64,000 nt of DNA. Origin: Clostridia bacterium (lineage in GTDB: Bacteria > Bacillota > Clostridia > Oscillospirales > CAG-272). Positions 1-64,000 of the stretch are shown in pieces. The position numbers and the translations under genes were made by a program. The stretch is taken from assembly GCA_017472285.1 (NCBI GenBank), contig JAFUQQ010000050.1, forward strand, positions 1 to 64,000, written 5' to 3'. How positions within the stretch are numbered: the first letter of the stretch is position 1; every line of letters begins with the position of its first letter. The notes beneath the pieces were generated by a model. It saw only the letters and a list, made by a program, of their open reading frames with translations. It was not told the DNA's origin and did not search any database.

Positions 1-34
1 GGTCTGACAGCCATTTAGGCTGTCATTCAAGACC
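1..34. repeat. Hairpin at window start
   Basis: GACAGCC (7-13) pairs with GGCTGTC (19-25), and GGTCT at the start pairs with AGACC at the end across an asymmetric internal loop. It resembles the CAGnnTGTC hairpin units elsewhere in the window. The window may cut it. Confidence 0.4.
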
Positions 35-70
35 CTCACGCCGCTTCGCTACCCGAAGTGAGAGGCTTTC
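31..70 (-). repeat. Truncated copy of the CTAAAGCC repeat (R1)
   Basis: Read on the minus strand it begins AAAGCCTCTCACTT and carries the GTAGCGAAGC-type stem seen in the other R1 copies (24420-24541, 50696-50838). Only one arm is present. Confidence 0.45.
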
Positions 71-141
71 AATTAGTTTTTTGAAAAAATTGGTGAGAAT
101 TTATTTGTTTTTTCCGTAACACACTTAAGTTGACTACATTG

Positions 142-280
142 ACCTTTGGGGAGGGTGTCAAGGCAAATTTGCCTTGACGGGTGAGGCTCTTGAACGAAAT
201 GGAAGCAAAAAATGCAATATAGGCGATAAAACCTCATCCGTCAGCTTCGCTGCCACCTTCCCCAAAGGTGAAGGCTTTAG
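142..280 (-). repeat. 139-bp R1 repeat, copy A
   Basis: Its reverse complement is identical, base for base, to 48553-48691. On the minus strand it starts CTAAAGCCTTCACC and ends CCCCAAAGGT. It contains two inner hairpins (GGCAGCGAAGCTG and GTCAAGGCAAATTTGCCTTGAC types). It lies downstream of the 3' end of the HlyD-like gene. No convincing coding frame is present. Confidence 0.85.
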
Positions 281-342
281 AAATCTTCTCCTTGTGAAAA
301 GAAATATTTGTGCAACTTTTTATTTTCGACTTTTCTACATAG

Positions 343-385
343 CTTTTTCGACAGCCTGAAAGCGGGCAATGCCCACTTTTTTATT
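343..385 (-). terminator. Hairpin with CAGGCTGTCGA tail downstream of HlyD-like gene
   Basis: On the minus strand the stem GTGGGCA/TGCCCGC follows the stop at 389 and is followed by TTTCAGGCTGTCGAAAAA. On the plus strand the same stem is followed by TTTTTT, so it could also stop plus-strand transcription. One of four similar units in the window. Confidence 0.45.
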
Positions 386-388
386 CCA

Positions 389-1615
389 TCAGTCAATAAA
401 TTTCCCTTCATAAAGCTCCGTATCATTGACGATCAGGAGATCGTTGAGCTTGAGATCGGGCATTTCGGAATCGCTTTCTACGGTTTTGCTGATAATATAA
501 TAACCGTTCTGTTCCCAAAGGATGCTGACTTCGCGTTTTTCCGCCGTACCGTTATCAAAGACATAAACGTAAGTAATACCGTTTTCCGCGCGAACGGTTT
601 CCGAAGGGATACGATAACCGTCATAAGCATGACGGATGGCTTCAATACGTTGGGTACGTGTGATATCAAAATCACGGGGCAAGCTGGAAGCATAGAAAAT
701 AAGGAGAGCCGAACCGTTTTCCATATCTTTGGAGATCAGCTTCATCGGAATGGTTTCCGTATAACTGTTATCAAGGAAAAGACAGTCGTAAAGCGTGCCT
801 GTCAGGAAACCCTCCGCATCTTTTTCCGTTGTTTTGACGGCATAATACCATTCCGTGCTGGTCACGAGCGTACCGACCGCATTGGAATTGATCTGCGGAG
901 CGTTATGGATCAAGGTTTCAAAAGTTTCAAAATCCAGCGTTTCAATGATATCAGATGTAAAGATCGTTTCATAACCATCCGTTTCCGAATAAAAATATCC
1001 AGAAGTCTGTGTCACGACACTTTCCGTCGGATTACCGAGCGAGGATGCAAGCGTTGCTTTCCGATTTTCAAGCAAAGCAATCTCTGCATCGTAATTATTT
1101 TTATCGGCAGTCAGAAGATCTTTTTTAGCCATCAAGACAAGCAGTTCATCGCCGAGCGCATCTGCGGCGGCTGTATCGCCTGCGGCTTGTTTTTTCGTGA
1201 TCTCATACGAAACGAGTTCAATCTTCTGTTCCACTTCCGCTTCGGTCAATCTGCCAAGCGACATACTGCGGCGCAAAATTTCGATCTGCTTTTTGATCTC
1301 CGCAATCTGTGAAGAAACCGCTTCGTTGCCGTAACGGTAAACGTCTGCGACGGAACAGTTTGCGGGTACTTTTTCCCCGTCATAATAATGATAATTGCAC
1401 ATACCGCCCGAATAAGAAGTCAGTACCGTTTCTTCACGGAAGATGTATCCCGTAAAAATCTGGCTGTCTTGGGCAGTATACGGACGCACGGCATAAAATT
1501 CTGCATCGGGACGCATTCCTCTTGCGATATGATAGATGGCATAAACCGCCGCCAATATACATAACGCAACGACAAGGATTCTTTTATATTTTTTCATATC
1601 GCCTGTTTTAATCAT
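389..1615 (-). CDS. HlyD-like membrane adaptor protein
   Basis: A 408-aa protein with a short cytoplasmic N-terminus, one membrane segment (about residues 10-30, after MKKYKR), then an extracytoplasmic region with a long charged coiled coil (about residues 100-190) and a beta-rich C-terminus. This is the layout of HlyD/MFP-type periplasmic-adaptor relatives found in Clostridia, where the export partner is often not adjacent. The frame is open further upstream to a TTG at 1630, but AAGGAG stands 6 nt before the ATG at 1615 and overlaps the miaA stop, so 1615 is preferred. It is co-transcribed with miaA (11-bp gap). No transporter is next to it, so the exported substrate cannot be inferred. Confidence 0.7.
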   Translation of the reverse strand: MIKTGDMKKYKRILVVALCILAAVYAIYHIARGMRPDAEFYAVRPYTAQDSQIFTGYIFREETVLTSYSGGMCNYHYYDGEKVPANCSVADVYRYGNEAVSSQIAEIKKQIEILRRSMSLGRLTEAEVEQKIELVSYEITKKQAAGDTAAADALGDELLVLMAKKDLLTADKNNYDAEIALLENRKATLASSLGNPTESVVTQTSGYFYSETDGYETIFTSDIIETLDFETFETLIHNAPQINSNAVGTLVTSTEWYYAVKTTEKDAEGFLTGTLYDCLFLDNSYTETIPMKLISKDMENGSALLIFYASSLPRDFDITRTQRIEAIRHAYDGYRIPSETVRAENGITYVYVFDNGTAEKREVSILWEQNGYYIISKTVESDSEMPDLKLNDLLIVNDTELYEGKFID

Positions 1616-1626
1616 GGCGTACTCCT

Positions 1627-2589
1627 TCAAGGATTCATCATAAAATGGATATCAATGATCGCATGAGCGGCAGATACGAAACCATAGTCGTCTTCATAAC
1701 GGTCATCATCGGGATAGAGCCAATGGACAGCGGGATTGCGGCGAAGCCATGTGAGCTGACGTTTTGCATAATGACGTGTCGCAATTTTAATGGCATCTGC
1801 AGCTTCTGCTTTCGTCATTTCTCCGTTCAGATAACCAAGCAGTTCTTTATAACCGATCGCACCGCCCGCTGTGGTTTCGGACGCAAGATATCCTTTTTCA
1901 AAAAGCGTTCTTGCTTCTTCTTCCAGCCCCATACGGAACATTTCATCCACACGCATATGGATACGGACATACAGATTGTCACGGTTTTTATAATCGAGCG
2001 CAATGATACAAGCATTATAAGGCGATTCGCCGCGGATGGCATTTTTATCCCATTCCGTTTTGGTCATACCCGAAAGCTTGCAGATTTCCAAAGCGCGTGC
2101 AACACGTTTGATATTATTCGGATGAATGGCTTCCGCCGCTTCGGGATCGATCTCGCGGAGTCGGGCATGAAGTGCTTCCGCCCCTTCCTTTTCCGCAAAT
2201 GCAAGAAGTTCCGTACGGTATGCAAGATCGGGTTCCATTTCTCCGAAATCCACGCCGCGAAGTACGGAATCCAGATAAAGTCCCGTACCGCCGCAAAGGA
2301 TCGGCATTTTTCCGCGGGAATATACGTCCTCAATGGCTTTTTTTGCAAGCTCCGCAAATGCCGCCGCGGAAAAATCCGTGTCGGGATCACAGATATCGAT
2401 CAGATGATGCGGGACTTCCGCGCGGTCTTTTTCTGTTGGTTTGGCTGTGCCGATATCCATGCCGCGATAGATCTGCATGGAGTCACAGGAGATCAGTTCG
2501 CCGTTCAGATCTTTGCAAAGCTGCATCGCAAGCGAGCTTTTACCGCTTGCGGTCGGACCTGCGATGGCAATAACGGGAATTTTTTTCAT
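1627..2589 (-). CDS. miaA: tRNA dimethylallyltransferase
   Basis: A 320-aa protein of typical MiaA length. It transfers the dimethylallyl group from DMAPP to N6 of A37 in tRNAs reading UNN codons. The P-loop GPTASGKS is at residues 11-18. The CDSMQIYRGMDIGTAKP segment with the catalytic Asp follows at about 35-51, and the RRNPAVHWL tail near the C-terminus is typical of the family. AAGGA stands before the ATG. The HlyD-like gene follows 11 bp downstream, a two-gene operon. IspH, which makes the DMAPP/IPP precursors, is also in this window, but far away. Confidence 0.95.
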   Translation of the reverse strand: MKKIPVIAIAGPTASGKSSLAMQLCKDLNGELISCDSMQIYRGMDIGTAKPTEKDRAEVPHHLIDICDPDTDFSAAAFAELAKKAIEDVYSRGKMPILCGGTGLYLDSVLRGVDFGEMEPDLAYRTELLAFAEKEGAEALHARLREIDPEAAEAIHPNNIKRVARALEICKLSGMTKTEWDKNAIRGESPYNACIIALDYKNRDNLYVRIHMRVDEMFRMGLEEEARTLFEKGYLASETTAGGAIGYKELLGYLNGEMTKAEAADAIKIATRHYAKRQLTWLRRNPAVHWLYPDDDRYEDDYGFVSAAHAIIDIHFMMNP

Positions 2590-2789
2590 AATAGTTCCTT
2601 TTTATATCAGTATTTTTTTGTTTCCGGGAAGATGCTTTTTAAAAAAAGCACCTCCCCAAACCCCTCCGCAAAAACTTTTCTGTGTGCTCTCTGATTGAAG
2701 TTATTTGTAAAGAGGTAATATTTCTTCGTAGTGCCTTGTTTCTGTTATTTTATAAATATCACATCTACGATGGTGATGCTATATAAGAT

Positions 2790-2820
2790 TCTACCGATTG
2801 GCGGTCCGCCAATCGGTAGA
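2790..2820. repeat. Perfect 15-bp palindrome downstream of toxin gene
   Basis: TCTACCGATTGGCGG (2790-2804) is the exact reverse complement of 2806-2820, with one base at the centre. It begins 2 bp past the toxin stop codon. No U-tract follows on either strand, so it is not a standard intrinsic terminator, though it may protect the mRNA 3' end. The rest of the gap (2590-2789) holds a GCTTTTTAAAAAAAGC hairpin near 2634-2649 and a C-rich stretch like the one at 29941-30013. Confidence 0.6.
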
Positions 2821-2822
2821 TG

Positions 2823-3098
2823 TCAGAATAGATCGCTGTGTGTTCCTGTACGAGAAAGCATCAGTACGACTTCGGCTTCGTTAATTCTGTATACAAGCAA
2901 CCAATCGGGCTGTATATGACATTCCCGAAAACCTTTATAATTCCCTGTCAGAGAATGATCTCGGTATTTTTCTTCTAAAGGAATACGGTTTGCCAATTTC
3001 TCAACGACATCATCCAGAAGCATCAGATTATATCCTCGTTTAGCAATCATTTTCAAGTCTTTTTTGAATTGATTGGAGGGAATAATATCAAGTTTCAT
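2823..3098 (-). CDS. RelE/YafQ-family toxin (mRNA interferase)
   Basis: A 91-aa protein of the type II toxin RelE/ParE fold, closest in pattern to YafQ: an N-terminal basic helix (residues 8-40), then a beta sheet with HSLTGNYKGFRECHIQPDWLLVYR and the C-terminal LSRTGTHSDLF. YafQ-type toxins cut mRNA in the ribosomal A site. The conserved C-terminal His and Arg/Thr-Gly-Thr-His segment is present, so it looks intact. The gene overlaps the antitoxin gene by 11 bp, which is normal for such pairs. Confidence 0.9.
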   Translation of the reverse strand: MKLDIIPSNQFKKDLKMIAKRGYNLMLLDDVVEKLANRIPLEEKYRDHSLTGNYKGFRECHIQPDWLLVYRINEAEVVLMLSRTGTHSDLF

Positions 3099-3369
3099 CT
3101 AAAACCTCATCCATCAAGGCTTTAAAATCGGAATACCTTTTATATCTTTCGGGGTGGGCTTTCATTTCGTAATATTCATTGAGTGCGGCAACGGTTTCTG
3201 CATTGGGCACTTCGGTTGTCAATTCAAAAGGAATACGTTGTTCTCTGACCACAGTTTTAGCAAAGATATTAAACGCCGCACTGACGGACAGACCAATCTC
3301 TTGACAAAAAAGATCAAACGCTTTTTTGGTTTCTTCATCCATTCGGATGTTTACAGTTGTTTGTGCCAT
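3088..3369 (-). CDS. RelB/DinJ-family antitoxin
   Basis: A 93-aa protein with an N-terminal ribbon-helix-helix DNA-binding region (MAQTTVNIRMDEETKKAF; helix DLFCQEIGLSVSAAFNIFAKTVV) and a C-terminal toxin-binding tail (about 55-93). The frame is open upstream to a GTG at 3390, but AAAGGTGG lies 7-8 nt before the ATG at 3369, which is therefore the start. It should neutralise the overlapping toxin and autorepress through the palindrome at 3414-3431. Confidence 0.9.
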   Translation of the reverse strand: MAQTTVNIRMDEETKKAFDLFCQEIGLSVSAAFNIFAKTVVREQRIPFELTTEVPNAETVAALNEYYEMKAHPERYKRYSDFKALMDEVLDET

Positions 3370-3394
3370 TTTATAAACACCACCTTTCACTTAT

Positions 3395-3431
3395 ATTATA
3401 TCCGATTTCCATGCATTTGTCAACACAAATG
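3395..3431 (-). promoter_or_regulatory. Toxin-antitoxin promoter and operator
   Basis: On the minus strand TTGACA (3418-3423), 17 bp, TATAAT (3395-3400): a full consensus vegetative promoter. CATTTGT/ACAAATG (3414-3431, 4-bp spacer) is an inverted repeat covering the -35, the expected place for an autoregulatory RHH operator. Confidence 0.75.
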
Positions 3432-3452
3432 ATATACAAACATCTTCATGGA

Positions 3453-4445
3453 TTAAAATTCAATTTCAAAAATCAGCTTACTGTGATTTTCTTTTTTTGC
3501 TTGATTTTCCATAGTTGCCTGTTTTTTGATGCCGATATCCATAACCGTTGCATCAATAGCGAGAGCGGTTTTATAGGACATTGTTGCAGAAGAAGAACCC
3601 TCAAGTTCGAGTCGGCGAGATTTGATCGCATTGGTATCGGAACATCTCATTTCAATCAATTTTTTGATATTATCATCATGTGCAAACCATTTGAGTGTAG
3701 GAGGCACAGGATTATCGCTTCCGGCAAATTTTGTTTTTGTATGTCCGCTTCTTTGAGAAGAATTGATGAATGAAAAATCATTTTCAAAATTCTCATCGGA
3801 GGTTACCGAAATATTTTTTATATCGGCACTTTTTCTTGATTTGATTGCACTATGTCCGAGTTTACTTTCCGTATCAGTTTCAATGATTTCAATAGAACAA
3901 CTTCTTGCACCCAACGAATATGCGATATATTCCAATTCCGAAAGACGTTCTTCATGAGATTTAGTAAAAATAGAATCGATATTGATATAACGATTGGGAT
4001 CGAAGTTATCTACAAAATAAATTGCATCACAAGAAACGGAGGGCACAAAAGTAATATTTTTCAGAGAAACAGCATCGTCATAAAGATGTAATACTTCCAT
4101 GCGACCTTTATTGCTCGTCCAACCGATTGCGCCTTCGCAAACATCGATATCACGACGTATGGCTTCGTCTACGATCATAATTATATTAGGGAGATTGAAA
4201 TTTTCGCTTTGATAAACATCGGGGAAAAGAGGGTTGTATTTTTTCATTCTGCGAAGATAATTGTCATTTTTTGCTTTTTCCAAAAAGACTTTTGCATTTT
4301 TTTGCGTATTTTCACCTACTTTTTTCCCAAAATCAGAAACCTTATGTAAAACATCTGCTACGGAGGATTTCTTTTTCTCCTCAGTTATTGTCGTAGCTTC
4401 ATCGTTATTGGTATTCATGGGCATTTCGTTGATATTATCAGTCAT
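3453..4445 (-). CDS. Hypothetical protein, 330 aa
   Basis: I do not recognise the family. The protein has no signal peptide or membrane segment. An acidic, Asn/Thr-rich N-terminus (1-25) leads into a Lys-rich amphipathic helix (about 25-65), then a mixed alpha/beta region (about 70-185) with EAIRRDIDVCEGAIGW and YIAYSLGARSCSIEI, and a Ser/Lys-rich second half ending FEIEF. Two ATGs are possible; AAGGAG is 2 nt from the one at 4451 and 8 nt from the one at 4445, so 4445 is chosen. It stands alone between the TA pair and queA. Cytoplasmic location is inferred. Confidence 0.65.
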   Translation of the reverse strand: MTDNINEMPMNTNNDEATTITEEKKKSSVADVLHKVSDFGKKVGENTQKNAKVFLEKAKNDNYLRRMKKYNPLFPDVYQSENFNLPNIIMIVDEAIRRDIDVCEGAIGWTSNKGRMEVLHLYDDAVSLKNITFVPSVSCDAIYFVDNFDPNRYINIDSIFTKSHEERLSELEYIAYSLGARSCSIEIIETDTESKLGHSAIKSRKSADIKNISVTSDENFENDFSFINSSQRSGHTKTKFAGSDNPVPPTLKWFAHDDNIKKLIEMRCSDTNAIKSRRLELEGSSSATMSYKTALAIDATVMDIGIKKQATMENQAKKENHSKLIFEIEF

Positions 4446-4515
4446 AGTCATAACTCCTTTGATTTTAGTTTATAAAAGCGGGGGGAATTTTCGCGAATAT
4501 CTGCAAAAAGCAAGA

Positions 4516-5595
4516 TTATGCAATAAACATCGCATCGCCAAAGGAGAAGAAGCGATATTCTTCCTTGACAGCGGTTTCATATGCATTCATCACAATCTCG
4601 CGGTTGGAAAACGCGGAAACGAGCATGATGAGGGTACTCTGGGGCAGATGGAAATTGGTGATAAGGGCATCCACGGCTTTGAAACGGTAACCGGGATAAA
4701 TGAAAATACCCGTATCATCACACATGGGATGTACAATTCCGTCATCGGTAGAAGCACTTTCAAGGGTACGGCAAGAAGTTGTGCCGACGGCAATGATACG
4801 ACCGCCGTTTGCACGCGCACGGTTGATCTTTTCGGCGCTTTCTTCGGTCACGGTGAAAAATTCGCTGTGCATGACATGGTCGGTAATAGCATCTGCTTTG
4901 ACGGGACGGAACGTACCGAGTCCGACATGGAGCATAACGGGAACGACTTCAATACCCATTGCACGAATTTTATCGAGAAGTTCTTCCGTGAAATGCAACC
5001 CCGCCGTGGGCGCAGCGGCAGAACCTTCTTCCCGCGCATAAACGGTCTGATAATCACTGTTATTTTTGAGTTCTTCGGTAATATAAGGAGGCAAGGGCAT
5101 TCTGCCGATCTCGTCAAGGATGGAATAGAGATTTCTGCCTCTCGTTTTATCGTATTCAAAATGGACGATACGGTTGCCGTCTTCGGTTACGTCGGAAATG
5201 ACGGCATCTAAAAGTCCGTTACCAAAACGCACTCTTGCGCCTTCTTTGAGTCTTTTTCCGGGACGAACGATGGTTTCCCAAAGGTCAAGCGAGCGTTGGC
5301 GGAGCAGGAGAAATTCACAGTCTGCGCCTTCCGTACCGTCTTCACGAATCTTTTTGCCGTAAATACGAGCGGGAATCACTTTGGAATCGTTGACAACAAG
5401 CACGTCACCCGGACGGAGATATTCCGTAATATCACGGAATATACGGTGTTCGATTTCACCCGTTTCTTTATCAAGCACCATGAGTCTTGCGCCGTCACGT
5501 GTTTCGGACGGATGTTGCGCGATCAGTTTTTCGGGCAAAAAATAATCAAAATCGGATGTTTTCAGATTGGTTTCTGTCAGATTGTTTTTTATCAT
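4516..5595 (-). CDS. queA: S-adenosylmethionine:tRNA ribosyltransferase-isomerase
   Basis: A 359-aa QueA, which builds epoxyqueuosine on preQ1-modified tRNA using the ribosyl part of SAM. Family segments are present: [15 protein letters not shown] near the N-terminus, [41 protein letters not shown] and the C-terminal [20 protein letters not shown]. No tgt, queC-F or queT is adjacent, so it is a single-gene unit here, with its own promoter at 5635-5663. The N-terminus is about 12 residues longer than usual before KTSDFDYF; a later start is possible but I see no ATG there. Confidence 0.95.
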
Positions 5596-5634
5596 AATTA
5601 TTTTAACCTTTTTTCTTTTAAAATTATTTCTTAA

Positions 5635-5663
5635 ATTATATCACATCTTTTCTTTTTATACAA
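5635..5663 (-). promoter_or_regulatory. queA promoter
   Basis: On the minus strand TTGTAT (5658-5663), 17 bp, TATAAT (5635-5640), with TGA just before the -10 (extended -10). Confidence 0.65.
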
Positions 5664-5692
5664 TATTATTTTTATGAATTTTCTTTCGGTGC

Positions 5693-5724
5693 GAAAAAAC
5701 ACCGCACCCAAAAGGATGCGGTGC
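5693..5724 (-). terminator. Intrinsic terminator of the acidic hypothetical gene
   Basis: On the minus strand GCACCGCATCC pairs with GGGTGCGGTGT around TTTT and is followed by TTTTTT. It lies about 50 bp past the stop at 5773. Confidence 0.85.
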
Positions 5725-5772
5725 AGCCTATCAAAAAAGGTATGTGGGAAAGACTTTAAAAATCCTCAAAGA

Positions 5773-6312
5773 TCAAGCGTTTTCTTCCTGTCTTTGCGTC
5801 AGAACGTCAAGAAATTCATTGAGATCGGCTTCAAGCTGTGCTGTCGTATCGCCAAGGCAGACCCATTCCGTCCAGAAAGATTTATAAGCGCGGACGAGCA
5901 TAACTTCCGTGAAAGCAACGGAGCGTTTGAGTTCCGCATCGGAAACACGGAATTTTTCATCGTTTTCAAGCTGTTCGGCTTCTTCTTCGGTTTCCGCGGC
6001 ATCGATCATTGCGCGGTTGGCTTCGATTAGACGCTGATCTTCCGCGAGTTCTTCCTCGGTCTTTTTGCGTTTGACTTTGATAACAGCACGGCTGATATAA
6101 CCCGATTCATATTTTTTCTCACCTTCCGTTTCAAAAACATCGCTCTGTCTTTGATCTTCATGGTCCTTTTGACTGAACGTCAGATCAAGCTCATAACCGA
6201 GCGCAAGGAAGTCCGCTTCCTTATTCTGACAGACATTTTTGATATCTTCCGCGAATTTCTGTTCGGAAACGAAGATATCCTCATTGGAAATTTTCTTTCT
6301 TTTGATTTCCAT
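5773..6312 (-). CDS. Acidic hypothetical protein, 179 aa
   Basis: Unrecognised. No signal peptide or membrane segment. The first 45 residues are mixed; then comes KESGYISRAVIKVKRK-like beta structure, followed by a Glu-rich helix (about 90-130: EEELAEDQRLIEANRAMIDAAETEEEAEQLE) and a C-terminal helical part with FWTEWVCLGD. The frame is open to 6372, but AAGGAG lies about 10 nt before the ATG at 6312 (MEIKRKK). It is divergent from ireB and has its own terminator. Glu/Lys-rich low-complexity segments make homology guesses unsafe. Confidence 0.65.
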   Translation of the reverse strand: MEIKRKKISNEDIFVSEQKFAEDIKNVCQNKEADFLALGYELDLTFSQKDHEDQRQSDVFETEGEKKYESGYISRAVIKVKRKKTEEELAEDQRLIEANRAMIDAAETEEEAEQLENDEKFRVSDAELKRSVAFTEVMLVRAYKSFWTEWVCLGDTTAQLEADLNEFLDVLTQRQEENA

Positions 6313-6387
6313 TTTTGCAATTCTCCTTTTTGTGGAAATAAATTTAAAATTTTTTATAATATTTTTAAGCATCTTTATAAAAAAATG

Positions 6388-6416
6388 TTGAAAAATTAAC
6401 GATTTGGGTATACAAT
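6388..6416 (+). promoter_or_regulatory. ireB promoter
   Basis: TTGAAA (6388-6393), 17 bp, TACAAT (6411-6416). The predicted transcript starts about 6423 and opens with ATTGAAAAAGCGG, also found at the same place in the prfB leader. Confidence 0.7.
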
Positions 6417-6479
6417 AGAAATGTATTGAAAAAGCGGAATGTTTTCACATCCGACCGTTGAAAAGAAAGGATCAGAATC

Positions 6480-6737
6480 ATGCCTACGCATCAGCACGAT
6501 CAAACCGTTACTTTTTCGCTCGCAAGCGATAAAGAAAGACAGAACAGAATGATTTTACAGGAGGTGTACTCTGCCCTGCTTGAAAAAGGCTATAACCCCA
6601 TCAATCAGATCGTTGGTTATATCCTCTCCGAAGACCCGACTTATATCACAAACCATCGCAACGCAAGAAGTCTGATCCGTAAGATCGACCGCGATGATTT
6701 GCTTGGCAGTATGCTCCGCGAATATCTCAATATCTGA
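6480..6737 (+). CDS. ireB: IreB-family regulatory phosphoprotein (UPF0297)
   Basis: An 85-aa protein matching the IreB/YrzL family along its whole length: an N-terminal Thr-rich segment (HDQTVTFSL, where IreK-type kinases phosphorylate the enterococcal homologue), [36 protein letters not shown], and a terminal [18 protein letters not shown]. In Firmicutes ireB is usually followed by ruvX (yqgF) and a DUF1292 gene. Here it is alone, followed by two hairpins and lexA, so the usual partners are missing from the site. The PASTA kinase itself is not in this window. Confidence 0.9.
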
Positions 6738-6814
6738 TTTCGTTTTCATTATATTCATTATAATGGAAACGTGGCGGAAATTGCAATAGCTTTTTTATAA
6801 TTTAACAAAAAAAC

Positions 6815-6888
6815 AGACGCAACCGCGTCTCAGCCTGTCAAAAAACCCCGTTTCAAAAATCGAAACGGGGTTTTTTGACAGGCTGAGC
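6815..6888. terminator. Double hairpin between ireB and lexA
   Basis: First hairpin AGACGC/GCGTCT (6815-6830) is followed by CAGCCTGTCAAAAAA. The second has arms 6841-6855 and 6863-6877 (AAAAAACCCCGTTTC and its complement), extended outward to 6829/6888 with one bulge. Oligo-A on one side and oligo-T on the other make the second a strong bidirectional terminator. It should end ireB transcription before lexA. Confidence 0.85.
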
Positions 6889-6992
6889 CTTCTCCAGTGG
6901 GAGAAGGCTTTTCATGCCCTTGAAACAGAGGTTTCGGGTATCGCAAGCCTCCGCATTATAGGAAATCAACTGAAAATATTTTCTAAAATGCG

Positions 6993-7031
6993 AAACAAAA
7001 GTTTGATTTTTGAAGAATTGTATGATAAAAT
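6993..7031 (+). promoter_or_regulatory. lexA promoter with candidate LexA operator
   Basis: TTGATT (7003-7008), 17 bp, TAAAAT (7026-7031). A palindrome AAAC-AAAA-GTTT within CGAAACAAAAGTTTG (6991-7005) overlaps the -35 and resembles the Gram-positive SOS box (GAAC-N4-GTTC) with changed outer bases. Autoregulation is inferred. Confidence 0.5.
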
Positions 7032-7071
7032 AAGAAAAAAAGCAAAATTTATTTGGGAAGGAACAGACGAT

Positions 7072-7677
7072 ATGAAACAAGGTCTAACCGAAAAAGAAAA
7101 CGAAATGTATCGCTATATCTGCGAATCCACGGAGCGCAACGGCTATTCGCCATCCGTCCGTGATATTCAAGAGGCACTCAGTATCAAAAGCACAGCGACG
7201 GTACATTCATATCTCAATAAATTGGAAGCGAAAGGGTATATCCAGAAAGCACAGGGCAAGAGTAGAACGCTGCGCGTGGAAACGGAAAATACCGTATCAC
7301 ATTCAGTCAGCGTTCCGATCGTGGGACAAGTCGCGGCGGGGCTTCCCGTTCTCGCACAGGAAAATTGCGAAGGCTATATTGAATTTTGTCCGCCAAGGGG
7401 TGTTATGCGCGGCGAACTGTTCGCACTCCGCATCAAAGGTGAAAGCATGATCGAAGCCGGGATCCTCAACGGAGATTACGTCATCGTCAATCGCACGAGC
7501 TACGTGGAAAACGGTGATATTGCTGTCGTAATGATCGGAGATGAAGCAACGGTCAAGACGTTTTACCGTGAAAACGGTGTTTTCCGTCTTCAGCCCGAAA
7601 ACCGTGATATGCAGCCGATCATTACCAAAGAAGTTTATATTCTCGGAAAGGTCATTGCGGATATCCGCTATTATTAA
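7072..7677 (+). CDS. lexA: LexA repressor
   Basis: A 201-aa SOS repressor. Winged-helix DNA-binding domain at about 1-68 (SVRDIQEALSIKSTATVHSYLNKL is the recognition region), then an S24 peptidase domain. The self-cleavage site is A89-G90 in VAAGLPV; the catalytic dyad is S125 (KGESM) and K162 (EATVKTF). The frame is open upstream to 6988, but GGAAGGAA lies just before the ATG at 7072, and homologues start at this point. A possible operator lies in its promoter. The next gene follows 3 bp after the stop, so it may be SOS-coupled. Confidence 0.95.
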   Translation: MKQGLTEKENEMYRYICESTERNGYSPSVRDIQEALSIKSTATVHSYLNKLEAKGYIQKAQGKSRTLRVETENTVSHSVSVPIVGQVAAGLPVLAQENCEGYIEFCPPRGVMRGELFALRIKGESMIEAGILNGDYVIVNRTSYVENGDIAVVMIGDEATVKTFYRENGVFRLQPENRDMQPIITKEVYILGKVIADIRYY

Positions 7678-7680
7678 GTC

Positions 7681-8493
7681 ATGGAAAAACAAATATTATG
7701 CTCGACGGGAACGATCGTCGGCAGAGCAAACGGTTTTGATCACCGTTTGATTATCAAATATAAGGATGAGATCGAAGCGGACGGCTTTGAGCTGATGATG
7801 CTGAAAGCGTTTTACGGCAGACTGCCCGAAATCGCGGAAGAATTGAACCGCGCGGACGTTCCGATACGGACGATCCATTTTGAAAAGGATATCACGGCGC
7901 TTCTCGGGCTTGGAGATGAAGAAGACAGGCGCGAAGGCTTGCGTTTATTTGCGGATAACGTGGATATGGGACGCGCTGTCGGTGCGAAAAAGGCAGTTTT
8001 TCATCTTTGGGACGGACGGTTTTCCGCCGAACAGGTCGAAAGCGGAATTTTACTTCTGGAAACGCTTTATGAGATCTGTGAAAAACGCGGCGTGGAATTA
8101 CTCGTGGAGGGTGTTCCCTGCAAAACTTCCCCGTATGCGCTCGTTTGTGAGATCGCGGAAAAATATCTGTCTTCGCGGTTTACTTTTGATACGCGTCATT
8201 CCGATTTTATGGGCGAAACGGATACTTTTTTCGAAAGTCCTCTCTGGCAGAACCGCATCGGTCATATTCACGTCAGTGATTATTCGGGCGAAACCGCGGA
8301 AGGTATGTGGGGTGTGACACGTCCCATCCTTCATCCCGGCGAAGGTCTCATCGATTTTGAAAAGTTCTTTACCGCGGCGGCGCGTTGCGCCTGTGATACC
8401 GTCACGCTGGAATCTCCCGTCATGTTTCCCGACGGTACACATGATATTCTCAAACTGAACCGCACGCTCTCACTTTTGAAGAAAAATTTATAA
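7681..8493 (+). CDS. Sugar phosphate isomerase/epimerase-like TIM barrel protein
   Basis: A 270-aa protein of the xylose-isomerase-like/AP endonuclease 2 superfamily. Barrel strands carry putative metal ligands: IHFEKD near 62, KKAVFHLWDG near 103, LLVEGVP near 142, FTFDTRHSD near 176 and IGHIHVSDY near 200, and a late TLESPVM near 255. Substrate cannot be told from sequence. The ATG comes 3 bp after the lexA stop with no good Shine-Dalgarno sequence, so translation is probably coupled to lexA. An endonuclease IV-like repair role would suit the neighbour, but the length and ligands fit the sugar isomerase branch better. Confidence 0.75.
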   Translation: MEKQILCSTGTIVGRANGFDHRLIIKYKDEIEADGFELMMLKAFYGRLPEIAEELNRADVPIRTIHFEKDITALLGLGDEEDRREGLRLFADNVDMGRAVGAKKAVFHLWDGRFSAEQVESGILLLETLYEICEKRGVELLVEGVPCKTSPYALVCEIAEKYLSSRFTFDTRHSDFMGETDTFFESPLWQNRIGHIHVSDYSGETAEGMWGVTRPILHPGEGLIDFEKFFTAAARCACDTVTLESPVMFPDGTHDILKLNRTLSLLKKNL

Positions 8494-8541
8494 AATTTCT
8501 ATGAATCATGCGTTCTTCTTTGAATTTTGATGGAAAAAAGG

Positions 8542-8570
8542 TTGAAATTATATGAAATTTGTGATATAAT
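8542..8570 (+). promoter_or_regulatory. Promoter of the FKBP lipoprotein gene
   Basis: TTGAAA (8542-8547), 17 bp, TATAAT (8565-8570), with TGA before the -10. Confidence 0.8.
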
Positions 8571-8653
8571 ATATCGGTAAACTTAAAAAAATAAATAAAT
8601 TTCAAAAAACGGCAGAGGATTTTCCCATTTGCCGTCAAGAAAGGAAAACAACG

Positions 8654-10048
8654 ATGAAAAAATTACTTTGTCTTGCGCTTTCTCTTCTGATGTGTGCCGC
8701 TATCTTCACAGGTTGCGGAAAATTTGATATGGAAAACGCAGATCTTTCCGCTTACGTGGAACTTTCCGATATTTCCGAATTTTCTTATGCGGATATGTGC
8801 GCGGCTTATGAAGCTTACCGCGAAACTCTTTCCGTGGACCTCGCATCCTGCTCTCTCACCACAGGTTATACCATTGATTTCTTCGTAACGGCACAGCTCG
8901 ACGGCGAAACAATCGATGCTTGGACACATAATACCGACAGCGATATGGTCAAGGGCTATGACGTTTACCGCAATCCTTCCGATTTTGATTACGCGCTCTG
9001 CTATAACGTCGATCAGGCTGAACTCTCTTCCAACACGGCAAGAACCGTCAAGATCGGCGAAGACTTCTCCTTCACCATGGTCATCTCCGAAGATTATGAA
9101 GATGCTTCCCTCGCAGGCAAAACCGTAAAATTTACAGTCAACGTGAAAAAAGCGGTTCCCGCGGTATATCCTGATTCCTATATTGCAGATAAACTTGCTG
9201 CGTTCTATGCGGCAGTTTCCAAGAGCAAAGATACCGTTGAATTCGGTGACACGCTCACGATGGACTTCACAGGTACGATCGATGGCGCACTCTTTGACGG
9301 CGGCACAGTTAAGAGCTATGTGATCGTCGTTGGCGAAGGCGGTCTGATTCCCGGCTTTGAAGAACAGCTCGTCGGTCACAAATTGAATGAAAAATTCGAT
9401 ATCACCGTAACCTTCCCCGAAGATTATGAAGACGAAAATCTCGCGGGCAAGGAAGCTGTTTTCGCAATCAAGATCAAAGACATCTATAACGATACCGCTC
9501 TGATCACAGACAATACACCTTTCGCAGATATGTGGGAACTCAAATATGCATTCCGTGTGGAAAGCTACCTTGATTATGCGATGGTTGATTACGTTCAGGA
9601 TCAGTCCACTCTGATCGAATTGCCCGAAAAACTCGTCAAGAATTTTGAAAAGATCTTCAAATCTTACGTAAACCGTGCCGTTGCGGAAGAAGTTCTCTCT
9701 CTCGCAAGCAAGGGTTATTCTTACACCAAAAAAGAAGTCAAGGAAATGCTCTATCCCGACGGCAGTGATGTGACTTACGTTGAAGAAGGCGCAAAAAAAG
9801 CCGCTTACGACTACATGATCGCCGTTGCAATCCTCAGAGAATTGGATATGGAATACACCGAAAAGATGTATCAAAAAGATCTCAAACTCTTTGCGGAAGA
9901 ATATACTGAAATTTACGGCGAAACCTATACTCCCGAAAAGATGGAAGAACTTTACGGCGAAGAAGTCCTTCGTACATCCTTCATCACTCCTCTCGTAACG
10001 GAAGAACTGATCAAACGCATTTCCGATATGCCCGAAATCCCCGGCTAA
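8654..10048 (+). CDS. FKBP-type peptidyl-prolyl isomerase lipoprotein, trigger-factor-like
   Basis: A 464-aa secreted lipoprotein: signal peptide MKKLLCLALSLLMCAAIFTGC with lipobox Cys21. A first FKBP-like unit (about 60-170) looks degenerate. A second (about 194-282) has the normal layout: GDTLTMDFTGTIDG, then GLIPGFEEQLVGHKLNEK and ITVTFPEDY. The rest (about 285-460) is helical and resembles the trigger factor C-terminal chaperone arm. It probably folds exported proteins outside the membrane. It has its own promoter and terminator. The N-terminal ribosome-binding domain of true trigger factor is absent, replaced by the lipoprotein signal. Confidence 0.85.
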   Translation: MKKLLCLALSLLMCAAIFTGCGKFDMENADLSAYVELSDISEFSYADMCAAYEAYRETLSVDLASCSLTTGYTIDFFVTAQLDGETIDAWTHNTDSDMVKGYDVYRNPSDFDYALCYNVDQAELSSNTARTVKIGEDFSFTMVISEDYEDASLAGKTVKFTVNVKKAVPAVYPDSYIADKLAAFYAAVSKSKDTVEFGDTLTMDFTGTIDGALFDGGTVKSYVIVVGEGGLIPGFEEQLVGHKLNEKFDITVTFPEDYEDENLAGKEAVFAIKIKDIYNDTALITDNTPFADMWELKYAFRVESYLDYAMVDYVQDQSTLIELPEKLVKNFEKIFKSYVNRAVAEEVLSLASKGYSYTKKEVKEMLYPDGSDVTYVEEGAKKAAYDYMIAVAILRELDMEYTEKMYQKDLKLFAEEYTEIYGETYTPEKMEELYGEEVLRTSFITPLVTEELIKRISDMPEIPG

Positions 10049-10062
10049 TCCATAACGCTATC

Positions 10063-10097
10063 AAAACAGGCGCATCATTTTTTGATGTGTCTGTTTT
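10063..10097 (+). terminator. Terminator after the FKBP lipoprotein gene
   Basis: AAAACAGGCGCATCA (10063-10077) pairs over 15 bp (two G-U) with 10083-10097 around a T5 loop. Followed by CGCTTTTTC. Confidence 0.7.
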
Positions 10098-10175
10098 CGC
10101 TTTTTCTTTGCAAAAAGAAAAAGCTCGCAAAAAGAAATGCTCTGTGTTGCCTCTGTCTTTGCTGAGGCAACATTA
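10098..10175 (+). repeat. R3 repeat copy (AAAGAAAAAGCTCGCAAAAAG type)
   Basis: CTTTTTCTTTGCAAAAAGAA followed by AAGCTCGCAAAAAGAAATGC and TCTGTGTTGCCTCT. The same block recurs at 24279-24350 and, more diverged, at 29820-29890 and 44080-44180. Non-coding. The rest of this gap up to lon (10176-10395) shows only the lon promoter. Confidence 0.6.
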
Positions 10176-10288
10176 TGAGGTATTGTAAGAACAGGTGTCT
10201 TCGGCTGTTCGTTTTTTACGGCAGAGCATATTATATTGGTAAAAAGTTGATTATTTTTGATAAAAGTATGGAAAATGGAAATGATTTG

Positions 10289-10297
10289 TGATATAAT
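10289..10297 (+). promoter_or_regulatory. lon extended -10 promoter
   Basis: TGATATAAT (10289-10297). The matching -35 (TGGAAA, 10269-10274, 17 bp) is poor, so the TGN extension probably carries the recognition. No CtsR/HrcA-type operator was noticed. Confidence 0.55.
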
Positions 10298-10395
10298 ATT
10301 AAAATAAGGGTTTTTATAACTTGAATAATTACGGTTTTGCGGTTTTATACCGCAAAGCAGGATCATATAGCGAAAGGATACAAAATAAAGACACA

Positions 10396-12744
10396 ATGGC
10401 TATCAATGAATCGATTAAAAAACTGACGCTTCCTTGCGCGGTCATGCGTAATCTCGTTGCGTTTCCGGGTGTTCCGCTGACGGTTGACATGGACAAAGGT
10501 CCCGCGAAACGTATTTTTGAAAATGCAATCAAAGAAAATTCCCCCGTTTTCATCGTTTGTCAGAAAGATCCGATGGAAAATATCTCTGACGTAGGCGGCG
10601 TATATCCTGTCGGTGTTACGGCAAGGATCAAACAGATGATTAAGACACAGAGCGGTGTATTCCGTGTCGTGATCGAACCGATCTCCCGCGCGGTCATTTC
10701 GAATTTTACGGATGATAAGCTGAATATGGCGGAGGTCATGGAAAAAACGGTAATGGAAACGGAAACAGAGGTTCGTTCTCGTGCGATTCTCCGCGAGATC
10801 AAGGATATCATCCGCACGATCGTTAAGCTCGAACCGAAATTCTCCAAAGATTTTCTGATGCTGATGGATTCCCTCTCCGATCTAAATCAGGCTTGTGATT
10901 TCGCGGCGGCAAACCTTCTCATTTATACGGAAGACAAACAATCGGTTTTGGAAGAATTCGTTCCGACGGAACGCGGTGTGAAGCTGATTAATCTTCTGAA
11001 TGCGGAGCAAGCCGTCCTTCAGGAACGTATGCATATCAAGCGCGAAGTGGATGAACGCATGAAAAAGAATCAGAGAGATTATTATCTGCGCGAACAGCTC
11101 AAACTCATTCATGAAGAGCTTGGTGCGGATGATGATGAATACGATGATGACGATCTGCGGGAATATGCGGAACGTTTGGAAAAAGGAAATTATCCCGAAA
11201 ATGTGAAACAGTCACTCACCAAAGAGATCAAACGCTTGTCGCGTATTCCGTTCGGTTCTGCGGAAAATACCGTGCTTCGCAATTATATTGAAGTTTGTCT
11301 GGAGATTCCGTATCTGAGCCAAACAGAAGAAAGATTGGATATTGCTACGGTACAGAAAATTCTTGACGACGATCATGAGGGTCTGACCAAAGTAAAAGAA
11401 AGAATTATTGAATATCTGGCGGCATTGAAACTGAGTCCCGACCTTCGCGGACAGATCATCTGTCTTGTCGGCCCTCCCGGAACGGGTAAGACCTCGATCG
11501 CATCTTCGATCGCAAGAGCGACCAACCGTAAATTCGTTCGTGTTTCTCTCGGCGGTGTACATGATGAATCGGAAATCAGGGGACACAGAAAAACGTATAT
11601 CGGCGCGATGCCCGGCAGAATCGTCAATGCCCTGATCGAAGCAAAAGCGAATAATCCTTTGATTTTGTTTGATGAAATCGATAAGATGGCGCATGATATG
11701 CGCGGCGATCCCGCTTCGGCAATGCTGGAAGTGCTTGACCGCGAACAGAATAAGACGTTCCGCGATAATTTCGTGGAGCTTCCGATCGATCTTTCGGGTT
11801 GTATGTTCATCACGACAGCAAACAGCTTGGATACGATCCAGAGACCTCTCCTCGACCGTATGGAGATCATTGAGCTTCATACGTATACACGCCCCGAAAA
11901 ATTTGATATCGCACGCAGACATCTGATTCCCAAACAAATGAAAAAACATGGACTTCTTGCCCGTATGTTCCGTATGGAAGATGCAGCGGTCTATGAACTC
12001 ATCGATTGTTATACAAGGGAAGCGGGTGTCAGAAGCCTCGAGCGTTGCATTGAAAAATGCTGTCGTAAAGCTGCAAAACAGATCGCTTGCGAAGAAAAGA
12101 AAAGTGTGCGTATCACGTTGAAGAATCTTGCAGATTACGTCGGCAGTCAGAAACTCGTGAAAGAGAAGATTTCCGATGTGAATGAAGTGGGCATCGTCAA
12201 CGGTATGGCGTGGACGGAGCTTGGCGGCGATCTTCTTCAGATCGAAGCGATGGCACTTCCCGGCACGGGCAAGCTGGAGCTAACGGGTTCTCTCGGCGAC
12301 GTGATGAAAGAATCCGCAAAAGCGGCAATCAGCTACATAAGAAGCAAAGCGGACGTACTTGGTATTGACGCGGATTTCTATAAAAATAAGGATATTCATA
12401 TTCACGTTCCGGAGGGTGCAGTGCCCAAGGACGGTCCTTCTGCGGGTGTCACGATGGTCAGCGCGCTCGTGAGTGAACTCACGGGGATTCCCGCAAGAGC
12501 GGATGTGGCTATGACGGGTGAGATTTCGCTTCACGGTAAAGTCATGGCGATCGGCGGTCTTCGCGAAAAGACGATGGCGGCATATCTTGCGGGTGTTCGC
12601 ACCATTCTGATTCCGAAAGATAACGAAAAAGATATCGAATCGCTTGCGGATGAGGTAAAAGAAAACGTACAGATCATTCCCGTTTCAAGAGCGGAAGAAG
12701 TTCTTGCCGTTATCCTTGAAAAAAATCCTTTTGAGAGGGTATAA
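10396..12744 (+). CDS. lon: ATP-dependent protease Lon
   Basis: A 782-aa LonA protease in the classical order: N-terminal substrate domain (about 1-200), coiled coil with acidic GADDDEYDDDD insert (about 240), AAA+ module with Walker A GPPGTGKTS (about 359-367) and Walker B LILFDEIDK, and the Ser-Lys protease domain. The dyad is S682 (PKDGPSAG) and K725 (GGLREKTMAA). The frame is open to 10321, but family alignment favours ATG 10396. Its Shine-Dalgarno (AAAGGA, 10374) is rather far, so the start is not certain. engB follows 3 bp later, the same pairing as lonA-ysxC in Bacillus. Confidence 0.95.
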   Translation: MAINESIKKLTLPCAVMRNLVAFPGVPLTVDMDKGPAKRIFENAIKENSPVFIVCQKDPMENISDVGGVYPVGVTARIKQMIKTQSGVFRVVIEPISRAVISNFTDDKLNMAEVMEKTVMETETEVRSRAILREIKDIIRTIVKLEPKFSKDFLMLMDSLSDLNQACDFAAANLLIYTEDKQSVLEEFVPTERGVKLINLLNAEQAVLQERMHIKREVDERMKKNQRDYYLREQLKLIHEELGADDDEYDDDDLREYAERLEKGNYPENVKQSLTKEIKRLSRIPFGSAENTVLRNYIEVCLEIPYLSQTEERLDIATVQKILDDDHEGLTKVKERIIEYLAALKLSPDLRGQIICLVGPPGTGKTSIASSIARATNRKFVRVSLGGVHDESEIRGHRKTYIGAMPGRIVNALIEAKANNPLILFDEIDKMAHDMRGDPASAMLEVLDREQNKTFRDNFVELPIDLSGCMFITTANSLDTIQRPLLDRMEIIELHTYTRPEKFDIARRHLIPKQMKKHGLLARMFRMEDAAVYELIDCYTREAGVRSLERCIEKCCRKAAKQIACEEKKSVRITLKNLADYVGSQKLVKEKISDVNEVGIVNGMAWTELGGDLLQIEAMALPGTGKLELTGSLGDVMKESAKAAISYIRSKADVLGIDADFYKNKDIHIHVPEGAVPKDGPSAGVTMVSALVSELTGIPARADVAMTGEISLHGKVMAIGGLREKTMAAYLAGVRTILIPKDNEKDIESLADEVKENVQIIPVSRAEEVLAVILEKNPFERV

Positions 12745-12747
12745 TTT

Positions 12748-13347
12748 ATGTTGAATACACAGAATGTTGTTTTGAAAATGACCGCGGGCAGAAAAGATCA
12801 ATTTCCGCGCGACGGTAAAGTACAGATCGCTCTTTCGGGACGTTCCAACGTCGGCAAAAGTTCGCTGATCAATACCGTTCTCGGCAGAAAAAGTTTTGCC
12901 AGAACGAGCGCGCAGCCGGGTAAGACGATCACCATCAATTTTTATGAGGTGGATAAGAAATTGTATCTTGTTGACCTTCCCGGTTACGGTTACGCGCGCA
13001 GAAGCGCAGACAGCCGACGTGTCTGGGCAAGTCTGACCAACGATTACTTGGAAGCGGGGACGATGCAGATGATCTTCCAGCTCATCGATCTCAAGGTCGG
13101 ACCGACGGAAGACGATTATATGATGATCGAATGGCTCAATGCCAATAAAGTACCTTACGTCGTGGTTGCGACAAAATCCGATAAACTCAACGTAACAACA
13201 AGAAAAGCGAATTACGAAGCCCTCGTGAACCATCCGCTTTTCAATCCGCCGTATACGGATGCGCCCGTACCCGTGATCCTGTTCTCCTCACAGACGGGTG
13301 TCGGCAGAAATGACTTACTTACGATTCTTTCCGAGACTTTGAAATAA
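12748..13347 (+). CDS. engB: Ribosome biogenesis GTPase EngB/YsxC
   Basis: A 199-aa single-domain GTPase for 50S subunit assembly. Walker A GRSNVGKSS at 31-39, switch region RTSAQPGKT with the G2 Thr, G3 DLPGYGYA at about 75-82, and G4 TKSD near 145. The length is normal. The ATG comes 3 bp after the lon stop; GAGAGGG inside the end of lon serves as Shine-Dalgarno. The lon-engB order is a conserved Firmicute arrangement. Confidence 0.95.
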   Translation: MLNTQNVVLKMTAGRKDQFPRDGKVQIALSGRSNVGKSSLINTVLGRKSFARTSAQPGKTITINFYEVDKKLYLVDLPGYGYARRSADSRRVWASLTNDYLEAGTMQMIFQLIDLKVGPTEDDYMMIEWLNANKVPYVVVATKSDKLNVTTRKANYEALVNHPLFNPPYTDAPVPVILFSSQTGVGRNDLLTILSETLK

Positions 13348-13367
13348 ATAGGAAGGAAGATTGATCC

Positions 13368-14057
13368 ATGTTCAATTTTAATTTTTCGACAGATTGGCTG
13401 ATCTCGATTCTGCTCACCATTCCGGGTGTATTGCTTGCACTTTCCGTGCATGAATGTGCGCACGGCTGGATGTCTTATAAGCTCGGTGACCCGACGGCGC
13501 GCAATTTCGGCAGACTCACACTCAATCCCATCAAACATATCGACCCCATCGGTCTTATCTGCATGATTTTTTTTCATTTCGGTTGGGCAAAGCCTGTTCC
13601 CGTCAATGCGAGATATTATAAAAAACCGAGAAGGGATATGGCACTCGTTGCCGCGGCGGGACCGATCTCCAATCTCCTGATGTGTCTTGTCAGCGTTGTC
13701 ATCACGCATCTTTCGGCGTTCCTCTTTTATACGTTTGCAACTTCGCCGACGGAGGCTGTTTTGAATATTTATTCTCTTTGGATGATCTTTCTGACCAATT
13801 TCACGCTGCTCAACGCAAGTCTTGCCGTTTTCAACCTGATTCCGATCCCGCCGCTCGACGGTTCCCGTATCGCATTCATTTTCCTGCCGCCGAAATTCTA
13901 TTTCGGCATCATGCGTTACGAGCGTTATATTCAGATCGCCATGTTTGTGCTTCTTTATCTCGGCGCATTCGATCGTATTCTCTCGTTTTTTGTTGACGGT
14001 ATCGTAAACGGCTTGTATGCACTCATACAGTTGATTCCGATCTTTCAATTTTATTAA
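13368..14057 (+). CDS. Site-2 protease family (M50) membrane metalloprotease
   Basis: A 229-aa multi-pass membrane protein. The zinc site HECAH is at 28-32 in the first membrane segment, followed by GRLTLNPIKHIDPIG. The third-ligand motif (NLIPIPPLDGSR) lies in a later segment, the layout of the small YwhC-type group of S2P-like proteases that have no PDZ domain. Substrate unknown. It is in the run between engB and scpA (gaps 20 and 13 bp), where M50 genes are often found in Clostridia. Confidence 0.9.
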   Translation: MFNFNFSTDWLISILLTIPGVLLALSVHECAHGWMSYKLGDPTARNFGRLTLNPIKHIDPIGLICMIFFHFGWAKPVPVNARYYKKPRRDMALVAAAGPISNLLMCLVSVVITHLSAFLFYTFATSPTEAVLNIYSLWMIFLTNFTLLNASLAVFNLIPIPPLDGSRIAFIFLPPKFYFGIMRYERYIQIAMFVLLYLGAFDRILSFFVDGIVNGLYALIQLIPIFQFY

Positions 14058-14070
14058 ATCGGAGGCTTAT

Positions 14071-14829
14071 TTGGAACAACTCGTTTTTAAAATGGAAGTA
14101 TATGAAGGTCCGCTCGATCTTCTGCTCTCGCTGATCGCCAAACACAAAATGGATATCAAGGATATCCAGATCGCGCTGATTTTTGATCAGTATATGGAAT
14201 ACGTGGAAACGGCGCAACGCATGGATATGGAGCTTGCGGGCGAATTTATCACGATGGCATCCGAATTGATGCTGATTAAAAGCAAGATGCTTCTTCCCAA
14301 GCAGGAGGAAGACCCCAGAAAAGAACTCGTCCGCGTGCTGATGGAATACAAAACCGCCAAAGATGCGGCAAAATGGCTTTCCGATCAGGAAAAAAATTAT
14401 GCGGGCAGATTTGAAAAAGATATGGACGAGATCAAACCTGATAAAAACGTCCTGACGGAAATGGACGTTCACATTCTTTCCAAAGCATTGGAACGCTTGC
14501 TTCTCCGCATGGCGGAACGGCATGAGGAAGAACAGATCAAACCGATCGATAATATCAATCCGATCATCAAAAGACCGATCGTGCCCGTTTCGGAAAAGAT
14601 CGGCGCCGTTCTCCGTTTCATGCACAGGAGAGGAACGGCGCATTTTGAGGATCTTTTTGAAGAAGCGCAGAGCCGTTCGGAGATCATCGCGATCTTTTAT
14701 GCGACGCTCGAATTGCTCAAGGACGGTAAGCTTTCCATGATGAAAGCCGTCGGTGATATCACAAACTCCAATATCATTCTGGAATTTAACGGAGATATAC
14801 AGAGTGATGAAGTCGATTCCGTTATATAA
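14071..14829 (+). CDS. scpA: Segregation and condensation protein A
   Basis: A 252-aa kleisin of the SMC-ScpAB condensin. The N-terminal SMC-head-binding region contains YEGPLDLLLSLIAKHKMDI; the C-terminal winged helix contains GTAHFEDLFEEAQSRSEIIAIFYATLELLKDG. The start is TTG 14071: GGAGG stands 5 nt upstream, and the next ATG (14092) has no such signal. scpB follows after 54 bp. Confidence 0.95.
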   Translation: MEQLVFKMEVYEGPLDLLLSLIAKHKMDIKDIQIALIFDQYMEYVETAQRMDMELAGEFITMASELMLIKSKMLLPKQEEDPRKELVRVLMEYKTAKDAAKWLSDQEKNYAGRFEKDMDEIKPDKNVLTEMDVHILSKALERLLLRMAERHEEEQIKPIDNINPIIKRPIVPVSEKIGAVLRFMHRRGTAHFEDLFEEAQSRSEIIAIFYATLELLKDGKLSMMKAVGDITNSNIILEFNGDIQSDEVDSVI

Positions 14830-14883
14830 ACATACTTTATGATAAATGTCTATCAAAAAAATCTATAAGAAAGGAAACGCAGT

Positions 14884-15435
14884 ATGGATGAGGAAAAAAT
14901 CATAACGCCCGAAGAAGCCAAGCGTATCATGGAAGCCGTGCTATTTGCCTCGGGACAGCCGCTCACGTTTGCGAAGCTCTCCGAAGTGATCGGTATCAGC
15001 GAAAAAGAAGTGCGCGCGATCATCAAAGAATATGCTTCGGAATATGAATCCTGCGGGCTGCCGCGCGGTATTCAGCTTTTACAGCTCGGTAACGCTTGTC
15101 AGCTTGTGACAAAAGAAGTGTTTGCGCCTTATATCAAGTCGGCACTCGGCGTGAAGGACGGCGGCAATCTTTCCAAAGCATCGTTGGAAACGCTTGCAAT
15201 CGTGGCATATAATCAACCCGTGACACGTACCTATATCGAACAGGTACGCGGTGTGGACAGTTCTTATTCCGTCAGTGTTCTTCTCGATCGCGGATTGATC
15301 GAAGAAAAAGGAAGAATGGACGTTCCGGGCAGACCCCGTCTTTACGGCACGACAGAGGTCTTTTTAAGAGTATTCGGACTTTCGGATATTTCGGAATTGC
15401 CTCCTCTCGCGCTTGCGGGCGGTGACAGCACATGA
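14884..15435 (+). CDS. scpB: Segregation and condensation protein B
   Basis: A 183-aa ScpB with two tandem winged-helix domains: ILFASGQPL-type start (here VLFASGQPLTFAKLSEVIG) and the second domain with LSKASLETLAIVAYNQPVTRTYIEQVRGVDS and LIEEKGRMDVPGRPRLYGTTE, a strong family signature. It binds the ScpA kleisin as a dimer. AAAGGAAA precedes the ATG. It overlaps the next gene by ATGA. Confidence 0.95.
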   Translation: MDEEKIITPEEAKRIMEAVLFASGQPLTFAKLSEVIGISEKEVRAIIKEYASEYESCGLPRGIQLLQLGNACQLVTKEVFAPYIKSALGVKDGGNLSKASLETLAIVAYNQPVTRTYIEQVRGVDSSYSVSVLLDRGLIEEKGRMDVPGRPRLYGTTEVFLRVFGLSDISELPPLALAGGDST

Positions 15436-16256
15436 CAGGACTCTGGATATTGCTTGGAATCTTTCTTTTCTTTTTCATTCTCTTTGCCGTACCGATTCAC
15501 GTCATCGTCGGACTTTCCGATGAAGTCAGCGCGGCACTCAGGATCCTTTGCTTCAAAATCAAGCTTTTTCCGCGTCCGAAACGACCGAAAAAGAAACCGA
15601 AGCCACCGAAAGATCCGAAAAAACACGCGCAGAAATTAGCAAAGAAAAAAGCGAAAAAAGAAAGAAAAGATCTCGAAAAAGCAGAGAAAAAAGCCGCTAA
15701 AAAAGCGGAAAAGAAAGCAAAAAAAGCCGCAGAACCAAAGAAAAAACGCGATATCGTCGGTCTTGTCAAACTGCTCCTCAAGGTCATCGGCGCATTTCTG
15801 CGTTCATTCCCGAAGCATTTCAGGATTCGTATTCATGATTATGAGATCACCGTTGCTTCCGATGATGCGGCAAAGACAGCCGTGATGTATGGCGCGGTCT
15901 ACGCGCTTTCACAAAAACTTTTCAACGATCTCAAACGTTGGAAAAATTTCAAGATCAAAAGAAACGCCTCCCTTCGCATCGATACGGATTTTCTTGCGGA
16001 AAAGACAAGAGCAAACGTAAAGATCGAATTTATTCTTTCGATCGGCGGTGTGCTTGCGATGGTACTCGCGGCAGGTGTCGGTTTTGTCAAAGGTGCCATG
16101 GAAAACAAGACCCGCAGAAAAGAACTCGGTCTTGACGAACCGAAAGAGAAAAAAGGCGATTCCGCAGAAAACAAAGCGGATAAGAGTAACAAACCCGAGG
16201 ATACACAAAAAAACGCCGAAAAAAAGTCGGTAAAAAATAAAAATCAGAACGGCTGA
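15432..16256 (+). CDS. DUF2953 domain membrane-associated protein
   Basis: A 274-aa protein with an N-terminal membrane segment (about 4-24), a very Lys/Ala-rich charged stretch (about 45-105), a globular part containing the DUF2953 pattern (IHDYEITVASDDAAKTAVMYG) and a second hydrophobic segment (about 205-225), then a charged tail. In spore-forming Firmicutes the family sits between scpAB and ytfJ, as here, and is linked to sporulation by position only. It overlaps scpB by 4 bp, so it is translationally coupled. Confidence 0.8.
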   Translation: MTGLWILLGIFLFFFILFAVPIHVIVGLSDEVSAALRILCFKIKLFPRPKRPKKKPKPPKDPKKHAQKLAKKKAKKERKDLEKAEKKAAKKAEKKAKKAAEPKKKRDIVGLVKLLLKVIGAFLRSFPKHFRIRIHDYEITVASDDAAKTAVMYGAVYALSQKLFNDLKRWKNFKIKRNASLRIDTDFLAEKTRANVKIEFILSIGGVLAMVLAAGVGFVKGAMENKTRRKELGLDEPKEKKGDSAENKADKSNKPEDTQKNAEKKSVKNKNQNG

Positions 16257-16276
16257 TGCCGGAAAGGAATACAGTT

Positions 16277-16774
16277 ATGGATAATCAGAAAAACACACAG
16301 AAAAGTAGCAAACTCAATGAGCTGGTAGATACCGCGCTCGAAAGTCTTCACGGCCTTGTGGACGGCAACACCGTTCTCGGCGACCCCATCACAACACCTT
16401 CGGGCACAACGGTTATTCCCGTTTCCAAGGTATCCATCGGTATCGCGGGCGGCGGTAACGATTTCTCCAAAAAGACCGAACAGGACGGCAAAGTGAATTT
16501 CAGCGGCGGCGGTGGTACGGGTCTTTCTCTCATTCCGCTCGCCTTCCTCGTGATCTCCGCGGACGGTTCCGTTGAACTTCTCAACATTGCAAATCCCACG
16601 GGCAAAGCCCCCAAGCCTTCCGTTGATCTTGGTTCCGCGATCGAAACCATTATTGACAAAGCCCCCGAAGCGATCACAAAGATCAAAGATGCTGTTGCGG
16701 CGAAAAAGAAGAAAACCCCCGTTGAACAGGATCTGGATATCGTGACCAACGAAGACGCGGAAGCAGAAGCTTAA
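16277..16774 (+). CDS. ytfJ: GerW/YtfJ-family sporulation protein
   Basis: A 165-aa protein with the YtfJ core: NTVLGDPITTPSGTTVIPVSKVSIGIAGGG near 30-60 and a Gly-rich FSGGGGTGLSLIPLAFLVI. Bacillus subtilis YtfJ/GerW is needed for spore germination. This is one of the few hints in the window that the lineage sporulates or descends from spore formers. The start is ATG 16277 with AAGGAA upstream; the open frame runs back to 16256, overlapping the DUF2953 stop. It is the last gene before a MITE-like insertion. Confidence 0.9.
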   Translation: MDNQKNTQKSSKLNELVDTALESLHGLVDGNTVLGDPITTPSGTTVIPVSKVSIGIAGGGNDFSKKTEQDGKVNFSGGGGTGLSLIPLAFLVISADGSVELLNIANPTGKAPKPSVDLGSAIETIIDKAPEAITKIKDAVAAKKKKTPVEQDLDIVTNEDAEAEA

Positions 16775-16780
16775 AAATAC

Positions 16781-16969
16781 GGCATAGAATCAATGTCATT
16801 TAGTTAAGAGAGAAAGCGTTTCGCCCGAGATCCTTCGGCGCAGGCTCACGATGTCATTCTGGAGTGTACAGACGTTCAAAAACGGATGTACACGAAGAGA
16901 ATCCCGTGCGTCTGCGCCTCGAGGATGACGCGGGCGGATAGCTTATCTTAATGACATTGGGCATAGAAT
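16781..16969. mobile_element. MITE-like element with 18-bp TIRs and 10-bp target duplication
   Basis: The element spans 16791-16959 (169 bp). Left end CAATGTCATTTAGTTAAG; the right end reads CAATGTCATTAAGATAAG on the other strand, 16 of 18 identical. Both sides carry the exact 10-bp direct repeat GGCATAGAAT (16781-16790, 16960-16969). The interior has a second imperfect inverted repeat (CGCCCGAGATCCTTCGGCGC against the complement of GCGCCTCGAGGATGACGCG). There is no coding capacity. It splits ytfJ from dacF. The ends resemble those of the 50664-50902 element. Confidence 0.85.
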
Positions 16970-17019
16970 ATCTGCCTTTATCATATGATGGATTATTACA
17001 GATAAAGGCAGGGATTCTT

Positions 17020-18144
17020 ATGAAAAAAGCAGTGATTTTTCTGACGGCGGTCTGTTTGCTTGCCGCCGGTTTTCCGTTTTCGCTCAGTGCCGCACCAATG
17101 ATTTCGGCAAGAAGCGCGGTCGTGATCGATGCCCAAACGGGACATATTTTATATGAACAGGATGCGCATACAAGACGCGGAATGGCAAGCACGACGAAGA
17201 TCATGACGGCACTTGTCGCGCTTGAAAATGCGGCGTTGGAAACGGTGGTATCCGTTGATCCGCGCGCGTGCGGCGTGGAGGGTTCATCGGTCTATCTTTC
17301 CCCACATGAAAAGATCACGATGGAAACGCTTCTTTATGCATTGATGTTACAGAGTGCAAATGATGCCGCGGCGGCAATCGCATATGAAATTGCGGGCGGT
17401 ATCGAAGAATTTGCCGACATGATGAATGAAAGAGCGGATATACTCGGGCTGACAGCGACACATTTTGAAAATCCGCACGGATTGGATGGAGAAACGCATT
17501 ATACGACGGCATACGAGCTGGCTCTCATCGCGGCGGAAGCCTTGGAAAACGAGAAATTTGCCGAGATCGTTTCTACGGAGAAAAAAGCGATCGCTTTGCA
17601 TAACGGTACGGCAACACGCTTGCTCATCAACCATAACCGTTTGCTCCGTGAATATGAAGATATCATCGGAGTCAAGACGGGATTCACCAAAAAATGTGGC
17701 AGAACGCTCGTTTCGGCGGCAGAACGGGACGGTGTACGCCTGATTTGTGTAACGCTCAATGACGGCAACGATTGGGCAGACCATCGGGCACTACTTGACT
17801 TTGGATTTTCTCTTTATGAGGAAGTGACGGTCGCGGAGGCTTTGGAATTCCGATATAGCGTTCACGTTTGCGGCGGCACGGTATCTTCTGTTGATATCAT
17901 CAATCAAGACGGACTGACGTTGACGTTACCCGAAACGCACGGAACGATCACGACAGTCACAGAACTTCCGCGTTTTCTCTATGCGGGAATTGAAAAAGGC
18001 GATATCATCGGCAAAAACGTATTTTTTGCGGACGGAAAAAAGCTCGGTGAAGTCCTGCTTTATGCGGCACAATCCGTTCCGATACAAAAGAAAGAAAAAA
18101 ACTTCTGGCAGAAACTGTTTCCGTTTCTGCCGATCAATGACTAA
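17020..18144 (+). CDS. dacF: D-alanyl-D-alanine carboxypeptidase (S11, DacF-like)
   Basis: A 374-aa low-molecular-weight PBP that trims the terminal D-Ala of peptidoglycan pentapeptides. Signal peptide to about residue 24, then SxxK S57-K60 (ASTTK), SxN S112-N114 (QSANDA) and KTG 219-221, followed by a beta-rich C-terminal domain (about 265-350) and a weakly amphipathic tail with KKEKNFWQKLFPF, the usual membrane anchor. GGCAGGGA precedes the ATG at 17020. The position after scpAB/ytfJ and before an rluB gene is conserved in Firmicutes. Confidence 0.92.
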   Translation: MKKAVIFLTAVCLLAAGFPFSLSAAPMISARSAVVIDAQTGHILYEQDAHTRRGMASTTKIMTALVALENAALETVVSVDPRACGVEGSSVYLSPHEKITMETLLYALMLQSANDAAAAIAYEIAGGIEEFADMMNERADILGLTATHFENPHGLDGETHYTTAYELALIAAEALENEKFAEIVSTEKKAIALHNGTATRLLINHNRLLREYEDIIGVKTGFTKKCGRTLVSAAERDGVRLICVTLNDGNDWADHRALLDFGFSLYEEVTVAEALEFRYSVHVCGGTVSSVDIINQDGLTLTLPETHGTITTVTELPRFLYAGIEKGDIIGKNVFFADGKKLGEVLLYAAQSVPIQKKEKNFWQKLFPFLPIND

Positions 18145-18164
18145 AACACAAAGGAATCTATCAA

Positions 18165-18875
18165 ATGGAAGAAATGCGTCTTCAAAAATTTCTTTCCGAA
18201 CAGGGAATTTTATCCCGCAGAGCAGCGGAAGAAGAAATCAAAAAAGGAAAAGTAAAGGTCAACGGCGTATCTGCGGAGCTCGGCACGAAGATCGATCCCG
18301 AAAAGGACGTTGTTGAATATAAGGGCAAACGGATCGGCGGCGCGGTACGCAAAGTGTATCTGATGCTCAATAAACCCGTCGGCTACGTAACGACAATGAG
18401 CGATGAAAAAGGCAGACCTTGCGTAGCGGAGCTTGTGGAAAACGTTGGCACACGTGTGTATCCGATCGGCCGTCTTGATCTGGAAAGCGAAGGACTTTTG
18501 CTCTTTACGAACGACGGCGAGCTTGCAAACCGTCTGATGCATCCGAAATATCATAAACCGAAGATTTATCACGTCAAAATACGCGGTGAAGTGGATGCGG
18601 AAAAGATCACGGCACTCGGTAAGCCGATGAATATTGACGGTTATACTACAAAGCCTGCGGGAATTTCCGTTGTTACGCGCAAGCCTGAATATACTGTGCT
18701 TGCGATGGAGCTTTTTGAAGGCAGAAACCGTCAGATCCGCAAGATGTGCGAACAGCTCTCTTTGCATATCATTACACTCAAACGTATTTCCATCGGTGAA
18801 GTCAAGCTCGGCAATCTTGCACTTGGCGAATGGCGATATCTGACAAAAGCACAGGTCGAATCGCTGAAGAAGTAA
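18165..18875 (+). CDS. rluB: RsuA/RluB-family 23S rRNA pseudouridine synthase
   Basis: A 236-aa enzyme with an N-terminal S4 RNA-binding domain (about 4-60) and a catalytic domain: GRLDLESEGLLLFTND at 102-117 with catalytic Asp105, and EGRNRQIRKMCE, the late motif. By context (after dacF/scpB) the RluB branch (23S rRNA U2605 in E. coli numbering) is likelier than RsuA. AAAGGAA stands before the ATG, 20 bp after the dacF stop. Confidence 0.9.
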   Translation: MEEMRLQKFLSEQGILSRRAAEEEIKKGKVKVNGVSAELGTKIDPEKDVVEYKGKRIGGAVRKVYLMLNKPVGYVTTMSDEKGRPCVAELVENVGTRVYPIGRLDLESEGLLLFTNDGELANRLMHPKYHKPKIYHVKIRGEVDAEKITALGKPMNIDGYTTKPAGISVVTRKPEYTVLAMELFEGRNRQIRKMCEQLSLHIITLKRISIGEVKLGNLALGEWRYLTKAQVESLKK

Positions 18876-18897
18876 ATACGGAAAGGAAAAACGAAAA

Positions 18898-19287
18898 ATG
18901 CTTGAGATCAAACCTATTCAGGATAAAAACGCGCAGAAAGCGCTTTGTGAGCTTTGCGGTGCGGTCTATAACCCGAATGCGCTCGCGTATTCCGCTTATG
19001 ATAACGGTGCCCCCGTCGGCATTTGTCAGTTCCGCATCATCGAAGAATACGGTCATATGTACGATCTTTGCAATACCGTCGGCACGGATGATCTGGAAGC
19101 ACTCATCATTATGGGACGTGCCGCACTCAATTTCATCGATCTTTGCGGGATTCACGAAGCATATTTTGACGGAGATCAAACCCGCGCGGCAATTGCCATC
19201 GGTTTTCGTGAAAAAGAAGGCAAGCTCTTTGCCGATCTGCGCGGAATGTTTGAAAGTCCCTGCAAAAATCATAAAGCTTGCGAATGA
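18898..19287 (+). CDS. Small GNAT-like protein
   Basis: A 129-aa protein with a GNAT-type pattern: beta strands around YSAYDNGAPVGICQFRI and an acceptor-like segment YGHMYDLCNTV, then an amphipathic helix LEALIIMGRAALNFIDLCG and a final strand AIAIGFREKEGK. It is shorter than a full acetyltransferase (about 150-170 aa), and the Q/RxxGxG/A acetyl-CoA loop is not clear, so the activity is uncertain. It is the third gene of the dacF-rluB run. Five cysteines lie in the C-terminal half or near it; no clear metal motif. Confidence 0.6.
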   Translation: MLEIKPIQDKNAQKALCELCGAVYNPNALAYSAYDNGAPVGICQFRIIEEYGHMYDLCNTVGTDDLEALIIMGRAALNFIDLCGIHEAYFDGDQTRAAIAIGFREKEGKLFADLRGMFESPCKNHKACE

Positions 19288-19311
19288 TTTGAATGATTTT
19301 ATAAAAAATAG

Positions 19312-19340
19312 TTTACAAAACGCTCTGTTTTTGATATAAT
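19312..19340 (+). promoter_or_regulatory. prfB promoter
   Basis: TTTACA (19312-19317), 17 bp, TATAAT (19335-19340), with TGA before the -10. It is followed by a leader of about 180 nt that contains an R2 repeat. Confidence 0.75.
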
Positions 19341-19349
19341 AGGGATATA

Positions 19350-19465
19350 TTGAAAAAGCGGGCAACGCCCGCCGGAAGTTGCTCGCCTATCCAAACTTTG
19401 CTTGTGTCTGAACAATGCAAAACGGCGAGGTCAGATTTGCGCAATTTCCTATGCAATAAAAAAAG
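19350..19465 (+). repeat. R2 repeat in the prfB leader
   Basis: It starts TTGAAAAAGCGGGCAACGCC, with hairpin GCGGGC/GCCCGC, then arms GAAGTTGCTCGCC and GGCGAGG...GCAATTTC enclosing a variable middle. A second copy is at 63628-63735 and the opening 13-mer recurs in the ireB leader at 6424-6436. It falls between the promoter and the start codon, so it must be transcribed into the prfB mRNA leader. Confidence 0.7.
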
Positions 19466-19528
19466 ATTTTTCCGATGTGATACAAAGGATAAATTTCATA
19501 AATTAAAGTTGAAATCGGAGGACAGACA

Positions 19529-20632
19529 TTGATTATTCAGTTGGAAGAAGCGAAAAGAACGCTTCAAGGAATGAGAAGCGATATCACAGAGCTTGGTAAC
19601 GCTTTAAAAATCGAAAAAATCCGCGAACAAGCGGAAGAATTGGAACAAAAAACGATGATGCCGAACTTCTGGGATGATGCAGCCAATGCAACCAAGGTTC
19701 AGAGAGAGCTCAAACAGATTCAGGATACCGTTGAAGAATACGAGCACCTGAAAGTCGCTCTTGAGGATGCGATCACCCTTGCGGATATGGCTATCGAAGA
19801 AAACGATGAAAGCGTCGTTGAAGAAGTTTTGGCGGAGCTTGACAATATTACAGCGATCGAAGAACGTATGCGCCTTGAAACCTTGCTTTCGGGTGAATAC
19901 GATTCCTGTAACGCGATCGTTTCCCTGCATCCCGGTGCGGGCGGTACGGAAGCACAGGACTGGGCTTCCATGCTTTACCGTATGTATAACCGTTGGGCAG
20001 AAAACAAAGGCTTCAATGTCAAGCTTCTCGAATGGCTTGACGGTGATGAAGCGGGACTCAAGAGCGCAACGATCCTCGTCGAAGGTCCTCACGCATACGG
20101 CTTTTTAAAGAGTGAACACGGCGTTCACCGCCTTGTCCGCGTATCACCGTTTGATGCTTCGGGCAGAAGACAGACTTCGTTCGCATCCGTTGAAGTGACA
20201 CCCGAATTGGATGACAGCATGGATATCGAGATCCGTGAAGAAGATATCGAAGTAACGGCGCACCGTTCCAGCGGCGCGGGCGGTCAGCATATCAATAAGA
20301 CCGACTCTGCGATCCGTATCGTGCATAAACCGACAGGCATCGTTGTCGGCTGTCAGACCGAAAGAAGCCAGCTTCAGAACAAAGAAACGGCTCTCCGTAT
20401 GCTGAAAAGTAAGCTCGCGGAGATCAAAGCAAGAGAAAACCTTGACCGTATTGAAGACATCCGCGGTGAAAAAGCCCGTATCGAATGGGGTTCTCAGATC
20501 CGTTCTTACGTATTTATGCCTTATACCTTGGCAAAAGATACCAGAACCGGTTATGAAGACGGTAATATCGATGCGGTCATGGATGGTGAAATCGATGGAT
20601 TTATCAATGCTTTTCTGAAAAGCAAAGCATAA
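19529..20632 (+). CDS. prfB: Peptide chain release factor 2
   Basis: A 367-aa RF2. SPF (206-208) is the tripeptide that reads UGA/UAA, and GGQ (251-253) triggers peptidyl-tRNA hydrolysis. The coding frame is continuous: the programmed +1 frameshift with in-frame UGA that autoregulates many prfB genes is absent near codons 20-30. The start is TTG 19529; GGAGG lies 7 nt upstream, and no ATG is near. A weak TTG start may limit expression instead. It has its own promoter and long leader. Confidence 0.95.
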   Translation: MIIQLEEAKRTLQGMRSDITELGNALKIEKIREQAEELEQKTMMPNFWDDAANATKVQRELKQIQDTVEEYEHLKVALEDAITLADMAIEENDESVVEEVLAELDNITAIEERMRLETLLSGEYDSCNAIVSLHPGAGGTEAQDWASMLYRMYNRWAENKGFNVKLLEWLDGDEAGLKSATILVEGPHAYGFLKSEHGVHRLVRVSPFDASGRRQTSFASVEVTPELDDSMDIEIREEDIEVTAHRSSGAGGQHINKTDSAIRIVHKPTGIVVGCQTERSQLQNKETALRMLKSKLAEIKARENLDRIEDIRGEKARIEWGSQIRSYVFMPYTLAKDTRTGYEDGNIDAVMDGEIDGFINAFLKSKA

Positions 20633-20679
20633 AAAACGATAAAATCATAAAAAATAATATATGAAAGGGGATTTTTATT

Positions 20680-20988
20680 ATGTTTAAGAAAACCAAACTT
20701 TTCGTGGGCATTTCTCTCCTCGTTCAGGCTGTCAGTGCAATCGTTATGTTCATCATTCTTCTCGCGAAGAAGAAGAGCATCGCAGGCGCATTCCTTGCTC
20801 TCGCTGCCATCAGCGGTGCGGCAGGCGGTTACCTCCTTTACGATTGCAAAAAAGATGGAGAACTCTCCTTCGGCTGTCTTGATTGCGAAGAAGACTACGA
20901 TTGCTGCGACTGCGGTTGCTGCGGCGAAGATATGGATCTCGAAGGCGATCTTTTCGTTCGTGACGAAGAAACAACTGCAGAAGCGTAA
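20680..20988 (+). CDS. Small membrane protein with Cys-rich acidic tail
   Basis: A 102-aa protein, unrecognised. Two membrane segments (about 8-27 and 34-56) separated by KKKS, then a tail with seven Cys in about 18 residues (FGCLDCEEDYDCCDCGCCGE) surrounded by Asp/Glu. The tail could bind metal, or bond by disulfides if outside. AAAGGGG precedes the ATG. It lies 47 bp after prfB and is followed by a terminator. Confidence 0.7.
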   Translation: MFKKTKLFVGISLLVQAVSAIVMFIILLAKKKSIAGAFLALAAISGAAGGYLLYDCKKDGELSFGCLDCEEDYDCCDCGCCGEDMDLEGDLFVRDEETTAEA

Positions 20989-21004
20989 AATTTTCCCATG
21001 AAAC

Positions 21005-21034
21005 AAAAAACGGTCGGAATCCGACCGTTTTTTT
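21005..21034. terminator. Bidirectional terminator after the Cys-rich gene
   Basis: CGGTCGGA (21011-21018) and TCCGACCG (21020-21027) flanked by A6 and T7. Confidence 0.9.
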
Positions 21035-21049
21035 ATGAAAAAGATGCGT

Positions 21050-21081
21050 AAAAAAGGAAGCTATTCATAGCTTCCTTTTTT
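21050..21081. terminator. ftsZ terminator
   Basis: GGAAGCTA/TAGCTTCC around TTCA (21056-21075), with A6 and T6 on either side. It lies 8 bp past the ftsZ stop on the minus strand. Confidence 0.9.
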
Positions 21082-21088
21082 ATATGTA

Positions 21089-22198
21089 TCAATATCTTTT
21101 TCTCTGGTTGAGGATTGCGGTGATGTCTTCGATCTGGCGATCGGGAACACGCTGGAATTCCTGATCTTTGTTATTAACAGTATCTTTCTTTTCTGTTTCC
21201 TCGGGTTTCGCATCGTTTTCGTCATTGAAACCGGTTGCGATAACGGTGACTTTGATGGTATCTTCGAGCTTTTCATCGATAACGACACCCCAGATGATGT
21301 TTGCTTCGGGATGTGCTTCGTTAGCGATCATAGCGGAAGTGGTTTCCATTTCGTCGAGGTCGATATCAGCGGGAGCAGTGATATTGATAACGATACCCTT
21401 TGCGCCCGCGATAGAGGATTCGAGAAGCGGGCTGGTAACAGCCATTCTTGCTGCAACCTCTGCTTTATCCTTACCTTTGCCTTCACCGATACCCATGTGT
21501 GCGTAACCGGCATCCTTCATAACGGAAGAGATATCCGCAAAGTCGAGGTTGACGATACCGTGAACATTGATAAGGTCAGAGATACTCTGTACACCGTGAC
21601 GAAGAACGTCATCGGCATAGATGAATGCATTGACGAAAGTGATCTTATTTTCGGAGATCTGTTTGAGTCTTTCGTTAGGAATAACGATGAGAGAGTCAAC
21701 GTACTGACGGAGTTCGGCAATACCTTTCTCTGCCTGAATCATACGTTTTCTGCCTTCAAAAGCGAAGGGTTTGGTAACGATACCGATGGTAAGGATACCC
21801 ATATCTTTTGCGAGCTTCGCAACGACGGGAGCCGCGCCTGTACCGGTACCGCCGCCCATACCGGACGTGATGAATACCATGTGCGCGCCATTGAGTACCT
21901 GCTTGATATCCTCAATGTTTTCTTCTGCGGCCATCTTGCCGACTTCGGGATTGGAGCCCGCGCCGTGACCGTGAGTAATTCTTTCGCCGATGATCAGCTT
22001 GCTCTGTGTATTGGCAGCCATGAGAGCCTGTCTGTCGCAGTTGATGGTGATAAATTCGACACCCTGAATATTGGAGTTGACCATGCGGTTGACAGCATTG
22101 CCGCCGCCGCCGCCAACGCCGATAACTTTGATATTAACGCCGCTATCATAACGGGCATCCATATTGATATTATTAGAAGTATATCCAAATAAGTCCAT
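21089..22198 (-). CDS. ftsZ: Cell division GTPase FtsZ
   Basis: A 369-aa tubulin homologue that polymerises into the Z ring. [17 protein letters not shown] at about 23-39, tubulin signature [13 protein letters not shown] at about 112-124, then a short variable linker and the C-terminal peptide ([15 protein letters not shown]) that binds FtsA/SepF-type anchors. Length is normal for a short-linker clostridial FtsZ. AAGGAGG precedes the ATG. It has its own promoter (22242-22270) and terminator, so it can be expressed apart from the rest of the dcw cluster. No ftsA lies upstream. Confidence 0.97.
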
Positions 22199-22241
22199 TT
22201 TTATTTTTCCTCCTTATGGTTTGATAAAAATATACAATACT

Positions 22242-22270
22242 ATTGTAATCTTTTTTTCCTTGTTTTGCAA
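22242..22270 (-). promoter_or_regulatory. ftsZ promoter
   Basis: On the minus strand TTGCAA (22265-22270), 17 bp, TACAAT (22242-22247). Confidence 0.7.
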
Positions 22271-22357
22271 TATGTTTTTAAAAAAAATATTTTGAAAAAT
22301 CAAAATATTTTAAGGCATAGGATGCGGAAACTGTCGAAAAAATGAAAAATATGGAAA

Positions 22358-23158
22358 TTATGGATTTTCCGCAACACCGGTGATCTCAAATGTGATATTT
22401 TCTGTTGTCCATGCATGGAGAGTACCCTTCACACCGACCATATTTTCGGAGAGATAATCGATGGAAGCGGCGCAGAGAGAGAGCTTCTTTTCAAACTCTT
22501 TTGCGTTCCCAAACTTCAAATGATATTTGCCTTCAATATCCGCAGTGATGTTAGCTTTTTCATCCAAAGTCAAAGAAGTGAGGCGCGAAGCGAACGGACT
22601 TTCCGCGACGTTTTGCAGGAGGGACGCGATATAGGCATCATCGGTTTTATCGGTAAAACGGATGGTCGTACCGACGCTGAGGGAATAATATTTATCTTCT
22701 TTGATTTCGGGCAAAGCAAGATATGCCGCGTCATGCCATCCGATCTCGGTCAAAGGAATCTCTTCCAGAACAAAAAGCGTATCAGAAATCAGATAACAAC
22801 GATCATTTTCAATGATATAATAATCCGCAGCATATTCTTCCAAAACAATCACGAGCTCTGAGGGTAAATTTCTTTCCATACGCGCGCTTTTGATATAGGG
22901 ACTGAGCGCAAGCAGATCGGCTTCCATCTTCTTTTCGCTGAAAGAATAGATATGGCGATACGGCATGATATTGAGTTGAGAAAGGATTACGGTATCGGAT
23001 ATTTTTTCATTGTTTTCCACGGTCACAGTCTTGACACGGCAAAAAACGGAGAACCACACCGTAATCAGCAAAGCAAGTGTACCGATGATAAAAACGGTGA
23101 AAAATCTTCTGCTTTTAACCGCGCTGACAGTCATATATTTTTGTCTTTCCTGTTTCAT
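22358..23158 (-). CDS. ftsQ: Cell division protein FtsQ/DivIB
   Basis: A 266-aa bitopic protein: short basic cytoplasmic N-terminus, membrane segment at about 20-38, then a POTRA domain starting VKTVTVENNEKISDTVILSQLNI and the FtsQ beta domain (ELVIVLEEYAADYYII). It links the division proteins to septal wall synthesis. It overlaps murG by ATGA (23155-23158), so the two are coupled. Confidence 0.88.
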   Translation of the reverse strand: MKQERQKYMTVSAVKSRRFFTVFIIGTLALLITVWFSVFCRVKTVTVENNEKISDTVILSQLNIMPYRHIYSFSEKKMEADLLALSPYIKSARMERNLPSELVIVLEEYAADYYIIENDRCYLISDTLFVLEEIPLTEIGWHDAAYLALPEIKEDKYYSLSVGTTIRFTDKTDDAYIASLLQNVAESPFASRLTSLTLDEKANITADIEGKYHLKFGNAKEFEKKLSLCAASIDYLSENMVGVKGTLHAWTTENITFEITGVAENP

Positions 23159-24261
23159 ATGAGCTTACACAGATCTTCATAGATTTCTTCGGCGGCGTTA
23201 GGTTTTGCGAATGTTCCGATCGCATTGGTAAGAGAGGAAGCTGTTTTTCGGTCAAAAAGGATATCGGAAACCGCTTTCGTGAGTTTTTCCGTATCGATAT
23301 CCTTTTCTTCCAGCATGATCGCGGCACCTGCATCGGCAAGATGTTTTGCGTTTTCATACTGATGATTGTTGACGACGTTGGGCGAAGGAATGATGATGCA
23401 AGGCTTTCTAAGAAGTGCCATTTCCGCGATCGTCATAGCACCCGCGCGGCAGATCACAGCATCCGCAGCTTTTTCCCAAAGCGGCATATCGTAGATAAAT
23501 TCAAGCAAGCGGATATTAGGACATTCAAGAAGTCCGTATTCCTCGGCTTTTGCCATCGCTGCTTCATATTCGATCTTCCCTGTCGCATGGATATGGAAGA
23601 TTTCGGGATGCTTGGCGGTATAATCGCGCATCAGCTTCAATACTTCTTCATTGACACGTTCCGCACCAAGACTTCCGCCGAAGGTCAGCAATACTTTTTT
23701 CGTACCGTTCGGAATCGCAAGCTTTTCATACAAATGGGTGTCATTTTTAGTATCGGGTGCTTTGATAAGAGGATTGCCGACGCAAAGGATCTTGTCTTTC
23801 TGTGTGAAATATTCTGCTGTCGTCGGAAAATTGATATAAATACGGTCGACCAGCTTCTCGACCATCTTGACGGCTTTGCCGGGGATGGCGTTGGATTCAT
23901 GGACAGCCGACGGAACACCGAGGTCGGATGCCGCCTTGAGCAAAGGCCACGAAAGATAACCGCCTGTACCGATCACAACATCGGGTTTGAAACTGCGGAT
24001 GAGTTTTTTTGCTTTGGAAGGAGCTGTGAAATAATAATATGCGGTTTTGATATTGGAGAGAGAAAGGCTGCGGCGCAGACCTTGGATCTCGATATGATGG
24101 ATAGGATAACCCGCTTTTGCCACGAGATTATTTTCCATACCTTTTTTCGTGCCGATGAAAGCGATCTCGGCGGTGGGGTCTTTTTCTTTGATATGATTGG
24201 CAATGGCGATAGCGGGATTGATATGCCCTGCCGTACCGCCGCCTGCAAGAATGATTTTCAT
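23155..24261 (-). CDS. murG: UDP-GlcNAc:lipid I N-acetylglucosaminyltransferase MurG
   Basis: A 368-aa GT28 enzyme that makes lipid II at the inner membrane face. N-terminal GGGTAGHINPA at 6-16; TGGYLSWP (about 97-104) and HESNAIPGKA; the donor domain carries TFGGSLGAERVN, LLEFIYDMP, and CRAGAMTIAE, with the His/Arg/Glu donor signature intact. AAAGGAT stands before the ATG. The 317-bp gap to ftsW holds two repeats. Confidence 0.96.
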   Translation of the reverse strand: MKIILAGGGTAGHINPAIAIANHIKEKDPTAEIAFIGTKKGMENNLVAKAGYPIHHIEIQGLRRSLSLSNIKTAYYYFTAPSKAKKLIRSFKPDVVIGTGGYLSWPLLKAASDLGVPSAVHESNAIPGKAVKMVEKLVDRIYINFPTTAEYFTQKDKILCVGNPLIKAPDTKNDTHLYEKLAIPNGTKKVLLTFGGSLGAERVNEEVLKLMRDYTAKHPEIFHIHATGKIEYEAAMAKAEEYGLLECPNIRLLEFIYDMPLWEKAADAVICRAGAMTIAEMALLRKPCIIIPSPNVVNNHQYENAKHLADAGAAIMLEEKDIDTEKLTKAVSDILFDRKTASSLTNAIGTFAKPNAAEEIYEDLCKLI

Positions 24262-24278
24262 AATAATTTATCCTTTCT

Positions 24279-24350
24279 TCTGTGCGCTTTTTCTTTGCGA
24301 AAAGAAAAAGCTCGAAACTCGCAAAAAGAAACGCTCTGTGATGCCTCTTT
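24279..24350 (+). repeat. R3 repeat copy in the ftsW-murG gap
   Basis: GCTTTTTCTTTGCGAAAAGA and AAAGCTCGAAACTCGCAAAA, then ACGCTCTGTGATGCCTCT, matching the copy at 10098-10175. Confidence 0.6.
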
Positions 24351-24419
24351 CTTTATTTTGAGTAGATTTTGTTTTTCGTAGTACTTTGTTTCCGCTCAAA
24401 CTTTACGAAAAAATGATTT

Positions 24420-24541
24420 CTAAAGCCTCTCACTCTGGGAGAGGTGGCACGGCTTGCCGTGACGGAGAGGGCATTTCAAGCTCCAATCTTAGCCCTCTCC
24501 GTCAGCTTGCGCTGACAGCTCTCCCAAAGGGCGAGCCTTCA
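24420..24541 (+). repeat. R1 repeat, copy C
   Basis: It starts CTAAAGCCTCTCACTCTGGG and continues with a GGCACGGCTTGCCGTG hairpin. The other half has GTCAGCTTGCGCTGACAG and ends AAGGGCGAGCCTTC. Same architecture as copies A and B but different stem sequences, so pairing rather than sequence is conserved. Confidence 0.7.
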
Positions 24542-24578
24542 AGAATGTCAATTTTTAGATGAAACAAGGCAGTAGGCA

Positions 24579-25841
24579 TTATGATACCTTTCGGAGTGTT
24601 GCGGAACTGTCTGCGGAAGGGATCCGTCTTTCCCCCGAGGAAAAACGAGAGATAGAAAGGATGATACCCATTTCCGCAAGCTGCATAACGAGTGCCGTAC
24701 CGCCGTAACTGAAAAACGGCAAAGCGATACCCGTCGTGGGAATGGTGGAAGTGACAACGGCGATATTCAGAATGGCTTGGATACCAACCTTGGCTGTCAG
24801 ACCGAGCACGACCATGGAAGAAAAGACATCGGGTGCTTTTCTTGCGATATAAAAACCGCGCCAGATCAAAAGGACGAAAAGGGCGATCAGGGTCAGCGCG
24901 CCGATGAGCCCAAGTTCTTCGCAGATGATTGCGAAAATGAAGTCATTCTGCGGTTCGGGAAGATGCAGATGCTTCTGATAGCTGTTACCGAGTCCGACAC
25001 CGAAAATACCGCCCGAACCGATGGCAAGCAAGCTTTCATACGGTTGATAGCCTTTGCCCGAAAGATAAAGCTCGGGATGCAGCCATGCATCCACGCGGGC
25101 GCGTGTATAATCGAGAATCAAAATCAGCGGAACAGCCGCCGCACCGAACACACCCGCAATAGCGACGATGAGCCCGACGTTCGCACCCGACATGAAGATC
25201 ATGCAAGCACCGATCGCAAAAAGAATGATCGTAGCAGACATATGCTTTTCCAGAACGACCGTACCGCAAACGAGGACAACGATACAAGCGGGGAGAAGCA
25301 CGCCGTATTTGAATTGTTTTACTTTATGTTGGAATTTGGATATGTATAGCGCCATCATCAGCACGAGCGCGAATTTCATAACGTCGGAGGGCTGGAACTG
25401 AATGACAATCAGATTGACCCAACGGCGTGCGCCGTGAGATTCTACGCCAATGAAGGGAAGAAATACGCACCAGAGCAAGACGTAACTGATGACGAAAATG
25501 AGAGGTGTTGCTTTTTTCAGAAAGCCGTAATCGACGAATGACATCACGACCATTGCGGCAATACCAACCGCCGCCCAAATGAGCTGTTTTTCAATGAAAT
25601 AAAAGCTGTCGCCCATTTTGGATTTGGCAAAAACGTAGCTTGACGAAGCGACCATGATCGAACCGTAACAAACGAGGAGTACGACAATGATCAGAAAAGG
25701 TCTGTCAATGCCGCCGCGTACACGGTAGATCGTCTGACGGTCGGGCGCAAGCAAGGTAGAGATCATTTCCTTGAAAATATTTGTCGTTCGGGGGGTGGGT
25801 TTCGGGGGGTGCGCCGTTGGCGTTTTGGCGGGACTTGGCAT
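24579..25841 (-). CDS. ftsW: Septal peptidoglycan polymerase FtsW (SEDS family)
   Basis: A 420-aa SEDS protein with about ten membrane segments and a Pro-rich basic cytoplasmic N-terminus (1-45) not seen in short family members. Conserved blocks: SDVMKFALVLMMALYISK with the catalytic Asp region in the large loop, GYQPYESLLAIGSGGIFGVGLGNSYQK, ENDFIFA-type PQNDFIFAIICEELG and GIALPFFSYGGTALVMQLAEMG. It pairs with the class B PBP at 30-32 kb for septal wall synthesis. The Shine-Dalgarno before ATG 25841 is weak. Confidence 0.93.
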   Translation of the reverse strand: MPSPAKTPTAHPPKPTPRTTNIFKEMISTLLAPDRQTIYRVRGGIDRPFLIIVVLLVCYGSIMVASSSYVFAKSKMGDSFYFIEKQLIWAAVGIAAMVVMSFVDYGFLKKATPLIFVISYVLLWCVFLPFIGVESHGARRWVNLIVIQFQPSDVMKFALVLMMALYISKFQHKVKQFKYGVLLPACIVVLVCGTVVLEKHMSATIILFAIGACMIFMSGANVGLIVAIAGVFGAAAVPLILILDYTRARVDAWLHPELYLSGKGYQPYESLLAIGSGGIFGVGLGNSYQKHLHLPEPQNDFIFAIICEELGLIGALTLIALFVLLIWRGFYIARKAPDVFSSMVVLGLTAKVGIQAILNIAVVTSTIPTTGIALPFFSYGGTALVMQLAEMGIILSISRFSSGERRIPSADSSATLRKVS

Positions 25842-25877
25842 GGAATCATCTCTTTTCTTTGGAAATTTTTAAGAAGA

Positions 25878-26864
25878 TCAAAGGGAAAGGATATAGCAAA
25901 CTGCGGCAAGGACGGCTGTAATGGAAGAAGCAACGATAACGATTTTGCGTTCTTTCCAGCCGCATTTTTCGAAATGATGATGGATAGGAGCCATCTTGAA
26001 GATACGCTTATGAAAGAGTTTAAATGAACCGACCTGCAAAATAACGGAAACGGTTTCAACGACGTAGATCAAACCGACAATCAGGATCAGAATCGGCTGA
26101 TCGCAAAGGAAAGCAAGTCCCGTTACCATACCGCCGAGGAAAAGCGAGCCTGTATCACCCATGAAAACGCGGGCGGGATTCCAGTTATAAACGAGGAAAC
26201 CGATCATCGCGCCGAAAAGGATGCCGGAGAAATACGTAACGGCTTCACCGTGAAGAAGTCCGATCACGGGCAGACCGAGAAGCGCGAAAAATGCGGCAAC
26301 GACAGCGGTTACGGAAGCACAAAGTCCGTCGATGCCATCCGTGAGATTGACGCTGTTATCCATACCGACGAGCAAAATAACTGCAAGAGGATAGAAAGCG
26401 ATACCGAGATCAAATTCAATTTCCGTGAAAGGAATCGGAATAACGGTATCCATATAACCGAGAGCGCACATAACGGAGATATATGCCGTTGCGACGACGA
26501 GTTGAAGAAGGAATTTCTGATACGCTTTCAGACCTTCATTCTGTTTTTTAACGAGTTTTGCGTAGTCATCGATAAAACCGACAGCGGCACAAAGCAAAGC
26601 CATACCGAACGTCAGCCAAAGGGGGATCAGGGAAGCTTTATCAAAAGCGAAGAACGAGAGAATCGCAACGGTCAGTAACATCGCGGCAATAAAGAAGATA
26701 CCGCCCATGGTTGGTGTACCCGCTTTGGATTTATGCCAACGGGGACCGATTTCATAAATAGGCTGATTGAGCTTGAGGCGCATGAGAATGGGAATCACGA
26801 TCTTGCCGAGAAACGTGGTAATGGCAAAAGAGATCAGTACGGCGAGAATAAAATTTAAAAGCAT
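25878..26864 (-). CDS. mraY: Phospho-N-acetylmuramoyl-pentapeptide transferase MraY
   Basis: A 328-aa polytopic enzyme forming lipid I. The family motifs are present: GTPTMGGIFF, FIDDYAKL (DD active site), NLTDGIDGL, FMGDTGSLFLGG and PIHHHFEKCGWKE. AAAGGA is 9 nt from the ATG. The next gene is ftsW; the usual murD between mraY and ftsW is missing. Confidence 0.97.
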   Translation of the reverse strand: MLLNFILAVLISFAITTFLGKIVIPILMRLKLNQPIYEIGPRWHKSKAGTPTMGGIFFIAAMLLTVAILSFFAFDKASLIPLWLTFGMALLCAAVGFIDDYAKLVKKQNEGLKAYQKFLLQLVVATAYISVMCALGYMDTVIPIPFTEIEFDLGIAFYPLAVILLVGMDNSVNLTDGIDGLCASVTAVVAAFFALLGLPVIGLLHGEAVTYFSGILFGAMIGFLVYNWNPARVFMGDTGSLFLGGMVTGLAFLCDQPILILIVGLIYVVETVSVILQVGSFKLFHKRIFKMAPIHHHFEKCGWKERKIVIVASSITAVLAAVCYILSL

Positions 26865-26910
26865 GGGAATATTCCTTTCAGTTGTTTTCTGTGACGGGGA
26901 TTTTATGATT

Positions 26911-28314
26911 TCAAATCAATCGGATAATTCTTTCGATGGCAACGGCACGACTTGCCTTGAAAAGCACGGCATCGCCTGTTTTAATCATGTTTTTGACGGT
27001 CTGAGCGGCTTTTTCGGCATCCTCCGTATCTTCGATCACGGTGATATGTTCTTTGCTCATACCGCTTGTAATCGCGCCTTTTGCGATCAGCGCGGCATCT
27101 TTGCCAAAAGTGATGAGATGCGCGATATCGGCTTTGGCAACACGTTCGCCGACACCATAATGTGCGGCGGCCGATGCTTCGCCAAGCTCACGCATATCGC
27201 CAAGCACGGCAACGGGACGGAGATTTTTGGTTTTTGCCGTATGGCAAAGCACGTCAAGACCCGCGCGCATGGATTCGGGGCTGGCATTATAGCAGTCCTC
27301 AATGATCGTGATGCCGTCTTTTTCCGTGATGGATTGACGCATATCGGCGGGAGTGAAATTCAGAAGTCCCGCGCGTATCTTTTTTTCGGGAATACCGAGG
27401 AGAATACCGCAAACGGATGCGGTCAGCGCGTTATAGATATTATGTCTGCCGATGACGTTCACGCGCACATCCGCCATGACCGTTCCGTCATGCAAACGGA
27501 TATCAAAAAGCATATGATCGTCAAAAATACGAATATTTTTCGCGTGATAGAGCGAATTTTCATTTTCGATACCGATATATATCTTGGAAATACCCTCGGC
27601 TTTCACGTCCGCAAGCAAAGGTTCATCGGCATTCAGGATCAGGATACCGCCGCGTGACATACCTTCCGTAATTTCCATTTTTGCATCGCGGATGCCTTCG
27701 CGCGAACCTAAATTTTCCAGATGTGCGCTTCCGATATTCGTGATAACGGCAATATTCGGTTCGGCAAGACGGGAAAGATACGCAATCTCACCTTTATGGT
27801 TCATACCCATTTCTAAAAGCTGTGCTTCATGAGATGCATTGAGTCCGAACAATGTCAGAGGCAGACCGATCTCATTATTAAAATTGCCTTTGGTCACGTT
27901 TGTTTTATATTTTGTATCGAGAACGGCATAAATAAACTGTTTGGTCGTGGTTTTTCCAACGCTTCCCGTAACGGCAACGGAGATCGTGCGGAACATTCTC
28001 TTATAATCTCTTGCGATATAACCGAGTGCATCTTTGGTATTATCCACGAGGATGCAAGGGAGCGTACAGCCTTCGGGAACGTATTCCGCGATGGCAAGCA
28101 CACATCCCGCTTTTTCGGCGGCGGCAATAAATTTATGTCCGTCAAAATTTTCTCCACGTAAAGCGAGGAAAGCATCGCCCTTTTTTGCCGTACGGGAATC
28201 GATGGAGATCCCGTACGCGGTAATGGGTGTTTGCGGCATATTGACGGGGGTGCCTTTTGTGAAATCAAGAAGCATATCGGCGGTAATACCGCTTTCATTC
28301 AAGCTGAAATACAT
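26911..28314 (-). CDS. murF: UDP-MurNAc-tripeptide D-Ala-D-Ala ligase MurF
   Basis: A 467-aa Mur ligase. N-terminal UDP-binding part with ISIDSRTAKKGDAFLALRGENFDGHKF, the ATPase loop AVTGSVGKTTTKQ (about 112-124), EMGMNHKGEIAYLSR, and EDCYNASPESMRA. It adds D-Ala-D-Ala to the tripeptide. Two ATGs are close; AAGGA is 1 nt from the one at 28320 and 7 nt from that at 28314, so 28314 is used. It lies 17 bp after murE. Confidence 0.96.
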   Translation of the reverse strand: MYFSLNESGITADMLLDFTKGTPVNMPQTPITAYGISIDSRTAKKGDAFLALRGENFDGHKFIAAAEKAGCVLAIAEYVPEGCTLPCILVDNTKDALGYIARDYKRMFRTISVAVTGSVGKTTTKQFIYAVLDTKYKTNVTKGNFNNEIGLPLTLFGLNASHEAQLLEMGMNHKGEIAYLSRLAEPNIAVITNIGSAHLENLGSREGIRDAKMEITEGMSRGGILILNADEPLLADVKAEGISKIYIGIENENSLYHAKNIRIFDDHMLFDIRLHDGTVMADVRVNVIGRHNIYNALTASVCGILLGIPEKKIRAGLLNFTPADMRQSITEKDGITIIEDCYNASPESMRAGLDVLCHTAKTKNLRPVAVLGDMRELGEASAAAHYGVGERVAKADIAHLITFGKDAALIAKGAITSGMSKEHITVIEDTEDAEKAAQTVKNMIKTGDAVLFKASRAVAIERIIRLI

Positions 28315-28331
28315 TGTCATTTCCTTTTCTA

Positions 28332-29774
28332 TTATTGATTTAAAATTCTGTAAACGATGTCACGTTCGGAAAAAGCAGTCTTGCCGTTTTTTCCGATGGT
28401 ATAATTTTCATGTCCTTTACCCGCAAGCAGAATAATTTCGCCCGCTTTTGCGTTTTGCAAGGCATAAGCAATTGCTTCCGTGCGGTCTTCGATGCGGATG
28501 CGGTTCTTACGTTTCATACCGCGTTCGATATCGTCAAGGATGGCACAAGGATCTTCACCACGCGGATTATCACTCGTCAAAATAACGAAATCCGCAAATG
28601 CTTCCGCGGCAGCCCCCATTTCCGCGCGTTTTCCTTGGTCGCGTTCACCGCCTGCACCGAACAGCACAGTCAGTTTTTTCGTGAAAGGACGCAAGGAGAG
28701 CAAGGCTTTGACAAGCGCATCGGGGGTATGGGCGTAATCGATATAAACCGAAAAATTGGTATCGGTTTTTAATTTTTCAAGTCTTCCCGTCGGTGCTTTC
28801 AGGCGTGATGTCGCTTCGGTCAGCGTTTCTGCGGAGATTCCCGCAAGATATGCCGCCGCGATTGCCGCCGCCGTATTATAAATATGGAAATTGCCGATGA
28901 TGGGAATGGAAATTTTCAGGTCTTTGCCATCGGTATGGAGCGTATAGCGGATGCCGTTCATATCGCAAACGGGGTCTTTGATATAGAAATCCGCTTCGGG
29001 TTTTTGTCCGAAATAATAGACATTTCCCGCGGCGGCAAATGCCATATATCCAGCTGAGGCATCATCGATATTGATGAGGGCATTCTTTGCCTCTTTGAAA
29101 AGAGAGGCTTTTGTATCCCGATAGCTTTCCCACGTTTTATGATAATCCAGATGATCGCGGGAAAGTCCCGTAAAGATCGCCGTTTCAAAGGGTAGTCCAT
29201 ATAAGCGGCTTTGCGCGATGGCATGGGACGAGGCTTCCATAACGGCATATTGGCATCCCGATCTTCTGATATCGGAAAGAAGGGGATACAGCACGTCGGG
29301 CGGAGGTGTCGTATAATCGGAAGGCTTTGATTCCTTACCGTTGGAATATTCCACCGTGCCGATGAGTCCCGAAGGACATTCCGATGCTTGCAAAAGCGCA
29401 TGAAGAAACGACGAAACGGAAGTTTTTCCGTTCGTTCCCGTCACGGCGAGCAAGCGCAGATCGTTTTCGGGGCAGTTTTCATATCGGCTCCATGCGAGCG
29501 CATAACTTTTTCGGACGTTTTCCACCTCTAAAACAGGAATGGGAAGTATTCCGATACGGCGCGCACCGCCTCTGTGGGTAACGATACAGGACGCTCCCTG
29601 TTCCGCCGCACGCACGGCATAAGCAAAACCGCTTTCATGAAAACCGTCCTCACAAAAGAAAACGTCTTTTTCTCCGATCTTTCGGGAATCCGTATGCGGT
29701 TTTCCGATCTCCCTGTCGCTCGGTTTTTGCAGAGATAAAATTTCTTCATTTCTTATAATATGGGAAAGGTACAT
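28332..29774 (-). CDS. murE: UDP-MurNAc-tripeptide synthetase MurE
   Basis: A 480-aa Mur ligase adding the third amino acid. ATPase loop VTGTNGKTSV, EASSHAIAQ, and DYAHTPDAL near the C-domain start. The motif D402-N-P-R405 (LTSDNPRGEDP) is the accepted marker of meso-diaminopimelate specificity, so the organism should have DAP-type peptidoglycan. The frame is open to 29855, but GGAGG stands 4 nt before the ATG at 29774. The 249-bp gap to the PBP gene holds repeats. Confidence 0.95.
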   Translation of the reverse strand: MYLSHIIRNEEILSLQKPSDREIGKPHTDSRKIGEKDVFFCEDGFHESGFAYAVRAAEQGASCIVTHRGGARRIGILPIPVLEVENVRKSYALAWSRYENCPENDLRLLAVTGTNGKTSVSSFLHALLQASECPSGLIGTVEYSNGKESKPSDYTTPPPDVLYPLLSDIRRSGCQYAVMEASSHAIAQSRLYGLPFETAIFTGLSRDHLDYHKTWESYRDTKASLFKEAKNALINIDDASAGYMAFAAAGNVYYFGQKPEADFYIKDPVCDMNGIRYTLHTDGKDLKISIPIIGNFHIYNTAAAIAAAYLAGISAETLTEATSRLKAPTGRLEKLKTDTNFSVYIDYAHTPDALVKALLSLRPFTKKLTVLFGAGGERDQGKRAEMGAAAEAFADFVILTSDNPRGEDPCAILDDIERGMKRKNRIRIEDRTEAIAYALQNAKAGEIILLAGKGHENYTIGKNGKTAFSERDIVYRILNQ

Positions 29775-29819
29775 AATTCCTCCGGGTGCAGATATTATTT
29801 TATTCTTTCTACATCCCTC

Positions 29820-30013
29820 CACCTTTTCTTTACGAAAAGAAAAGGATGGAGCCAAAAGAAACGCTCTGTGGTTCCTCTGACTTTATTTTGGTGAGATTTT
29901 TATAATTCTCTGTTTTTATTACGGTACGCACCGCAATAAACCCTGATCCGCCACAGAGAAAAGTTTTGGGGGTGGGGTTTCGGGGAGGGACTTTTTTTAA
30001 AAAGTCCCTCCCC
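29820..30013. repeat. R3-like repeat and 15-bp palindrome in the murE-PBP gap
   Basis: 29820-29890 resembles the R3 block (TTTTCTTTACGAAAAGAAAA, ACGCTCTGTGGTTCCTCT). At 29982-30013 GGGGAGGGACTTTTT pairs exactly with its complement around TT. The latter sits just past the PBP stop; no U-run follows on the minus strand, so termination is doubtful and murE may still be read through. Confidence 0.6.
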
Positions 30014-30023
30014 GCCGTCTCCC

Positions 30024-32333
30024 TTAGTCAGTGAAGTTGGTATGGCGGAATTCGACGGTGATGACCGTGCCCTTGGCGGCGGTTTCTCCGCCCTGGATGG
30101 ATTGTTCGATCGCAACGGCACCCGTGCCGCCTAAAATACCGTCCAGATGGATGTTGAAGCCTGCATTTGCGAGGGCTTTATTGGCTTCGGCGGCAGTCAT
30201 ACCGAGAACGCTCGGAACGACGGCTGTTTTTTCGGTGGCGGTTTCGCTTGTATAAAGGATAACGATGCCGTTATCTTTGGAAAGCGTACTCTTGGCGGGC
30301 GGAGTCTGATCGATAACGCTCGTGCCTGAGCCTACGATTTCATAGGAAAGTCCCGCTTCGCTGAGGCGCATGATGGCTTCATCGAGGGACATTCCGCGAT
30401 AATTGGGCAGATTGATCTCCATTTTTGCGAGTTCTTTGTCCGTATATTCGGGTTCGATACCGAGATAAGGGAGAACATCTGTGAGAATTTTGGAAACGTA
30501 AGGTGCGGCAACGGTACTACCGTAACGAGAGCCGATGGTCGGTTCGTCAACGATGAGGATACAGATAACTTCGGGATCGTCTGCGGGCGCAAAAGCAACG
30601 GTGGAGGCGATGCGCGCACCATTCGTACCTTTTTCGGAAGTACCTGTTTTTGCCGCGACGGAATATCCCTTGACGTACGCGTTTTTCGCGCCACCGTCAC
30701 CCGAAACACCGTCTGCGAGAATCTGATTGATGGTGTCTGCGGTTTCTTCGCTGATGACCTGACGAACAGCCGTCGTGCCGAAGGATGCCAGCACGTTACC
30801 GTCATCATCCACGATCTCTTTGACGACATGAGGAACGACGAGCGTACCGCCGTTCGCAACGGATGCAACAGCCGTGATCTGCTGGATCGCGGTTACGTTA
30901 TAACGCTGACCGAAAGAATATACGGCAAGGTCGACACCCGACATTTTTTCCGCGGGGGTATAAATGGAATCGGCTTCGCCGGGCAGATCGATACCGGTTT
31001 TGCTGTCAAGACCGAAAGCTGTGAAATAATCGCCGAATGTGGAGATACCGATACGTTCGGCAAGACGCATCATCCAAGGGTTACAGGATTGCTGAAGCGA
31101 GCCTGCGAAATTGAGAACGCCGTGACCGCGCGTATTATGACATTTGATGGGACGGCTCCAGCCTTTGACCATATACGAGCCGGTACAGGTAAAGGTTTCC
31201 GTCATGGTAACGAGATTTTCTTCAAGGGCAATGGAAGTCGTGAAGATTTTGGATGTGGAACCGGGTTCATATGTATCCGTCAGACATTTGTTGTTCCAGG
31301 TCTGAAAGAGCAATTCGGCTTGGAATTTGCTGTATTCTTCGGAGTCTGCACCGTAAAGCTTGGCATAATCGGCAAGAACGTCATCATAATAATCGGGGAG
31401 TGTACGGGGGTTATTGAGATCGTAAGGAGGATAGGTCGCCATCGCATAGACCTCACCCGTCTTGGGATTCATGACGATACCGCACGCACGAGATTTTGCA
31501 CCCGATTCCACAGCGGCTTCTTCCAAATATTTTTCGAGATAGCTCTGGATTTTATAATCGAGGGTCGTGACGAGATTCGCACCGTTTTCCGCATCGATAT
31601 AGGTTTCATAATTATAAGGCATCGGACCTTGTTTGCCGTTTTTGGCAGCCATGATCTTACCGGAAGTACCGGAAAGCGCGTCGTTATACTGATATTCCAG
31701 ACCGTAAAGACCGCCGTCATTGCCGCAGAAACCGATGACGTGAGAAGCGAGCGTACCGAAAGGATATACGCGCGTGGTACTTTCCGCGAAATAGATCATC
31801 TGGGAAAGGTCAAGATCATCGTCTTTTTCCGAAAGGACGAGGTCTTCATTTTCGACCATAAAGGCGCGGATCTTATCCGTGATCTCTTTATCTACGTTCT
31901 TTTTGATGGTACGGTCGCGATATTTGGACTTCCCTGTTTCCGTATAAACGAAATCATAATCGACTTCCAAGACTTCGGAAAGAACTTCAGAGATCATTTG
32001 GCGGACTTTTTCGGGATCGTCCGCTTTTGAGATATTATTGGGATCGACGAAAACACGTTCCGTCGTGACATTTGCGGCAAGGGTAACGCCGTTTCTGTCC
32101 GTAATCATACCGCGCGCCGCTGTGATCTCCGTTTCATAAAGCATTTGTTCCAGAACGAGTTTTTTATAATAATCGTGGCGGATGATCTGCAAATAAAGAA
32201 GTCTGCCGACAACAACGAGCGTCAGCGCGGTACAGACGGCAAAAACGATAAACGCGCGGAATTTGGTTTCGGCAGAAGGTCTGCCGACGATCGATGAGGG
32301 TTTTCGCGGGGGATGGGTAGGATTTTCGGACAT
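30024..32333 (-). CDS. ftsI: Class B penicillin-binding protein with two PASTA domains (FtsI/SpoVD type)
   Basis: A 769-aa transpeptidase: membrane segment at about 28-50, N-terminal pedestal domain, then the transpeptidase domain with SxxK S359-K362 (GSTSKIF), SxN in QQSCNPW, and KTGT 562-565. Two PASTA repeats follow (about 640-700 and 705-766). PASTA domains suggest binding of muropeptides or regulation by a PASTA kinase; IreB, a partner of such kinases, is encoded at 6.5 kb. Position in the dcw cluster indicates septal synthesis; SpoVD, with one PASTA domain, is the sporulation paralogue. Confidence 0.93.
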   Translation of the reverse strand: MSENPTHPPRKPSSIVGRPSAETKFRAFIVFAVCTALTLVVVGRLLYLQIIRHDYYKKLVLEQMLYETEITAARGMITDRNGVTLAANVTTERVFVDPNNISKADDPEKVRQMISEVLSEVLEVDYDFVYTETGKSKYRDRTIKKNVDKEITDKIRAFMVENEDLVLSEKDDDLDLSQMIYFAESTTRVYPFGTLASHVIGFCGNDGGLYGLEYQYNDALSGTSGKIMAAKNGKQGPMPYNYETYIDAENGANLVTTLDYKIQSYLEKYLEEAAVESGAKSRACGIVMNPKTGEVYAMATYPPYDLNNPRTLPDYYDDVLADYAKLYGADSEEYSKFQAELLFQTWNNKCLTDTYEPGSTSKIFTTSIALEENLVTMTETFTCTGSYMVKGWSRPIKCHNTRGHGVLNFAGSLQQSCNPWMMRLAERIGISTFGDYFTAFGLDSKTGIDLPGEADSIYTPAEKMSGVDLAVYSFGQRYNVTAIQQITAVASVANGGTLVVPHVVKEIVDDDGNVLASFGTTAVRQVISEETADTINQILADGVSGDGGAKNAYVKGYSVAAKTGTSEKGTNGARIASTVAFAPADDPEVICILIVDEPTIGSRYGSTVAAPYVSKILTDVLPYLGIEPEYTDKELAKMEINLPNYRGMSLDEAIMRLSEAGLSYEIVGSGTSVIDQTPPAKSTLSKDNGIVILYTSETATEKTAVVPSVLGMTAAEANKALANAGFNIHLDGILGGTGAVAIEQSIQGGETAAKGTVITVEFRHTNFTD

Positions 32334-32460
32334 ATTTTTTTCCTTTCGTTTATGCGTTTGGGGATTTTATAGGCATTTAAAGAGAGGAATACCGTTTTCC
32401 GATAAGTCCTCTCTTCAGATGCTTACTTTCATGTATATCGTATTTTTTCGGATTTTATGC

Positions 32461-32898
32461 TTATTCTTCGTCGGAAGTATCTTCTTCTGCCGTTTCTTCC
32501 TCGGTGTTTTCCGTTTCTTCGGGCGCGTCTTCGCTGTTTGTGGTTTCGATATAGACCACTCTGCCGCCGTTTTCAGCAAAACCGAGTGCTTCGGCTTCTT
32601 CAATGATCTCCGCAAACGAATAGCGATGATCAAGCTCGTTTTCAAGACTCATCTTTTTGGCAGAAAGAGAAACAGTCTGTCTTCTCAAAGATGCGATCTC
32701 CGCGGAGATATCGGTGATTTTAATAATGGAAAAGATCAGTGTCAGAATCAGCACAGTCGCACAGGCAAAAAGCGCAACGGCTTTCAGCGGAAAGGGTGTT
32801 CTTTTATAATCGGCTGTCGTCTGATATTCTCTGCCTCCGTGAAAGATATCCAGAATAAAGATCCGGAGCTTTTCGCGGTCGATTTTCGGTTTTTTCAT
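32461..32898 (-). CDS. ftsL: FtsL-like septum protein
   Basis: A 145-aa bitopic protein: 36-residue basic cytoplasmic N-terminus, one membrane segment (about 38-62), a coiled coil (about 63-100, ISAEIASLRRQTVSLSAKKMSLENEL), a short globular end (AEALGFAENGGRVVYI) and a very acidic tail (about 120-145). The order rsmH-ftsL-pbp and the topology identify it, since FtsL sequences diverge widely. GGAGG lies in the end of rsmH, 12 nt before the ATG. The acidic tail is longer than usual. Confidence 0.85.
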   Translation of the reverse strand: MKKPKIDREKLRIFILDIFHGGREYQTTADYKRTPFPLKAVALFACATVLILTLIFSIIKITDISAEIASLRRQTVSLSAKKMSLENELDHRYSFAEIIEEAEALGFAENGGRVVYIETTNSEDAPEETENTEEETAEEDTSDEE

Positions 32899-32903
32899 TC
32901 TTT

Positions 32904-33854
32904 TTAAGCCTCCGATGGCATTTTTTCAACGATACGGAGTTTTGCGCTGTGTGAACGGTGATTGTATTCCAATTCTTCCGCACTCGGAAGGATGGGTTTT
33001 TTATTGATGAGCTTCACCGTGGGTTTCTTACCACAGACACAAACGGGATAAGAAGGAGGACAGGTACAACCTGTTGCCAAATCGGCAAAGGTGTGTTTTG
33101 CCGCGCGGTCCTCAAGAGAATGGAAGGTAATCACGGCGATTCTGCCCTTGGGATTCAGATGGTAAGCAATGGCTTTGAGCGTCGGTTCAATGATAGAAAG
33201 TTCAGAATTGACTTCGATACGGATAGCCTGAAATGCTTTTTTTGCGGGATGATGACCGACAGCAAGCATTTTTTTCGGTGTCACGCTTTTGATGATATCG
33301 ACAAGCTCCGTTGTGGTTCCAATGGGTTTTTCCGCGCGCGCTTTGACGATAGCGGAAGCAATTCTACCCGCGTTGTTATCTTCGCCGTAAGTAAAAATGA
33401 TGCGGCGCAGATCGTCTTCGCTGTACGTATTGACAACGTCGTAAGCGGAAAGAGCGGCGGTTTCGTTCATACGCATATCAAGCGGTGCTTCCGTATTATA
33501 TGAAAAACCGCGTTCGGGGGTGTCAAGCTGATAGGAAGAAACACCGAGGTCCAGCAATGCGCCGTCCACTTTTTCAATGCCGAGTTCCGCTAAAATACCC
33601 GAAAAATTCGAGAAATTATTTTTAACGAAAATGATTTTATCTTTATATTCTTTCAGGCGTTCGCTTGCGGCTTCGATGGCGCAGATATCCTGATCGATGC
33701 AGATGAGCTTGCCGCCCTCCAAGCGTTTGACGATCTCAAGGGAATGCCCGCCGCCGCCCAGAGTGCAGTCGACGTAAATGCCGTTGGGATCGATATTCAA
33801 TGCTTCAATACACTCGTTGAGAAGCACGGAAACGTGAGAAAATGTATGTTCCAT
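32904..33854 (-). CDS. rsmH: 16S rRNA (cytosine1402-N4)-methyltransferase RsmH
   Basis: A 316-aa SAM-dependent methyltransferase, first gene of the dcw cluster here. [13 protein letters not shown] near the start, [10 protein letters not shown] (SAM motif I), [21 protein letters not shown]...PLDMRM, and the C-terminal [13 protein letters not shown]. The frame runs back to 34034. Starts at ATG 33854 ([10 protein letters not shown]) or 33863 (MKLMEHTF) are both possible; GAAAG is 10 nt from the former. mraZ, which normally precedes rsmH, is absent; a cluster of TGTGGAAAA-type repeats lies in the leader instead. Confidence 0.95.
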
Positions 33855-33876
33855 AAGTTTCATTCTTTCTATGTAT

Positions 33877-34134
33877 AGTGGATAACGGGGTGGATATGTG
33901 GAAACCTGTGTGTGTAATGTGGAAAACCAAGTGGAAAGTGTGGAAAACCTCTGTAATTTCCCATATTTGCCCGTCATTATTAACATTATATAGGATATAT
34001 AGTGAAAAAGCAAGACTTTTTTGGTGAAAAACACATGAATTTTTGTGTATAACTTGTGGAAAAAATTTGGAGTGGTTTGGGGAAATCAAGAGGAAAAATA
34101 TCCGTGTGGGAAACGGAAAAACGGGTTTTCCACA
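33877..34134. promoter_or_regulatory. Cluster of DnaA-box-like (or MraZ-like) 9-mers
   Basis: TGTGGAAAA, the reverse of TTTTCCACA, occurs at 33918-33926, 33939-33947 and 34055-34063; TGTGTATAA at 34044-34052; TTTTCCACA on the plus strand at 34126-34134. All fit TTWTNCACA. One-mismatch sites: 33877-33885, 33897-33905 and 34105-34113. GTGGA occurs six times in 33878-33943 at 8-21 bp steps, which also resembles arrays bound by MraZ. The cluster covers the rsmH leader and extends to the start of the GH3 promoter. Confidence 0.6.
33985..34013 (-). promoter_or_regulatory. dcw cluster (rsmH) promoter
   Basis: On the minus strand TTGCTT (34008-34013), 17 bp, TATAAT (33985-33990). The GTGGA-rich array starts about 40 bp downstream and would be transcribed. 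Confidence 0.7.
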
Positions 34135-34155
34135 GGGATGTCGGAAAACTCATTA

Positions 34156-34184
34156 TTGCAAAATCAAAAAGGCTGTGATAAAAT
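34156..34184 (+). promoter_or_regulatory. GH3 gene promoter
   Basis: TTGCAA (34156-34161), 17 bp, TAAAAT (34179-34184) with TGA before the -10. A TTTTCCACA box ends 21 bp upstream. Confidence 0.65.
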
Positions 34185-34230
34185 ATGTGTAACCACTACA
34201 TCAGATTCTCGAAAGGAGTTTTATGATACG

Positions 34231-36357
34231 ATGAAGATATTAAAAGAAACTGAAAACAAAATCACGGAAATGCTTGCGGAAATGACGGTGGAAGAAAAGA
34301 TTGGTCAGATGCAGCAGGTGAGCCTTGAAAGCTTTCGACCCGAAGTCTTTGAACGCTTCCGTAAGCTTGGCGGCGGTTCATTTCTGCACGTTTTAAGCGA
34401 TGAAGCGGATAAGATCCGTGCGGAAGCGGCAGAAACACGCATGAAGATCCCGCCCATTTTCGGCATCGATGCGATCCACGGACATTCGCTTCTCAATGGC
34501 GCGGTCATTTTTCCCTCTCAGCTTGCGGTGGCTTGCTCGTGGAATCCCGAACTGATTAAAGAAATGGGTAAAGTCACGGCAAGAGAAGTCAATGCGGACG
34601 GACTCGATTGGGTATTTTCTCCCGTGCTTTGCATCGGCAGAGATACGCGCTGGGGCAGAGTGGATGAAACCTTTGGTGAAGACAGTTATCTTGTCGGAGA
34701 ACTCGGTGCGGCGATCGTTGAAGGGTATGAAGAAGATGGGCTTGTTGCGGCTTGTGTCAAGCATTATCTCGGCTATGGCGAAGCCACGGGCGGACGCGAT
34801 TCCTATGATACCGAAGCATCCATGCGAAAAATCAGAGAAGTCTTTTTGCCGCCTTTCAAGCGTGCGGTCGAAGCGGGTGCATCGACGGTCATGACGGCTT
34901 ACGGTTCAATTTCGGGAACACCGCTGACGGTACATCGCAAGCTTTTGCGCGAAGTGCTGAAAGAAGAACTCGGTTTTGAAGGCTTTGTCGTAACGGATTG
35001 GTATAACGTAGGTTCGCTCCGTACCAAGCAGATGGCTGTGGAAAGTTATGGGGATGGTGTCCGTCTTGCGATCGAAGCGGGCAATGATATGAGCATGAAC
35101 TCCTTCCAATTCTATGATTCTGCCATCCGTCAGGTGAAAGAGGGCAAAATTCCAATGGAATATATCGATGATGCCGTGCGCAGAATCCTTCGCGTGAAAT
35201 TTGCGCTCGGTCTTTTCGATGAAAACAAAAAACGACTTCCCCGTTCGGTCATCGGCTCGGCGGAACATATTGCCGTTAACCATAAATTGACACGGGAAAG
35301 TCTTGTCTTGCTTGAAAATAACGGCATCCTGCCCTTGAAGGAAACGCCGAAAAAGATCGCCGTGATCGGTCCGAATGCGGATAATATCCGCGCGCAATAC
35401 GGCGACTGGACCTTCTTCTCACATCCCAATGCTTCTCCCGAGGATTGCAAACCGAAAAGTGATTATTATACGATTCTCCGGGGTATCAAGACCGTTTTTG
35501 CGGATAGCGAAGTCGTATATGCAAAGGGCTGTAACATTATGGGTGAAACGGAAAAATCCATGCTTACGGAAGCTGAGGCACTTGCAGAAAGCGCGGATAT
35601 CGTGATCGCGGTCATCGGTGACTGTCTTGCTCAAAACGGCGAAGGCAAAGACAGAGCCAATCTCGAGCTTTCGGGCGCGCAAAACGAACTCATGCGCCGT
35701 CTGAAAAAGACGGGCAAACCCGTCATTACAGTGCTTGTGAACGGCAAACCGCTTTGCATCGGTGAAGCTGCAAAGAACAGCGATGCCGTCATTGAAATGT
35801 TCAACGGCGGTGATCTCGGCGGTCTTTGCGCGGCAGAGCTCATCGCGGGCAGATTCAATCCTTCGGGCAAACTTCCGATCTCGTTCCCGCGTGCTTCCGC
35901 ACAGATTCCCTGTTATTATAATCAATATAACGGTTGGCATGGCGGCAAATACATGGACGTTGCGGAAGGCAGTCTTTACGATTTCGGTTACGGACTTTCC
36001 TTTACGAATTACGAATATTCCGATATTACGCTTTCTTCTGATACAGCAAGATCGGGCGATATGCTGACGGTTTCCGTGGACGTGACCAATACGGGCGATA
36101 TGGACGGCTATGAAACCGTGCAGATGTATTATAACGACCGTTTCAGCTCCGTTCTGACTCCCACACGTCAGCTTTGCGGATTCAGGAAAGTGTTTATCAG
36201 AGCAGGTGAAACCGTTCGCGTGGAGCTTCCTCTTGCGGTTGATGCGTTCTCTCTTGTGAATATTGATGAGAAAACGGTGCTTGAGGCGGGCATCTTTGAT
36301 ATCATGGTCGGCGGTCATCTTGGGGCGCTGAAAACTGCGGAACTTTCGGTTGTGTGA
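34231..36357 (+). CDS. Glycoside hydrolase family 3 beta-glucosidase-like enzyme
   Basis: A 708-aa cytoplasmic GH3 enzyme (no signal peptide). TIM-barrel domain at about 1-300 with IDAIHGHSLLNGAVIFPSQL, KHYLGYGEATGGRD and the nucleophile Asp256 in GFVVTDWYNV; alpha/beta sandwich (about 330-560) with KIAVIGPNADN; C-terminal fibronectin III-like domain (about 600-708). This is the BglX/beta-glucosidase layout. The exact sugar (beta-glucoside or beta-xyloside) cannot be fixed. AAAGGAG is 12 nt before the ATG at 34231; a nearer ATG at 34223 is out of frame and ends at once. Confidence 0.9.
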   Translation: MKILKETENKITEMLAEMTVEEKIGQMQQVSLESFRPEVFERFRKLGGGSFLHVLSDEADKIRAEAAETRMKIPPIFGIDAIHGHSLLNGAVIFPSQLAVACSWNPELIKEMGKVTAREVNADGLDWVFSPVLCIGRDTRWGRVDETFGEDSYLVGELGAAIVEGYEEDGLVAACVKHYLGYGEATGGRDSYDTEASMRKIREVFLPPFKRAVEAGASTVMTAYGSISGTPLTVHRKLLREVLKEELGFEGFVVTDWYNVGSLRTKQMAVESYGDGVRLAIEAGNDMSMNSFQFYDSAIRQVKEGKIPMEYIDDAVRRILRVKFALGLFDENKKRLPRSVIGSAEHIAVNHKLTRESLVLLENNGILPLKETPKKIAVIGPNADNIRAQYGDWTFFSHPNASPEDCKPKSDYYTILRGIKTVFADSEVVYAKGCNIMGETEKSMLTEAEALAESADIVIAVIGDCLAQNGEGKDRANLELSGAQNELMRRLKKTGKPVITVLVNGKPLCIGEAAKNSDAVIEMFNGGDLGGLCAAELIAGRFNPSGKLPISFPRASAQIPCYYNQYNGWHGGKYMDVAEGSLYDFGYGLSFTNYEYSDITLSSDTARSGDMLTVSVDVTNTGDMDGYETVQMYYNDRFSSVLTPTRQLCGFRKVFIRAGETVRVELPLAVDAFSLVNIDEKTVLEAGIFDIMVGGHLGALKTAELSVV

Positions 36358-36381
36358 TTGGGGTTTCACCCCCAAACCACA

Positions 36382-36415
36382 TTCAAGGGAACTTTTTGCA
36401 AAAAGTTCCCTTGAA
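36382..36415. repeat. Perfect 16-bp palindrome after the GH3 gene
   Basis: TTCAAGGGAACTTTTT (36382-36397) pairs with 36400-36415 around GC. It follows GGGTTTCACCCCC. No U-run after it, but it may end GH3 transcription or protect the mRNA end. Confidence 0.6.
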
Positions 36416-36461
36416 AATCCTTCAAAAATCTTTTGTGTTTGTGTTTTGTTCCGATATTGGG

Positions 36462-36497
36462 CGAAAAAAGTGATGCAAAAAATCTGCATCACTTTAA
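36462..36497 (-). terminator. Terminator of the lipoprotein gene; left copy of a direct repeat
   Basis: On the minus strand AAAGTGATGCA/TGCATCACTTT then TTTTTCG. The 34 bases 36462-36495 recur almost exactly, in the same orientation, at 39403-39437. Confidence 0.85.
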
Positions 36498-36502
36498 AAG
36501 TT

Positions 36503-37186
36503 TTATTCGATTTCAAGAATGAAATAAGCCCTGATACTTGTGGATTCTTGCATAATGAAATTGCTGTTTTTCATTATATTATCTCCATAGCAAGTACCGT
36601 CAACAAAGGCATAATATATTCCGCTTCCCAATTCTTCGCAAAGCGCATCTATCGTGGAAAATATTCGGTAATCGAGCATTTCTGCATCCGCATCAAAATC
36701 AAAAACGAAAATAGGAGAATCACGAAAAGGCTTTTCGTTGATGTATTTTATAAAAGCATCTCCGTTTTTCACTTGATATACGGGCATACGTTCGCAATGT
36801 TCCAAAAGAAATTCAGGTTTAATCATGATGATTCCATTATAAGGAGGATCTGCCGTTGGCACGCTATTTTCATTTTTGTAATATCCCATCGGACTTGTTG
36901 CCTGAACATACGGAACATCTCGTTTTCCGCCAATCTCCACAACGACTTTATTTGGAATATACGGAAATTCTGCTTGATTTGCATCAATTTTTTCTTGTAA
37001 TTCGGGGCTTTCAGATTGAATCGGGCGTGCGGAACCGGATTCTGTATAATAAACATCAACGGGATAAGAGGATTTTTCTGTCGTTTCCGTGGGTTCGGAA
37101 ACTGTGGTATCATCTGCAATATTGTTCGTGCAGGCTGTCAGCAGAATGAGCGAAAGCAGGAGAAATAAGCATAAAAATTTTTTCAT
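36503..37186 (-). CDS. Putative lipoprotein, unknown function
   Basis: A 227-aa protein with signal peptide MKKFLCLFLLLSLILLTAC (lipobox Cys19), a Thr/Glu-rich linker (about 22-45) and a globular part (about 50-227) with no motif I recognise. Only two cysteines occur in the mature domain (near 119 and 183). GGAGG stands 7 nt before the ATG at 37186. It lies 24 bp after the HExxH protein gene, so the two form one unit. Confidence 0.7.
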   Translation of the reverse strand: MKKFLCLFLLLSLILLTACTNNIADDTTVSEPTETTEKSSYPVDVYYTESGSARPIQSESPELQEKIDANQAEFPYIPNKVVVEIGGKRDVPYVQATSPMGYYKNENSVPTADPPYNGIIMIKPEFLLEHCERMPVYQVKNGDAFIKYINEKPFRDSPIFVFDFDADAEMLDYRIFSTIDALCEELGSGIYYAFVDGTCYGDNIMKNSNFIMQESTSIRAYFILEIE

Positions 37187-37210
37187 AGTTTGCCTCCCAA
37201 ATCTCATATT

Positions 37211-39220
37211 TTAATTTATCGTAATATAGATTCTTAAATTATCGGTAATTGATGTGTTTTCAATAATTAAATATATATCTTCTGTAAGCGCATTGCTGAA
37301 AGAGTAGGTCATATTCAAATGATAATCAGTAAACCTAATTTTTGTTGCTTTTGCAATATTTCTATTATTAAAGCCTTCAATAACCCAACACGTAGTTTCT
37401 GTCGGGTTATTACATACAGCTTCTAACGAAATATTTATTGTTTGAGGTGCGGCAGATAATTCATAATATCCATAGCCAACATTCTCAATCGTAGGTGAAT
37501 AACTAACAGATTGTGTTAATTGAGTATTGGATATCTGAACATCTGACCAATTTGCTGCATTTAACCAATTATAACTACTTGCATAATTATAATTAAACTT
37601 ACCGAAACTTTCTAATTCATATCTTAAATTATTGCCTTCTGCTATTAAAACATTATCAATGGCATCAAATATCTGCTCATCATTCTTTAATGTTGAGATG
37701 CTTCTAATAGCATAAATTTCTTCGTAAATTTCTTTGATTGTATCAATACCATTATATGCTTGAGATAATTTAAGCGGAAAAAGAACCGAATATTCTCGAA
37801 CTGAGATTTCAGCATCATCCAATGTCAAACTATATTGAGGATTCGCCAAATAATCTTGTACGCCGCCTTTATATTCACCGTATCGATTGGACAAATCATT
37901 TAGGACATTTTTAGAATATGTCATGGATGCTAAATTGGCACAAGATTCTTTCCACCACAAGTCATCAGTTCTACCATATAGTTCATATTGATATTGTATC
38001 GCATGTTGAAATTCATGAGCTAAAATAGTATCATATTTAGTGCTAGCATTTCCATTTATACAGATATAAGCCCCTATGCTACCATCGGAATTTGTGTCAT
38101 ATATTGTTCTTCCTAAGCCAATTGATTGTGTCACTAAAATAACAAAACTATTATCACTGTCTGTTATCCCAGGAGTCGAATCGAGGGGGATAGGACATTT
38201 AAAACCCAATTGGTTAACAAAGTATTCAAGAACCTCCAATGCCTTATTTCCAATGGTTCTTGCTGTTGAGGAATAACATGTAGAAGTAGAATAATATACC
38301 CTGATTTTATGCACACCATTTTCAAGACAATTGGTATGATCACAATAAAATGTTCTGCTTACATAAGTTAATGTAGAGGGGTCATCTATATTACTTTCTT
38401 CGATTTCATATAATGTATCACTTGCCATCTTCTGCAATGCAGATGATGATGTATTTTCCTTATATGATTTCAAAATTTCTAACAATCCAGTTGTAATATA
38501 TTGATTTCCATTTTCCTTTTGAAGAACGGCGCAAATATTTGCAAGTCGTTGTTCTTCCGTAATTAAACCGTGATTATAAAGCAGTTCCGTATGCTCAATC
38601 TCTGTCATATCCAAATATTCTTGGCTGATTGTATAAGCAAACGAGGTGCCATTGACATCGACCTGACCATAGTGTTGTAACGCACAAGAAATTGTATTCG
38701 AGCCCATTGTTGTTGTCATCAATCGTTCATCAATATCATGAGATACGATTTCGTAAATTGCCAATACATTTTCATTATCGCTGTTTTTAAAATGGAAGTT
38801 TAATTCATTATAAACAAAAACGGCTTCAACATTTGAAATCGTATAAATTGTAATATTATCGGAATTTATACTTTCAGCATATGTGAGAGTTTGTTTTTTG
38901 ATACCCGTACCGGACGGTAAGGTTTCCATATTAAATTCAATAACAAAAGGAGCTTGGGGTTTTTCAAAAGAAATTTCTCCGTTAGCATTAGAAACTGCCG
39001 ATGAAAAATATTCTTTATCAAATGTAGTTAAATTTTGGGTGTGATTAACGATATTGGTTTGTTTATATATAGAAATTTCAATATTAGACAAATCGACATC
39101 TTCGTCACTTGTAAGTGTAAGACAAAAATTTTCGCTGAAAGATGCTGATGCTGTAAAGATGTTGGTTAAACAAGAGAGGATAAATACGATTGATAAGAAA
39201 ACAGATAACAGTTTTTTCAT
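37211..39220 (-). CDS. Secreted putative zinc metallopeptidase (HExxH)
   Basis: A 669-aa exported protein: signal peptide to about residue 27, a beta-rich domain (about 28-190), a helical middle part, then HEFQH at 402-406 in TILAHEFQHAIQYQYELYG with Glu425 (WWKESCANLAS) as likely third zinc ligand, a gluzincin-like spacing. A pre-HExxH domain with FYCDHTNCLENGVHKIRVYY contains paired Cys. The last 130 residues look like a beta sandwich. The gene is visibly more AT-rich (ATA, AAT, TTA codons) than its neighbours. Target unknown. AAAGGGA precedes ATG 39220. Confidence 0.7.
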   Translation of the reverse strand: MKKLLSVFLSIVFILSCLTNIFTASASFSENFCLTLTSDEDVDLSNIEISIYKQTNIVNHTQNLTTFDKEYFSSAVSNANGEISFEKPQAPFVIEFNMETLPSGTGIKKQTLTYAESINSDNITIYTISNVEAVFVYNELNFHFKNSDNENVLAIYEIVSHDIDERLMTTTMGSNTISCALQHYGQVDVNGTSFAYTISQEYLDMTEIEHTELLYNHGLITEEQRLANICAVLQKENGNQYITTGLLEILKSYKENTSSSALQKMASDTLYEIEESNIDDPSTLTYVSRTFYCDHTNCLENGVHKIRVYYSTSTCYSSTARTIGNKALEVLEYFVNQLGFKCPIPLDSTPGITDSDNSFVILVTQSIGLGRTIYDTNSDGSIGAYICINGNASTKYDTILAHEFQHAIQYQYELYGRTDDLWWKESCANLASMTYSKNVLNDLSNRYGEYKGGVQDYLANPQYSLTLDDAEISVREYSVLFPLKLSQAYNGIDTIKEIYEEIYAIRSISTLKNDEQIFDAIDNVLIAEGNNLRYELESFGKFNYNYASSYNWLNAANWSDVQISNTQLTQSVSYSPTIENVGYGYYELSAAPQTINISLEAVCNNPTETTCWVIEGFNNRNIAKATKIRFTDYHLNMTYSFSNALTEDIYLIIENTSITDNLRIYITIN

Positions 39221-39402
39221 AATAATAAAAATCCCTTTCATTAAAACTATGGTTGTATATTTATTTTAAGCATTTAAATTATAAAGCTATCCCAATATAG
39301 ATTTTTTCTTCATTTTTATATAAATTTTTATAAAAACTTTAAGTATTCTATTTCATCTAATTATTAGTCGAAAACCCCCCCCCGAAATATCTCACCGAAA
39401 AC

Positions 39403-39440
39403 GAAAAAAGTGATGCAGAAAAATCTGCATCACTTTTTGA
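39403..39440. terminator. Bidirectional terminator after ispH/rpsA; right copy of the direct repeat
   Basis: AAAAAAGTGATGCAGA pairs with TCTGCATCACTTTTT around AAAA. It ends the ispH/rpsA transcript (minus strand, stop at 39450). A run of nine C lies at 39376-39384. Confidence 0.9.
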
Positions 39441-39449
39441 TTTTGATGA

Positions 39450-41429
39450 TTATTCAGCAACTTCAGCGTCAGCTTCTGCGGTGAGAAGTGCGCGGATAGA
39501 AAGGCTAACTTTGTGGTTTTCTTCATCAATAGCAGTGATCTTTGCGTCAACAACCTGACCCTTTTCGAGAACTTCTGCGGGGCTGCCGAGCTTCTTATCA
39601 GCGATCTGAGAGATGTGGATAAGACCGTCAACGCCGGGAAGAATCTGTGCAAATGCACCGAAAGGCATAAGGGAAACGATCTTTACGGAAGCAACGGAAT
39701 CAACCGCATACTGTGTGGTAAAGAGAGTCCAGGGGTTTGTAGCGTCTGTCTTGTGACCGAGAGAGATTCTGTTCTTTTCGCGGTCAAATTCCTTAACGAA
39801 TACTTCGAGAGTATCGCCGATGGAAACAACATCCTTGGGCTGAACGTTCTTGAGCCAAGAGAGTTCAGAGATATGAACCATACCGTCAACGCCGCCGAGG
39901 TCAACGAATGCGCCGAAGGAAGTGAGGCTCTTTACCTTGCCTGTGTAAGTCTTGCCGACTTCGATTTCAGACCAGAATTTTTCGATAAGAGCGTTCTTTT
40001 CTTCTCTTGCAACAACGCGGATGGAACCGATAGCGCGTTTTCTGTCTTCCTTAACTTCGATCACTTTGAATTTCTGCTTTGTGCCAACGATGGTCTGGAG
40101 ATCGCCATCCTTGGGAATGCCCGTCTGGGATGCGGGAATGAAGATCTTCTGAGAGAGTGCGTATGCGATAACGCCGCCCTTAACAGCTTCAGTGATCTTG
40201 CCTTCGATAACGGTGCCGTTGTCTTTTGCTTCAACAACCTTTGTCCAGTTGTTCTTAGCGTCGATCTTCTTTGTGGAAAGAACAGCGATGCCTTCGATAT
40301 CGCTTACGCGAACGGCTACTGCTTCAACGGGGTCGCCGACCTTGAAAAGGTCTTCGAGTTTTGCCTGGGGATCGTCGGTTACGTTTTCAAGTGTAAGCAC
40401 GCCGGTTGCCTTTGTGCCGATGTCTACGTGAACTTCGGTGGTGGTAACCGATGTAACGGTGCCTTTAACGGTGTCTCCTGTATTTAAAGTTTTCTTGAAA
40501 GATTCCGATTCTTCAAAAAGTTGTGCGAAATTTTCCTGTTCGCTCATGGTGTTTTGTACCTCCTCAATTATGTAGCCGGGCGTGGACGCTCCGGCTGCGA
40601 TGCCGATCTTGCCGGTCATCTTCTTAATATATAACGGAATATCGCGGGCGGTTTCGATAAAATGCGTTTCGGGACAATTTCCCTTGCTGATGTCGTAAAG
40701 CTTCTTCGTATTTGAACTTTCGCGTCCGCCGATGACGAGCATCGCGTTACACTCGCGGGAGAGTTTTTCAACTTCCCTTTGCCGCGTTTCCGTAACATTA
40801 CATATTGTATCAAAAAAACTTGCGTTTGTACATAGTTTTTCAATAAATTTTTTGCATTTTTTATAATCTTCCAAATTGTGTGTTGTTTGGGAAGCTAAAA
40901 TGATCGTTTTATTATCAATTGTTTGTATAAGATTTTTCTCAAAGGCGTTTTCAAGCGTTTCAAAGTCTGAAAAAATACGAAAATCGCCCTTGATATAGCT
41001 TGCGATGCCAATCACTTCAGGATGTGTTTCATTACCGATCAAAATCGTAAACGTATTTTCAGAAGTATTTTCCTTCATGATCTTATAAATTTTTGCAACG
41101 AAAGGACAAGTCATATCCAAAATGGAGGACTCAGGATTTTTTGCCGTGAAAGCACGGAGCTTTTCCAATACGGAAAAAGGTACGCCGTGAGTACGCACAA
41201 CGAAGATCGAATGGGGAGCTGCCGCCGCAAGATCTTCATCGATCGCATCTTCACGGATGATACCGACACCGTTTTCCGCAAGCTTTTCATTGGTATTGGG
41301 ATTATGGATGAGCGAACCAACGGTATAGATATGCGAACCCGTCTTTTTTCCGACCAGATCAAAAACGGCATCCACCGCCCGTTTCACACCGAAACAGAAT
41401 CCCGCATATTTTGCTGTTATGATTTCCAT
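39450..41429 (-). CDS. ispH: Fusion: HMBPP reductase IspH + ribosomal protein S1
   Basis: A 659-aa two-part protein. Residues 1-285 are IspH, the last step of the MEP pathway, with the three Fe-S cysteines in GFCFGVKRAV (Cys12), DMTCPFV and DTICNVTETRQ, and the HTHGVPFSV-type His. Residues about 300-659 hold four S1 RNA-binding domains: two diverged, then SLTSFGAFVDLGGVDGMVHISELSW and SLMPFGAFAQILPGVDGLIHISQI. This fusion is known in many Clostridia. The gene overlaps plsC by one base (TAATG) and is the last of the yhiN-cmk-plsC-ispH operon. Confidence 0.95.
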   Translation of the reverse strand: MEIITAKYAGFCFGVKRAVDAVFDLVGKKTGSHIYTVGSLIHNPNTNEKLAENGVGIIREDAIDEDLAAAAPHSIFVVRTHGVPFSVLEKLRAFTAKNPESSILDMTCPFVAKIYKIMKENTSENTFTILIGNETHPEVIGIASYIKGDFRIFSDFETLENAFEKNLIQTIDNKTIILASQTTHNLEDYKKCKKFIEKLCTNASFFDTICNVTETRQREVEKLSRECNAMLVIGGRESSNTKKLYDISKGNCPETHFIETARDIPLYIKKMTGKIGIAAGASTPGYIIEEVQNTMSEQENFAQLFEESESFKKTLNTGDTVKGTVTSVTTTEVHVDIGTKATGVLTLENVTDDPQAKLEDLFKVGDPVEAVAVRVSDIEGIAVLSTKKIDAKNNWTKVVEAKDNGTVIEGKITEAVKGGVIAYALSQKIFIPASQTGIPKDGDLQTIVGTKQKFKVIEVKEDRKRAIGSIRVVAREEKNALIEKFWSEIEVGKTYTGKVKSLTSFGAFVDLGGVDGMVHISELSWLKNVQPKDVVSIGDTLEVFVKEFDREKNRISLGHKTDATNPWTLFTTQYAVDSVASVKIVSLMPFGAFAQILPGVDGLIHISQIADKKLGSPAEVLEKGQVVDAKITAIDEENHKVSLSIRALLTAEADAEVAE

Positions 41430-42040
41430 TATTTCTGCTCCTCTTTGCCAAGCTCGCAGATGCGTTCAAAAATCAGCTTGGAAGCGGCGTTATATTCCGC
41501 CATATTGCCCTTTTCAAAACCGAGTTCTTCATAAGGAATGGGTTTGCCAACGATGATTTTGACTTTTCTGAAAAGACGGACGCGGTAATTTTTCGTCTGG
41601 ATATGTACGGGAAGTACGCTACATTTTGCTCTGTATGCAAAAAGTCCCACACCGCCTTTGGCATCATCAGGAGAAGGTTCTTTATCGGGAATACGTGTTC
41701 CCTGCGGGAAAAGACCGACGTACTTACCATCTTTCAAAACTTCAATGGTGGAGGTAATGGCTTTCAAGTCTGCCATGCCGCGACTGACGGAAATCGTGCC
41801 AAACGCACGGAGGATTTTTGCGAGAATCGGATTTTTAAAAAGCTCTTTTTTCGCAAAGAAATAAATCTGACGTTTGAGGTTGACACCGATAAAGAAAATA
41901 TCATGCATACTGATATGGTTGGCGCAGATGATACAAGCACCCTCTTTGGGCTCGTTTTCAAGTCCTTCGGCTTTCAGTCCGAACAAGAGTTTATAGATCG
42001 GTTTGAAAACGCACTGTAAAAAACGGTATAATTTCGTCAT
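41429..42040 (-). CDS. plsC: 1-acyl-sn-glycerol-3-phosphate acyltransferase
   Basis: A 203-aa PlsC-type enzyme that acylates lysophosphatidic acid. The HX4D motif is in NHISMHDIFFIG (about 41-46), and the substrate-binding block is FPQGTRIP (about 114-121), where E of the usual EGTR is replaced by Q, a change seen in some homologues. A hydrophobic N-terminal half supports membrane association. AAAGGAT precedes the ATG; 14 bp after cmk. Confidence 0.93.
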   Translation of the reverse strand: MTKLYRFLQCVFKPIYKLLFGLKAEGLENEPKEGACIICANHISMHDIFFIGVNLKRQIYFFAKKELFKNPILAKILRAFGTISVSRGMADLKAITSTIEVLKDGKYVGLFPQGTRIPDKEPSPDDAKGGVGLFAYRAKCSVLPVHIQTKNYRVRLFRKVKIIVGKPIPYEELGFEKGNMAEYNAASKLIFERICELGKEEQK

Positions 42041-42054
42041 GACGGTATCCTTTC

Positions 42055-42720
42055 TTAACCTTTTGTCTTTTCTTCAATGATGGAAAGGGCTTTTGCGATA
42101 ACTTCATCAAAATCCCCCGAATTATCAAGGGAAATCGCATCCGCGGCGGGAATCGCAGGCGCAACGGCACGGGTGCTGTCCTGAAGATCACGTGCTTTCA
42201 TCATTTCATAAACTTCTTCTTCGGTCGTATTTTCCCCTTTTGCGATGAGCTCTTTATAACGGCGGCGCGCACGTTCCTTATCGGAAACCGTTACGAAAAA
42301 TTTCACGTCTGCATTCGGCAGAATAACCGTACCGATATCGCGACCGTCCATAATGACATTGTTTTTCGCGGCGATATCGCGCTGGAGATCGAGCAAATGT
42401 GTGCGAACTTCGGGAATCGCGGAAACCTTGGAGGCATAAGAGGAAATTTCATTGGTACGGATCAGACCGCCCACATCTTCTTCTCCGAGATAGATTTTCT
42501 GCTCACCGTTTTCAAAACGCAGGGAGATTTTGATCGCGGGCAAAAGCGCAATAATCGCGTCTTTGTATTCAAGCGAAATATCCGCTCTTTTTACGGCAAG
42601 ACCGATGGTTCTGTACATTGCGCCCGTATCGGTATAAATATAACCGAGCTTTGCGGCAAGGGCTTTGGCAAGGGTACTTTTTCCCGCGCCGGAAGGACCG
42701 TCAAGTGCAATATTGATCAT
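42055..42720 (-). CDS. cmk: Cytidylate kinase
   Basis: A 221-aa CMP/dCMP kinase. P-loop ALDGPSGAGKSTLAKAL at about 5-21, YTDTGAMYR (about 31-39), DGRDIGTVILPNADVKFFVTV and ERARRRYKEL. Recycles CMP for lipid and nucleic acid synthesis. The cmk-plsC-ispH/rpsA order is conserved in Clostridia and echoes the cmk-rpsA pairing of E. coli. Confidence 0.96.
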   Translation of the reverse strand: MINIALDGPSGAGKSTLAKALAAKLGYIYTDTGAMYRTIGLAVKRADISLEYKDAIIALLPAIKISLRFENGEQKIYLGEEDVGGLIRTNEISSYASKVSAIPEVRTHLLDLQRDIAAKNNVIMDGRDIGTVILPNADVKFFVTVSDKERARRRYKELIAKGENTTEEEVYEMMKARDLQDSTRAVAPAIPAADAISLDNSGDFDEVIAKALSIIEEKTKG

Positions 42721-42797
42721 AAATAAGGATTCCTTTCAAAAAATTTTTATATTTTTGCAAACTATGATAGACAAATTTATGTGTGGATACTGCCCAC

Positions 42798-44051
42798 TTA
42801 TTGCCAAACTGCCGCTTCCGCCGCTGCGTGTGCGGTGGCAAAAGCGATCTGGAGATTGAAACCGCCCGTATACGCATCAAGATCCATGACTTCACCCGCA
42901 AAATACAAATTAGGACAAAGCTTGGAGCCCATCGTATGCGGTTCGATCTCTTTGATGGAAATACCACCGCTCGTCACAATCGCTTCCGTGATCGGACGGA
43001 AACCCGTAACGGTAACGGGAAGATTTTTTAAGAGCGTACCGATGCGTTTGCGTTCTTCCGCCGTGATGGCATTGATCTTTTTATCGGGTGCGATACCGCA
43101 AAGTTTGATAAAGGGTTCACGTAGCTTGCTCGGAAGCAATTCATCAAACGCATTCGCAAAATTACGGTTCTTGAATTTATCAAAATCCGAAAGCAAACGT
43201 CGGTCAAGTGTCTGTGCATCCAAAGCGGGCTTCAGGTCGATAGCAACGGTATAACGGTCTTTTTCCATCGGGCGCAGATGCGCGGATGCGGAAAGAATGA
43301 CGGGCCCGCTGATGCCGAAATGACAGAAAAGCATCTCACCGAAATCTTTATAAATAACCTTATTTTTCTTTTTTGTATCAGTAACGGCGATGGCAATATT
43401 TTTGAGAGAAAGTCCCATCGTTGCGGAACAGATTTCATCGTCCGAAGTGAGTCCGACAAGGGAAGGTGTCGGCGTTTTGATCGTATGTCCCACGGATTCC
43501 GCAAGGCGATAACCGTCACCCGTTGAGCCTGTCACGGGATAAGAAAGACCGCCTGTACAAAGAATGACGGCATCAAAACCCGTATGTTTTCTTTTTTCCG
43601 TCACAACACCGTCAAGCGCACCTTCTTCATCAGCCTTTTTGATAAAATCCGTCACACGTTCCGTTAAGATATGCACACCGTTTTTCAAGCAGTAATTCTT
43701 GAGTGCAAGAACGATATCCACAGCATGATCGGATTCGGGATAGACACGGTTTCCGCGTTCGGTCTTCAGCGGTACGCCAAGACTTTCAAAAAATTCCATC
43801 GTATCTTCGGGAGTGAAACGGTTGATAGCGGAATAAAGGAATTTTCCGTTTGCGGTTACGTTTTTGATAAATTCTTCAGGGGTGCAATTATTGGTGACGT
43901 TACATCTGCCTTTGCCGGTGATACCCAATTTTTTGCCGAGCAAGGTGTTTCGCTCAAAGAGTGTTACGTCTGCACCGAGATATGCGGCATAGCCTGCGGC
44001 AAGCATTCCTGCCGCGCCGCCGCCGATGACGGCTATTTTTCTTTTATTCAT
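42798..44051 (-). CDS. FAD-dependent oxidoreductase, HI0933/YhiN family
   Basis: A 417-aa flavoprotein: FAD-binding GGGAAGMLAAGYAA at 10-23, the family block LLGKKLGITGKGRCNVTNNC at about 38-57, VILCTGGLSYPVTGSTGDGY, and the C-terminal NLYFAGEVMDLDAYTGGFNLQIAFATA. The reaction of this family is not established. First gene of the operon with cmk, plsC and ispH/rpsA (77-bp gap), a common clostridial order. Confidence 0.9.
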   Translation of the reverse strand: MNKRKIAVIGGGAAGMLAAGYAAYLGADVTLFERNTLLGKKLGITGKGRCNVTNNCTPEEFIKNVTANGKFLYSAINRFTPEDTMEFFESLGVPLKTERGNRVYPESDHAVDIVLALKNYCLKNGVHILTERVTDFIKKADEEGALDGVVTEKRKHTGFDAVILCTGGLSYPVTGSTGDGYRLAESVGHTIKTPTPSLVGLTSDDEICSATMGLSLKNIAIAVTDTKKKNKVIYKDFGEMLFCHFGISGPVILSASAHLRPMEKDRYTVAIDLKPALDAQTLDRRLLSDFDKFKNRNFANAFDELLPSKLREPFIKLCGIAPDKKINAITAEERKRIGTLLKNLPVTVTGFRPITEAIVTSGGISIKEIEPHTMGSKLCPNLYFAGEVMDLDAYTGGFNLQIAFATAHAAAEAAVWQ

Positions 44052-44079
44052 AGTGGTTTTCCTTTATTTTTAAATTCAA

Positions 44080-44410
44080 CTTTTTCTTTGTCTGAAAGAA
44101 TCAACCAAACTTGCAGTTTGAGTGCTTATGAGGTTTTCCACTTTTCTTTGTTTGAAAGAAAAGTGGAGCAAAAGAAGCAAAAGAACTTGCAGTTCGATCG
44201 CTTGTGCTGAGTTGTTATGACTACACCATGCTTCATATCAGGCTACTTTCCGCCTGATAGGCGCATGGCGGTAAATGCTGTAAAAGCCGAAAGAACGCGC
44301 ACTTTATTTTGGCGAAGATTTATTTTCTTTCCCTTCCCGCGATGAATACTACCATATGCAGACTTGAAAGTCTGAACCGTAACATCTGCACCATCAGTCA
44401 AGCGGATCGC
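44080..44410. repeat. Repeat-rich non-coding gap between yhiN and ABC-F genes
   Basis: Contains two R3-like blocks (TTTTTCTTTGTCTGAAAG, CCACTTTTCTTTGTTTGAAA) and small hairpins: ATCAGGC/GCCTGAT (about 44239-44260), CAGACTT/AGTCTG (about 44357-44372) and CAAGCG/CGCTTG (about 44398-44412). I see no gene here. Confidence 0.5.
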
Positions 44411-44430
44411 TTGTGTATCTTTTGGTAATT

Positions 44431-46362
<1,932 letters not shown>

Positions 46363-46468
46363 AATTTTGTATCCCTGTAATTTTTATTTTGGTAATGATT
46401 CTGTTTTGTTTCCGCCGTCGATATATACGTCAACATCGCGCAAAATTGCGATACGGCGGCAATTGTCT

Positions 46469-46483
46469 GCGGGCACTGCCCGC
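46469..46483. repeat. GCGGGC hairpin (R2-like core)
   Basis: GCGGGC-ACT-GCCCGC, the same stem as the start of the R2 copies at 19350 and 63628. Otherwise the ABC-F/deoB gap (46363-46631) holds only the deoB promoter. Confidence 0.45.
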
Positions 46484-46557
46484 TACTATTATACATCGAA
46501 AATGGGTATATTGTCAATTTTAATCTTGAAAGTTCCCTGAAAAAGATAAAAATTCGG

Positions 46558-46586
46558 TTGCAAAATATACAATATAATGATATAAT
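46558..46586 (+). promoter_or_regulatory. deoB promoter
   Basis: TTGCAA (46558-46563), 17 bp, TATAAT (46581-46586), with TGA before the -10. Confidence 0.8.
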
Positions 46587-46631
46587 ACAAATAAATTCGA
46601 TTATTATGAGTGAGAAAAAAGGAAAAATGAT

Positions 46632-47795
46632 ATGAAAACCAAACGTATATTTTTAATGGTCATGGATAGCTTCGGCATCGGCGGCGCAAAGGATGCCGCA
46701 AGGTTCGGAGATGAGGGCAGCGATACCCTCCGTTCTCTGATACAGACGGAAGATTTTTCCATACCGAATCTGACCCGTCTCGGACTTTTTCATATTGACG
46801 GCGTTGACAAACGTATGGCAGACGGTACGCCGATCGGCGCATACGGACGGCTTGAAGAAATGTCGGAAGGTAAGGACAGCACCATTGGACATTGGGAAAT
46901 TGCAGGAATTTACGCGGATGAACCGCTTCCGACATATCCTGACGGTTTTCCTGCGGAAATCGTCAATGAAATCGAAAAAAGAACCGGAAGAAAGGTACTT
47001 TGCAATAAGCCTTATTCGGGTACGGAAGTCATTAAAAAATACGGTGAAGAACATTTGAAAACAGGCGGACTGATCGTTTATACTTCCGTTGACAGCGTGA
47101 TGCAGATCGCGGCACATATGGACGTGATGTCAATGGAAGAACTTTACCGTTGCTGTAAGATTGCACGTGAAGTGCTTTCGGGCGAACATTGCGTAGGCAG
47201 AGTCATTGCACGTCCTTTTAACGGAGAATATCCTTACAAACGTATCGCGGGCAGACATGATTATTCCGCAACACCGCCCAAAACAACGATTCTCGATCTT
47301 TTGCAGAAAAACGGTCTTGCAACGATTGCGGTTGGTAAGATCAATGATATTTTTGCAGGTGTCGGTGTTTCCGAAGCACATGGCACAAGCAGTAATGAAG
47401 AAGGCATGGAAACCGCAAGCCATCTTCTCAACAAAGATTTCACTGGGCTTTGTTTTGTGAATTTCGTTGATTTTGACACGGTCTACGGTCATCGCCGCAA
47501 TGCCATTGGTTATGCGGAAGCGGTTATGGCACTTGATCGTTGGCTCGGCAGTTTTATCGAAAATATGAATGACGATGATATCCTGATGATCACGGCAGAT
47601 CACGGTTGCGATCCTTCTTATCTCGGTACGGATCACACAAGAGAAAACGTGCCGCTTCTGATGTACGGCAAGGCTGTCAAGCCTCTGAATCTCGGTACAC
47701 GCGGTTCTTTCTCCGATATCGCGGCAACCATTGCGGATATTTTTGAGATTCCTTATGATTTAAACGGCAAAAGCTTTAGAAATGAGGTCCTGTGA
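46632..47795 (+). CDS. deoB: Phosphopentomutase
   Basis: A 387-aa alkaline-phosphatase-superfamily enzyme that interconverts (deoxy)ribose 1- and 5-phosphate in nucleoside salvage. N-terminal MDSFGIGGAKDAARFGDEGSDTL with the metal Asp, GKDSTIGHWEIAG with the phosphorylated Thr, and C-terminal ITADHGCDPSYLGTDHTRENVPLL with the remaining metal ligands. It overlaps cdd by one base (TGATG), and with cdd forms a salvage operon. Confidence 0.97.
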   Translation: MKTKRIFLMVMDSFGIGGAKDAARFGDEGSDTLRSLIQTEDFSIPNLTRLGLFHIDGVDKRMADGTPIGAYGRLEEMSEGKDSTIGHWEIAGIYADEPLPTYPDGFPAEIVNEIEKRTGRKVLCNKPYSGTEVIKKYGEEHLKTGGLIVYTSVDSVMQIAAHMDVMSMEELYRCCKIAREVLSGEHCVGRVIARPFNGEYPYKRIAGRHDYSATPPKTTILDLLQKNGLATIAVGKINDIFAGVGVSEAHGTSSNEEGMETASHLLNKDFTGLCFVNFVDFDTVYGHRRNAIGYAEAVMALDRWLGSFIENMNDDDILMITADHGCDPSYLGTDHTRENVPLLMYGKAVKPLNLGTRGSFSDIAATIADIFEIPYDLNGKSFRNEVL

Positions 47796-48187
47796 TGGCT
47801 GATTTCGATAGAAAAACACTTCTCCGCGCGGCAATGAAAGCAAGGGAATTTTCTTATTCTCCCTATTCCCAATTTAAAGTCGGTGCGGCATTGCTTTCTG
47901 CGGATGGCACGATCTATACAGGTTGTAATATTGAAAATTCCGCTTATTCTCCCTCGCTTTGCGCGGAGCGTTGTGCCGTGGCAAAAGCAGTTTCCGAAGG
48001 TGCGCGTGAATTTATTGCCATTGCTGTTGTCGGTCCCGAAGACAGCGAAACCACACCTTGCGGTGTTTGCCGTCAGGTTCTTTATGAATTTTGTGATGAA
48101 TCCCTTATCATCCTTTGCGGTGGCACGGATACGCATTATACCGAAATGACTCTCGGTGATCTCCTCCCGAAAGGATTCCGCCTTTAA
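47795..48187 (+). CDS. cdd: Cytidine deaminase
   Basis: A 130-aa homotetramer-type deaminase converting cytidine/deoxycytidine to uridine forms. Zinc-site motifs CAERCAVAKA (with the proton-shuttling Glu) and PCGVCRQVL; NIENSAYSPS binds the ribose. The ATG at 47795 overlaps the deoB TGA; GAGG is 7-9 nt upstream. Confidence 0.96.
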   Translation: MADFDRKTLLRAAMKAREFSYSPYSQFKVGAALLSADGTIYTGCNIENSAYSPSLCAERCAVAKAVSEGAREFIAIAVVGPEDSETTPCGVCRQVLYEFCDESLIILCGGTDTHYTEMTLGDLLPKGFRL

Positions 48188-48232
48188 AAACCTTCTCCTG
48201 CGAGATAAGGGTTATTTTGAAAGGATTTTTGT

Positions 48233-48556
48233 ATGCTCGGCAAAACAGTTACGGTGATTGTGGACAGACCGCTCGGAAGCGTGCATCCTCATCATAAAAA
48301 TATCGTTTATCCTATCAATTACGGTTATATCTCCGATATCATCGCTCCCGACGGAGAAGAACAGGATGCTTATATTTTAGGCGTGGACACCCCCTTAAAA
48401 TCCTTTACGGGTAAGGTAATCGCGATCATCCATCGGAAAAATGATGTCGAAAATAAATGGGTCGTTGCACACGAAAATGCAAACTTTACAGAAAAAGAAA
48501 TCCTTGAAGCCGTATATTTTCAAGAACATTTTTTTGATATTGATATTGATATCTAA
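48233..48556 (+). CDS. Small inorganic pyrophosphatase-like protein
   Basis: A 107-aa protein of the type I PPase fold, short form common in Firmicutes: YPINYGYISDIIAPDGEEQDAYILGVD (the NYG and GEEQDAYILG blocks match the active-site region) and DVENKWVVAHE. It is much shorter than family I enzymes (about 175 aa), so activity is unproven. It is probably the third gene of the deoB-cdd unit (45-bp gap). The stop codon TAA (48554-48556) is inside the CTAAAG start of R1 copy B, and the last residues are a DIDIDI run encoded by GATATT repeats. Confidence 0.8.
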   Translation: MLGKTVTVIVDRPLGSVHPHHKNIVYPINYGYISDIIAPDGEEQDAYILGVDTPLKSFTGKVIAIIHRKNDVENKWVVAHENANFTEKEILEAVYFQEHFFDIDIDI

Positions 48557-48691
48557 AGCCTTCACCTTTGGGGAAGGTGGCAGCGAAGCTGACGGATGAG
48601 GTTTTATCGCCTATATTGCATTTTTTGCTTCCATTTCGTTCAAGAGCCTCACCCGTCAAGGCAAATTTGCCTTGACACCCTCCCCAAAGGT
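48553..48691 (+). repeat. 139-bp R1 repeat, copy B
   Basis: Identical to the reverse complement of 142-280 over all 139 bp. It begins on the last bases of the pyrophosphatase-like gene and supplies its stop codon. It folds into several hairpins and may act as the 3' end of the deoB-cdd transcript. Confidence 0.88.
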
Positions 48692-48736
48692 GAGGGCTTT
48701 TTAAAATCATTTTCCTTGCATAAAAATTGTTTTTTT

Positions 48737-48810
48737 ATGCAAAATGCCGAAGCCAAAATTTTATTTGGACTTTATCGACAAACTGAAGGAACGGCATTTG
48801 CCGTTCCTTC
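48737..48810 (-). terminator. Hairpin with CAGTTTGTCGATAAA tail
   Basis: GAAGGAACGGCA (48785-48796) pairs with 48799-48810. On the minus strand the stem directly follows the lyase-like gene's stop (48817) and is followed by AGTTTGTCGATAAAG, then TTTGGCTTCGGCATTTTG; both parts recur at 58090-58165. Confidence 0.55.
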
Positions 48811-48816
48811 TTAATT

Positions 48817-50523
48817 TTAAAACGGATTATTTTTCGTAAAATAATCAAACGGGCGGTCTTTTTCGCAAACGAAAGAAACCGTTCTGTCAACGGGTGCGAA
48901 ATCCGTTAGATAAAGGAGATATTTATTTTGCGGAGAAGGTAAACTTCCTCGCATATTTTTATGATAAAAATGTTTGGCAAAAACATCACAAACGGTAAGA
49001 GAATCACCTTCAAAATTGCTAAAAGCCACGTCCCCATCGGTCGCGCAAAGAAATTCTCCCGCGTTACCGATCGTCATTGCTGTTCCCGCACGGACATGAA
49101 CTCCGGGCGTTACGGCAATTTCCAATTTGAACGGTACTTTTTCCGTATCATGTGTCTGCATATGCAATTTCAGACCGTTTTCCGTAAAAATAAAATCCAC
49201 GGTATACCCGTAATCGCAACGACTGATACTTTGACGGCTCTTATAATCCATCGTCCAATAATTTTCAGAACCTGCGGGAGGATTATCAAAGGGGAGTTTA
49301 TAATCTGCCCACGTATGGAACGTCATACGATAAGATTTTTCGCCGATCTGTTCGATCTCATCGGGTAAAAATTGTGCTTTCGCAAAAAAAGAAGAACAAA
49401 TACGCGCGCTGATACTGATCGAACCGACGGTGATATGCAAAAAATCGGGATTACGGGCGAGAATAGAATAAACGATTCCCTTTTCTTTGGCACGGACAAT
49501 ACCCGATTTGGGTAAAAACATATGAAATTCTTCTTCGATCGGAAGAAGTACCGAAAAATCCACGCAAAGATCTTTCAATTCGGGATAACGCATATAGATA
49601 CGAAACGGAGAATAGATCGGTTCATTGCCGATGCGTTTATCCATTGCGGATTTCAATATCTGTAAAAATTCAGCATCATGCGTATTGGCATAAGCTGTCA
49701 GACAGATATCAGTATAACGGTCAAAATCAAAAAGTGTATCGCTTCCGACTTCCCCTTTGTCTTTTCTGCGGGAATTCTGCGTAAAGATCAGACTTCCTTT
49801 TTCAATAAAACGGTAAACCAGACGGAGATTGCGTTTGACAAGTGCGAAAAGTTCAGGCATATCGGCTTCAATGGCAATATCACAAAGTGCACGGTCGGAA
49901 ACCGCACTGTACATCCCCGCCGAGCGTTCGGAAAATTCCCCGTTTTCATCGATATCGATCTTTTCCGCAAGATATTTCCGGGCAAGGCTCAAAAAGCGCT
50001 CATCTTTTTCACGCAAGGTATTATACATCCAATAAAGTGCTGCCGTATGAACCCAACGGTGATTCGGCGTATGGAAACCGCTTGCCAACAGACCGCCCGA
50101 GATACGTTCCATCAGATGATAGATCATTTCGGTAAGTTTCGCTTCTTCCTCTGTTTTTTGCGGGATAGCATTCATCATACGGTAGGCATTGCAGATACCG
50201 GGAATACCGAAATATTCGGGCTGGCGGTAATTGGAAACGAGCAGATCATTCGTACCGTCCTCATGAATCCCTTCTTCTCCGCTGATACAGATCAGACGGA
50301 TATATTCCAGAACCTCGGATTTCTGATAATAGATACTGTCCGGGCAAAGATAAAGCAATACCGCACGTTCCACAAGTCCGAAAACACATCCCGGCTCGGG
50401 AAGTCCCGTTTCATAAAGAAATCTTGCATAATACGGATCGTTCGGATCACGGATCAGATTTCTCATCTCACTGCGCAAAGACGTTTCATAGATATGTAAG
50501 GAATCATAATAAAAACGCTTCAT
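48817..50523 (-). CDS. Heparinase/polysaccharide-lyase-like protein
   Basis: A 568-aa cytoplasmic protein: a helical half (about 1-290) that looks like an alpha/alpha toroid (HRWVHTAALYWMYNTL, NGEFSERSAGMYSAVSDRAL), then a beta-rich half (about 310-568). This layout is shared by heparinase II/III-type and other polysaccharide lyases. Candidate catalytic residues are the Asn-His of PNHRWVH and the Tyr of SAGMYSAVSD. No signal peptide, so an intracellular oligosaccharide is likelier than a polymer. The frame runs on to 50637, but GGAGG stands 5 nt before the ATG at 50523. Confidence 0.6.
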   Translation of the reverse strand: MKRFYYDSLHIYETSLRSEMRNLIRDPNDPYYARFLYETGLPEPGCVFGLVERAVLLYLCPDSIYYQKSEVLEYIRLICISGEEGIHEDGTNDLLVSNYRQPEYFGIPGICNAYRMMNAIPQKTEEEAKLTEMIYHLMERISGGLLASGFHTPNHRWVHTAALYWMYNTLREKDERFLSLARKYLAEKIDIDENGEFSERSAGMYSAVSDRALCDIAIEADMPELFALVKRNLRLVYRFIEKGSLIFTQNSRRKDKGEVGSDTLFDFDRYTDICLTAYANTHDAEFLQILKSAMDKRIGNEPIYSPFRIYMRYPELKDLCVDFSVLLPIEEEFHMFLPKSGIVRAKEKGIVYSILARNPDFLHITVGSISISARICSSFFAKAQFLPDEIEQIGEKSYRMTFHTWADYKLPFDNPPAGSENYWTMDYKSRQSISRCDYGYTVDFIFTENGLKLHMQTHDTEKVPFKLEIAVTPGVHVRAGTAMTIGNAGEFLCATDGDVAFSNFEGDSLTVCDVFAKHFYHKNMRGSLPSPQNKYLLYLTDFAPVDRTVSFVCEKDRPFDYFTKNNPF

Positions 50524-50655
50524 AAAAACCTCCGTTTTTGAATTTTTATGCCCATTATAACAAAAAATCGCAGAGAAAACAAGCCCTCTGCGAAATTTAT
50601 TGTGGGGGAGGCATTTCGCCTCCCGTCTTTCGTTCAAAACAAACCTTTGCGGGAG

Positions 50656-50910
50656 GGGAAACCCAATGTCAAAAACTTAAGGAATGGTTTTCTCCTAGAG
50701 GCTCGCCCTCCGGGAGAGCTCCGCGTAGCGGTGAGAGGGTTTTAGCGGCTCAATATTGAATTTTTTTCGTAATTTGGTCAGAAAATTTGCCATCTCCGTC
50801 ACGCACGCGTGCCACCTCTCCCAAAGTGAGAGGCTTTGTTTATGAATTTGCACGCTTAAAATCATAATAATATTCCAATAAATGTCATAAGTTTTTGACA
50901 TTGGGGAAAC
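50656..50910. mobile_element. MITE-like element with TIRs and 8-bp target duplication, nested in R4
   Basis: The element is 50664-50902 (239 bp). Ends CAATGTCAAAAACTTA and its exact complement TAAGTTTTTGACATTG. GGGAAACC occurs directly outside both ends (50656-50663, 50903-50910). The ends share CAATGTCA with the 16791-16959 element. Inside lies an R1 copy (50696-50838). No coding capacity. Confidence 0.82.
50696..50838 (-). repeat. R1 repeat, copy E (inside the MITE-like element)
   Basis: On the minus strand it starts CAAAGCCTCTCACTTTGGGA and GGTGGCACGCGTGCGTGACG-type stem, and ends CGGAGGGCGAGCC. Same plan as copies A-D. Confidence 0.65.
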
Positions 50911-50947
50911 CCCTCCCCTACGGTTCGGATAATAAAATCCTCTCTTT

Positions 50948-51700
50948 TTATCCGAGCAGAACATCCGTTGCGAGCATCAGACAAAAACCGACGAGAAGTG
51001 CATAAGTCGCCCCCCGTTCGCTTCCGTGTGCGTGCGTTTCGGGAATCATTTCATCACTGATAACGTAAAGCATCGTACCGCCCGCGAAAGCCAAAGCAAA
51101 AGGCAGAATTGCCGATGCCAGACTGACCGCAAAATAACCGATCAGCGTCCCCGCAACTTCCACAAGACCTGTAATCATGGCACAAATAAAGGTTTTTCCG
51201 GGTTTGACCCCCGCCGCAAGCATCGGACCGATAATGACCATGCCTTCTGGGATATTCTGAAGCGCGATACCGCCCGCAATGATCAGTGCCTGTGACGTAT
51301 CTCCCGCACCGAAACCGACTCCCGCCGCAATCCCTTCGGGCAGATTATGTATCGCAATTGCCGTCACAAAAAGTAAAACTTTGCTGAGATTGCCGTTATG
51401 ATGTTCTTCCTGTTCCGCGCCGATCATTTTATGCAGATGCGGAACGAGTTTATCGACCAGATTCAAACATAAAGCACCCGCAAAAATACCGAGAATCGTA
51501 ATCACAAGTCCGAATTTTCCACCGTAATCAAGTGACGGCAGAATGAGTCCCAATACTGCGGCCGCAAGCATGACCCCCGCCGCAAACGAAAGGACAATAT
51601 CCGAAAATTTATGTGAAATTTTTTTGAAAAGAAAACCGATGACAGCGCCGATAACCGTTGCGCCGCCGACACCAAGAGCTGTAAGCAATACAAGTTCCAT
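50948..51700 (-). CDS. ZIP-family divalent metal transporter
   Basis: A 250-aa protein with eight membrane segments. The metal-binding helices carry HNLPEGIAAGVGFG (TM4) and NIPEGMVIIGPML (TM5), the ZIP binuclear site; the loop EQEEHHNGN before TM4 is His-rich. It likely imports Zn, Fe or Mn. It lies 12 bp after the CoA-disulfide reductase-like gene, so metal supply may go with the oxygen-defence proteins upstream. Confidence 0.92.
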   Translation of the reverse strand: MELVLLTALGVGGATVIGAVIGFLFKKISHKFSDIVLSFAAGVMLAAAVLGLILPSLDYGGKFGLVITILGIFAGALCLNLVDKLVPHLHKMIGAEQEEHHNGNLSKVLLFVTAIAIHNLPEGIAAGVGFGAGDTSQALIIAGGIALQNIPEGMVIIGPMLAAGVKPGKTFICAMITGLVEVAGTLIGYFAVSLASAILPFALAFAGGTMLYVISDEMIPETHAHGSERGATYALLVGFCLMLATDVLLG

Positions 51701-51712
51701 AAAATCAACTCC

Positions 51713-53392
51713 TTATTTTTCCATACCGCAAGGAAATGCCTTCTCAGAAGCCGCCTTGTCGGAGGTGATACTCTGATAAAAACGGTATCCGCCTGAAAAA
51801 TTATATGCATCAAAACCGTTTTGTGTTAAAATTCGAGTTGCAATATAACTGCGAAGTCCACTCTGACACATGACGTAAACAGGCTTCTGCGGATCAAGTT
51901 CATGCAACCGTTCGCGCAGATTGTCCACAGGAATGTGGATAAATCCTTCCGCATGACCGCGTGTATATTCTCCCACCGTGCGCGTATCGAGAAGCGTCAC
52001 GTCGTTTCGCTTACGGAGCATTTCGATATCTTCATAATGAAATTGTTTCATGATGCCGTTTTCAATATTGTCAATGATAAAACCTGCCATATTGACAGGA
52101 TCTTTTGCAGAAGAATAAGGCGGTGCATAAGCAAGATCAAGATCCTGCAATGCATCGGCAGAAAGTCCCGCAAAAATCGCCGTTGCCAATACGTCGATGC
52201 GTTTATCCACGCCATCAGAACCAACGATCTGCGCGCCGAGCAAACGAAGCGTTTTCTTCTCATAAAAAATTTTCATCGTCATCACTTTGGCATCGGGATA
52301 ATATCCCGCGTGTGACGACGGCGAAAGCACGATCTTTTCATAATCAAGCCCTGCCGCTCTTGCGGCTTTTTCGTTCAGACCCGTTGTGGCGACGGTCATA
52401 TCAAAAATTTTGATGACGGATGAACCAAGTGATCCTCTGTAATGATTTTCAAGACCGCAGATATTATCCGCCGCAATCCGTCCCTGTTTGTTTGCGGGAC
52501 CCGCAAGTGTGATGACTGCTTTGTTTTTCGTGATAAAATGCCTGATTTCGACAGCATCGCCAACGGCATAAATATCGGAAACAGAGGTTTCCATTTTATC
52601 ATTGACAGCGATCGCGCCTTTGCTACCAAGCGCAAGTCCCGCTTTTTTCGCAAGCGTATTTTCGGGCGTAACACCGATCGCAAGAATCATCATATCCGTT
52701 TTGATCGGCGACATCCGATCGGTATAAACGGTATTTTTTTGAATATCGGTCACATTCACACCGAAAACGACCTGCACACCGTTCGCGCGGCATTTCGCAT
52801 GAAGAAACGATGCCATATCGCTGTCCAGAATATTTAAAAGCTGACGGCTTCTTTGCAAAATCGTAACGTCGACCCCTTGCATCCGCAGATTTTCCGCAAG
52901 TTCAAGTCCGATAAAACCGCCGCCGATAATCACCGCATTTTTCGGTTGACGTTCTTCCATATATTCACGGATGCGGAACGTATCTTCCACCGTGCGAAGC
53001 GTAAAGAAATATTCCTCTTTCCCCTCCGCATAATCGGGAATCACAGGTCCCGCCCCCGGAGAAAGCAACAGCTTATCGTAACTTTCGCTGAACACCTCTC
53101 CCGTTTGCAAATTTCTGACGGTCACGCTCTTTCTTTCGGGAGAGATATCCGTCACCTCATGGCGCACTCGCGCATCCACGCGGAAACGCCTTCCGAAACT
53201 TTCGGGTGTCTGCAAAGTCAAGTCTTCCTTATCTTCAATCACACCGCCGATATAGTACGGAAGTCCGCAATTCGCATACGAAATATATCCACTCCTCTCA
53301 AAAATAACGATCTCCGCTTTTTCATCAAGTCTTCTGATTCTCGCTGCCGCCGTAGCACCGCCTGCGACACCGCCTATGATGACTATTTTCAT
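51713..53392 (-). CDS. CoA-disulfide reductase-like flavoprotein with rhodanese domain
   Basis: A 559-aa protein. FAD-binding GGVAGGATAAARIRRLDE at 7-24, redox Cys42 in SYANCGLPYYIGG (the single-cysteine active site of CoADR/Npx/Nox enzymes), NAD(P)-binding IIGGGFIGLELAENL (about 152-166), dimer domain, then a rhodanese domain (about 465-559) with the catalytic loop at Cys509 (VMCQSGLR). Such CoADR-rhodanese fusions reduce CoA disulfides, persulfides or polysulfide. AAGGAG is 8 nt before the ATG. The gene follows dfx after 177 bp. Confidence 0.9.
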   Translation of the reverse strand: MKIVIIGGVAGGATAAARIRRLDEKAEIVIFERSGYISYANCGLPYYIGGVIEDKEDLTLQTPESFGRRFRVDARVRHEVTDISPERKSVTVRNLQTGEVFSESYDKLLLSPGAGPVIPDYAEGKEEYFFTLRTVEDTFRIREYMEERQPKNAVIIGGGFIGLELAENLRMQGVDVTILQRSRQLLNILDSDMASFLHAKCRANGVQVVFGVNVTDIQKNTVYTDRMSPIKTDMMILAIGVTPENTLAKKAGLALGSKGAIAVNDKMETSVSDIYAVGDAVEIRHFITKNKAVITLAGPANKQGRIAADNICGLENHYRGSLGSSVIKIFDMTVATTGLNEKAARAAGLDYEKIVLSPSSHAGYYPDAKVMTMKIFYEKKTLRLLGAQIVGSDGVDKRIDVLATAIFAGLSADALQDLDLAYAPPYSSAKDPVNMAGFIIDNIENGIMKQFHYEDIEMLRKRNDVTLLDTRTVGEYTRGHAEGFIHIPVDNLRERLHELDPQKPVYVMCQSGLRSYIATRILTQNGFDAYNFSGGYRFYQSITSDKAASEKAFPCGMEK

Positions 53393-53410
53393 AACATGAT
53401 CTCCTTTCGT

Positions 53411-53475
53411 GTGTAGTTGGGACGCTGCCCTTGAAACTCGCCAAGAGGGATTCCCCCTTGGAACCCGATTATGTG
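53411..53475 (-). repeat. R5 hairpin repeat upstream of the CoADR-like gene
   Basis: On the minus strand CGGGTTCCAAGGGGGAATCC then TCTTGGCGAGTTTCAAGGGC and AGCGTCC, homologous to 58415-58486. CCAAG/CTTGG form the stem. It lies between the start of the CoADR-like gene and a hairpin at 53499-53531. Confidence 0.55.
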
Positions 53476-53498
53476 TGGCTTTTCTTTTATAATGGGGA

Positions 53499-53531
53499 AA
53501 CTCCCCTCATCTGTTATGGGTGAGGGGAGTT
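53499..53531. terminator. Hairpin after the desulfoferrodoxin gene
   Basis: AACTCCCCTCA pairs with TGAGGGGAGTT. T-rich sequence follows on the plus strand only; on the minus strand, where dfx ends at 53570, the U-run is weak, so readthrough into the CoADR-like gene is possible. Confidence 0.5.
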
Positions 53532-53569
53532 GTGTTTTTCACTATGGAAAGTTGCTTTCGGTTGATGGC

Positions 53570-53944
53570 TTAAGCTTTCCAAAGGCTATGGAGATTGCAG
53601 TATGCGTAAACGGCTTCGACTTCATCGCCGGGAGTCAGCGCAAACTGAACGACGGGTTTTTCACCGGGATGCAATGCTTTTCTCTGATTGCCGGCTTTGG
53701 TCTGGAGAGATACCCATTCGATATAATGTTCGGGAATCATCGGGTGTTCCACAGAGCCGACCGTAACGGTTACGATATTATTTTCAACGGTATAAACGGG
53801 GATATGCTTTTCAAGAGAAGCATCTGTCGTACCGGGGATGATCTCTTTCATTTTCTGACCGCAGCACATCAGCGGTACGGGGCTGTCTTTGACGATCGCA
53901 ACGATCTTTTTGCAATGTTCACAAATATAAAATTTCTGTTCCAT
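53570..53944 (-). CDS. dfx: Desulfoferrodoxin (superoxide reductase)
   Basis: A 124-aa two-domain superoxide reductase. The N-terminal desulforedoxin domain has Cys8, Cys11, Cys27 and Cys28; the catalytic domain has Glu45-Lys46 (EKHIP), His47, His67, His73, Cys116 and His119 (CNLHSLW), the four-His one-Cys iron site. It reduces superoxide to peroxide without making oxygen. AAGGAG precedes the ATG, 26 bp after the flavodiiron gene, giving an oxygen-defence pair. Confidence 0.96.
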   Translation of the reverse strand: MEQKFYICEHCKKIVAIVKDSPVPLMCCGQKMKEIIPGTTDASLEKHIPVYTVENNIVTVTVGSVEHPMIPEHYIEWVSLQTKAGNQRKALHPGEKPVVQFALTPGDEVEAVYAYCNLHSLWKA

Positions 53945-53970
53945 GATAAATTCTCCTTGATTATATTTTT

Positions 53971-55272
53971 TTACTGTTCAACGAACATATTCTTTTTCAC
54001 GCCGCAGATGGGGCATCTGTAATCATCGGGAAGGGATTCGCCTTCGTAAACGTAACCGCAAACTTTGCAGGTGAATTTCTTTGTGTTTGCGGGAGCATCT
54101 TCGCAAGTACCGTCAGCGCAGATGCCGGAAAGCTCATTTGCCATATCGGAGAGCTGTTTTTCGCTCTGTTCGTTCAAAGCGGAAAGGATCTTGACGCTTG
54201 TGTTCAGATATGTGAGGTTTTTGCATTTTTCGAGTTTGGTCTTCATGATCTTTGCCGCGAGGGGTGCCCAGCTTCCGTTTTCGATGAAAGCAACGGTACG
54301 GTTCTGGAAGCTTCTTTCAACGAGGTGATCGATAAATTCACGCATGAAGGGGAAGATATCGCCGTTATAAGTCGTCGTTGCGAGAACGAGCTTGCTGTAA
54401 CGGAATGCGTCTGCAACCGCCTCTGCCATATCGGTTCTGGCGAGGTCTTTGACGATGACGTTTTCACCGTTTGCTTTCAGTTGTTCTGCGAGAGCGAGAA
54501 CTGCTTTTTTGGTGTTGCCGTAAACGGAAGTATAAGCGAGAAGGATGCCTTCTTCTTCGGGTGTATAGCTCGACCATTTGTCGTAAAGGTCGATGTAATA
54601 GCCGAGGTTTTCCGTGAGGACGGGGCCGTGGAGGGGGCAGATGATGGCAATATCAAGACCTGCCGCTTTTTTGAGGAGAGCCTGTACCTGTGCGCCGTAT
54701 TTGCCGACGATACCAATATAATAACGTCTTGCTTCGTCAGCCCAAGGTTCGTCAGCGTCGTATGCGCCGAATTTACCGAAGCCGTCAGCGGAGAAAAGGA
54801 CTTTATCAAGGCTGTCGTAAGTTACGATGACTTCGGGCCAATGTACCATGGGAGCGGTTACGAATGTGAGCGTATGTTTGCCGAGAGTGAGAGTAGAACC
54901 TTCACCGACAACGATCTGTCTTTCAGCGAAATCCGTACCGAAGAAGTTTTTCATCATCGTGAACGCTTTTGCGGAAGAAACGATCACCGCTTCGGGATAT
55001 GCGTTCATGAAGTTTACGATATTTGCGGAATGATCGGGTTCCATATGCTGAACGACGAGATAATCAGGCGTTCTGCCTGCGAGAGTGTTTTCGATGTTTG
55101 CGAGCCATTCTGCCGTAAATCCTGCGTCAACGGTATCCATGATGGCAATTTTTTCATCGATGATGGCATAGGAGTTATAAGCCATGCCGTTCGGTACTTT
55201 ATACTGACCTTCAAAAAGGTCAACTTTTCGGTCGTTCACACCGATGTATCTGATATCATTTGTAATTTTCAT
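53971..55272 (-). CDS. Flavodiiron protein with C-terminal rubredoxin domain
   Basis: A 433-aa A-type flavoprotein fused to its electron donor. Metallo-beta-lactamase-like diiron domain (about 1-245) with HMEPDHSAN (HxExDH), VHWPE and CPLHGP; flavodoxin domain (about 250-390) with [12 protein letters not shown] binding FMN and [13 protein letters not shown]; rubredoxin (about 395-433) with [10 protein letters not shown] and CPICGVKK. It reduces O2 to water (or NO to N2O). The built-in rubredoxin removes the need for a separate one. It heads the dfx unit. Confidence 0.95.
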
Positions 55273-55434
55273 ATTGATTCCTCCATAAGAGTGATTTGTT
55301 TTTCTTTGATGGTATTAGTATATCATATTTTTTGGAATATTTCTGTTGATTTTTCAACAAAACGAAAATTTTTAAAAAAATTTTGAAAAACAGAACTGAC
55401 CGTTTTTGCTGTTTTGTCAAAATCACAGGGTATC

Positions 55435-55463
55435 TTGCAAACTTTTATGATTTATGTTATAAT
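55435..55463 (+). promoter_or_regulatory. Promoter of the GTPase-NYN fusion gene
   Basis: TTGCAA (55435-55440), 17 bp, TATAAT (55458-55463), with TGT before the -10. The 5' leader is short (about 28 nt). Confidence 0.8.
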
Positions 55464-55497
55464 TGTATATAATACACATTCAAAAAAGGCGGTATGC

Positions 55498-58074
55498 ATG
55501 AAAAAGAAAATTACCATTGGCATTTTAGCGCACGTTGACGCAGGCAAAACGACGCTTTCGGAAGCGCTACTTTTTCTTTCGGGCAAGATCAGGGAGCTGG
55601 GACGTGTTGACCATAAAAATACGTATCTGGATACCAACGCATTGGAGCGTGAAAGAGGTATCACTATTTTTTCCAAACAAGCAAGATTTTCGGCAGAAAA
55701 TACGGATTTTATTCTCTTGGATACACCGGGACACGTGGATTTTTCCGCGGAAACGGAACGGACACTCTCTTTGCTTGATTATGCGGTGCTTGTCATCAGC
55801 GCATCGGACGGCGTACAGAATCATACGCGCACACTCTGGCAATTGCTTGCGTTTTATCAGGTGCCGACTTTTATTTTTGTGAATAAAAGCGATATTGCGG
55901 TCAAACGGAAAGAGGATATGATCGCAGAAATCAAAAAATCGCTTTCTCCGCATTGTGTCGCGTTTTATGAATGTGACGGCAAAACGAACTTGGATGAAAG
56001 ACTTGCGGAGATCGATGAAGCCTTTTTAGAAAGTTTTTTTGCGGAAATACCGATCGAAACCGAAGATATTGCGGAAAAGATCAGCGAGCGGAAGCTCTTT
56101 CCTTGTCTTTTCGGCTCGGCACTTCGGATGCAAGGCATTGACTTTTTCTTGGATACGATCGATATGTATACGCAAGCAAGAATTTACGGAGAAGATTTCG
56201 GTGCGAAGGTCTATAAGATATCCCGCTTGCAAGGGGAACGCATGACGTATATGAAGATAACGGGCGGTACGCTTTCCGCGCGTGACGAGCTGATCTACTT
56301 TTCGTCGGACGGCAAAAAATACACAGAAAAGGTTAGCCGAATCCGTTTATATTCGGGCGAGAAATTTGAGCAAGCGGAAACCGTTTCGGCCGGCGAGGTC
56401 TGCGCGGTACTCGGACTTTCCGCAACCTATGCGGGACAGGGACTCGGCATGGAAAGTGATACCTGCAAACCAATTCTTGAGCCTGTTTTATCATATCGGA
56501 TTCTGCTTCCGCATGAATGTGATCCCGTTTTATATTTTCCGAAGCTCAAGGAATTGGAAGAAGAAGACCCTTCCCTACATTTATATTGGAATGAAGAATT
56601 GCGTCAGATCGAGGCGCGTCTGATGGGTGATATCCAAATCGATCTTCTGAAACGGCTGATATCCGAGCGTTTCGGTATCTTCTGCGAATTTGATATGGGG
56701 AAGATATTATATAAAGAAAAGATTGCGGAAAAGACGATCGGTGTCGGACATTTTGAGCCACTGCGTCATTATGCAGAAGTTCAGCTCCTGATGGAACCGC
56801 AACCGAGAGGAACAGGGCTTATTTTTGATACGGATGTTCCCGAAAATACCTTAGATATCAATTGGCAAAGACTGATCCTTTCTCATCTTTATGAAAAAGC
56901 GCACCGAGGCGTGCTGACAGGCGCATTGCTGACGGATACGAAGATCACTTTGGTTGCGGGAAAAGCGCATCTGAAACATACGGAGGGAGGCGATTTCCGC
57001 GAAGCGACCTTCCGTGCGGTACGGCATGGATTGATGAAAGCGGGATGTATCTTACTCGAGCCGTATTACCATTTCCGTTTGGAAGTGCCAAGTATCAGCG
57101 TCGGCAAAGCAATGTCCGATCTGCAAATGCGTTCTGCAGAATTTTCACTCGAGGACGCGGATGAAGAAACAACGGTCATCAACGGACGCGCACCCGTTTC
57201 CTGTCTGCATGATTATACTGCGGAAGTCATTGCTTATACAAGAGGACGAGGCAGACTTTCTCTCGTTTCGGACGGTTATGAAATCTGCCATAATACCGAG
57301 GAGATCGTGGCGGCTGTCGGTTATGATGCCGAAGGTGATCTTGAAAATCCGCCTCATTCCGTATTTTGTGCGCACGGCGCGGGATTTGTCGTGCCGTGGA
57401 ATGAAGTGGACTCCTATAAACATCTGGATGCGGGAGCAAGACTTGCGGAAGCACCCGTTTCCGTGATACCGAAAATGACGGGACTTGCCGCGCGATATCA
57501 ACTCAGCGAAGAAGAAGTGGAAGCGATCATGACGCGTGAATTCGGACCGATCCGCCGCAAGCAATACCGTGAACCGAAGATCATCGATCATGGCAAAGCA
57601 AAAAAATTACCGAAACAAAAAACACAGCTTCCGCAAAAACACATGATTATCATCGATGGTTACAACGTGATCTATTCATGGGATTCTCTCAAAAAACTCG
57701 CAAGTCACAGTCTGGAAGATGCCAGAGATGCCCTGATGGATATTCTTGATAATTATGCAGCATATACAAAAACGGAATTGACTTTGGTGTTTGATGCGTA
57801 TTTGGTCAAAGACGGAATCGGTTCGGATTTTATGCGAAACGGCTACCGCGTAGTCTATACGAAAGAAGACCAGACGGCAGATACTTTTATTGAAATCATG
57901 ATGAATGAATTGGGTCCGAATTATAATATCCGTGTCGTGACGGGTGACAGACTTCTGCAAAATTCCGCAGTCGTTTCGGGAATTCTTCGCATGACGGCAA
58001 AAGAATTTGAAAAAGAGATCGCTGACGTTGCGGGCGAAATTGCGGAGTTTATTCAAAGGCTCAAAAACAACTAA
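55498..58074 (+). CDS. TetM/EF-G-like translation GTPase fused to a YacP/Rae1-type NYN nuclease domain
   Basis: An 858-aa fusion. Residues 1-690 follow EF-G/TetM order: G1 AHVDAGKT (11-18), G2 RGIT (53-56), G3 DTPGH (75-79), G4 NKSD (129-132), domain II, III, IV (FREATFRAVRHGLMKAGCILLEPYYHF) and V. The tip-loop YSPVS of tetracycline protection proteins is not seen. A Lys/Gln-rich linker (about 690-714) leads to a NYN/PIN-like domain (716-858): DGYNVI, FDAY, QTADTFIE and VTGDRLLQ supply the acidic site, as in YacP/Rae1, which cuts mRNA in the ribosomal A site. The start is ATG 55498 with AAGGCGG upstream. The joining of the two parts is in one unbroken frame. Confidence 0.88.
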   Translation: MKKKITIGILAHVDAGKTTLSEALLFLSGKIRELGRVDHKNTYLDTNALERERGITIFSKQARFSAENTDFILLDTPGHVDFSAETERTLSLLDYAVLVISASDGVQNHTRTLWQLLAFYQVPTFIFVNKSDIAVKRKEDMIAEIKKSLSPHCVAFYECDGKTNLDERLAEIDEAFLESFFAEIPIETEDIAEKISERKLFPCLFGSALRMQGIDFFLDTIDMYTQARIYGEDFGAKVYKISRLQGERMTYMKITGGTLSARDELIYFSSDGKKYTEKVSRIRLYSGEKFEQAETVSAGEVCAVLGLSATYAGQGLGMESDTCKPILEPVLSYRILLPHECDPVLYFPKLKELEEEDPSLHLYWNEELRQIEARLMGDIQIDLLKRLISERFGIFCEFDMGKILYKEKIAEKTIGVGHFEPLRHYAEVQLLMEPQPRGTGLIFDTDVPENTLDINWQRLILSHLYEKAHRGVLTGALLTDTKITLVAGKAHLKHTEGGDFREATFRAVRHGLMKAGCILLEPYYHFRLEVPSISVGKAMSDLQMRSAEFSLEDADEETTVINGRAPVSCLHDYTAEVIAYTRGRGRLSLVSDGYEICHNTEEIVAAVGYDAEGDLENPPHSVFCAHGAGFVVPWNEVDSYKHLDAGARLAEAPVSVIPKMTGLAARYQLSEEEVEAIMTREFGPIRRKQYREPKIIDHGKAKKLPKQKTQLPQKHMIIIDGYNVIYSWDSLKKLASHSLEDARDALMDILDNYAAYTKTELTLVFDAYLVKDGIGSDFMRNGYRVVYTKEDQTADTFIEIMMNELGPNYNIRVVTGDRLLQNSAVVSGILRMTAKEFEKEIADVAGEIAEFIQRLKNN

Positions 58075-58090
58075 ATCCGTATATACCTAC

Positions 58091-58165
58091 AAGAGAGCAG
58101 ACCCAAGTCTGCTCTCTCAGTTTGTCGATAAAATCGGTTTCAAAATTTGGCTTCGGCATTTTATA
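58091..58165 (+). terminator. Hairpin with CAGTTTGTCGATAAA tail after the fusion gene
   Basis: GAGAGCAGAC pairs with GTCTGCTCTC around CCAA (58092-58115), then TCAGTTTGTCGATAAAATC and TTTGGCTTCGGCATTTTA. Same two-part motif as at 48737-48810. Confidence 0.55.
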
Positions 58166-58182
58166 CAAATATTTTTATATAT

Positions 58183-58319
58183 GGTAGGGGAGGGGCTTGC
58201 TCCTCCCGTGTAAAAACAGAAATTTCGTATACATCTGTTCCTATATTTGTAATAAAATTAAACAAAACAAAAGAATGCTGTGTTGTCTATTGGTGGGAGG
58301 AGCAAGCCCCTCCCCTACC
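58183..58319. mobile_element. R4 element with perfect 25-bp terminal inverted repeats
   Basis: GGTAGGGGAGGGGCTTGCTC plus CTCCC at 58183-58207 is the exact reverse complement of 58295-58319. The 87-bp interior is non-coding. A related copy at 50605-50925 has been split by another element. Confidence 0.7.
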
Positions 58320-58414
58320 TGACTGTGTAACTTTTATTCTCGCCTTTTCTACATACCCTTTTGACGGAGTGTATTGCCAAAACCACGCACACAATAAACG
58401 GCTGTCCCACACAA

Positions 58415-58486
58415 ACGGGTTCCAAGAGGTAAGCCCCTTGGCAGGTCAAGGACAGCGTCCTTGCAGGGTTTGGGGGTGACCCCAAC
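58415..58486 (+). repeat. R5 hairpin repeat
   Basis: CGGGTTCCAAGAGGTAAGCC then CCTTGGCAGGTCAAGGACAG and CGTCCTTGCAGGG; stems CCAAG/CTTGG and AAGGAC/GTCCTT. Homologous, inverted, to 53411-53475. The gap 58320-58414 shows nothing further. Confidence 0.55.
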
Positions 58487-58945
58487 TTATCGGACTGCCG
58501 ATTCTCTCGGCAAAAAGCTTTCGATATATCTGCCGACAGCGAGGAGAAACAGGATATTCAGACTGATGAAAAACCATAGACATGAATAAAGAGGACAGAT
58601 CTGACCGAAAAGATGCATCCATTCTTCCGAATAGTCCCATACGTCCATATGCCAGAGATGATTGACAAGCATCCCGACACCAAATTCCACCGCCGTAATA
58701 CCAAGCGCGCAAAGCGCACTTCTTAAAATAAGAGGAATTGCCGTCAGATAACGGTCGATTGCAAGCATCATGGCAAAACAGATTCCTCCCGCGATCACCA
58801 TACTCGGATGTGTATAACCGCGCCACATCACCTCTAAAAGACCATAAGCAATGCCGCCCAAAAGCATTTTGATACCGACGGAAGCGGCTTTGCTCCGGCA
58901 AAAGCAGTTCCCGAAAAGAAAAAATTTTCTGAAAGGAAGATTCAT
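58487..58945 (-). CDS. Four-helix membrane protein, putative ABC-transporter type IV (PF06541-like)
   Basis: A 152-aa protein with four membrane segments and the family's typical pattern: GIAYGLLEVMWRGYTHPSM near 31-49 and VWDYSEEWMHLFGQICPLYSCLWFFISL near 103-130. The family is annotated as putative permease but has no proven function. A longer overlapping frame (58446-59033) lacks this pattern and is rejected. It starts inside the tepA stop (ATGA). Confidence 0.72.
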   Translation of the reverse strand: MNLPFRKFFLFGNCFCRSKAASVGIKMLLGGIAYGLLEVMWRGYTHPSMVIAGGICFAMMLAIDRYLTAIPLILRSALCALGITAVEFGVGMLVNHLWHMDVWDYSEEWMHLFGQICPLYSCLWFFISLNILFLLAVGRYIESFLPRESAVR

Positions 58946-59664
58946 TGATGTTCATTCTCCTTTCCGCAGACGGATTTCCTTTGTTTTTGGGAACGAAGCC
59001 ATGCCATTGCGCCTGCAAGTCCGCCGATCTCATCGATCAGTCCAAGCGCGACGGCTTCTTTCCCATCAATGATCGAACCTACGTCCGTTGCCATCTCGTC
59101 CGTACGGAAGATTAATCGATGAAGATTTTCTTCGGTGATATGAGAATGAGCGGTAATGAAACGGGTAATACGGCTCTGCATTTTTTCAAGTCCCGCAAAT
59201 GCTTGCGGAACCCCGAGAATCGTCCCGTTTGTGCGAACGGGATGGATGGTCATGGTCGCACTCGGCACGATGAACGAACGGGAACAGGAAACGGCGATGG
59301 GAATCCCGATGGAATGTCCTCCGCCGATCACAACGGAAGCCGTCGGCGTTTGCATACTTGCGAGCATTTCTGCGATGGCAAGTCCCGCTTCCACGTCGCC
59401 GCCTACGGTATTAATGAGCACGAGAAGTCCATCCACTTCGGGATTTTCTTCCACAGCCGCAAGCAAAGGTAAAACGTGTTCGTATTTCGTGGTCTTCTGA
59501 TTTTCAGAAAGCAGATAATGCCCTTCGATCTGTCCGATCACAGTCAGACAAGAGAGCGTGATACCGTCTTTCCCCGAAAGTGTTGTGGCTGTACTTTCGC
59601 TGACAGCTTCATTTTTGGAAGAAGTACCCGTGTTTTCTTCTTTTTTGATGGAAAATATATCCAA
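58942..59664 (-). CDS. tepA: TepA-like ClpP-family serine protease
   Basis: A 240-aa ClpP-fold protein of the YmfB/TepA group. LLVLINTVGGDVEAGLAIAEML binds substrate, the nucleophile Ser lies in VIGGGHSIGIPIA, and the catalytic His in TMTIHPVRTNG. In Bacillus TepA degrades signal peptides and small acid-soluble spore proteins. The frame is open to an ATG at 59703, but AAAAGGAG lies 8 nt before TTG 59664, making MDIFSIKKEE the probable N-terminus. Confidence 0.88.
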   Translation of the reverse strand: MDIFSIKKEENTGTSSKNEAVSESTATTLSGKDGITLSCLTVIGQIEGHYLLSENQKTTKYEHVLPLLAAVEENPEVDGLLVLINTVGGDVEAGLAIAEMLASMQTPTASVVIGGGHSIGIPIAVSCSRSFIVPSATMTIHPVRTNGTILGVPQAFAGLEKMQSRITRFITAHSHITEENLHRLIFRTDEMATDVGSIIDGKEAVALGLIDEIGGLAGAMAWLRSQKQRKSVCGKENEHQ

Positions 59665-59733
59665 AATAACATCTCCTTTTTCGGAAAATTTGCAATATCT
59701 CATATTTTTTACATAAAAATTGCGTTCTAATCA

Positions 59734-59762
59734 TTTACAAAAAGAAAAAAATCATTTATAAT
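59734..59762 (+). promoter_or_regulatory. pduL promoter
   Basis: TTTACA (59734-59739), 17 bp, TATAAT (59757-59762). Confidence 0.75.
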
Positions 59763-59844
59763 AGTATTGATAGAAGTTTTGATTTCAGAAAATAAAGATC
59801 AAAACCAATAAGACAGTTTTTCTGTCGAAAGGAGAACTCAGATT

Positions 59845-60414
59845 ATGGAAAACAAAATCCTCGTTGAAACATCCGCAAGACATATTCATCTTTCGGATGA
59901 ACACATTGAAATTCTTTTCGGTGCCGGTCACCAGCTCACCGTTAAGAAGGCACTCAGCCAGCCCGGTCAGTATGCTTGCGAAGAAAAGGTAACCGTTAAA
60001 GGCGAAAAAGGCGAACTCAAAATGTCCGTTCTCGGTCCTGCAAGAAAAGCTTCTCAGGTTGAAGTTTCTCTTACAGATGCAAGAAGCATCGGCGTAAAAG
60101 CCCCCATCCGTGAATCCGGCGATATCGCAGGTTCCGGCGCATGTACACTCGTTGGTCCTTGCGGCACTGTTGAACTCGCTGAAGGCGTGATCGCAGCGCA
60201 GAGACATATCCACCTGACTCCCGAAGCTGCCGCTGATCTCGGCGTTGCAGATAAGGACGTTGTCAAAGTCAAACTCGATACCGCTCGTCCTCTTATTTTT
60301 GACGGCGTTGTTGTTCGTGTTTCCGACAAATTCGCTCCCGCTATGCACATCGATACCGATGAATCCAATGCGGCAGGTGCTTCCGGCGTTGTTTACGGCT
60401 CTATCGTAAAGTAA
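59845..60414 (+). CDS. pduL: PduL-type phosphate acyltransferase
   Basis: A 189-aa PduL, converting acyl-CoA and phosphate to acyl phosphate and CoA, with two related beta-barrel halves. The zinc motifs SARHIHLS (about 10-17) and AAQRHIHLTPE (about 118-128) and the C-terminal HIDTDESNAAG are intact. No encapsulation peptide precedes SARHIHLS, and no microcompartment shell gene is near, so it is probably the housekeeping phosphotransacetylase for acetate formation. GAAAGGAG precedes the ATG. Codons are strongly biased (C-ending, CTC, GTT), suggesting high expression. Confidence 0.92.
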   Translation: MENKILVETSARHIHLSDEHIEILFGAGHQLTVKKALSQPGQYACEEKVTVKGEKGELKMSVLGPARKASQVEVSLTDARSIGVKAPIRESGDIAGSGACTLVGPCGTVELAEGVIAAQRHIHLTPEAAADLGVADKDVVKVKLDTARPLIFDGVVVRVSDKFAPAMHIDTDESNAAGASGVVYGSIVK

Positions 60415-60427
60415 GCACTTTACCGAA

Positions 60428-60552
60428 AAAGCCTCCCTTGTGTAAAGGGAGGTGGCACGGTTTACCGTGTCGGAGGGATTGTCAAAAATGTTTTTCCCTG
60501 AAACAATCCCTCAGTCGCATTCTGCGACAGCTCCCTTTACACAAGGGAGCCT
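60428..60552 (+). repeat. R1 repeat, copy D, in the scaffold operon leader
   Basis: AAAGCCTCCCTTGTGTAAAG begins it; stem GGCACGGTTTACCGTGTC; an inner inverted pair around GGGATTGTC; and it closes with GCTCCCTTTACACAAGGGAG. It lies between pduL and the scaffold gene, so it is either the pduL terminator or a transcribed leader. Confidence 0.7.
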
Positions 60553-60580
60553 GAAAATAAAGCAGAAAAATTTTTATAAT
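60551..60580 (+). promoter_or_regulatory. Possible scaffold operon promoter
   Basis: TATAAT (60575-60580) with CTGAAA (60551-60556) 18 bp upstream, immediately at the edge of the R1 repeat. The -35 is weak. Confidence 0.4.
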
Positions 60581-60598
60581 ATAAAGGAGAACACACCC

Positions 60599-61300
60599 AT
60601 GGCAGAACTCGTATATTCCCATGAAGTCGAATCCATGTGCTGCGTAGCAAAAGGTCCTAACCACGGTCCCGCTCCGCTTCCCGAAGAAGGCAAATGGGTT
60701 CAGGCAAAACAGATCACAGACATTTCCGGTTACACACACGGTATCGGTTGGTGCGCACCCCAGCAGGGCGCTTGCAAACTTTCCCTTAACGTAAAAGACG
60801 GTATCATCGAAGAAGCTCTCGTTGAAACCATCGGTTGCTCCGGTATGACTCACTCCGCAGCTATGGCAGCGGAAATCCTCCCCGGCAAGACCATCCTCGA
60901 AGCTCTCAATACTGACCTTGTTTGCGACGCGATCAACACAGCGATGAGAGAACTCTTCCTCCAGATCGTTTACGGTCGTACACAGTCTGCTTTCTCTGAA
61001 GGCGGTCTTGTTATCGGCGCAGGCATGGAAGACCTCGGTAAAGGCGCACGTTCCATGGTTGGTACCATGTACGGCACAAAGGCAAAAGGCGTTCGTTACC
61101 TCGAAATGACCGAAGGCTACTGCACAAGAATGGCTCTCGATAAAGACGATCAGGTTATCGGTTACGAATTCGTATCCCTCGGCAAGATGACCGACTTCAT
61201 CAAAAAAGGCATGGAACCCAACGAAGCATACGAAAAATCCAAAGGTACATACGGCAGATTTGCGGATGCTGTTCGTTATATCGATCCCAGAAAGCAGTAA
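60599..61300 (+). CDS. NifU/IscU-like Fe-S cluster scaffold protein (GGGtGRT partner)
   Basis: A 233-aa protein whose centre resembles NifU/IscU: GACKLSLNVKDGIIEEALVETIGCSGMTHSAAMAAEI (about 57-93), with Cys59 and Cys80 at places comparable to scaffold ligands, plus Cys14-Cys15 and Cys52. It is longer than IscU (about 130 aa), with a C-terminal extension (GTKAKGVRYLEMTEGYCTRM). The start is ATG 60599 with AAAGGAG upstream; an in-frame extension into the repeat has no support. The gene is followed 14 bp later by its usual neighbour, the GGGtGRT gene. Actual cluster transfer is unproven. Confidence 0.85.
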   Translation: MAELVYSHEVESMCCVAKGPNHGPAPLPEEGKWVQAKQITDISGYTHGIGWCAPQQGACKLSLNVKDGIIEEALVETIGCSGMTHSAAMAAEILPGKTILEALNTDLVCDAINTAMRELFLQIVYGRTQSAFSEGGLVIGAGMEDLGKGARSMVGTMYGTKAKGVRYLEMTEGYCTRMALDKDDQVIGYEFVSLGKMTDFIKKGMEPNEAYEKSKGTYGRFADAVRYIDPRKQ

Positions 61301-61314
61301 GGAGGTAACAAAAC

Positions 61315-62313
61315 ATGGCAAAATTTGAAGGTTATGAAAGACGTGAGGCGAAAATCCTCGCTGTTCTCGCTGAATATGGCATTTCTTCCATCGACGAATG
61401 CAAAGAAATTTGTGATGCAAAGGGTATCGATCCCTATAAGATCGTCGAAGAAACTCAGCCTATCGCATTTGAAAACGCAAAGTGGGCTTACACTGTAGGC
61501 GCTGCTATCGCAATCAAAAAAGGCTGCACCAAAGCTGCTGACGCTGCTGCCGCTATCGGTATCGGTCTTCAGGCTTTCTGTATCCCCGGCTCCGTTGCTG
61601 AAAACCGCAAAGTAGGTCTCGGACACGGTAACCTCGGTAAGATGCTCCTCTCCGAAGAAACAGAATGCTTCTGCTTCCTCGCAGGTCACGAATCCTTCGC
61701 TGCTGCTGAAGGCGCGATCAAGATCGCTCTCAATGCAAACAAAGTTCGTGTGAAACCCCTTCGCGTTATCCTCAACGGTCTTGGCAAAGATGCTGCTATG
61801 ATTATTTCCAGAATCAACGGCTTCACATATGTTCAGACTGCTTTTGATAACAATACAGAAGAAGTTACCGTTGTTAAGGAAACTCCTTACTCCGACGGTC
61901 CTCGTGCAGACGTTAAGTGCTATGGTTCCGATAACGTTCCTGAAGGCGTTGCGATCATGAAGCTCGAAAACGTTGGCGTTTCCATCACAGGTAACTCCAC
62001 CAACCCCACAAGATTCCAGCACCCCGTTGCAGGTACTTACAAAAAATGGGCGATTGAAAACGGCGTAAGCTACTTCTCCGTTGCTTCCGGCGGCGGTACA
62101 GGTCGTACCCTTCACCCCGATAACATGGCTGCCGGTCCTTCCTCTTACGGTATGACCGACACGATGGGCCGTATGCACTCCGACGCGCAGTTCGCTGGTT
62201 CTTCCTCCGTTCCTGCTCACGTTGAAATGATGGGTCTCATCGGCGCAGGTAACAACCCCATGGTTGGTATGACTGTTGCAGTTGCAGTTGCTATCGAAGA
62301 AGCTTCCAAATAA
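61315..62313 (+). CDS. GGGtGRT family protein
   Basis: A 332-aa protein of the family named after its motif GGGTGRT (259-265, in VASGGGTGRTLHPDNMAAGPSSYG). No signal peptide or clear membrane segment. Cys residues fall in SIDECKEICDAKG, AIKKGCTK and ECFCFLAGHE. The Gly-rich loop suggests binding of a nucleotide or anionic ligand, but the function of the family is unknown. AAGGAGG gives an ideal ribosome site. Codon use is as biased as in the preceding scaffold gene, so this operon is probably highly expressed. Confidence 0.9.
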   Translation: MAKFEGYERREAKILAVLAEYGISSIDECKEICDAKGIDPYKIVEETQPIAFENAKWAYTVGAAIAIKKGCTKAADAAAAIGIGLQAFCIPGSVAENRKVGLGHGNLGKMLLSEETECFCFLAGHESFAAAEGAIKIALNANKVRVKPLRVILNGLGKDAAMIISRINGFTYVQTAFDNNTEEVTVVKETPYSDGPRADVKCYGSDNVPEGVAIMKLENVGVSITGNSTNPTRFQHPVAGTYKKWAIENGVSYFSVASGGGTGRTLHPDNMAAGPSSYGMTDTMGRMHSDAQFAGSSSVPAHVEMMGLIGAGNNPMVGMTVAVAVAIEEASK

Positions 62314-62404
62314 GCAGGCTGTGCCTGCACCCATGTGCCGCCGTATCTGAATTTTGATAAAATTTGAAGTTCGGCGCGACGGCGGAACTGAATAAAGGCA
62401 AATA

Positions 62405-62452
62405 AAAAGACACAAACTTTGATTTTTCAAGGTTTGTGTCTTTTATTTTTTT
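62405..62452. terminator. Bidirectional terminator between GGGtGRT and XRE genes
   Basis: AAAAGACACAAACTTTGA (62405-62422) pairs with 62427-62444 (one G-U), followed by ATTTTTTT. Its right arm overlaps the XRE stop codon at 62443. Confidence 0.9.
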
Positions 62453-62655
62453 GGATAAGGTGTTTTCCTGTCAGTCAAGCCCACGATATAATCAAGGGAA
62501 GTACCGTAATAATCGGCAAGGGCAATCAAAAGATCGATGGGAATCTGTCTTTGACCATTTTCATATTGAGAATACGTATTTTGCCGAATATGCAGATAAT
62601 TCGCCAAAGCAGATTGTGTTAAATCGGAATCTTCACGTAGATCTCTGAGTCGCAT
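62443..62655 (-). CDS. XRE-family helix-turn-helix regulator
   Basis: A 70-aa protein that is almost only a Cro/C1-type HTH: LRDLREDSDLTQSALANYLHIRQNTYSQYENGQRQIPIDLLIALADYYGTSLDYIVG, the standard five-helix fold at about 3-62. The short tail (LTDRKTPYPKK) has no sensor domain. GAGGA precedes the ATG. It is divergent from the BspA-type lipoprotein gene and probably binds the palindrome at 62702-62741 between them. Confidence 0.93.
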   Translation of the reverse strand: MRLRDLREDSDLTQSALANYLHIRQNTYSQYENGQRQIPIDLLIALADYYGTSLDYIVGLTDRKTPYPKK

Positions 62656-62701
62656 ATCAATTCCTCACATTATCATAATATCATTTAATATTATTATACA
62701 A

Positions 62702-62746
62702 ATCACAAAATGAGATATTGACTTTTATCTCATTTTGTGATAAAAT
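62702..62746 (+). promoter_or_regulatory. Divergent operator and lipoprotein promoter
   Basis: ATCACAAAATGAGAT (62702-62716) is the exact reverse complement of 62727-62741. The plus-strand promoter TTGACT (62718-62723), 17 bp, TAAAAT (62741-62746, TGA extension) lies inside it, so repressor binding would block the -35/-10 region. A TATAAT (62693-62698, minus strand) on the other side could serve the XRE gene. Confidence 0.8.
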
Positions 62747-62772
62747 TATCAAAAAAAAGTGAGGATTTTGTT

Positions 62773-63630
62773 TTGAAAAAAATAATATGTGCCTTTGTAT
62801 TAGGGATTTTGATATTTATTTTTTGCGCTTGCAGCGGTTCTCAAAATGTGCAGTCAAATGCACCCAAGCATCGATGGACTAAATTTTATTATGATGATGA
62901 GATTCATTGGCGTACCTGTTGGGATGAAGGCTGTGATGCAGTCGATCAGGATGAACATTTTACACAGACTCCGATCTGTAAACGTATTCCGCGCTGTGAT
63001 ATTTGCGGGCATCAATATGGCGAGCCGGTTCCGCATCTTTATAATGAAAGCGGAAGTTGTATTCGTTGTGAAGAAAGAGCCCGCGGGGAAGGCTTGTCAT
63101 ATCATCATAATGACGGTTATTATGCTGTATCGGGAATTGGTGAGTGTATTTATCAGGATATTGAAGTATCAGCGGTGCATAACGGCTTGCCTGTAACAGA
63201 AATATATGAACACGCCTTTGCGAAAAATGATATGTTAACCGGCATCATCATTCCTAATTCCGTGCAAAAAATTGGCTGGGGTGCATTCAGTGATTGTGAG
63301 AATTTAAAAAGCGTAAAACTTCCCGAGGGACTTACGAGTATTGAGGGGTATCTTTTTAACGGTTGTCAGTCGCTTTCATTTCTGCAAATTCCGGAAGGTG
63401 TTATTCATATCGGTGACCGCGCCTTTTTTCATTGTGAATCATTAAAGGAAATCGTTCTGCCGTCAACGCTTTCTGTTTTAGACGGCTCGCCATTTTTGTT
63501 TTGTAATTCCTTGAATCATATTGTTTTTAACGGTACGGTTGCACAATGGGATATGATTCAAAAAAATGACCGTTGGATTTCGGCAGAAGTGCTTGTAACT
63601 TGTATCGATGGAGAATTTACTGTTGAATGA
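62773..63630 (+). CDS. BspA-type leucine-rich repeat lipoprotein
   Basis: A 285-aa surface lipoprotein. Signal MKKIICAFVLGILIFIFCAC with Cys20 as lipid site; a His/Cys-rich segment (about 40-105) with CWDEGCD, CKRIPRCDICGHQYG and CIRCEE, a pattern suited to metal binding; then BspA-like LRR units (VTEIYEHAFAKNDMLTGIIIPNSVQKIGWGAFSDCENLKSVKLPEGLTSI and so on, about 140-250). The start is TTG 62773 with GAGGA 7 nt upstream. It probably mediates surface binding. The stop TGA is the start of an R2 repeat. Confidence 0.85.
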   Translation: MKKIICAFVLGILIFIFCACSGSQNVQSNAPKHRWTKFYYDDEIHWRTCWDEGCDAVDQDEHFTQTPICKRIPRCDICGHQYGEPVPHLYNESGSCIRCEERARGEGLSYHHNDGYYAVSGIGECIYQDIEVSAVHNGLPVTEIYEHAFAKNDMLTGIIIPNSVQKIGWGAFSDCENLKSVKLPEGLTSIEGYLFNGCQSLSFLQIPEGVIHIGDRAFFHCESLKEIVLPSTLSVLDGSPFLFCNSLNHIVFNGTVAQWDMIQKNDRWISAEVLVTCIDGEFTVE

Positions 63631-63735
63631 AAAAGCGGGCAACGCCCGCTAGAAGTTGCTCGCCTTTTGAAAGTTTTTCCGCATCCAACCGCGGTCAAAC
63701 GGCGAGGGCGATTTTGAGCAATTTCCTATAATATG
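63628..63735 (+). repeat. R2 repeat, copy 2
   Basis: TGAAAAAGCGGGCAACGCCC, then AGAAGTTGCTCGCC, a variable middle and ACGGCGAGGGCGATTTTGAG followed by CAATTTCCTAT. Same plan as 19350-19465. Its first three bases are the stop codon of the lipoprotein gene. A further GCGGCGAG hairpin-like piece follows at 63740-63780. Confidence 0.7.
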
Positions 63736-63814
63736 AAAAAGCGGCGAGTTTCCGCTCCCAATTTCTCACCTTTTCGGAAATATCCGATTAGGTGGGATTT
63801 TTTTGCAAAAGTTC

Positions 63815-63843
63815 TTGTAAAATCCATATATTTGTGCTATAAT
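63815..63843 (+). promoter_or_regulatory. Promoter reading out of the window
   Basis: TTGTAA (63815-63820), 17 bp, TATAAT (63838-63843) with TGC before the -10. Confidence 0.7.
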
Positions 63844-63849
63844 AAATGT

Positions 63850-64000
63850 GCCACACAATTGAATCAACAAATTTTCACTGGGATAGCTCTCTTTTTATAG
63901 AGGGTTTTTTAACCATGCTTTTTACGTCAATAATGGATTTTGGCAAAAATGCGATTTCCGCTTGACGTAAGAAAGGCATATCCTGATTTTGTTGAGAATT
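63850..64000 (+). other. Structured leader at the window end
   Basis: The predicted transcript contains a small CTCT/AGAG hairpin (about 63882-63901) followed by GGGTTTTTT, and then TTACGTCAA (63922-63930) pairing with TTGACGTAA (63962-63970). A 17-codon frame (ATG 63915 to TGA 63965) could be a leader peptide. AAGAAAGG (63970-63977) may be a Shine-Dalgarno just before the window edge. No known riboswitch class was recognised. Confidence 0.4.

What the first reader, a model, noticed from the sequence alone, without database searches (positions are those of the whole stretch)
55498..58074. Ribosomal A-site GTPase fused to an A-site mRNA nuclease domain
The gene encodes one continuous protein: a TetM/EF-G-like GTPase with complete G1-G4 motifs, then a YacP/Rae1-like NYN domain with its acidic residues intact. 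TetM-like factors enter the ribosomal A site; Rae1 of Bacillus subtilis is a ribosome-associated nuclease that cuts mRNA in the A site. Joined, they suggest a factor that recognises a particular ribosome state, delivers a nuclease to the A site and uses GTP hydrolysis to leave. The loop that displaces tetracycline (YSPVS type) is not visible, so antibiotic protection is not the obvious role. Such a rescue or quality-control machine would be new to me.
Basis: partly seen in the sequence, partly recalled or inferred. Interest (0 to 1): 0.88.

Follow-up and report, generated by a model that had tools for sequence, protein, structure and literature searches.

The report
GTPase fused to ribosomal mRNA-cutting enzyme
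One bacterial gene joins a translation-factor GTPase to a Rae1-like RNA-cutting domain; genomes that carry it almost never carry a separate Rae1 gene, and the protein is predicted to cut the mRNA inside stalled ribosomes, which would be a new kind of ribosome quality-control step.

Summary
In detail: 55498-58074 encodes one 858-residue protein, an EF-G/Tet-type GTPase followed by a YacP/Rae1 NYN domain, with GTPase motifs and NYN acidic residues intact. It is no joining error. It is not unknown either: a 2015 survey reported Tet proteins with a YacP domain in ten Clostridiales species (PMC4342817, passages); ten searches of the held papers turned up no experiment. New here: one change on the tree separates fused from unfused siblings; 1 of 129 fused genomes has a full-length separate Rae1; 22 of 29 genomes with unfused siblings have a separate Rae1; 9 of 14 tip positions compared differ from TetM; in one Oscillospiraceae clade the fused gene directly precedes ylmH, a ribosome quality-control gene (17 of 62 loci), though not in the window. 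Best reading: a GTPase-borne Rae1 that cuts A-site mRNA on stalled ribosomes. The fold fits; the NYN domain hangs on a flexible linker, so its reach to the mRNA is untested. Tetracycline resistance is the weaker reading.

The parts
55435..55463 (+). promoter-like site TTGCAA-17-TATAAT with TG before the second hexamer
   Evidence: consensus match only (5 found in the stretch, mean 6.5 in shuffles)
55486..55492 (+). Shine-Dalgarno-like AAGGCGG before the ATG
   Evidence: read
55498..58074 (+). CDS of the GTPase-NYN fusion, 858 aa
55504..56175 (+). GTP_EFTU domain, residues 3-226, with G1 AHVDAGKT, G2 T56, G3 DTPGH, G4 NKSD
56701..57042 (+). EFG_IV domain, residues 402-515
56740..56772 (+). domain IV tip loop I, GVGHFEPLRHY (residues 415-425), partly unlike TetM and unlike EF-G
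56959..56997 (+). domain IV tip loop III, GKAHLKHTEGGDF (residues 488-500), in place of TetM GLYYSPVSTPADF
57052..57294 (+). EFG_C domain (domain V), residues 519-599
57274..57432 (+). C-terminal extension GYEICHN...SVFCAHGAGF...YKH (residues 593-645), shared with unfused siblings, which end at or shortly after it
57508..57546 (+). short conserved helix and REFG in the linker (residues 671-683; G683 in 72 of 72)
57553..57627 (+). flexible tether, residues 686-710, pLDDT under 50
57646..58062 (+). NYN_YacP (Rae1-like) nuclease domain, residues 717-855; acidic residues D720, D766, D795, D817
58093..58116 (+). hairpin of 10 bp after the stop codon, possible terminator (no clear T run; not flagged by the scan)
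   Evidence: read

Best explanation
[quoted passage not shown] Shown: the two parts are one frame; the residues of both active centres are kept; the GTPase has the EF-G fold in the model; one change (one fusion, or one loss) separates fused from unfused proteins on the trees; fused genomes almost never keep a full-length separate Rae1. Inferred: the GTPase clade binds the factor site of the 70S ribosome like EF-G and Tet; its distinct domain IV tip senses an A site without tRNA (a stall) rather than tetracycline; the tethered NYN domain then cleaves the A-site codon as B. subtilis Rae1 is held to do; the cut ribosome would be handed to ribosome-associated quality control or trans-translation. 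In short, it works as a GTPase-delivered Rae1.
Against: No experiment. The NYN domain sits on a tether of low confidence (pLDDT under 50 at 651-658 and 686-710), so the model does not show that it reaches the mRNA. The window's own ylmH is on another contig, the ylmH link is confined to one Oscillospiraceae clade (3 changes on the tree), and among the 393 class genomes, as far as places are listed, the nearest same-contig pair I found is 16.6 kb apart (lists cut). B. subtilis Rae1 works without a fused GTPase (recalled). Co-occurrence figures are not corrected for descent. Seven genomes keep the GTPase with no YacP match. The system is dispensable: 136 of 393 genomes have neither part, and 12 of 22 genomes of the window's own order, the window's included, have no YacP match.
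Confidence: 0.5

Rival explanations
1. A Rae1-type regulator of selected mRNAs: it cuts particular codons during normal translation to set the level of a few messages; the GTPase only gives it access. Same chemistry, but gene control and not rescue.
For: B. subtilis Rae1 is described as depending on translation to destabilise mRNAs (PMC10100781 passages). Fused and separate forms replace each other. No general neighbour was seen in a first clustering of 57 loci (at most 10, unreliable, see Tried and rejected).
Against: The ylmH neighbour points to quality control. A dedicated trGTPase seems more than a codon-specific nuclease needs (inference).
Confidence: 0.2
2. A ribosomal protection protein: it protects against tetracycline or another A-site drug, with the RNase as an added mechanism, as suggested in 2015.
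For: Atkinson 2015 files these among Tet proteins and suggests it (PMC4342817 passages); NCBIfam tet_protect scores 410 bits, above Otr(A) (321) and the EF-G models (up to 292); the record of an Agathobacter rectalis plasmid calls its fused protein TetM/TetW/TetO/TetS family. Of 14 tip positions compared, 5 are as in TetM/O/W.
Against: 410 bits is far under the curated cut-off of 775. 9 of the 14 tip positions compared differ from TetM/O/W, the YSPVS stretch among them. One old fusion kept in 26 family groups is unlike a mobile resistance gene; only 2 of 72,556 plasmid records cover most of the linker and NYN part; the window neighbours scanned are redox, protease and metabolic genes.
Confidence: 0.13
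3. A ribosome assembly or rRNA/tRNA maturation enzyme: the GTPase binds pre-ribosomes and the NYN domain trims rRNA or tRNA.
For: NYN domains were proposed to act in rRNA and tRNA maturation (cited in PMC4342817). Several trGTPases act in assembly (recalled).
Against: The Rae1 family member with data acts on mRNA in ribosomes (passages). Many genomes of the class have neither part (136 of 393), which is unlike a core maturation enzyme.
Confidence: 0.09
4. Two tethered but uncoupled activities: the GTPase resolves stalls by moving tRNA and the NYN domain works elsewhere.
For: Flexible linker; 7 genomes with the GTPase and no YacP match.
Against: One change on the tree, the two parts kept together over many families; linker residues G683 72 of 72, E673 70 of 72, R680 69 of 72 are conserved.
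Confidence: 0.08

Closest known systems
Tet proteins with a YacP-like NYN domain in ten Clostridiales species (Atkinson 2015, PMC4342817; passages read)
   Same: Same architecture; very likely the same family (inference; its sequence list was not seen).
   Different: The passages read give the domain gain and a resistance idea. They do not report the replacement of stand-alone Rae1, the distinct tip loops of this clade, the unfused siblings or the ylmH link.
Rae1/YacP of B. subtilis (PDB 5mq8, 5mq9)
   Same: NYN domain and acidic residues; 74 bits, E 8e-20 over residues 2-139 of the domain.
   Different: Stand-alone protein without a GTPase.
TetM/TetO/TetW ribosomal protection proteins
   Same: EF-G-like domains, nearest solved relatives, about 30% identity.
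   Different: 9 of 14 tip positions compared differ; no NYN domain; TetM/O/W group outside the clade (support 94).
EF-G
   Same: Fold and G motifs; H491 of loop III is shared.
   Different: Different tip loops, extra C-terminal extension, NYN domain; the genome has two other EFG_IV genes.
Dom34-Hbs1 and SmrB-type no-go factors (recalled)
   Same: Logic of a stall-reading factor, with a GTPase or a nuclease.
   Different: Unrelated nuclease and separate proteins.

Membership tests
Translational GTPase, EF-G/EF2 family | G1-G4 motifs with the PGH histidine | tested here: met
   H12, D14, G16, K17, T18, T56, D75, G78, H79, K130, D132 in 72 of 72; N129 in 44 of 72 (the window protein has N)
Translational GTPase, EF-G/EF2 family | EF-G domain order and fold | tested here: met
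   domains II and III match Pfam just below cut-off
Tet ribosomal protection proteins | curated NCBIfam cut-off (NF012153, 775 bits) | tested here: not met
   410 bits
Tet ribosomal protection proteins | YSPVS-type tip loop of domain IV | tested here: not met
Tet ribosomal protection proteins | confers tetracycline resistance | not testable with these tools
   needs an assay
YacP/Rae1 NYN nucleases (PF05991) | Pfam model above cut-off | tested here: met
   133.4 bits, cut-off 24.6
YacP/Rae1 NYN nucleases (PF05991) | four conserved acidic residues | tested here: met
   72, 72, 72 and 71 of 72; 18 of 18
YacP/Rae1 NYN nucleases (PF05991) | stand-alone protein, frames of about 170-216 aa in the class | tested here: not met
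   fused, 858 aa
YacP/Rae1 NYN nucleases (PF05991) | ribosome-dependent mRNA cleavage in the A site | not testable with these tools
   no cleavage data
Ribosome-associated quality control | conserved operon with RQC genes | tested here: inconclusive
   ylmH adjacent in 17 of 62 loci of one clade; not adjacent in the window's genome; none adjacent among listed places of the class

The most novel reading that the evidence does not exclude
A new class of bacterial rescue factor: a GTPase reads a stalled ribosome, a tethered Rae1 nuclease cuts the A-site mRNA, and the truncated complex is passed to the RqcH-YlmH alanine-tailing pathway. In the window's own organism, where RqcH and YlmH were found but neither SmpB nor tmRNA, it would be a main road of rescue in place of trans-translation.
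Probability: 0.17. Interest if true: 0.88.

Novelty: new variant of a known kind. Interest (0 to 1): 0.64.

Why it matters
[quoted passage not shown] one review passage calls the list of on-ribosome mRNA nucleases incomplete (PMC12320835). A fusion that takes the place of Rae1 across many Clostridia ties the nuclease to a translational GTPase in one polypeptide, and its neighbour ylmH in one clade ties it to RQC. That makes one concrete, testable model for no-go decay in many gut Clostridia. It may also correct a label: at least one record calls such a protein a tetracycline-resistance factor, which would inflate resistance counts if wrong.

Tried and rejected
Sequencing error or gene joining: rejected. 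Mobile resistance context: the window gene stands alone between divergent redox genes and a convergent ClpP-like gene; of 72,556 plasmid records, 56 match the linker-NYN part and 2 cover most of it, large replicons of Monoglobus and Agathobacter. Anti-phage defence: 0 PADLOC families. Conserved neighbourhood: the first clustering (57 loci) used longest open frames and picked antisense frames in GC-rich loci, so its counts are unreliable (it saw ylmH in 7 loci); the ylmH count was redone by tblastn. There, 3 further loci with a ylmH hit (L112, L127, L145) were left out of the 17 of 62 because their GTPase frame was not parsed, and gaps are measured to the start of the matched open frame, not to a start codon (in L157 the ATG of ylmH lies 17 bases inside the fused gene). 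In one search the family tally miscounted f53 as fused because of a label; recounted (26 families; 27 with cut frames). In one search, 22 of 26 stand-alone domains were used (my pattern lost 4), the 31 fused rows hold two pairs from the same genomes, and long branches (L083, L084, window) make details unsure. L098 was dropped from the GTPase tree (incomplete frame). The linker regex matched 82 of 94 fused and 0 of 14 unfused proteins. Docking on the ribosome could not be done: no coordinates were given. Leroy 2017, Condon 2018 on Rae1 distribution, Deves 2023 and Li 2013 are not held; Condon 2018 may mention the fusion. Paper searches were (listings and starts of abstracts); passages of six papers were read.

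Full report
What is there. The window encodes, at 55498-58074 on the + strand, one 858-residue protein. Pfam gives GTP_EFTU at residues 3-226, EFG_IV at 402-515, EFG_C at 519-599 and NYN_YacP at 717-855 over their cut-offs, with EF-G domains II and III just below theirs. TetO and TetM are the nearest solved structures for the whole protein, and B. subtilis YacP/Rae1 the only ones for the back. The gene stands alone. To the left and divergent are a flavodiiron-rubredoxin protein, desulfoferrodoxin and a rhodanese-tailed oxidoreductase; to the right are a ClpP-like protease and an ABC_trans_CmpB-like protein, convergent with it.

It is real and widespread. A protein search scored 7981 relatives; all 120 listed rows, the nearest ones and the window's own among them, carry both parts. 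In 393 genomes of the same class, searched with the YacP family and with the linker alignment A1, I count: 129 fused (a linker hit in a frame of 734-1045 aa in a genome with a YacP hit, plus G121 and G336; for 80 of the first 127 the YacP frame is listed too, and in 78 it has the same length); 7 more fused with a frame cut by a contig end or break (G044, G156, G172, G185, G190, G235, G295); 22 with the GTPase and YacP apart (GTPase frame listed for 9, the rest judged by a short YacP frame); 92 with YacP and no linker hit (a short frame is listed for 45, none for 47); 7 with the GTPase only; 136 with neither. The 129 fall in 26 family groups (27 with the cut frames). In a sample of 398 genomes of the phylum 34 have a linker hit, 28 of them in frames of 857-937 aa and 6 in frames of 651-674 aa (NYN not checked there). 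Named relatives are Lachnospiraceae, Oscillospiraceae and other Clostridia (best 80 of 592).

It takes the place of Rae1. Of the 129 fused genomes 124 have exactly one YacP match; one (G284) has a full-length second frame (174 aa); four (G120, G174, G208, G370) have weak partial matches, three of them of 47 positions in frames of 163-165 aa below the cut-off, and in G370 two small pieces, one just over it. Of the 257 genomes not fused, 114 have YacP. Five family groups hold both states (f23, f24, f28, f29, f48; in f28 the other frame is not listed), so the pattern is not only one split, but the figures are not corrected for descent. The window's own genome has this one YacP hit. The system is not universal: 12 of 22 genomes of the window's order have no YacP match.

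Unfused siblings. Other genomes have a GTPase of about 620-670 aa that ends at or shortly after the C-terminal extension (GYEPCHN...SVFCAHGAGF...YMH) and has no NYN domain. A tree of 52 clade members with TetM, TetO, TetW and EF-G puts 14 unfused proteins on one side of a branch (support 100) and needs one change between fused and unfused; the clade is set off from TetM/O/W with support 94 (a quick tree). The NYN domains also split into fused (31) and stand-alone (22) by one change (support 92). So there was one fusion, or one loss. The unfused GTPase occurs with YacP in 22 of 29 genomes, against 92 of 228 genomes without the GTPase. That is a second hint that the two parts work together.

Active sites and tip loops. 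In 72 aligned fused proteins, the NYN acids D720, D766 and D795 are kept in all and D817 in 71; the GTPase residues counted are invariant apart from N129 of G4 (44 of 72) and the G5 region. In 18 more diverse fused proteins all four acids are kept. The tip of domain IV is the part that displaces tetracycline in Tet proteins (PMC4342817 passages). Here it carries GHFEPLRHY and H-x-KHTEGGDF in fused and unfused proteins alike (H424, H494 and T495 in 52 of 52), where TetM/O/W have EVPPNPFW and YSPVSTPADF, and EF-G has GGKGQYG and HEVDSSEMAF. Of 14 positions compared, 9 differ from TetM/O/W and 5 (H418, E420, P421, D499, F500) are the same. It is therefore a distinct tip, kept under strong constraint. 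That it reads an A site without tRNA is my inference.

Link to quality control. In 17 of 62 loci with enough downstream sequence, a frame on the same strand begins at gaps of -31 to +93 nt after the fused gene and encodes a YlmH-like protein. The two tested by Pfam have the YlmH_RBD and S4 domains over their cut-offs (NCBIfam gives only sub-cut-off matches, best PS_II_S4), and the one tested matches the solved YlmH, 8s1p. In the six such genomes tested it is the only YlmH. In L157 the two genes overlap by 17 bases; a rhodanese-like gene lies before and hrcA/grpE-like genes after (names by eye), so this is not the usual ylm operon. YlmH is reported as an RQC factor that can take the role of RqcP (PMC11317155, abstract). 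The adjacency is confined to one Oscillospiraceae clade and needs 3 changes. It is absent in the window, whose YlmH lies on contig C19. In the 393 class genomes, as far as places are listed, the nearest pair on one contig that I found is 16.6 kb apart (both lists are cut). I treat it as moderate support.

Own genome. RqcH is present. No SmpB was found (the control rang in 10 of the 14 named genomes, the ten bacteria) and no tmRNA over the cut-off; 4 of the 6 weak hits were tested and are tRNAs, the other two are 17-18 nt long (the tmRNA control passes its cut-off in only 9 of the ten bacteria, so it can miss one). The assembly is 96.48% complete in 77 contigs, and the two genes are often neighbours (recalled), so a gap may explain it. 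A passage of PMC11633108 cites a survey of 2,031 genomes that found no species lacking both. If the loss is real, it would be striking in a cell that has a GTPase-Rae1 fusion and RQC.

Novelty. [quoted passage not shown] No experiment and no rescue proposal turned up in ten searches of the held library (listings, with passages of six papers), which lacks most subscription papers, among them a 2018 paper on the distribution of Rae1. I therefore call it a new variant of a known kind: a trGTPase and a Rae1 nuclease, both known, in a combination whose role is untested. The best reading is a GTPase-delivered Rae1 for stalled ribosomes (0.5). Message-specific control (0.2), drug protection (0.13), maturation (0.09) and uncoupled activities (0.08) are the rivals.

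Noticed in passing
G000 (window's genome), whole assembly: RqcH and YlmH are present, but neither SmpB nor a tmRNA over the cut-off was found. The assembly is 96.48% complete, so this may be a gap or a real loss of trans-translation.
   Followed up: partly
L157:4777-8122 and 16 further loci: ylmH directly after the fused gene, outside the usual ylm operon in L157.
   Followed up: yes
L209:3120-5921: The record labels a fused protein of Agathobacter rectalis as a TetM/TetW/TetO/TetS family resistance protein, likely a misleading name.
   Followed up: partly
L207: A Ligilactobacillus salivarius plasmid holds an unannotated, apparently broken relative of the GTPase; described only.
   Followed up: no
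window 57508-57546: A short helix with an invariant glycine between two disordered linker stretches (G683 72 of 72), seen in fused proteins; the unfused siblings end before it. Possible docking motif.
   Followed up: partly
window 51713-55272: Likely oxygen-stress cluster on the minus strand: rhodanese-tailed pyridine nucleotide-disulphide oxidoreductase, desulfoferrodoxin, flavodiiron-rubredoxin protein.
   Followed up: no
window 60452-62313: A NifU_N-like protein (just under its cut-off) next to a GGGtGRT protein (634.8 bits), a pair of unclear role.
   Followed up: no
G106: Two unfused sibling GTPases in one genome that also has a separate YacP.
   Followed up: no
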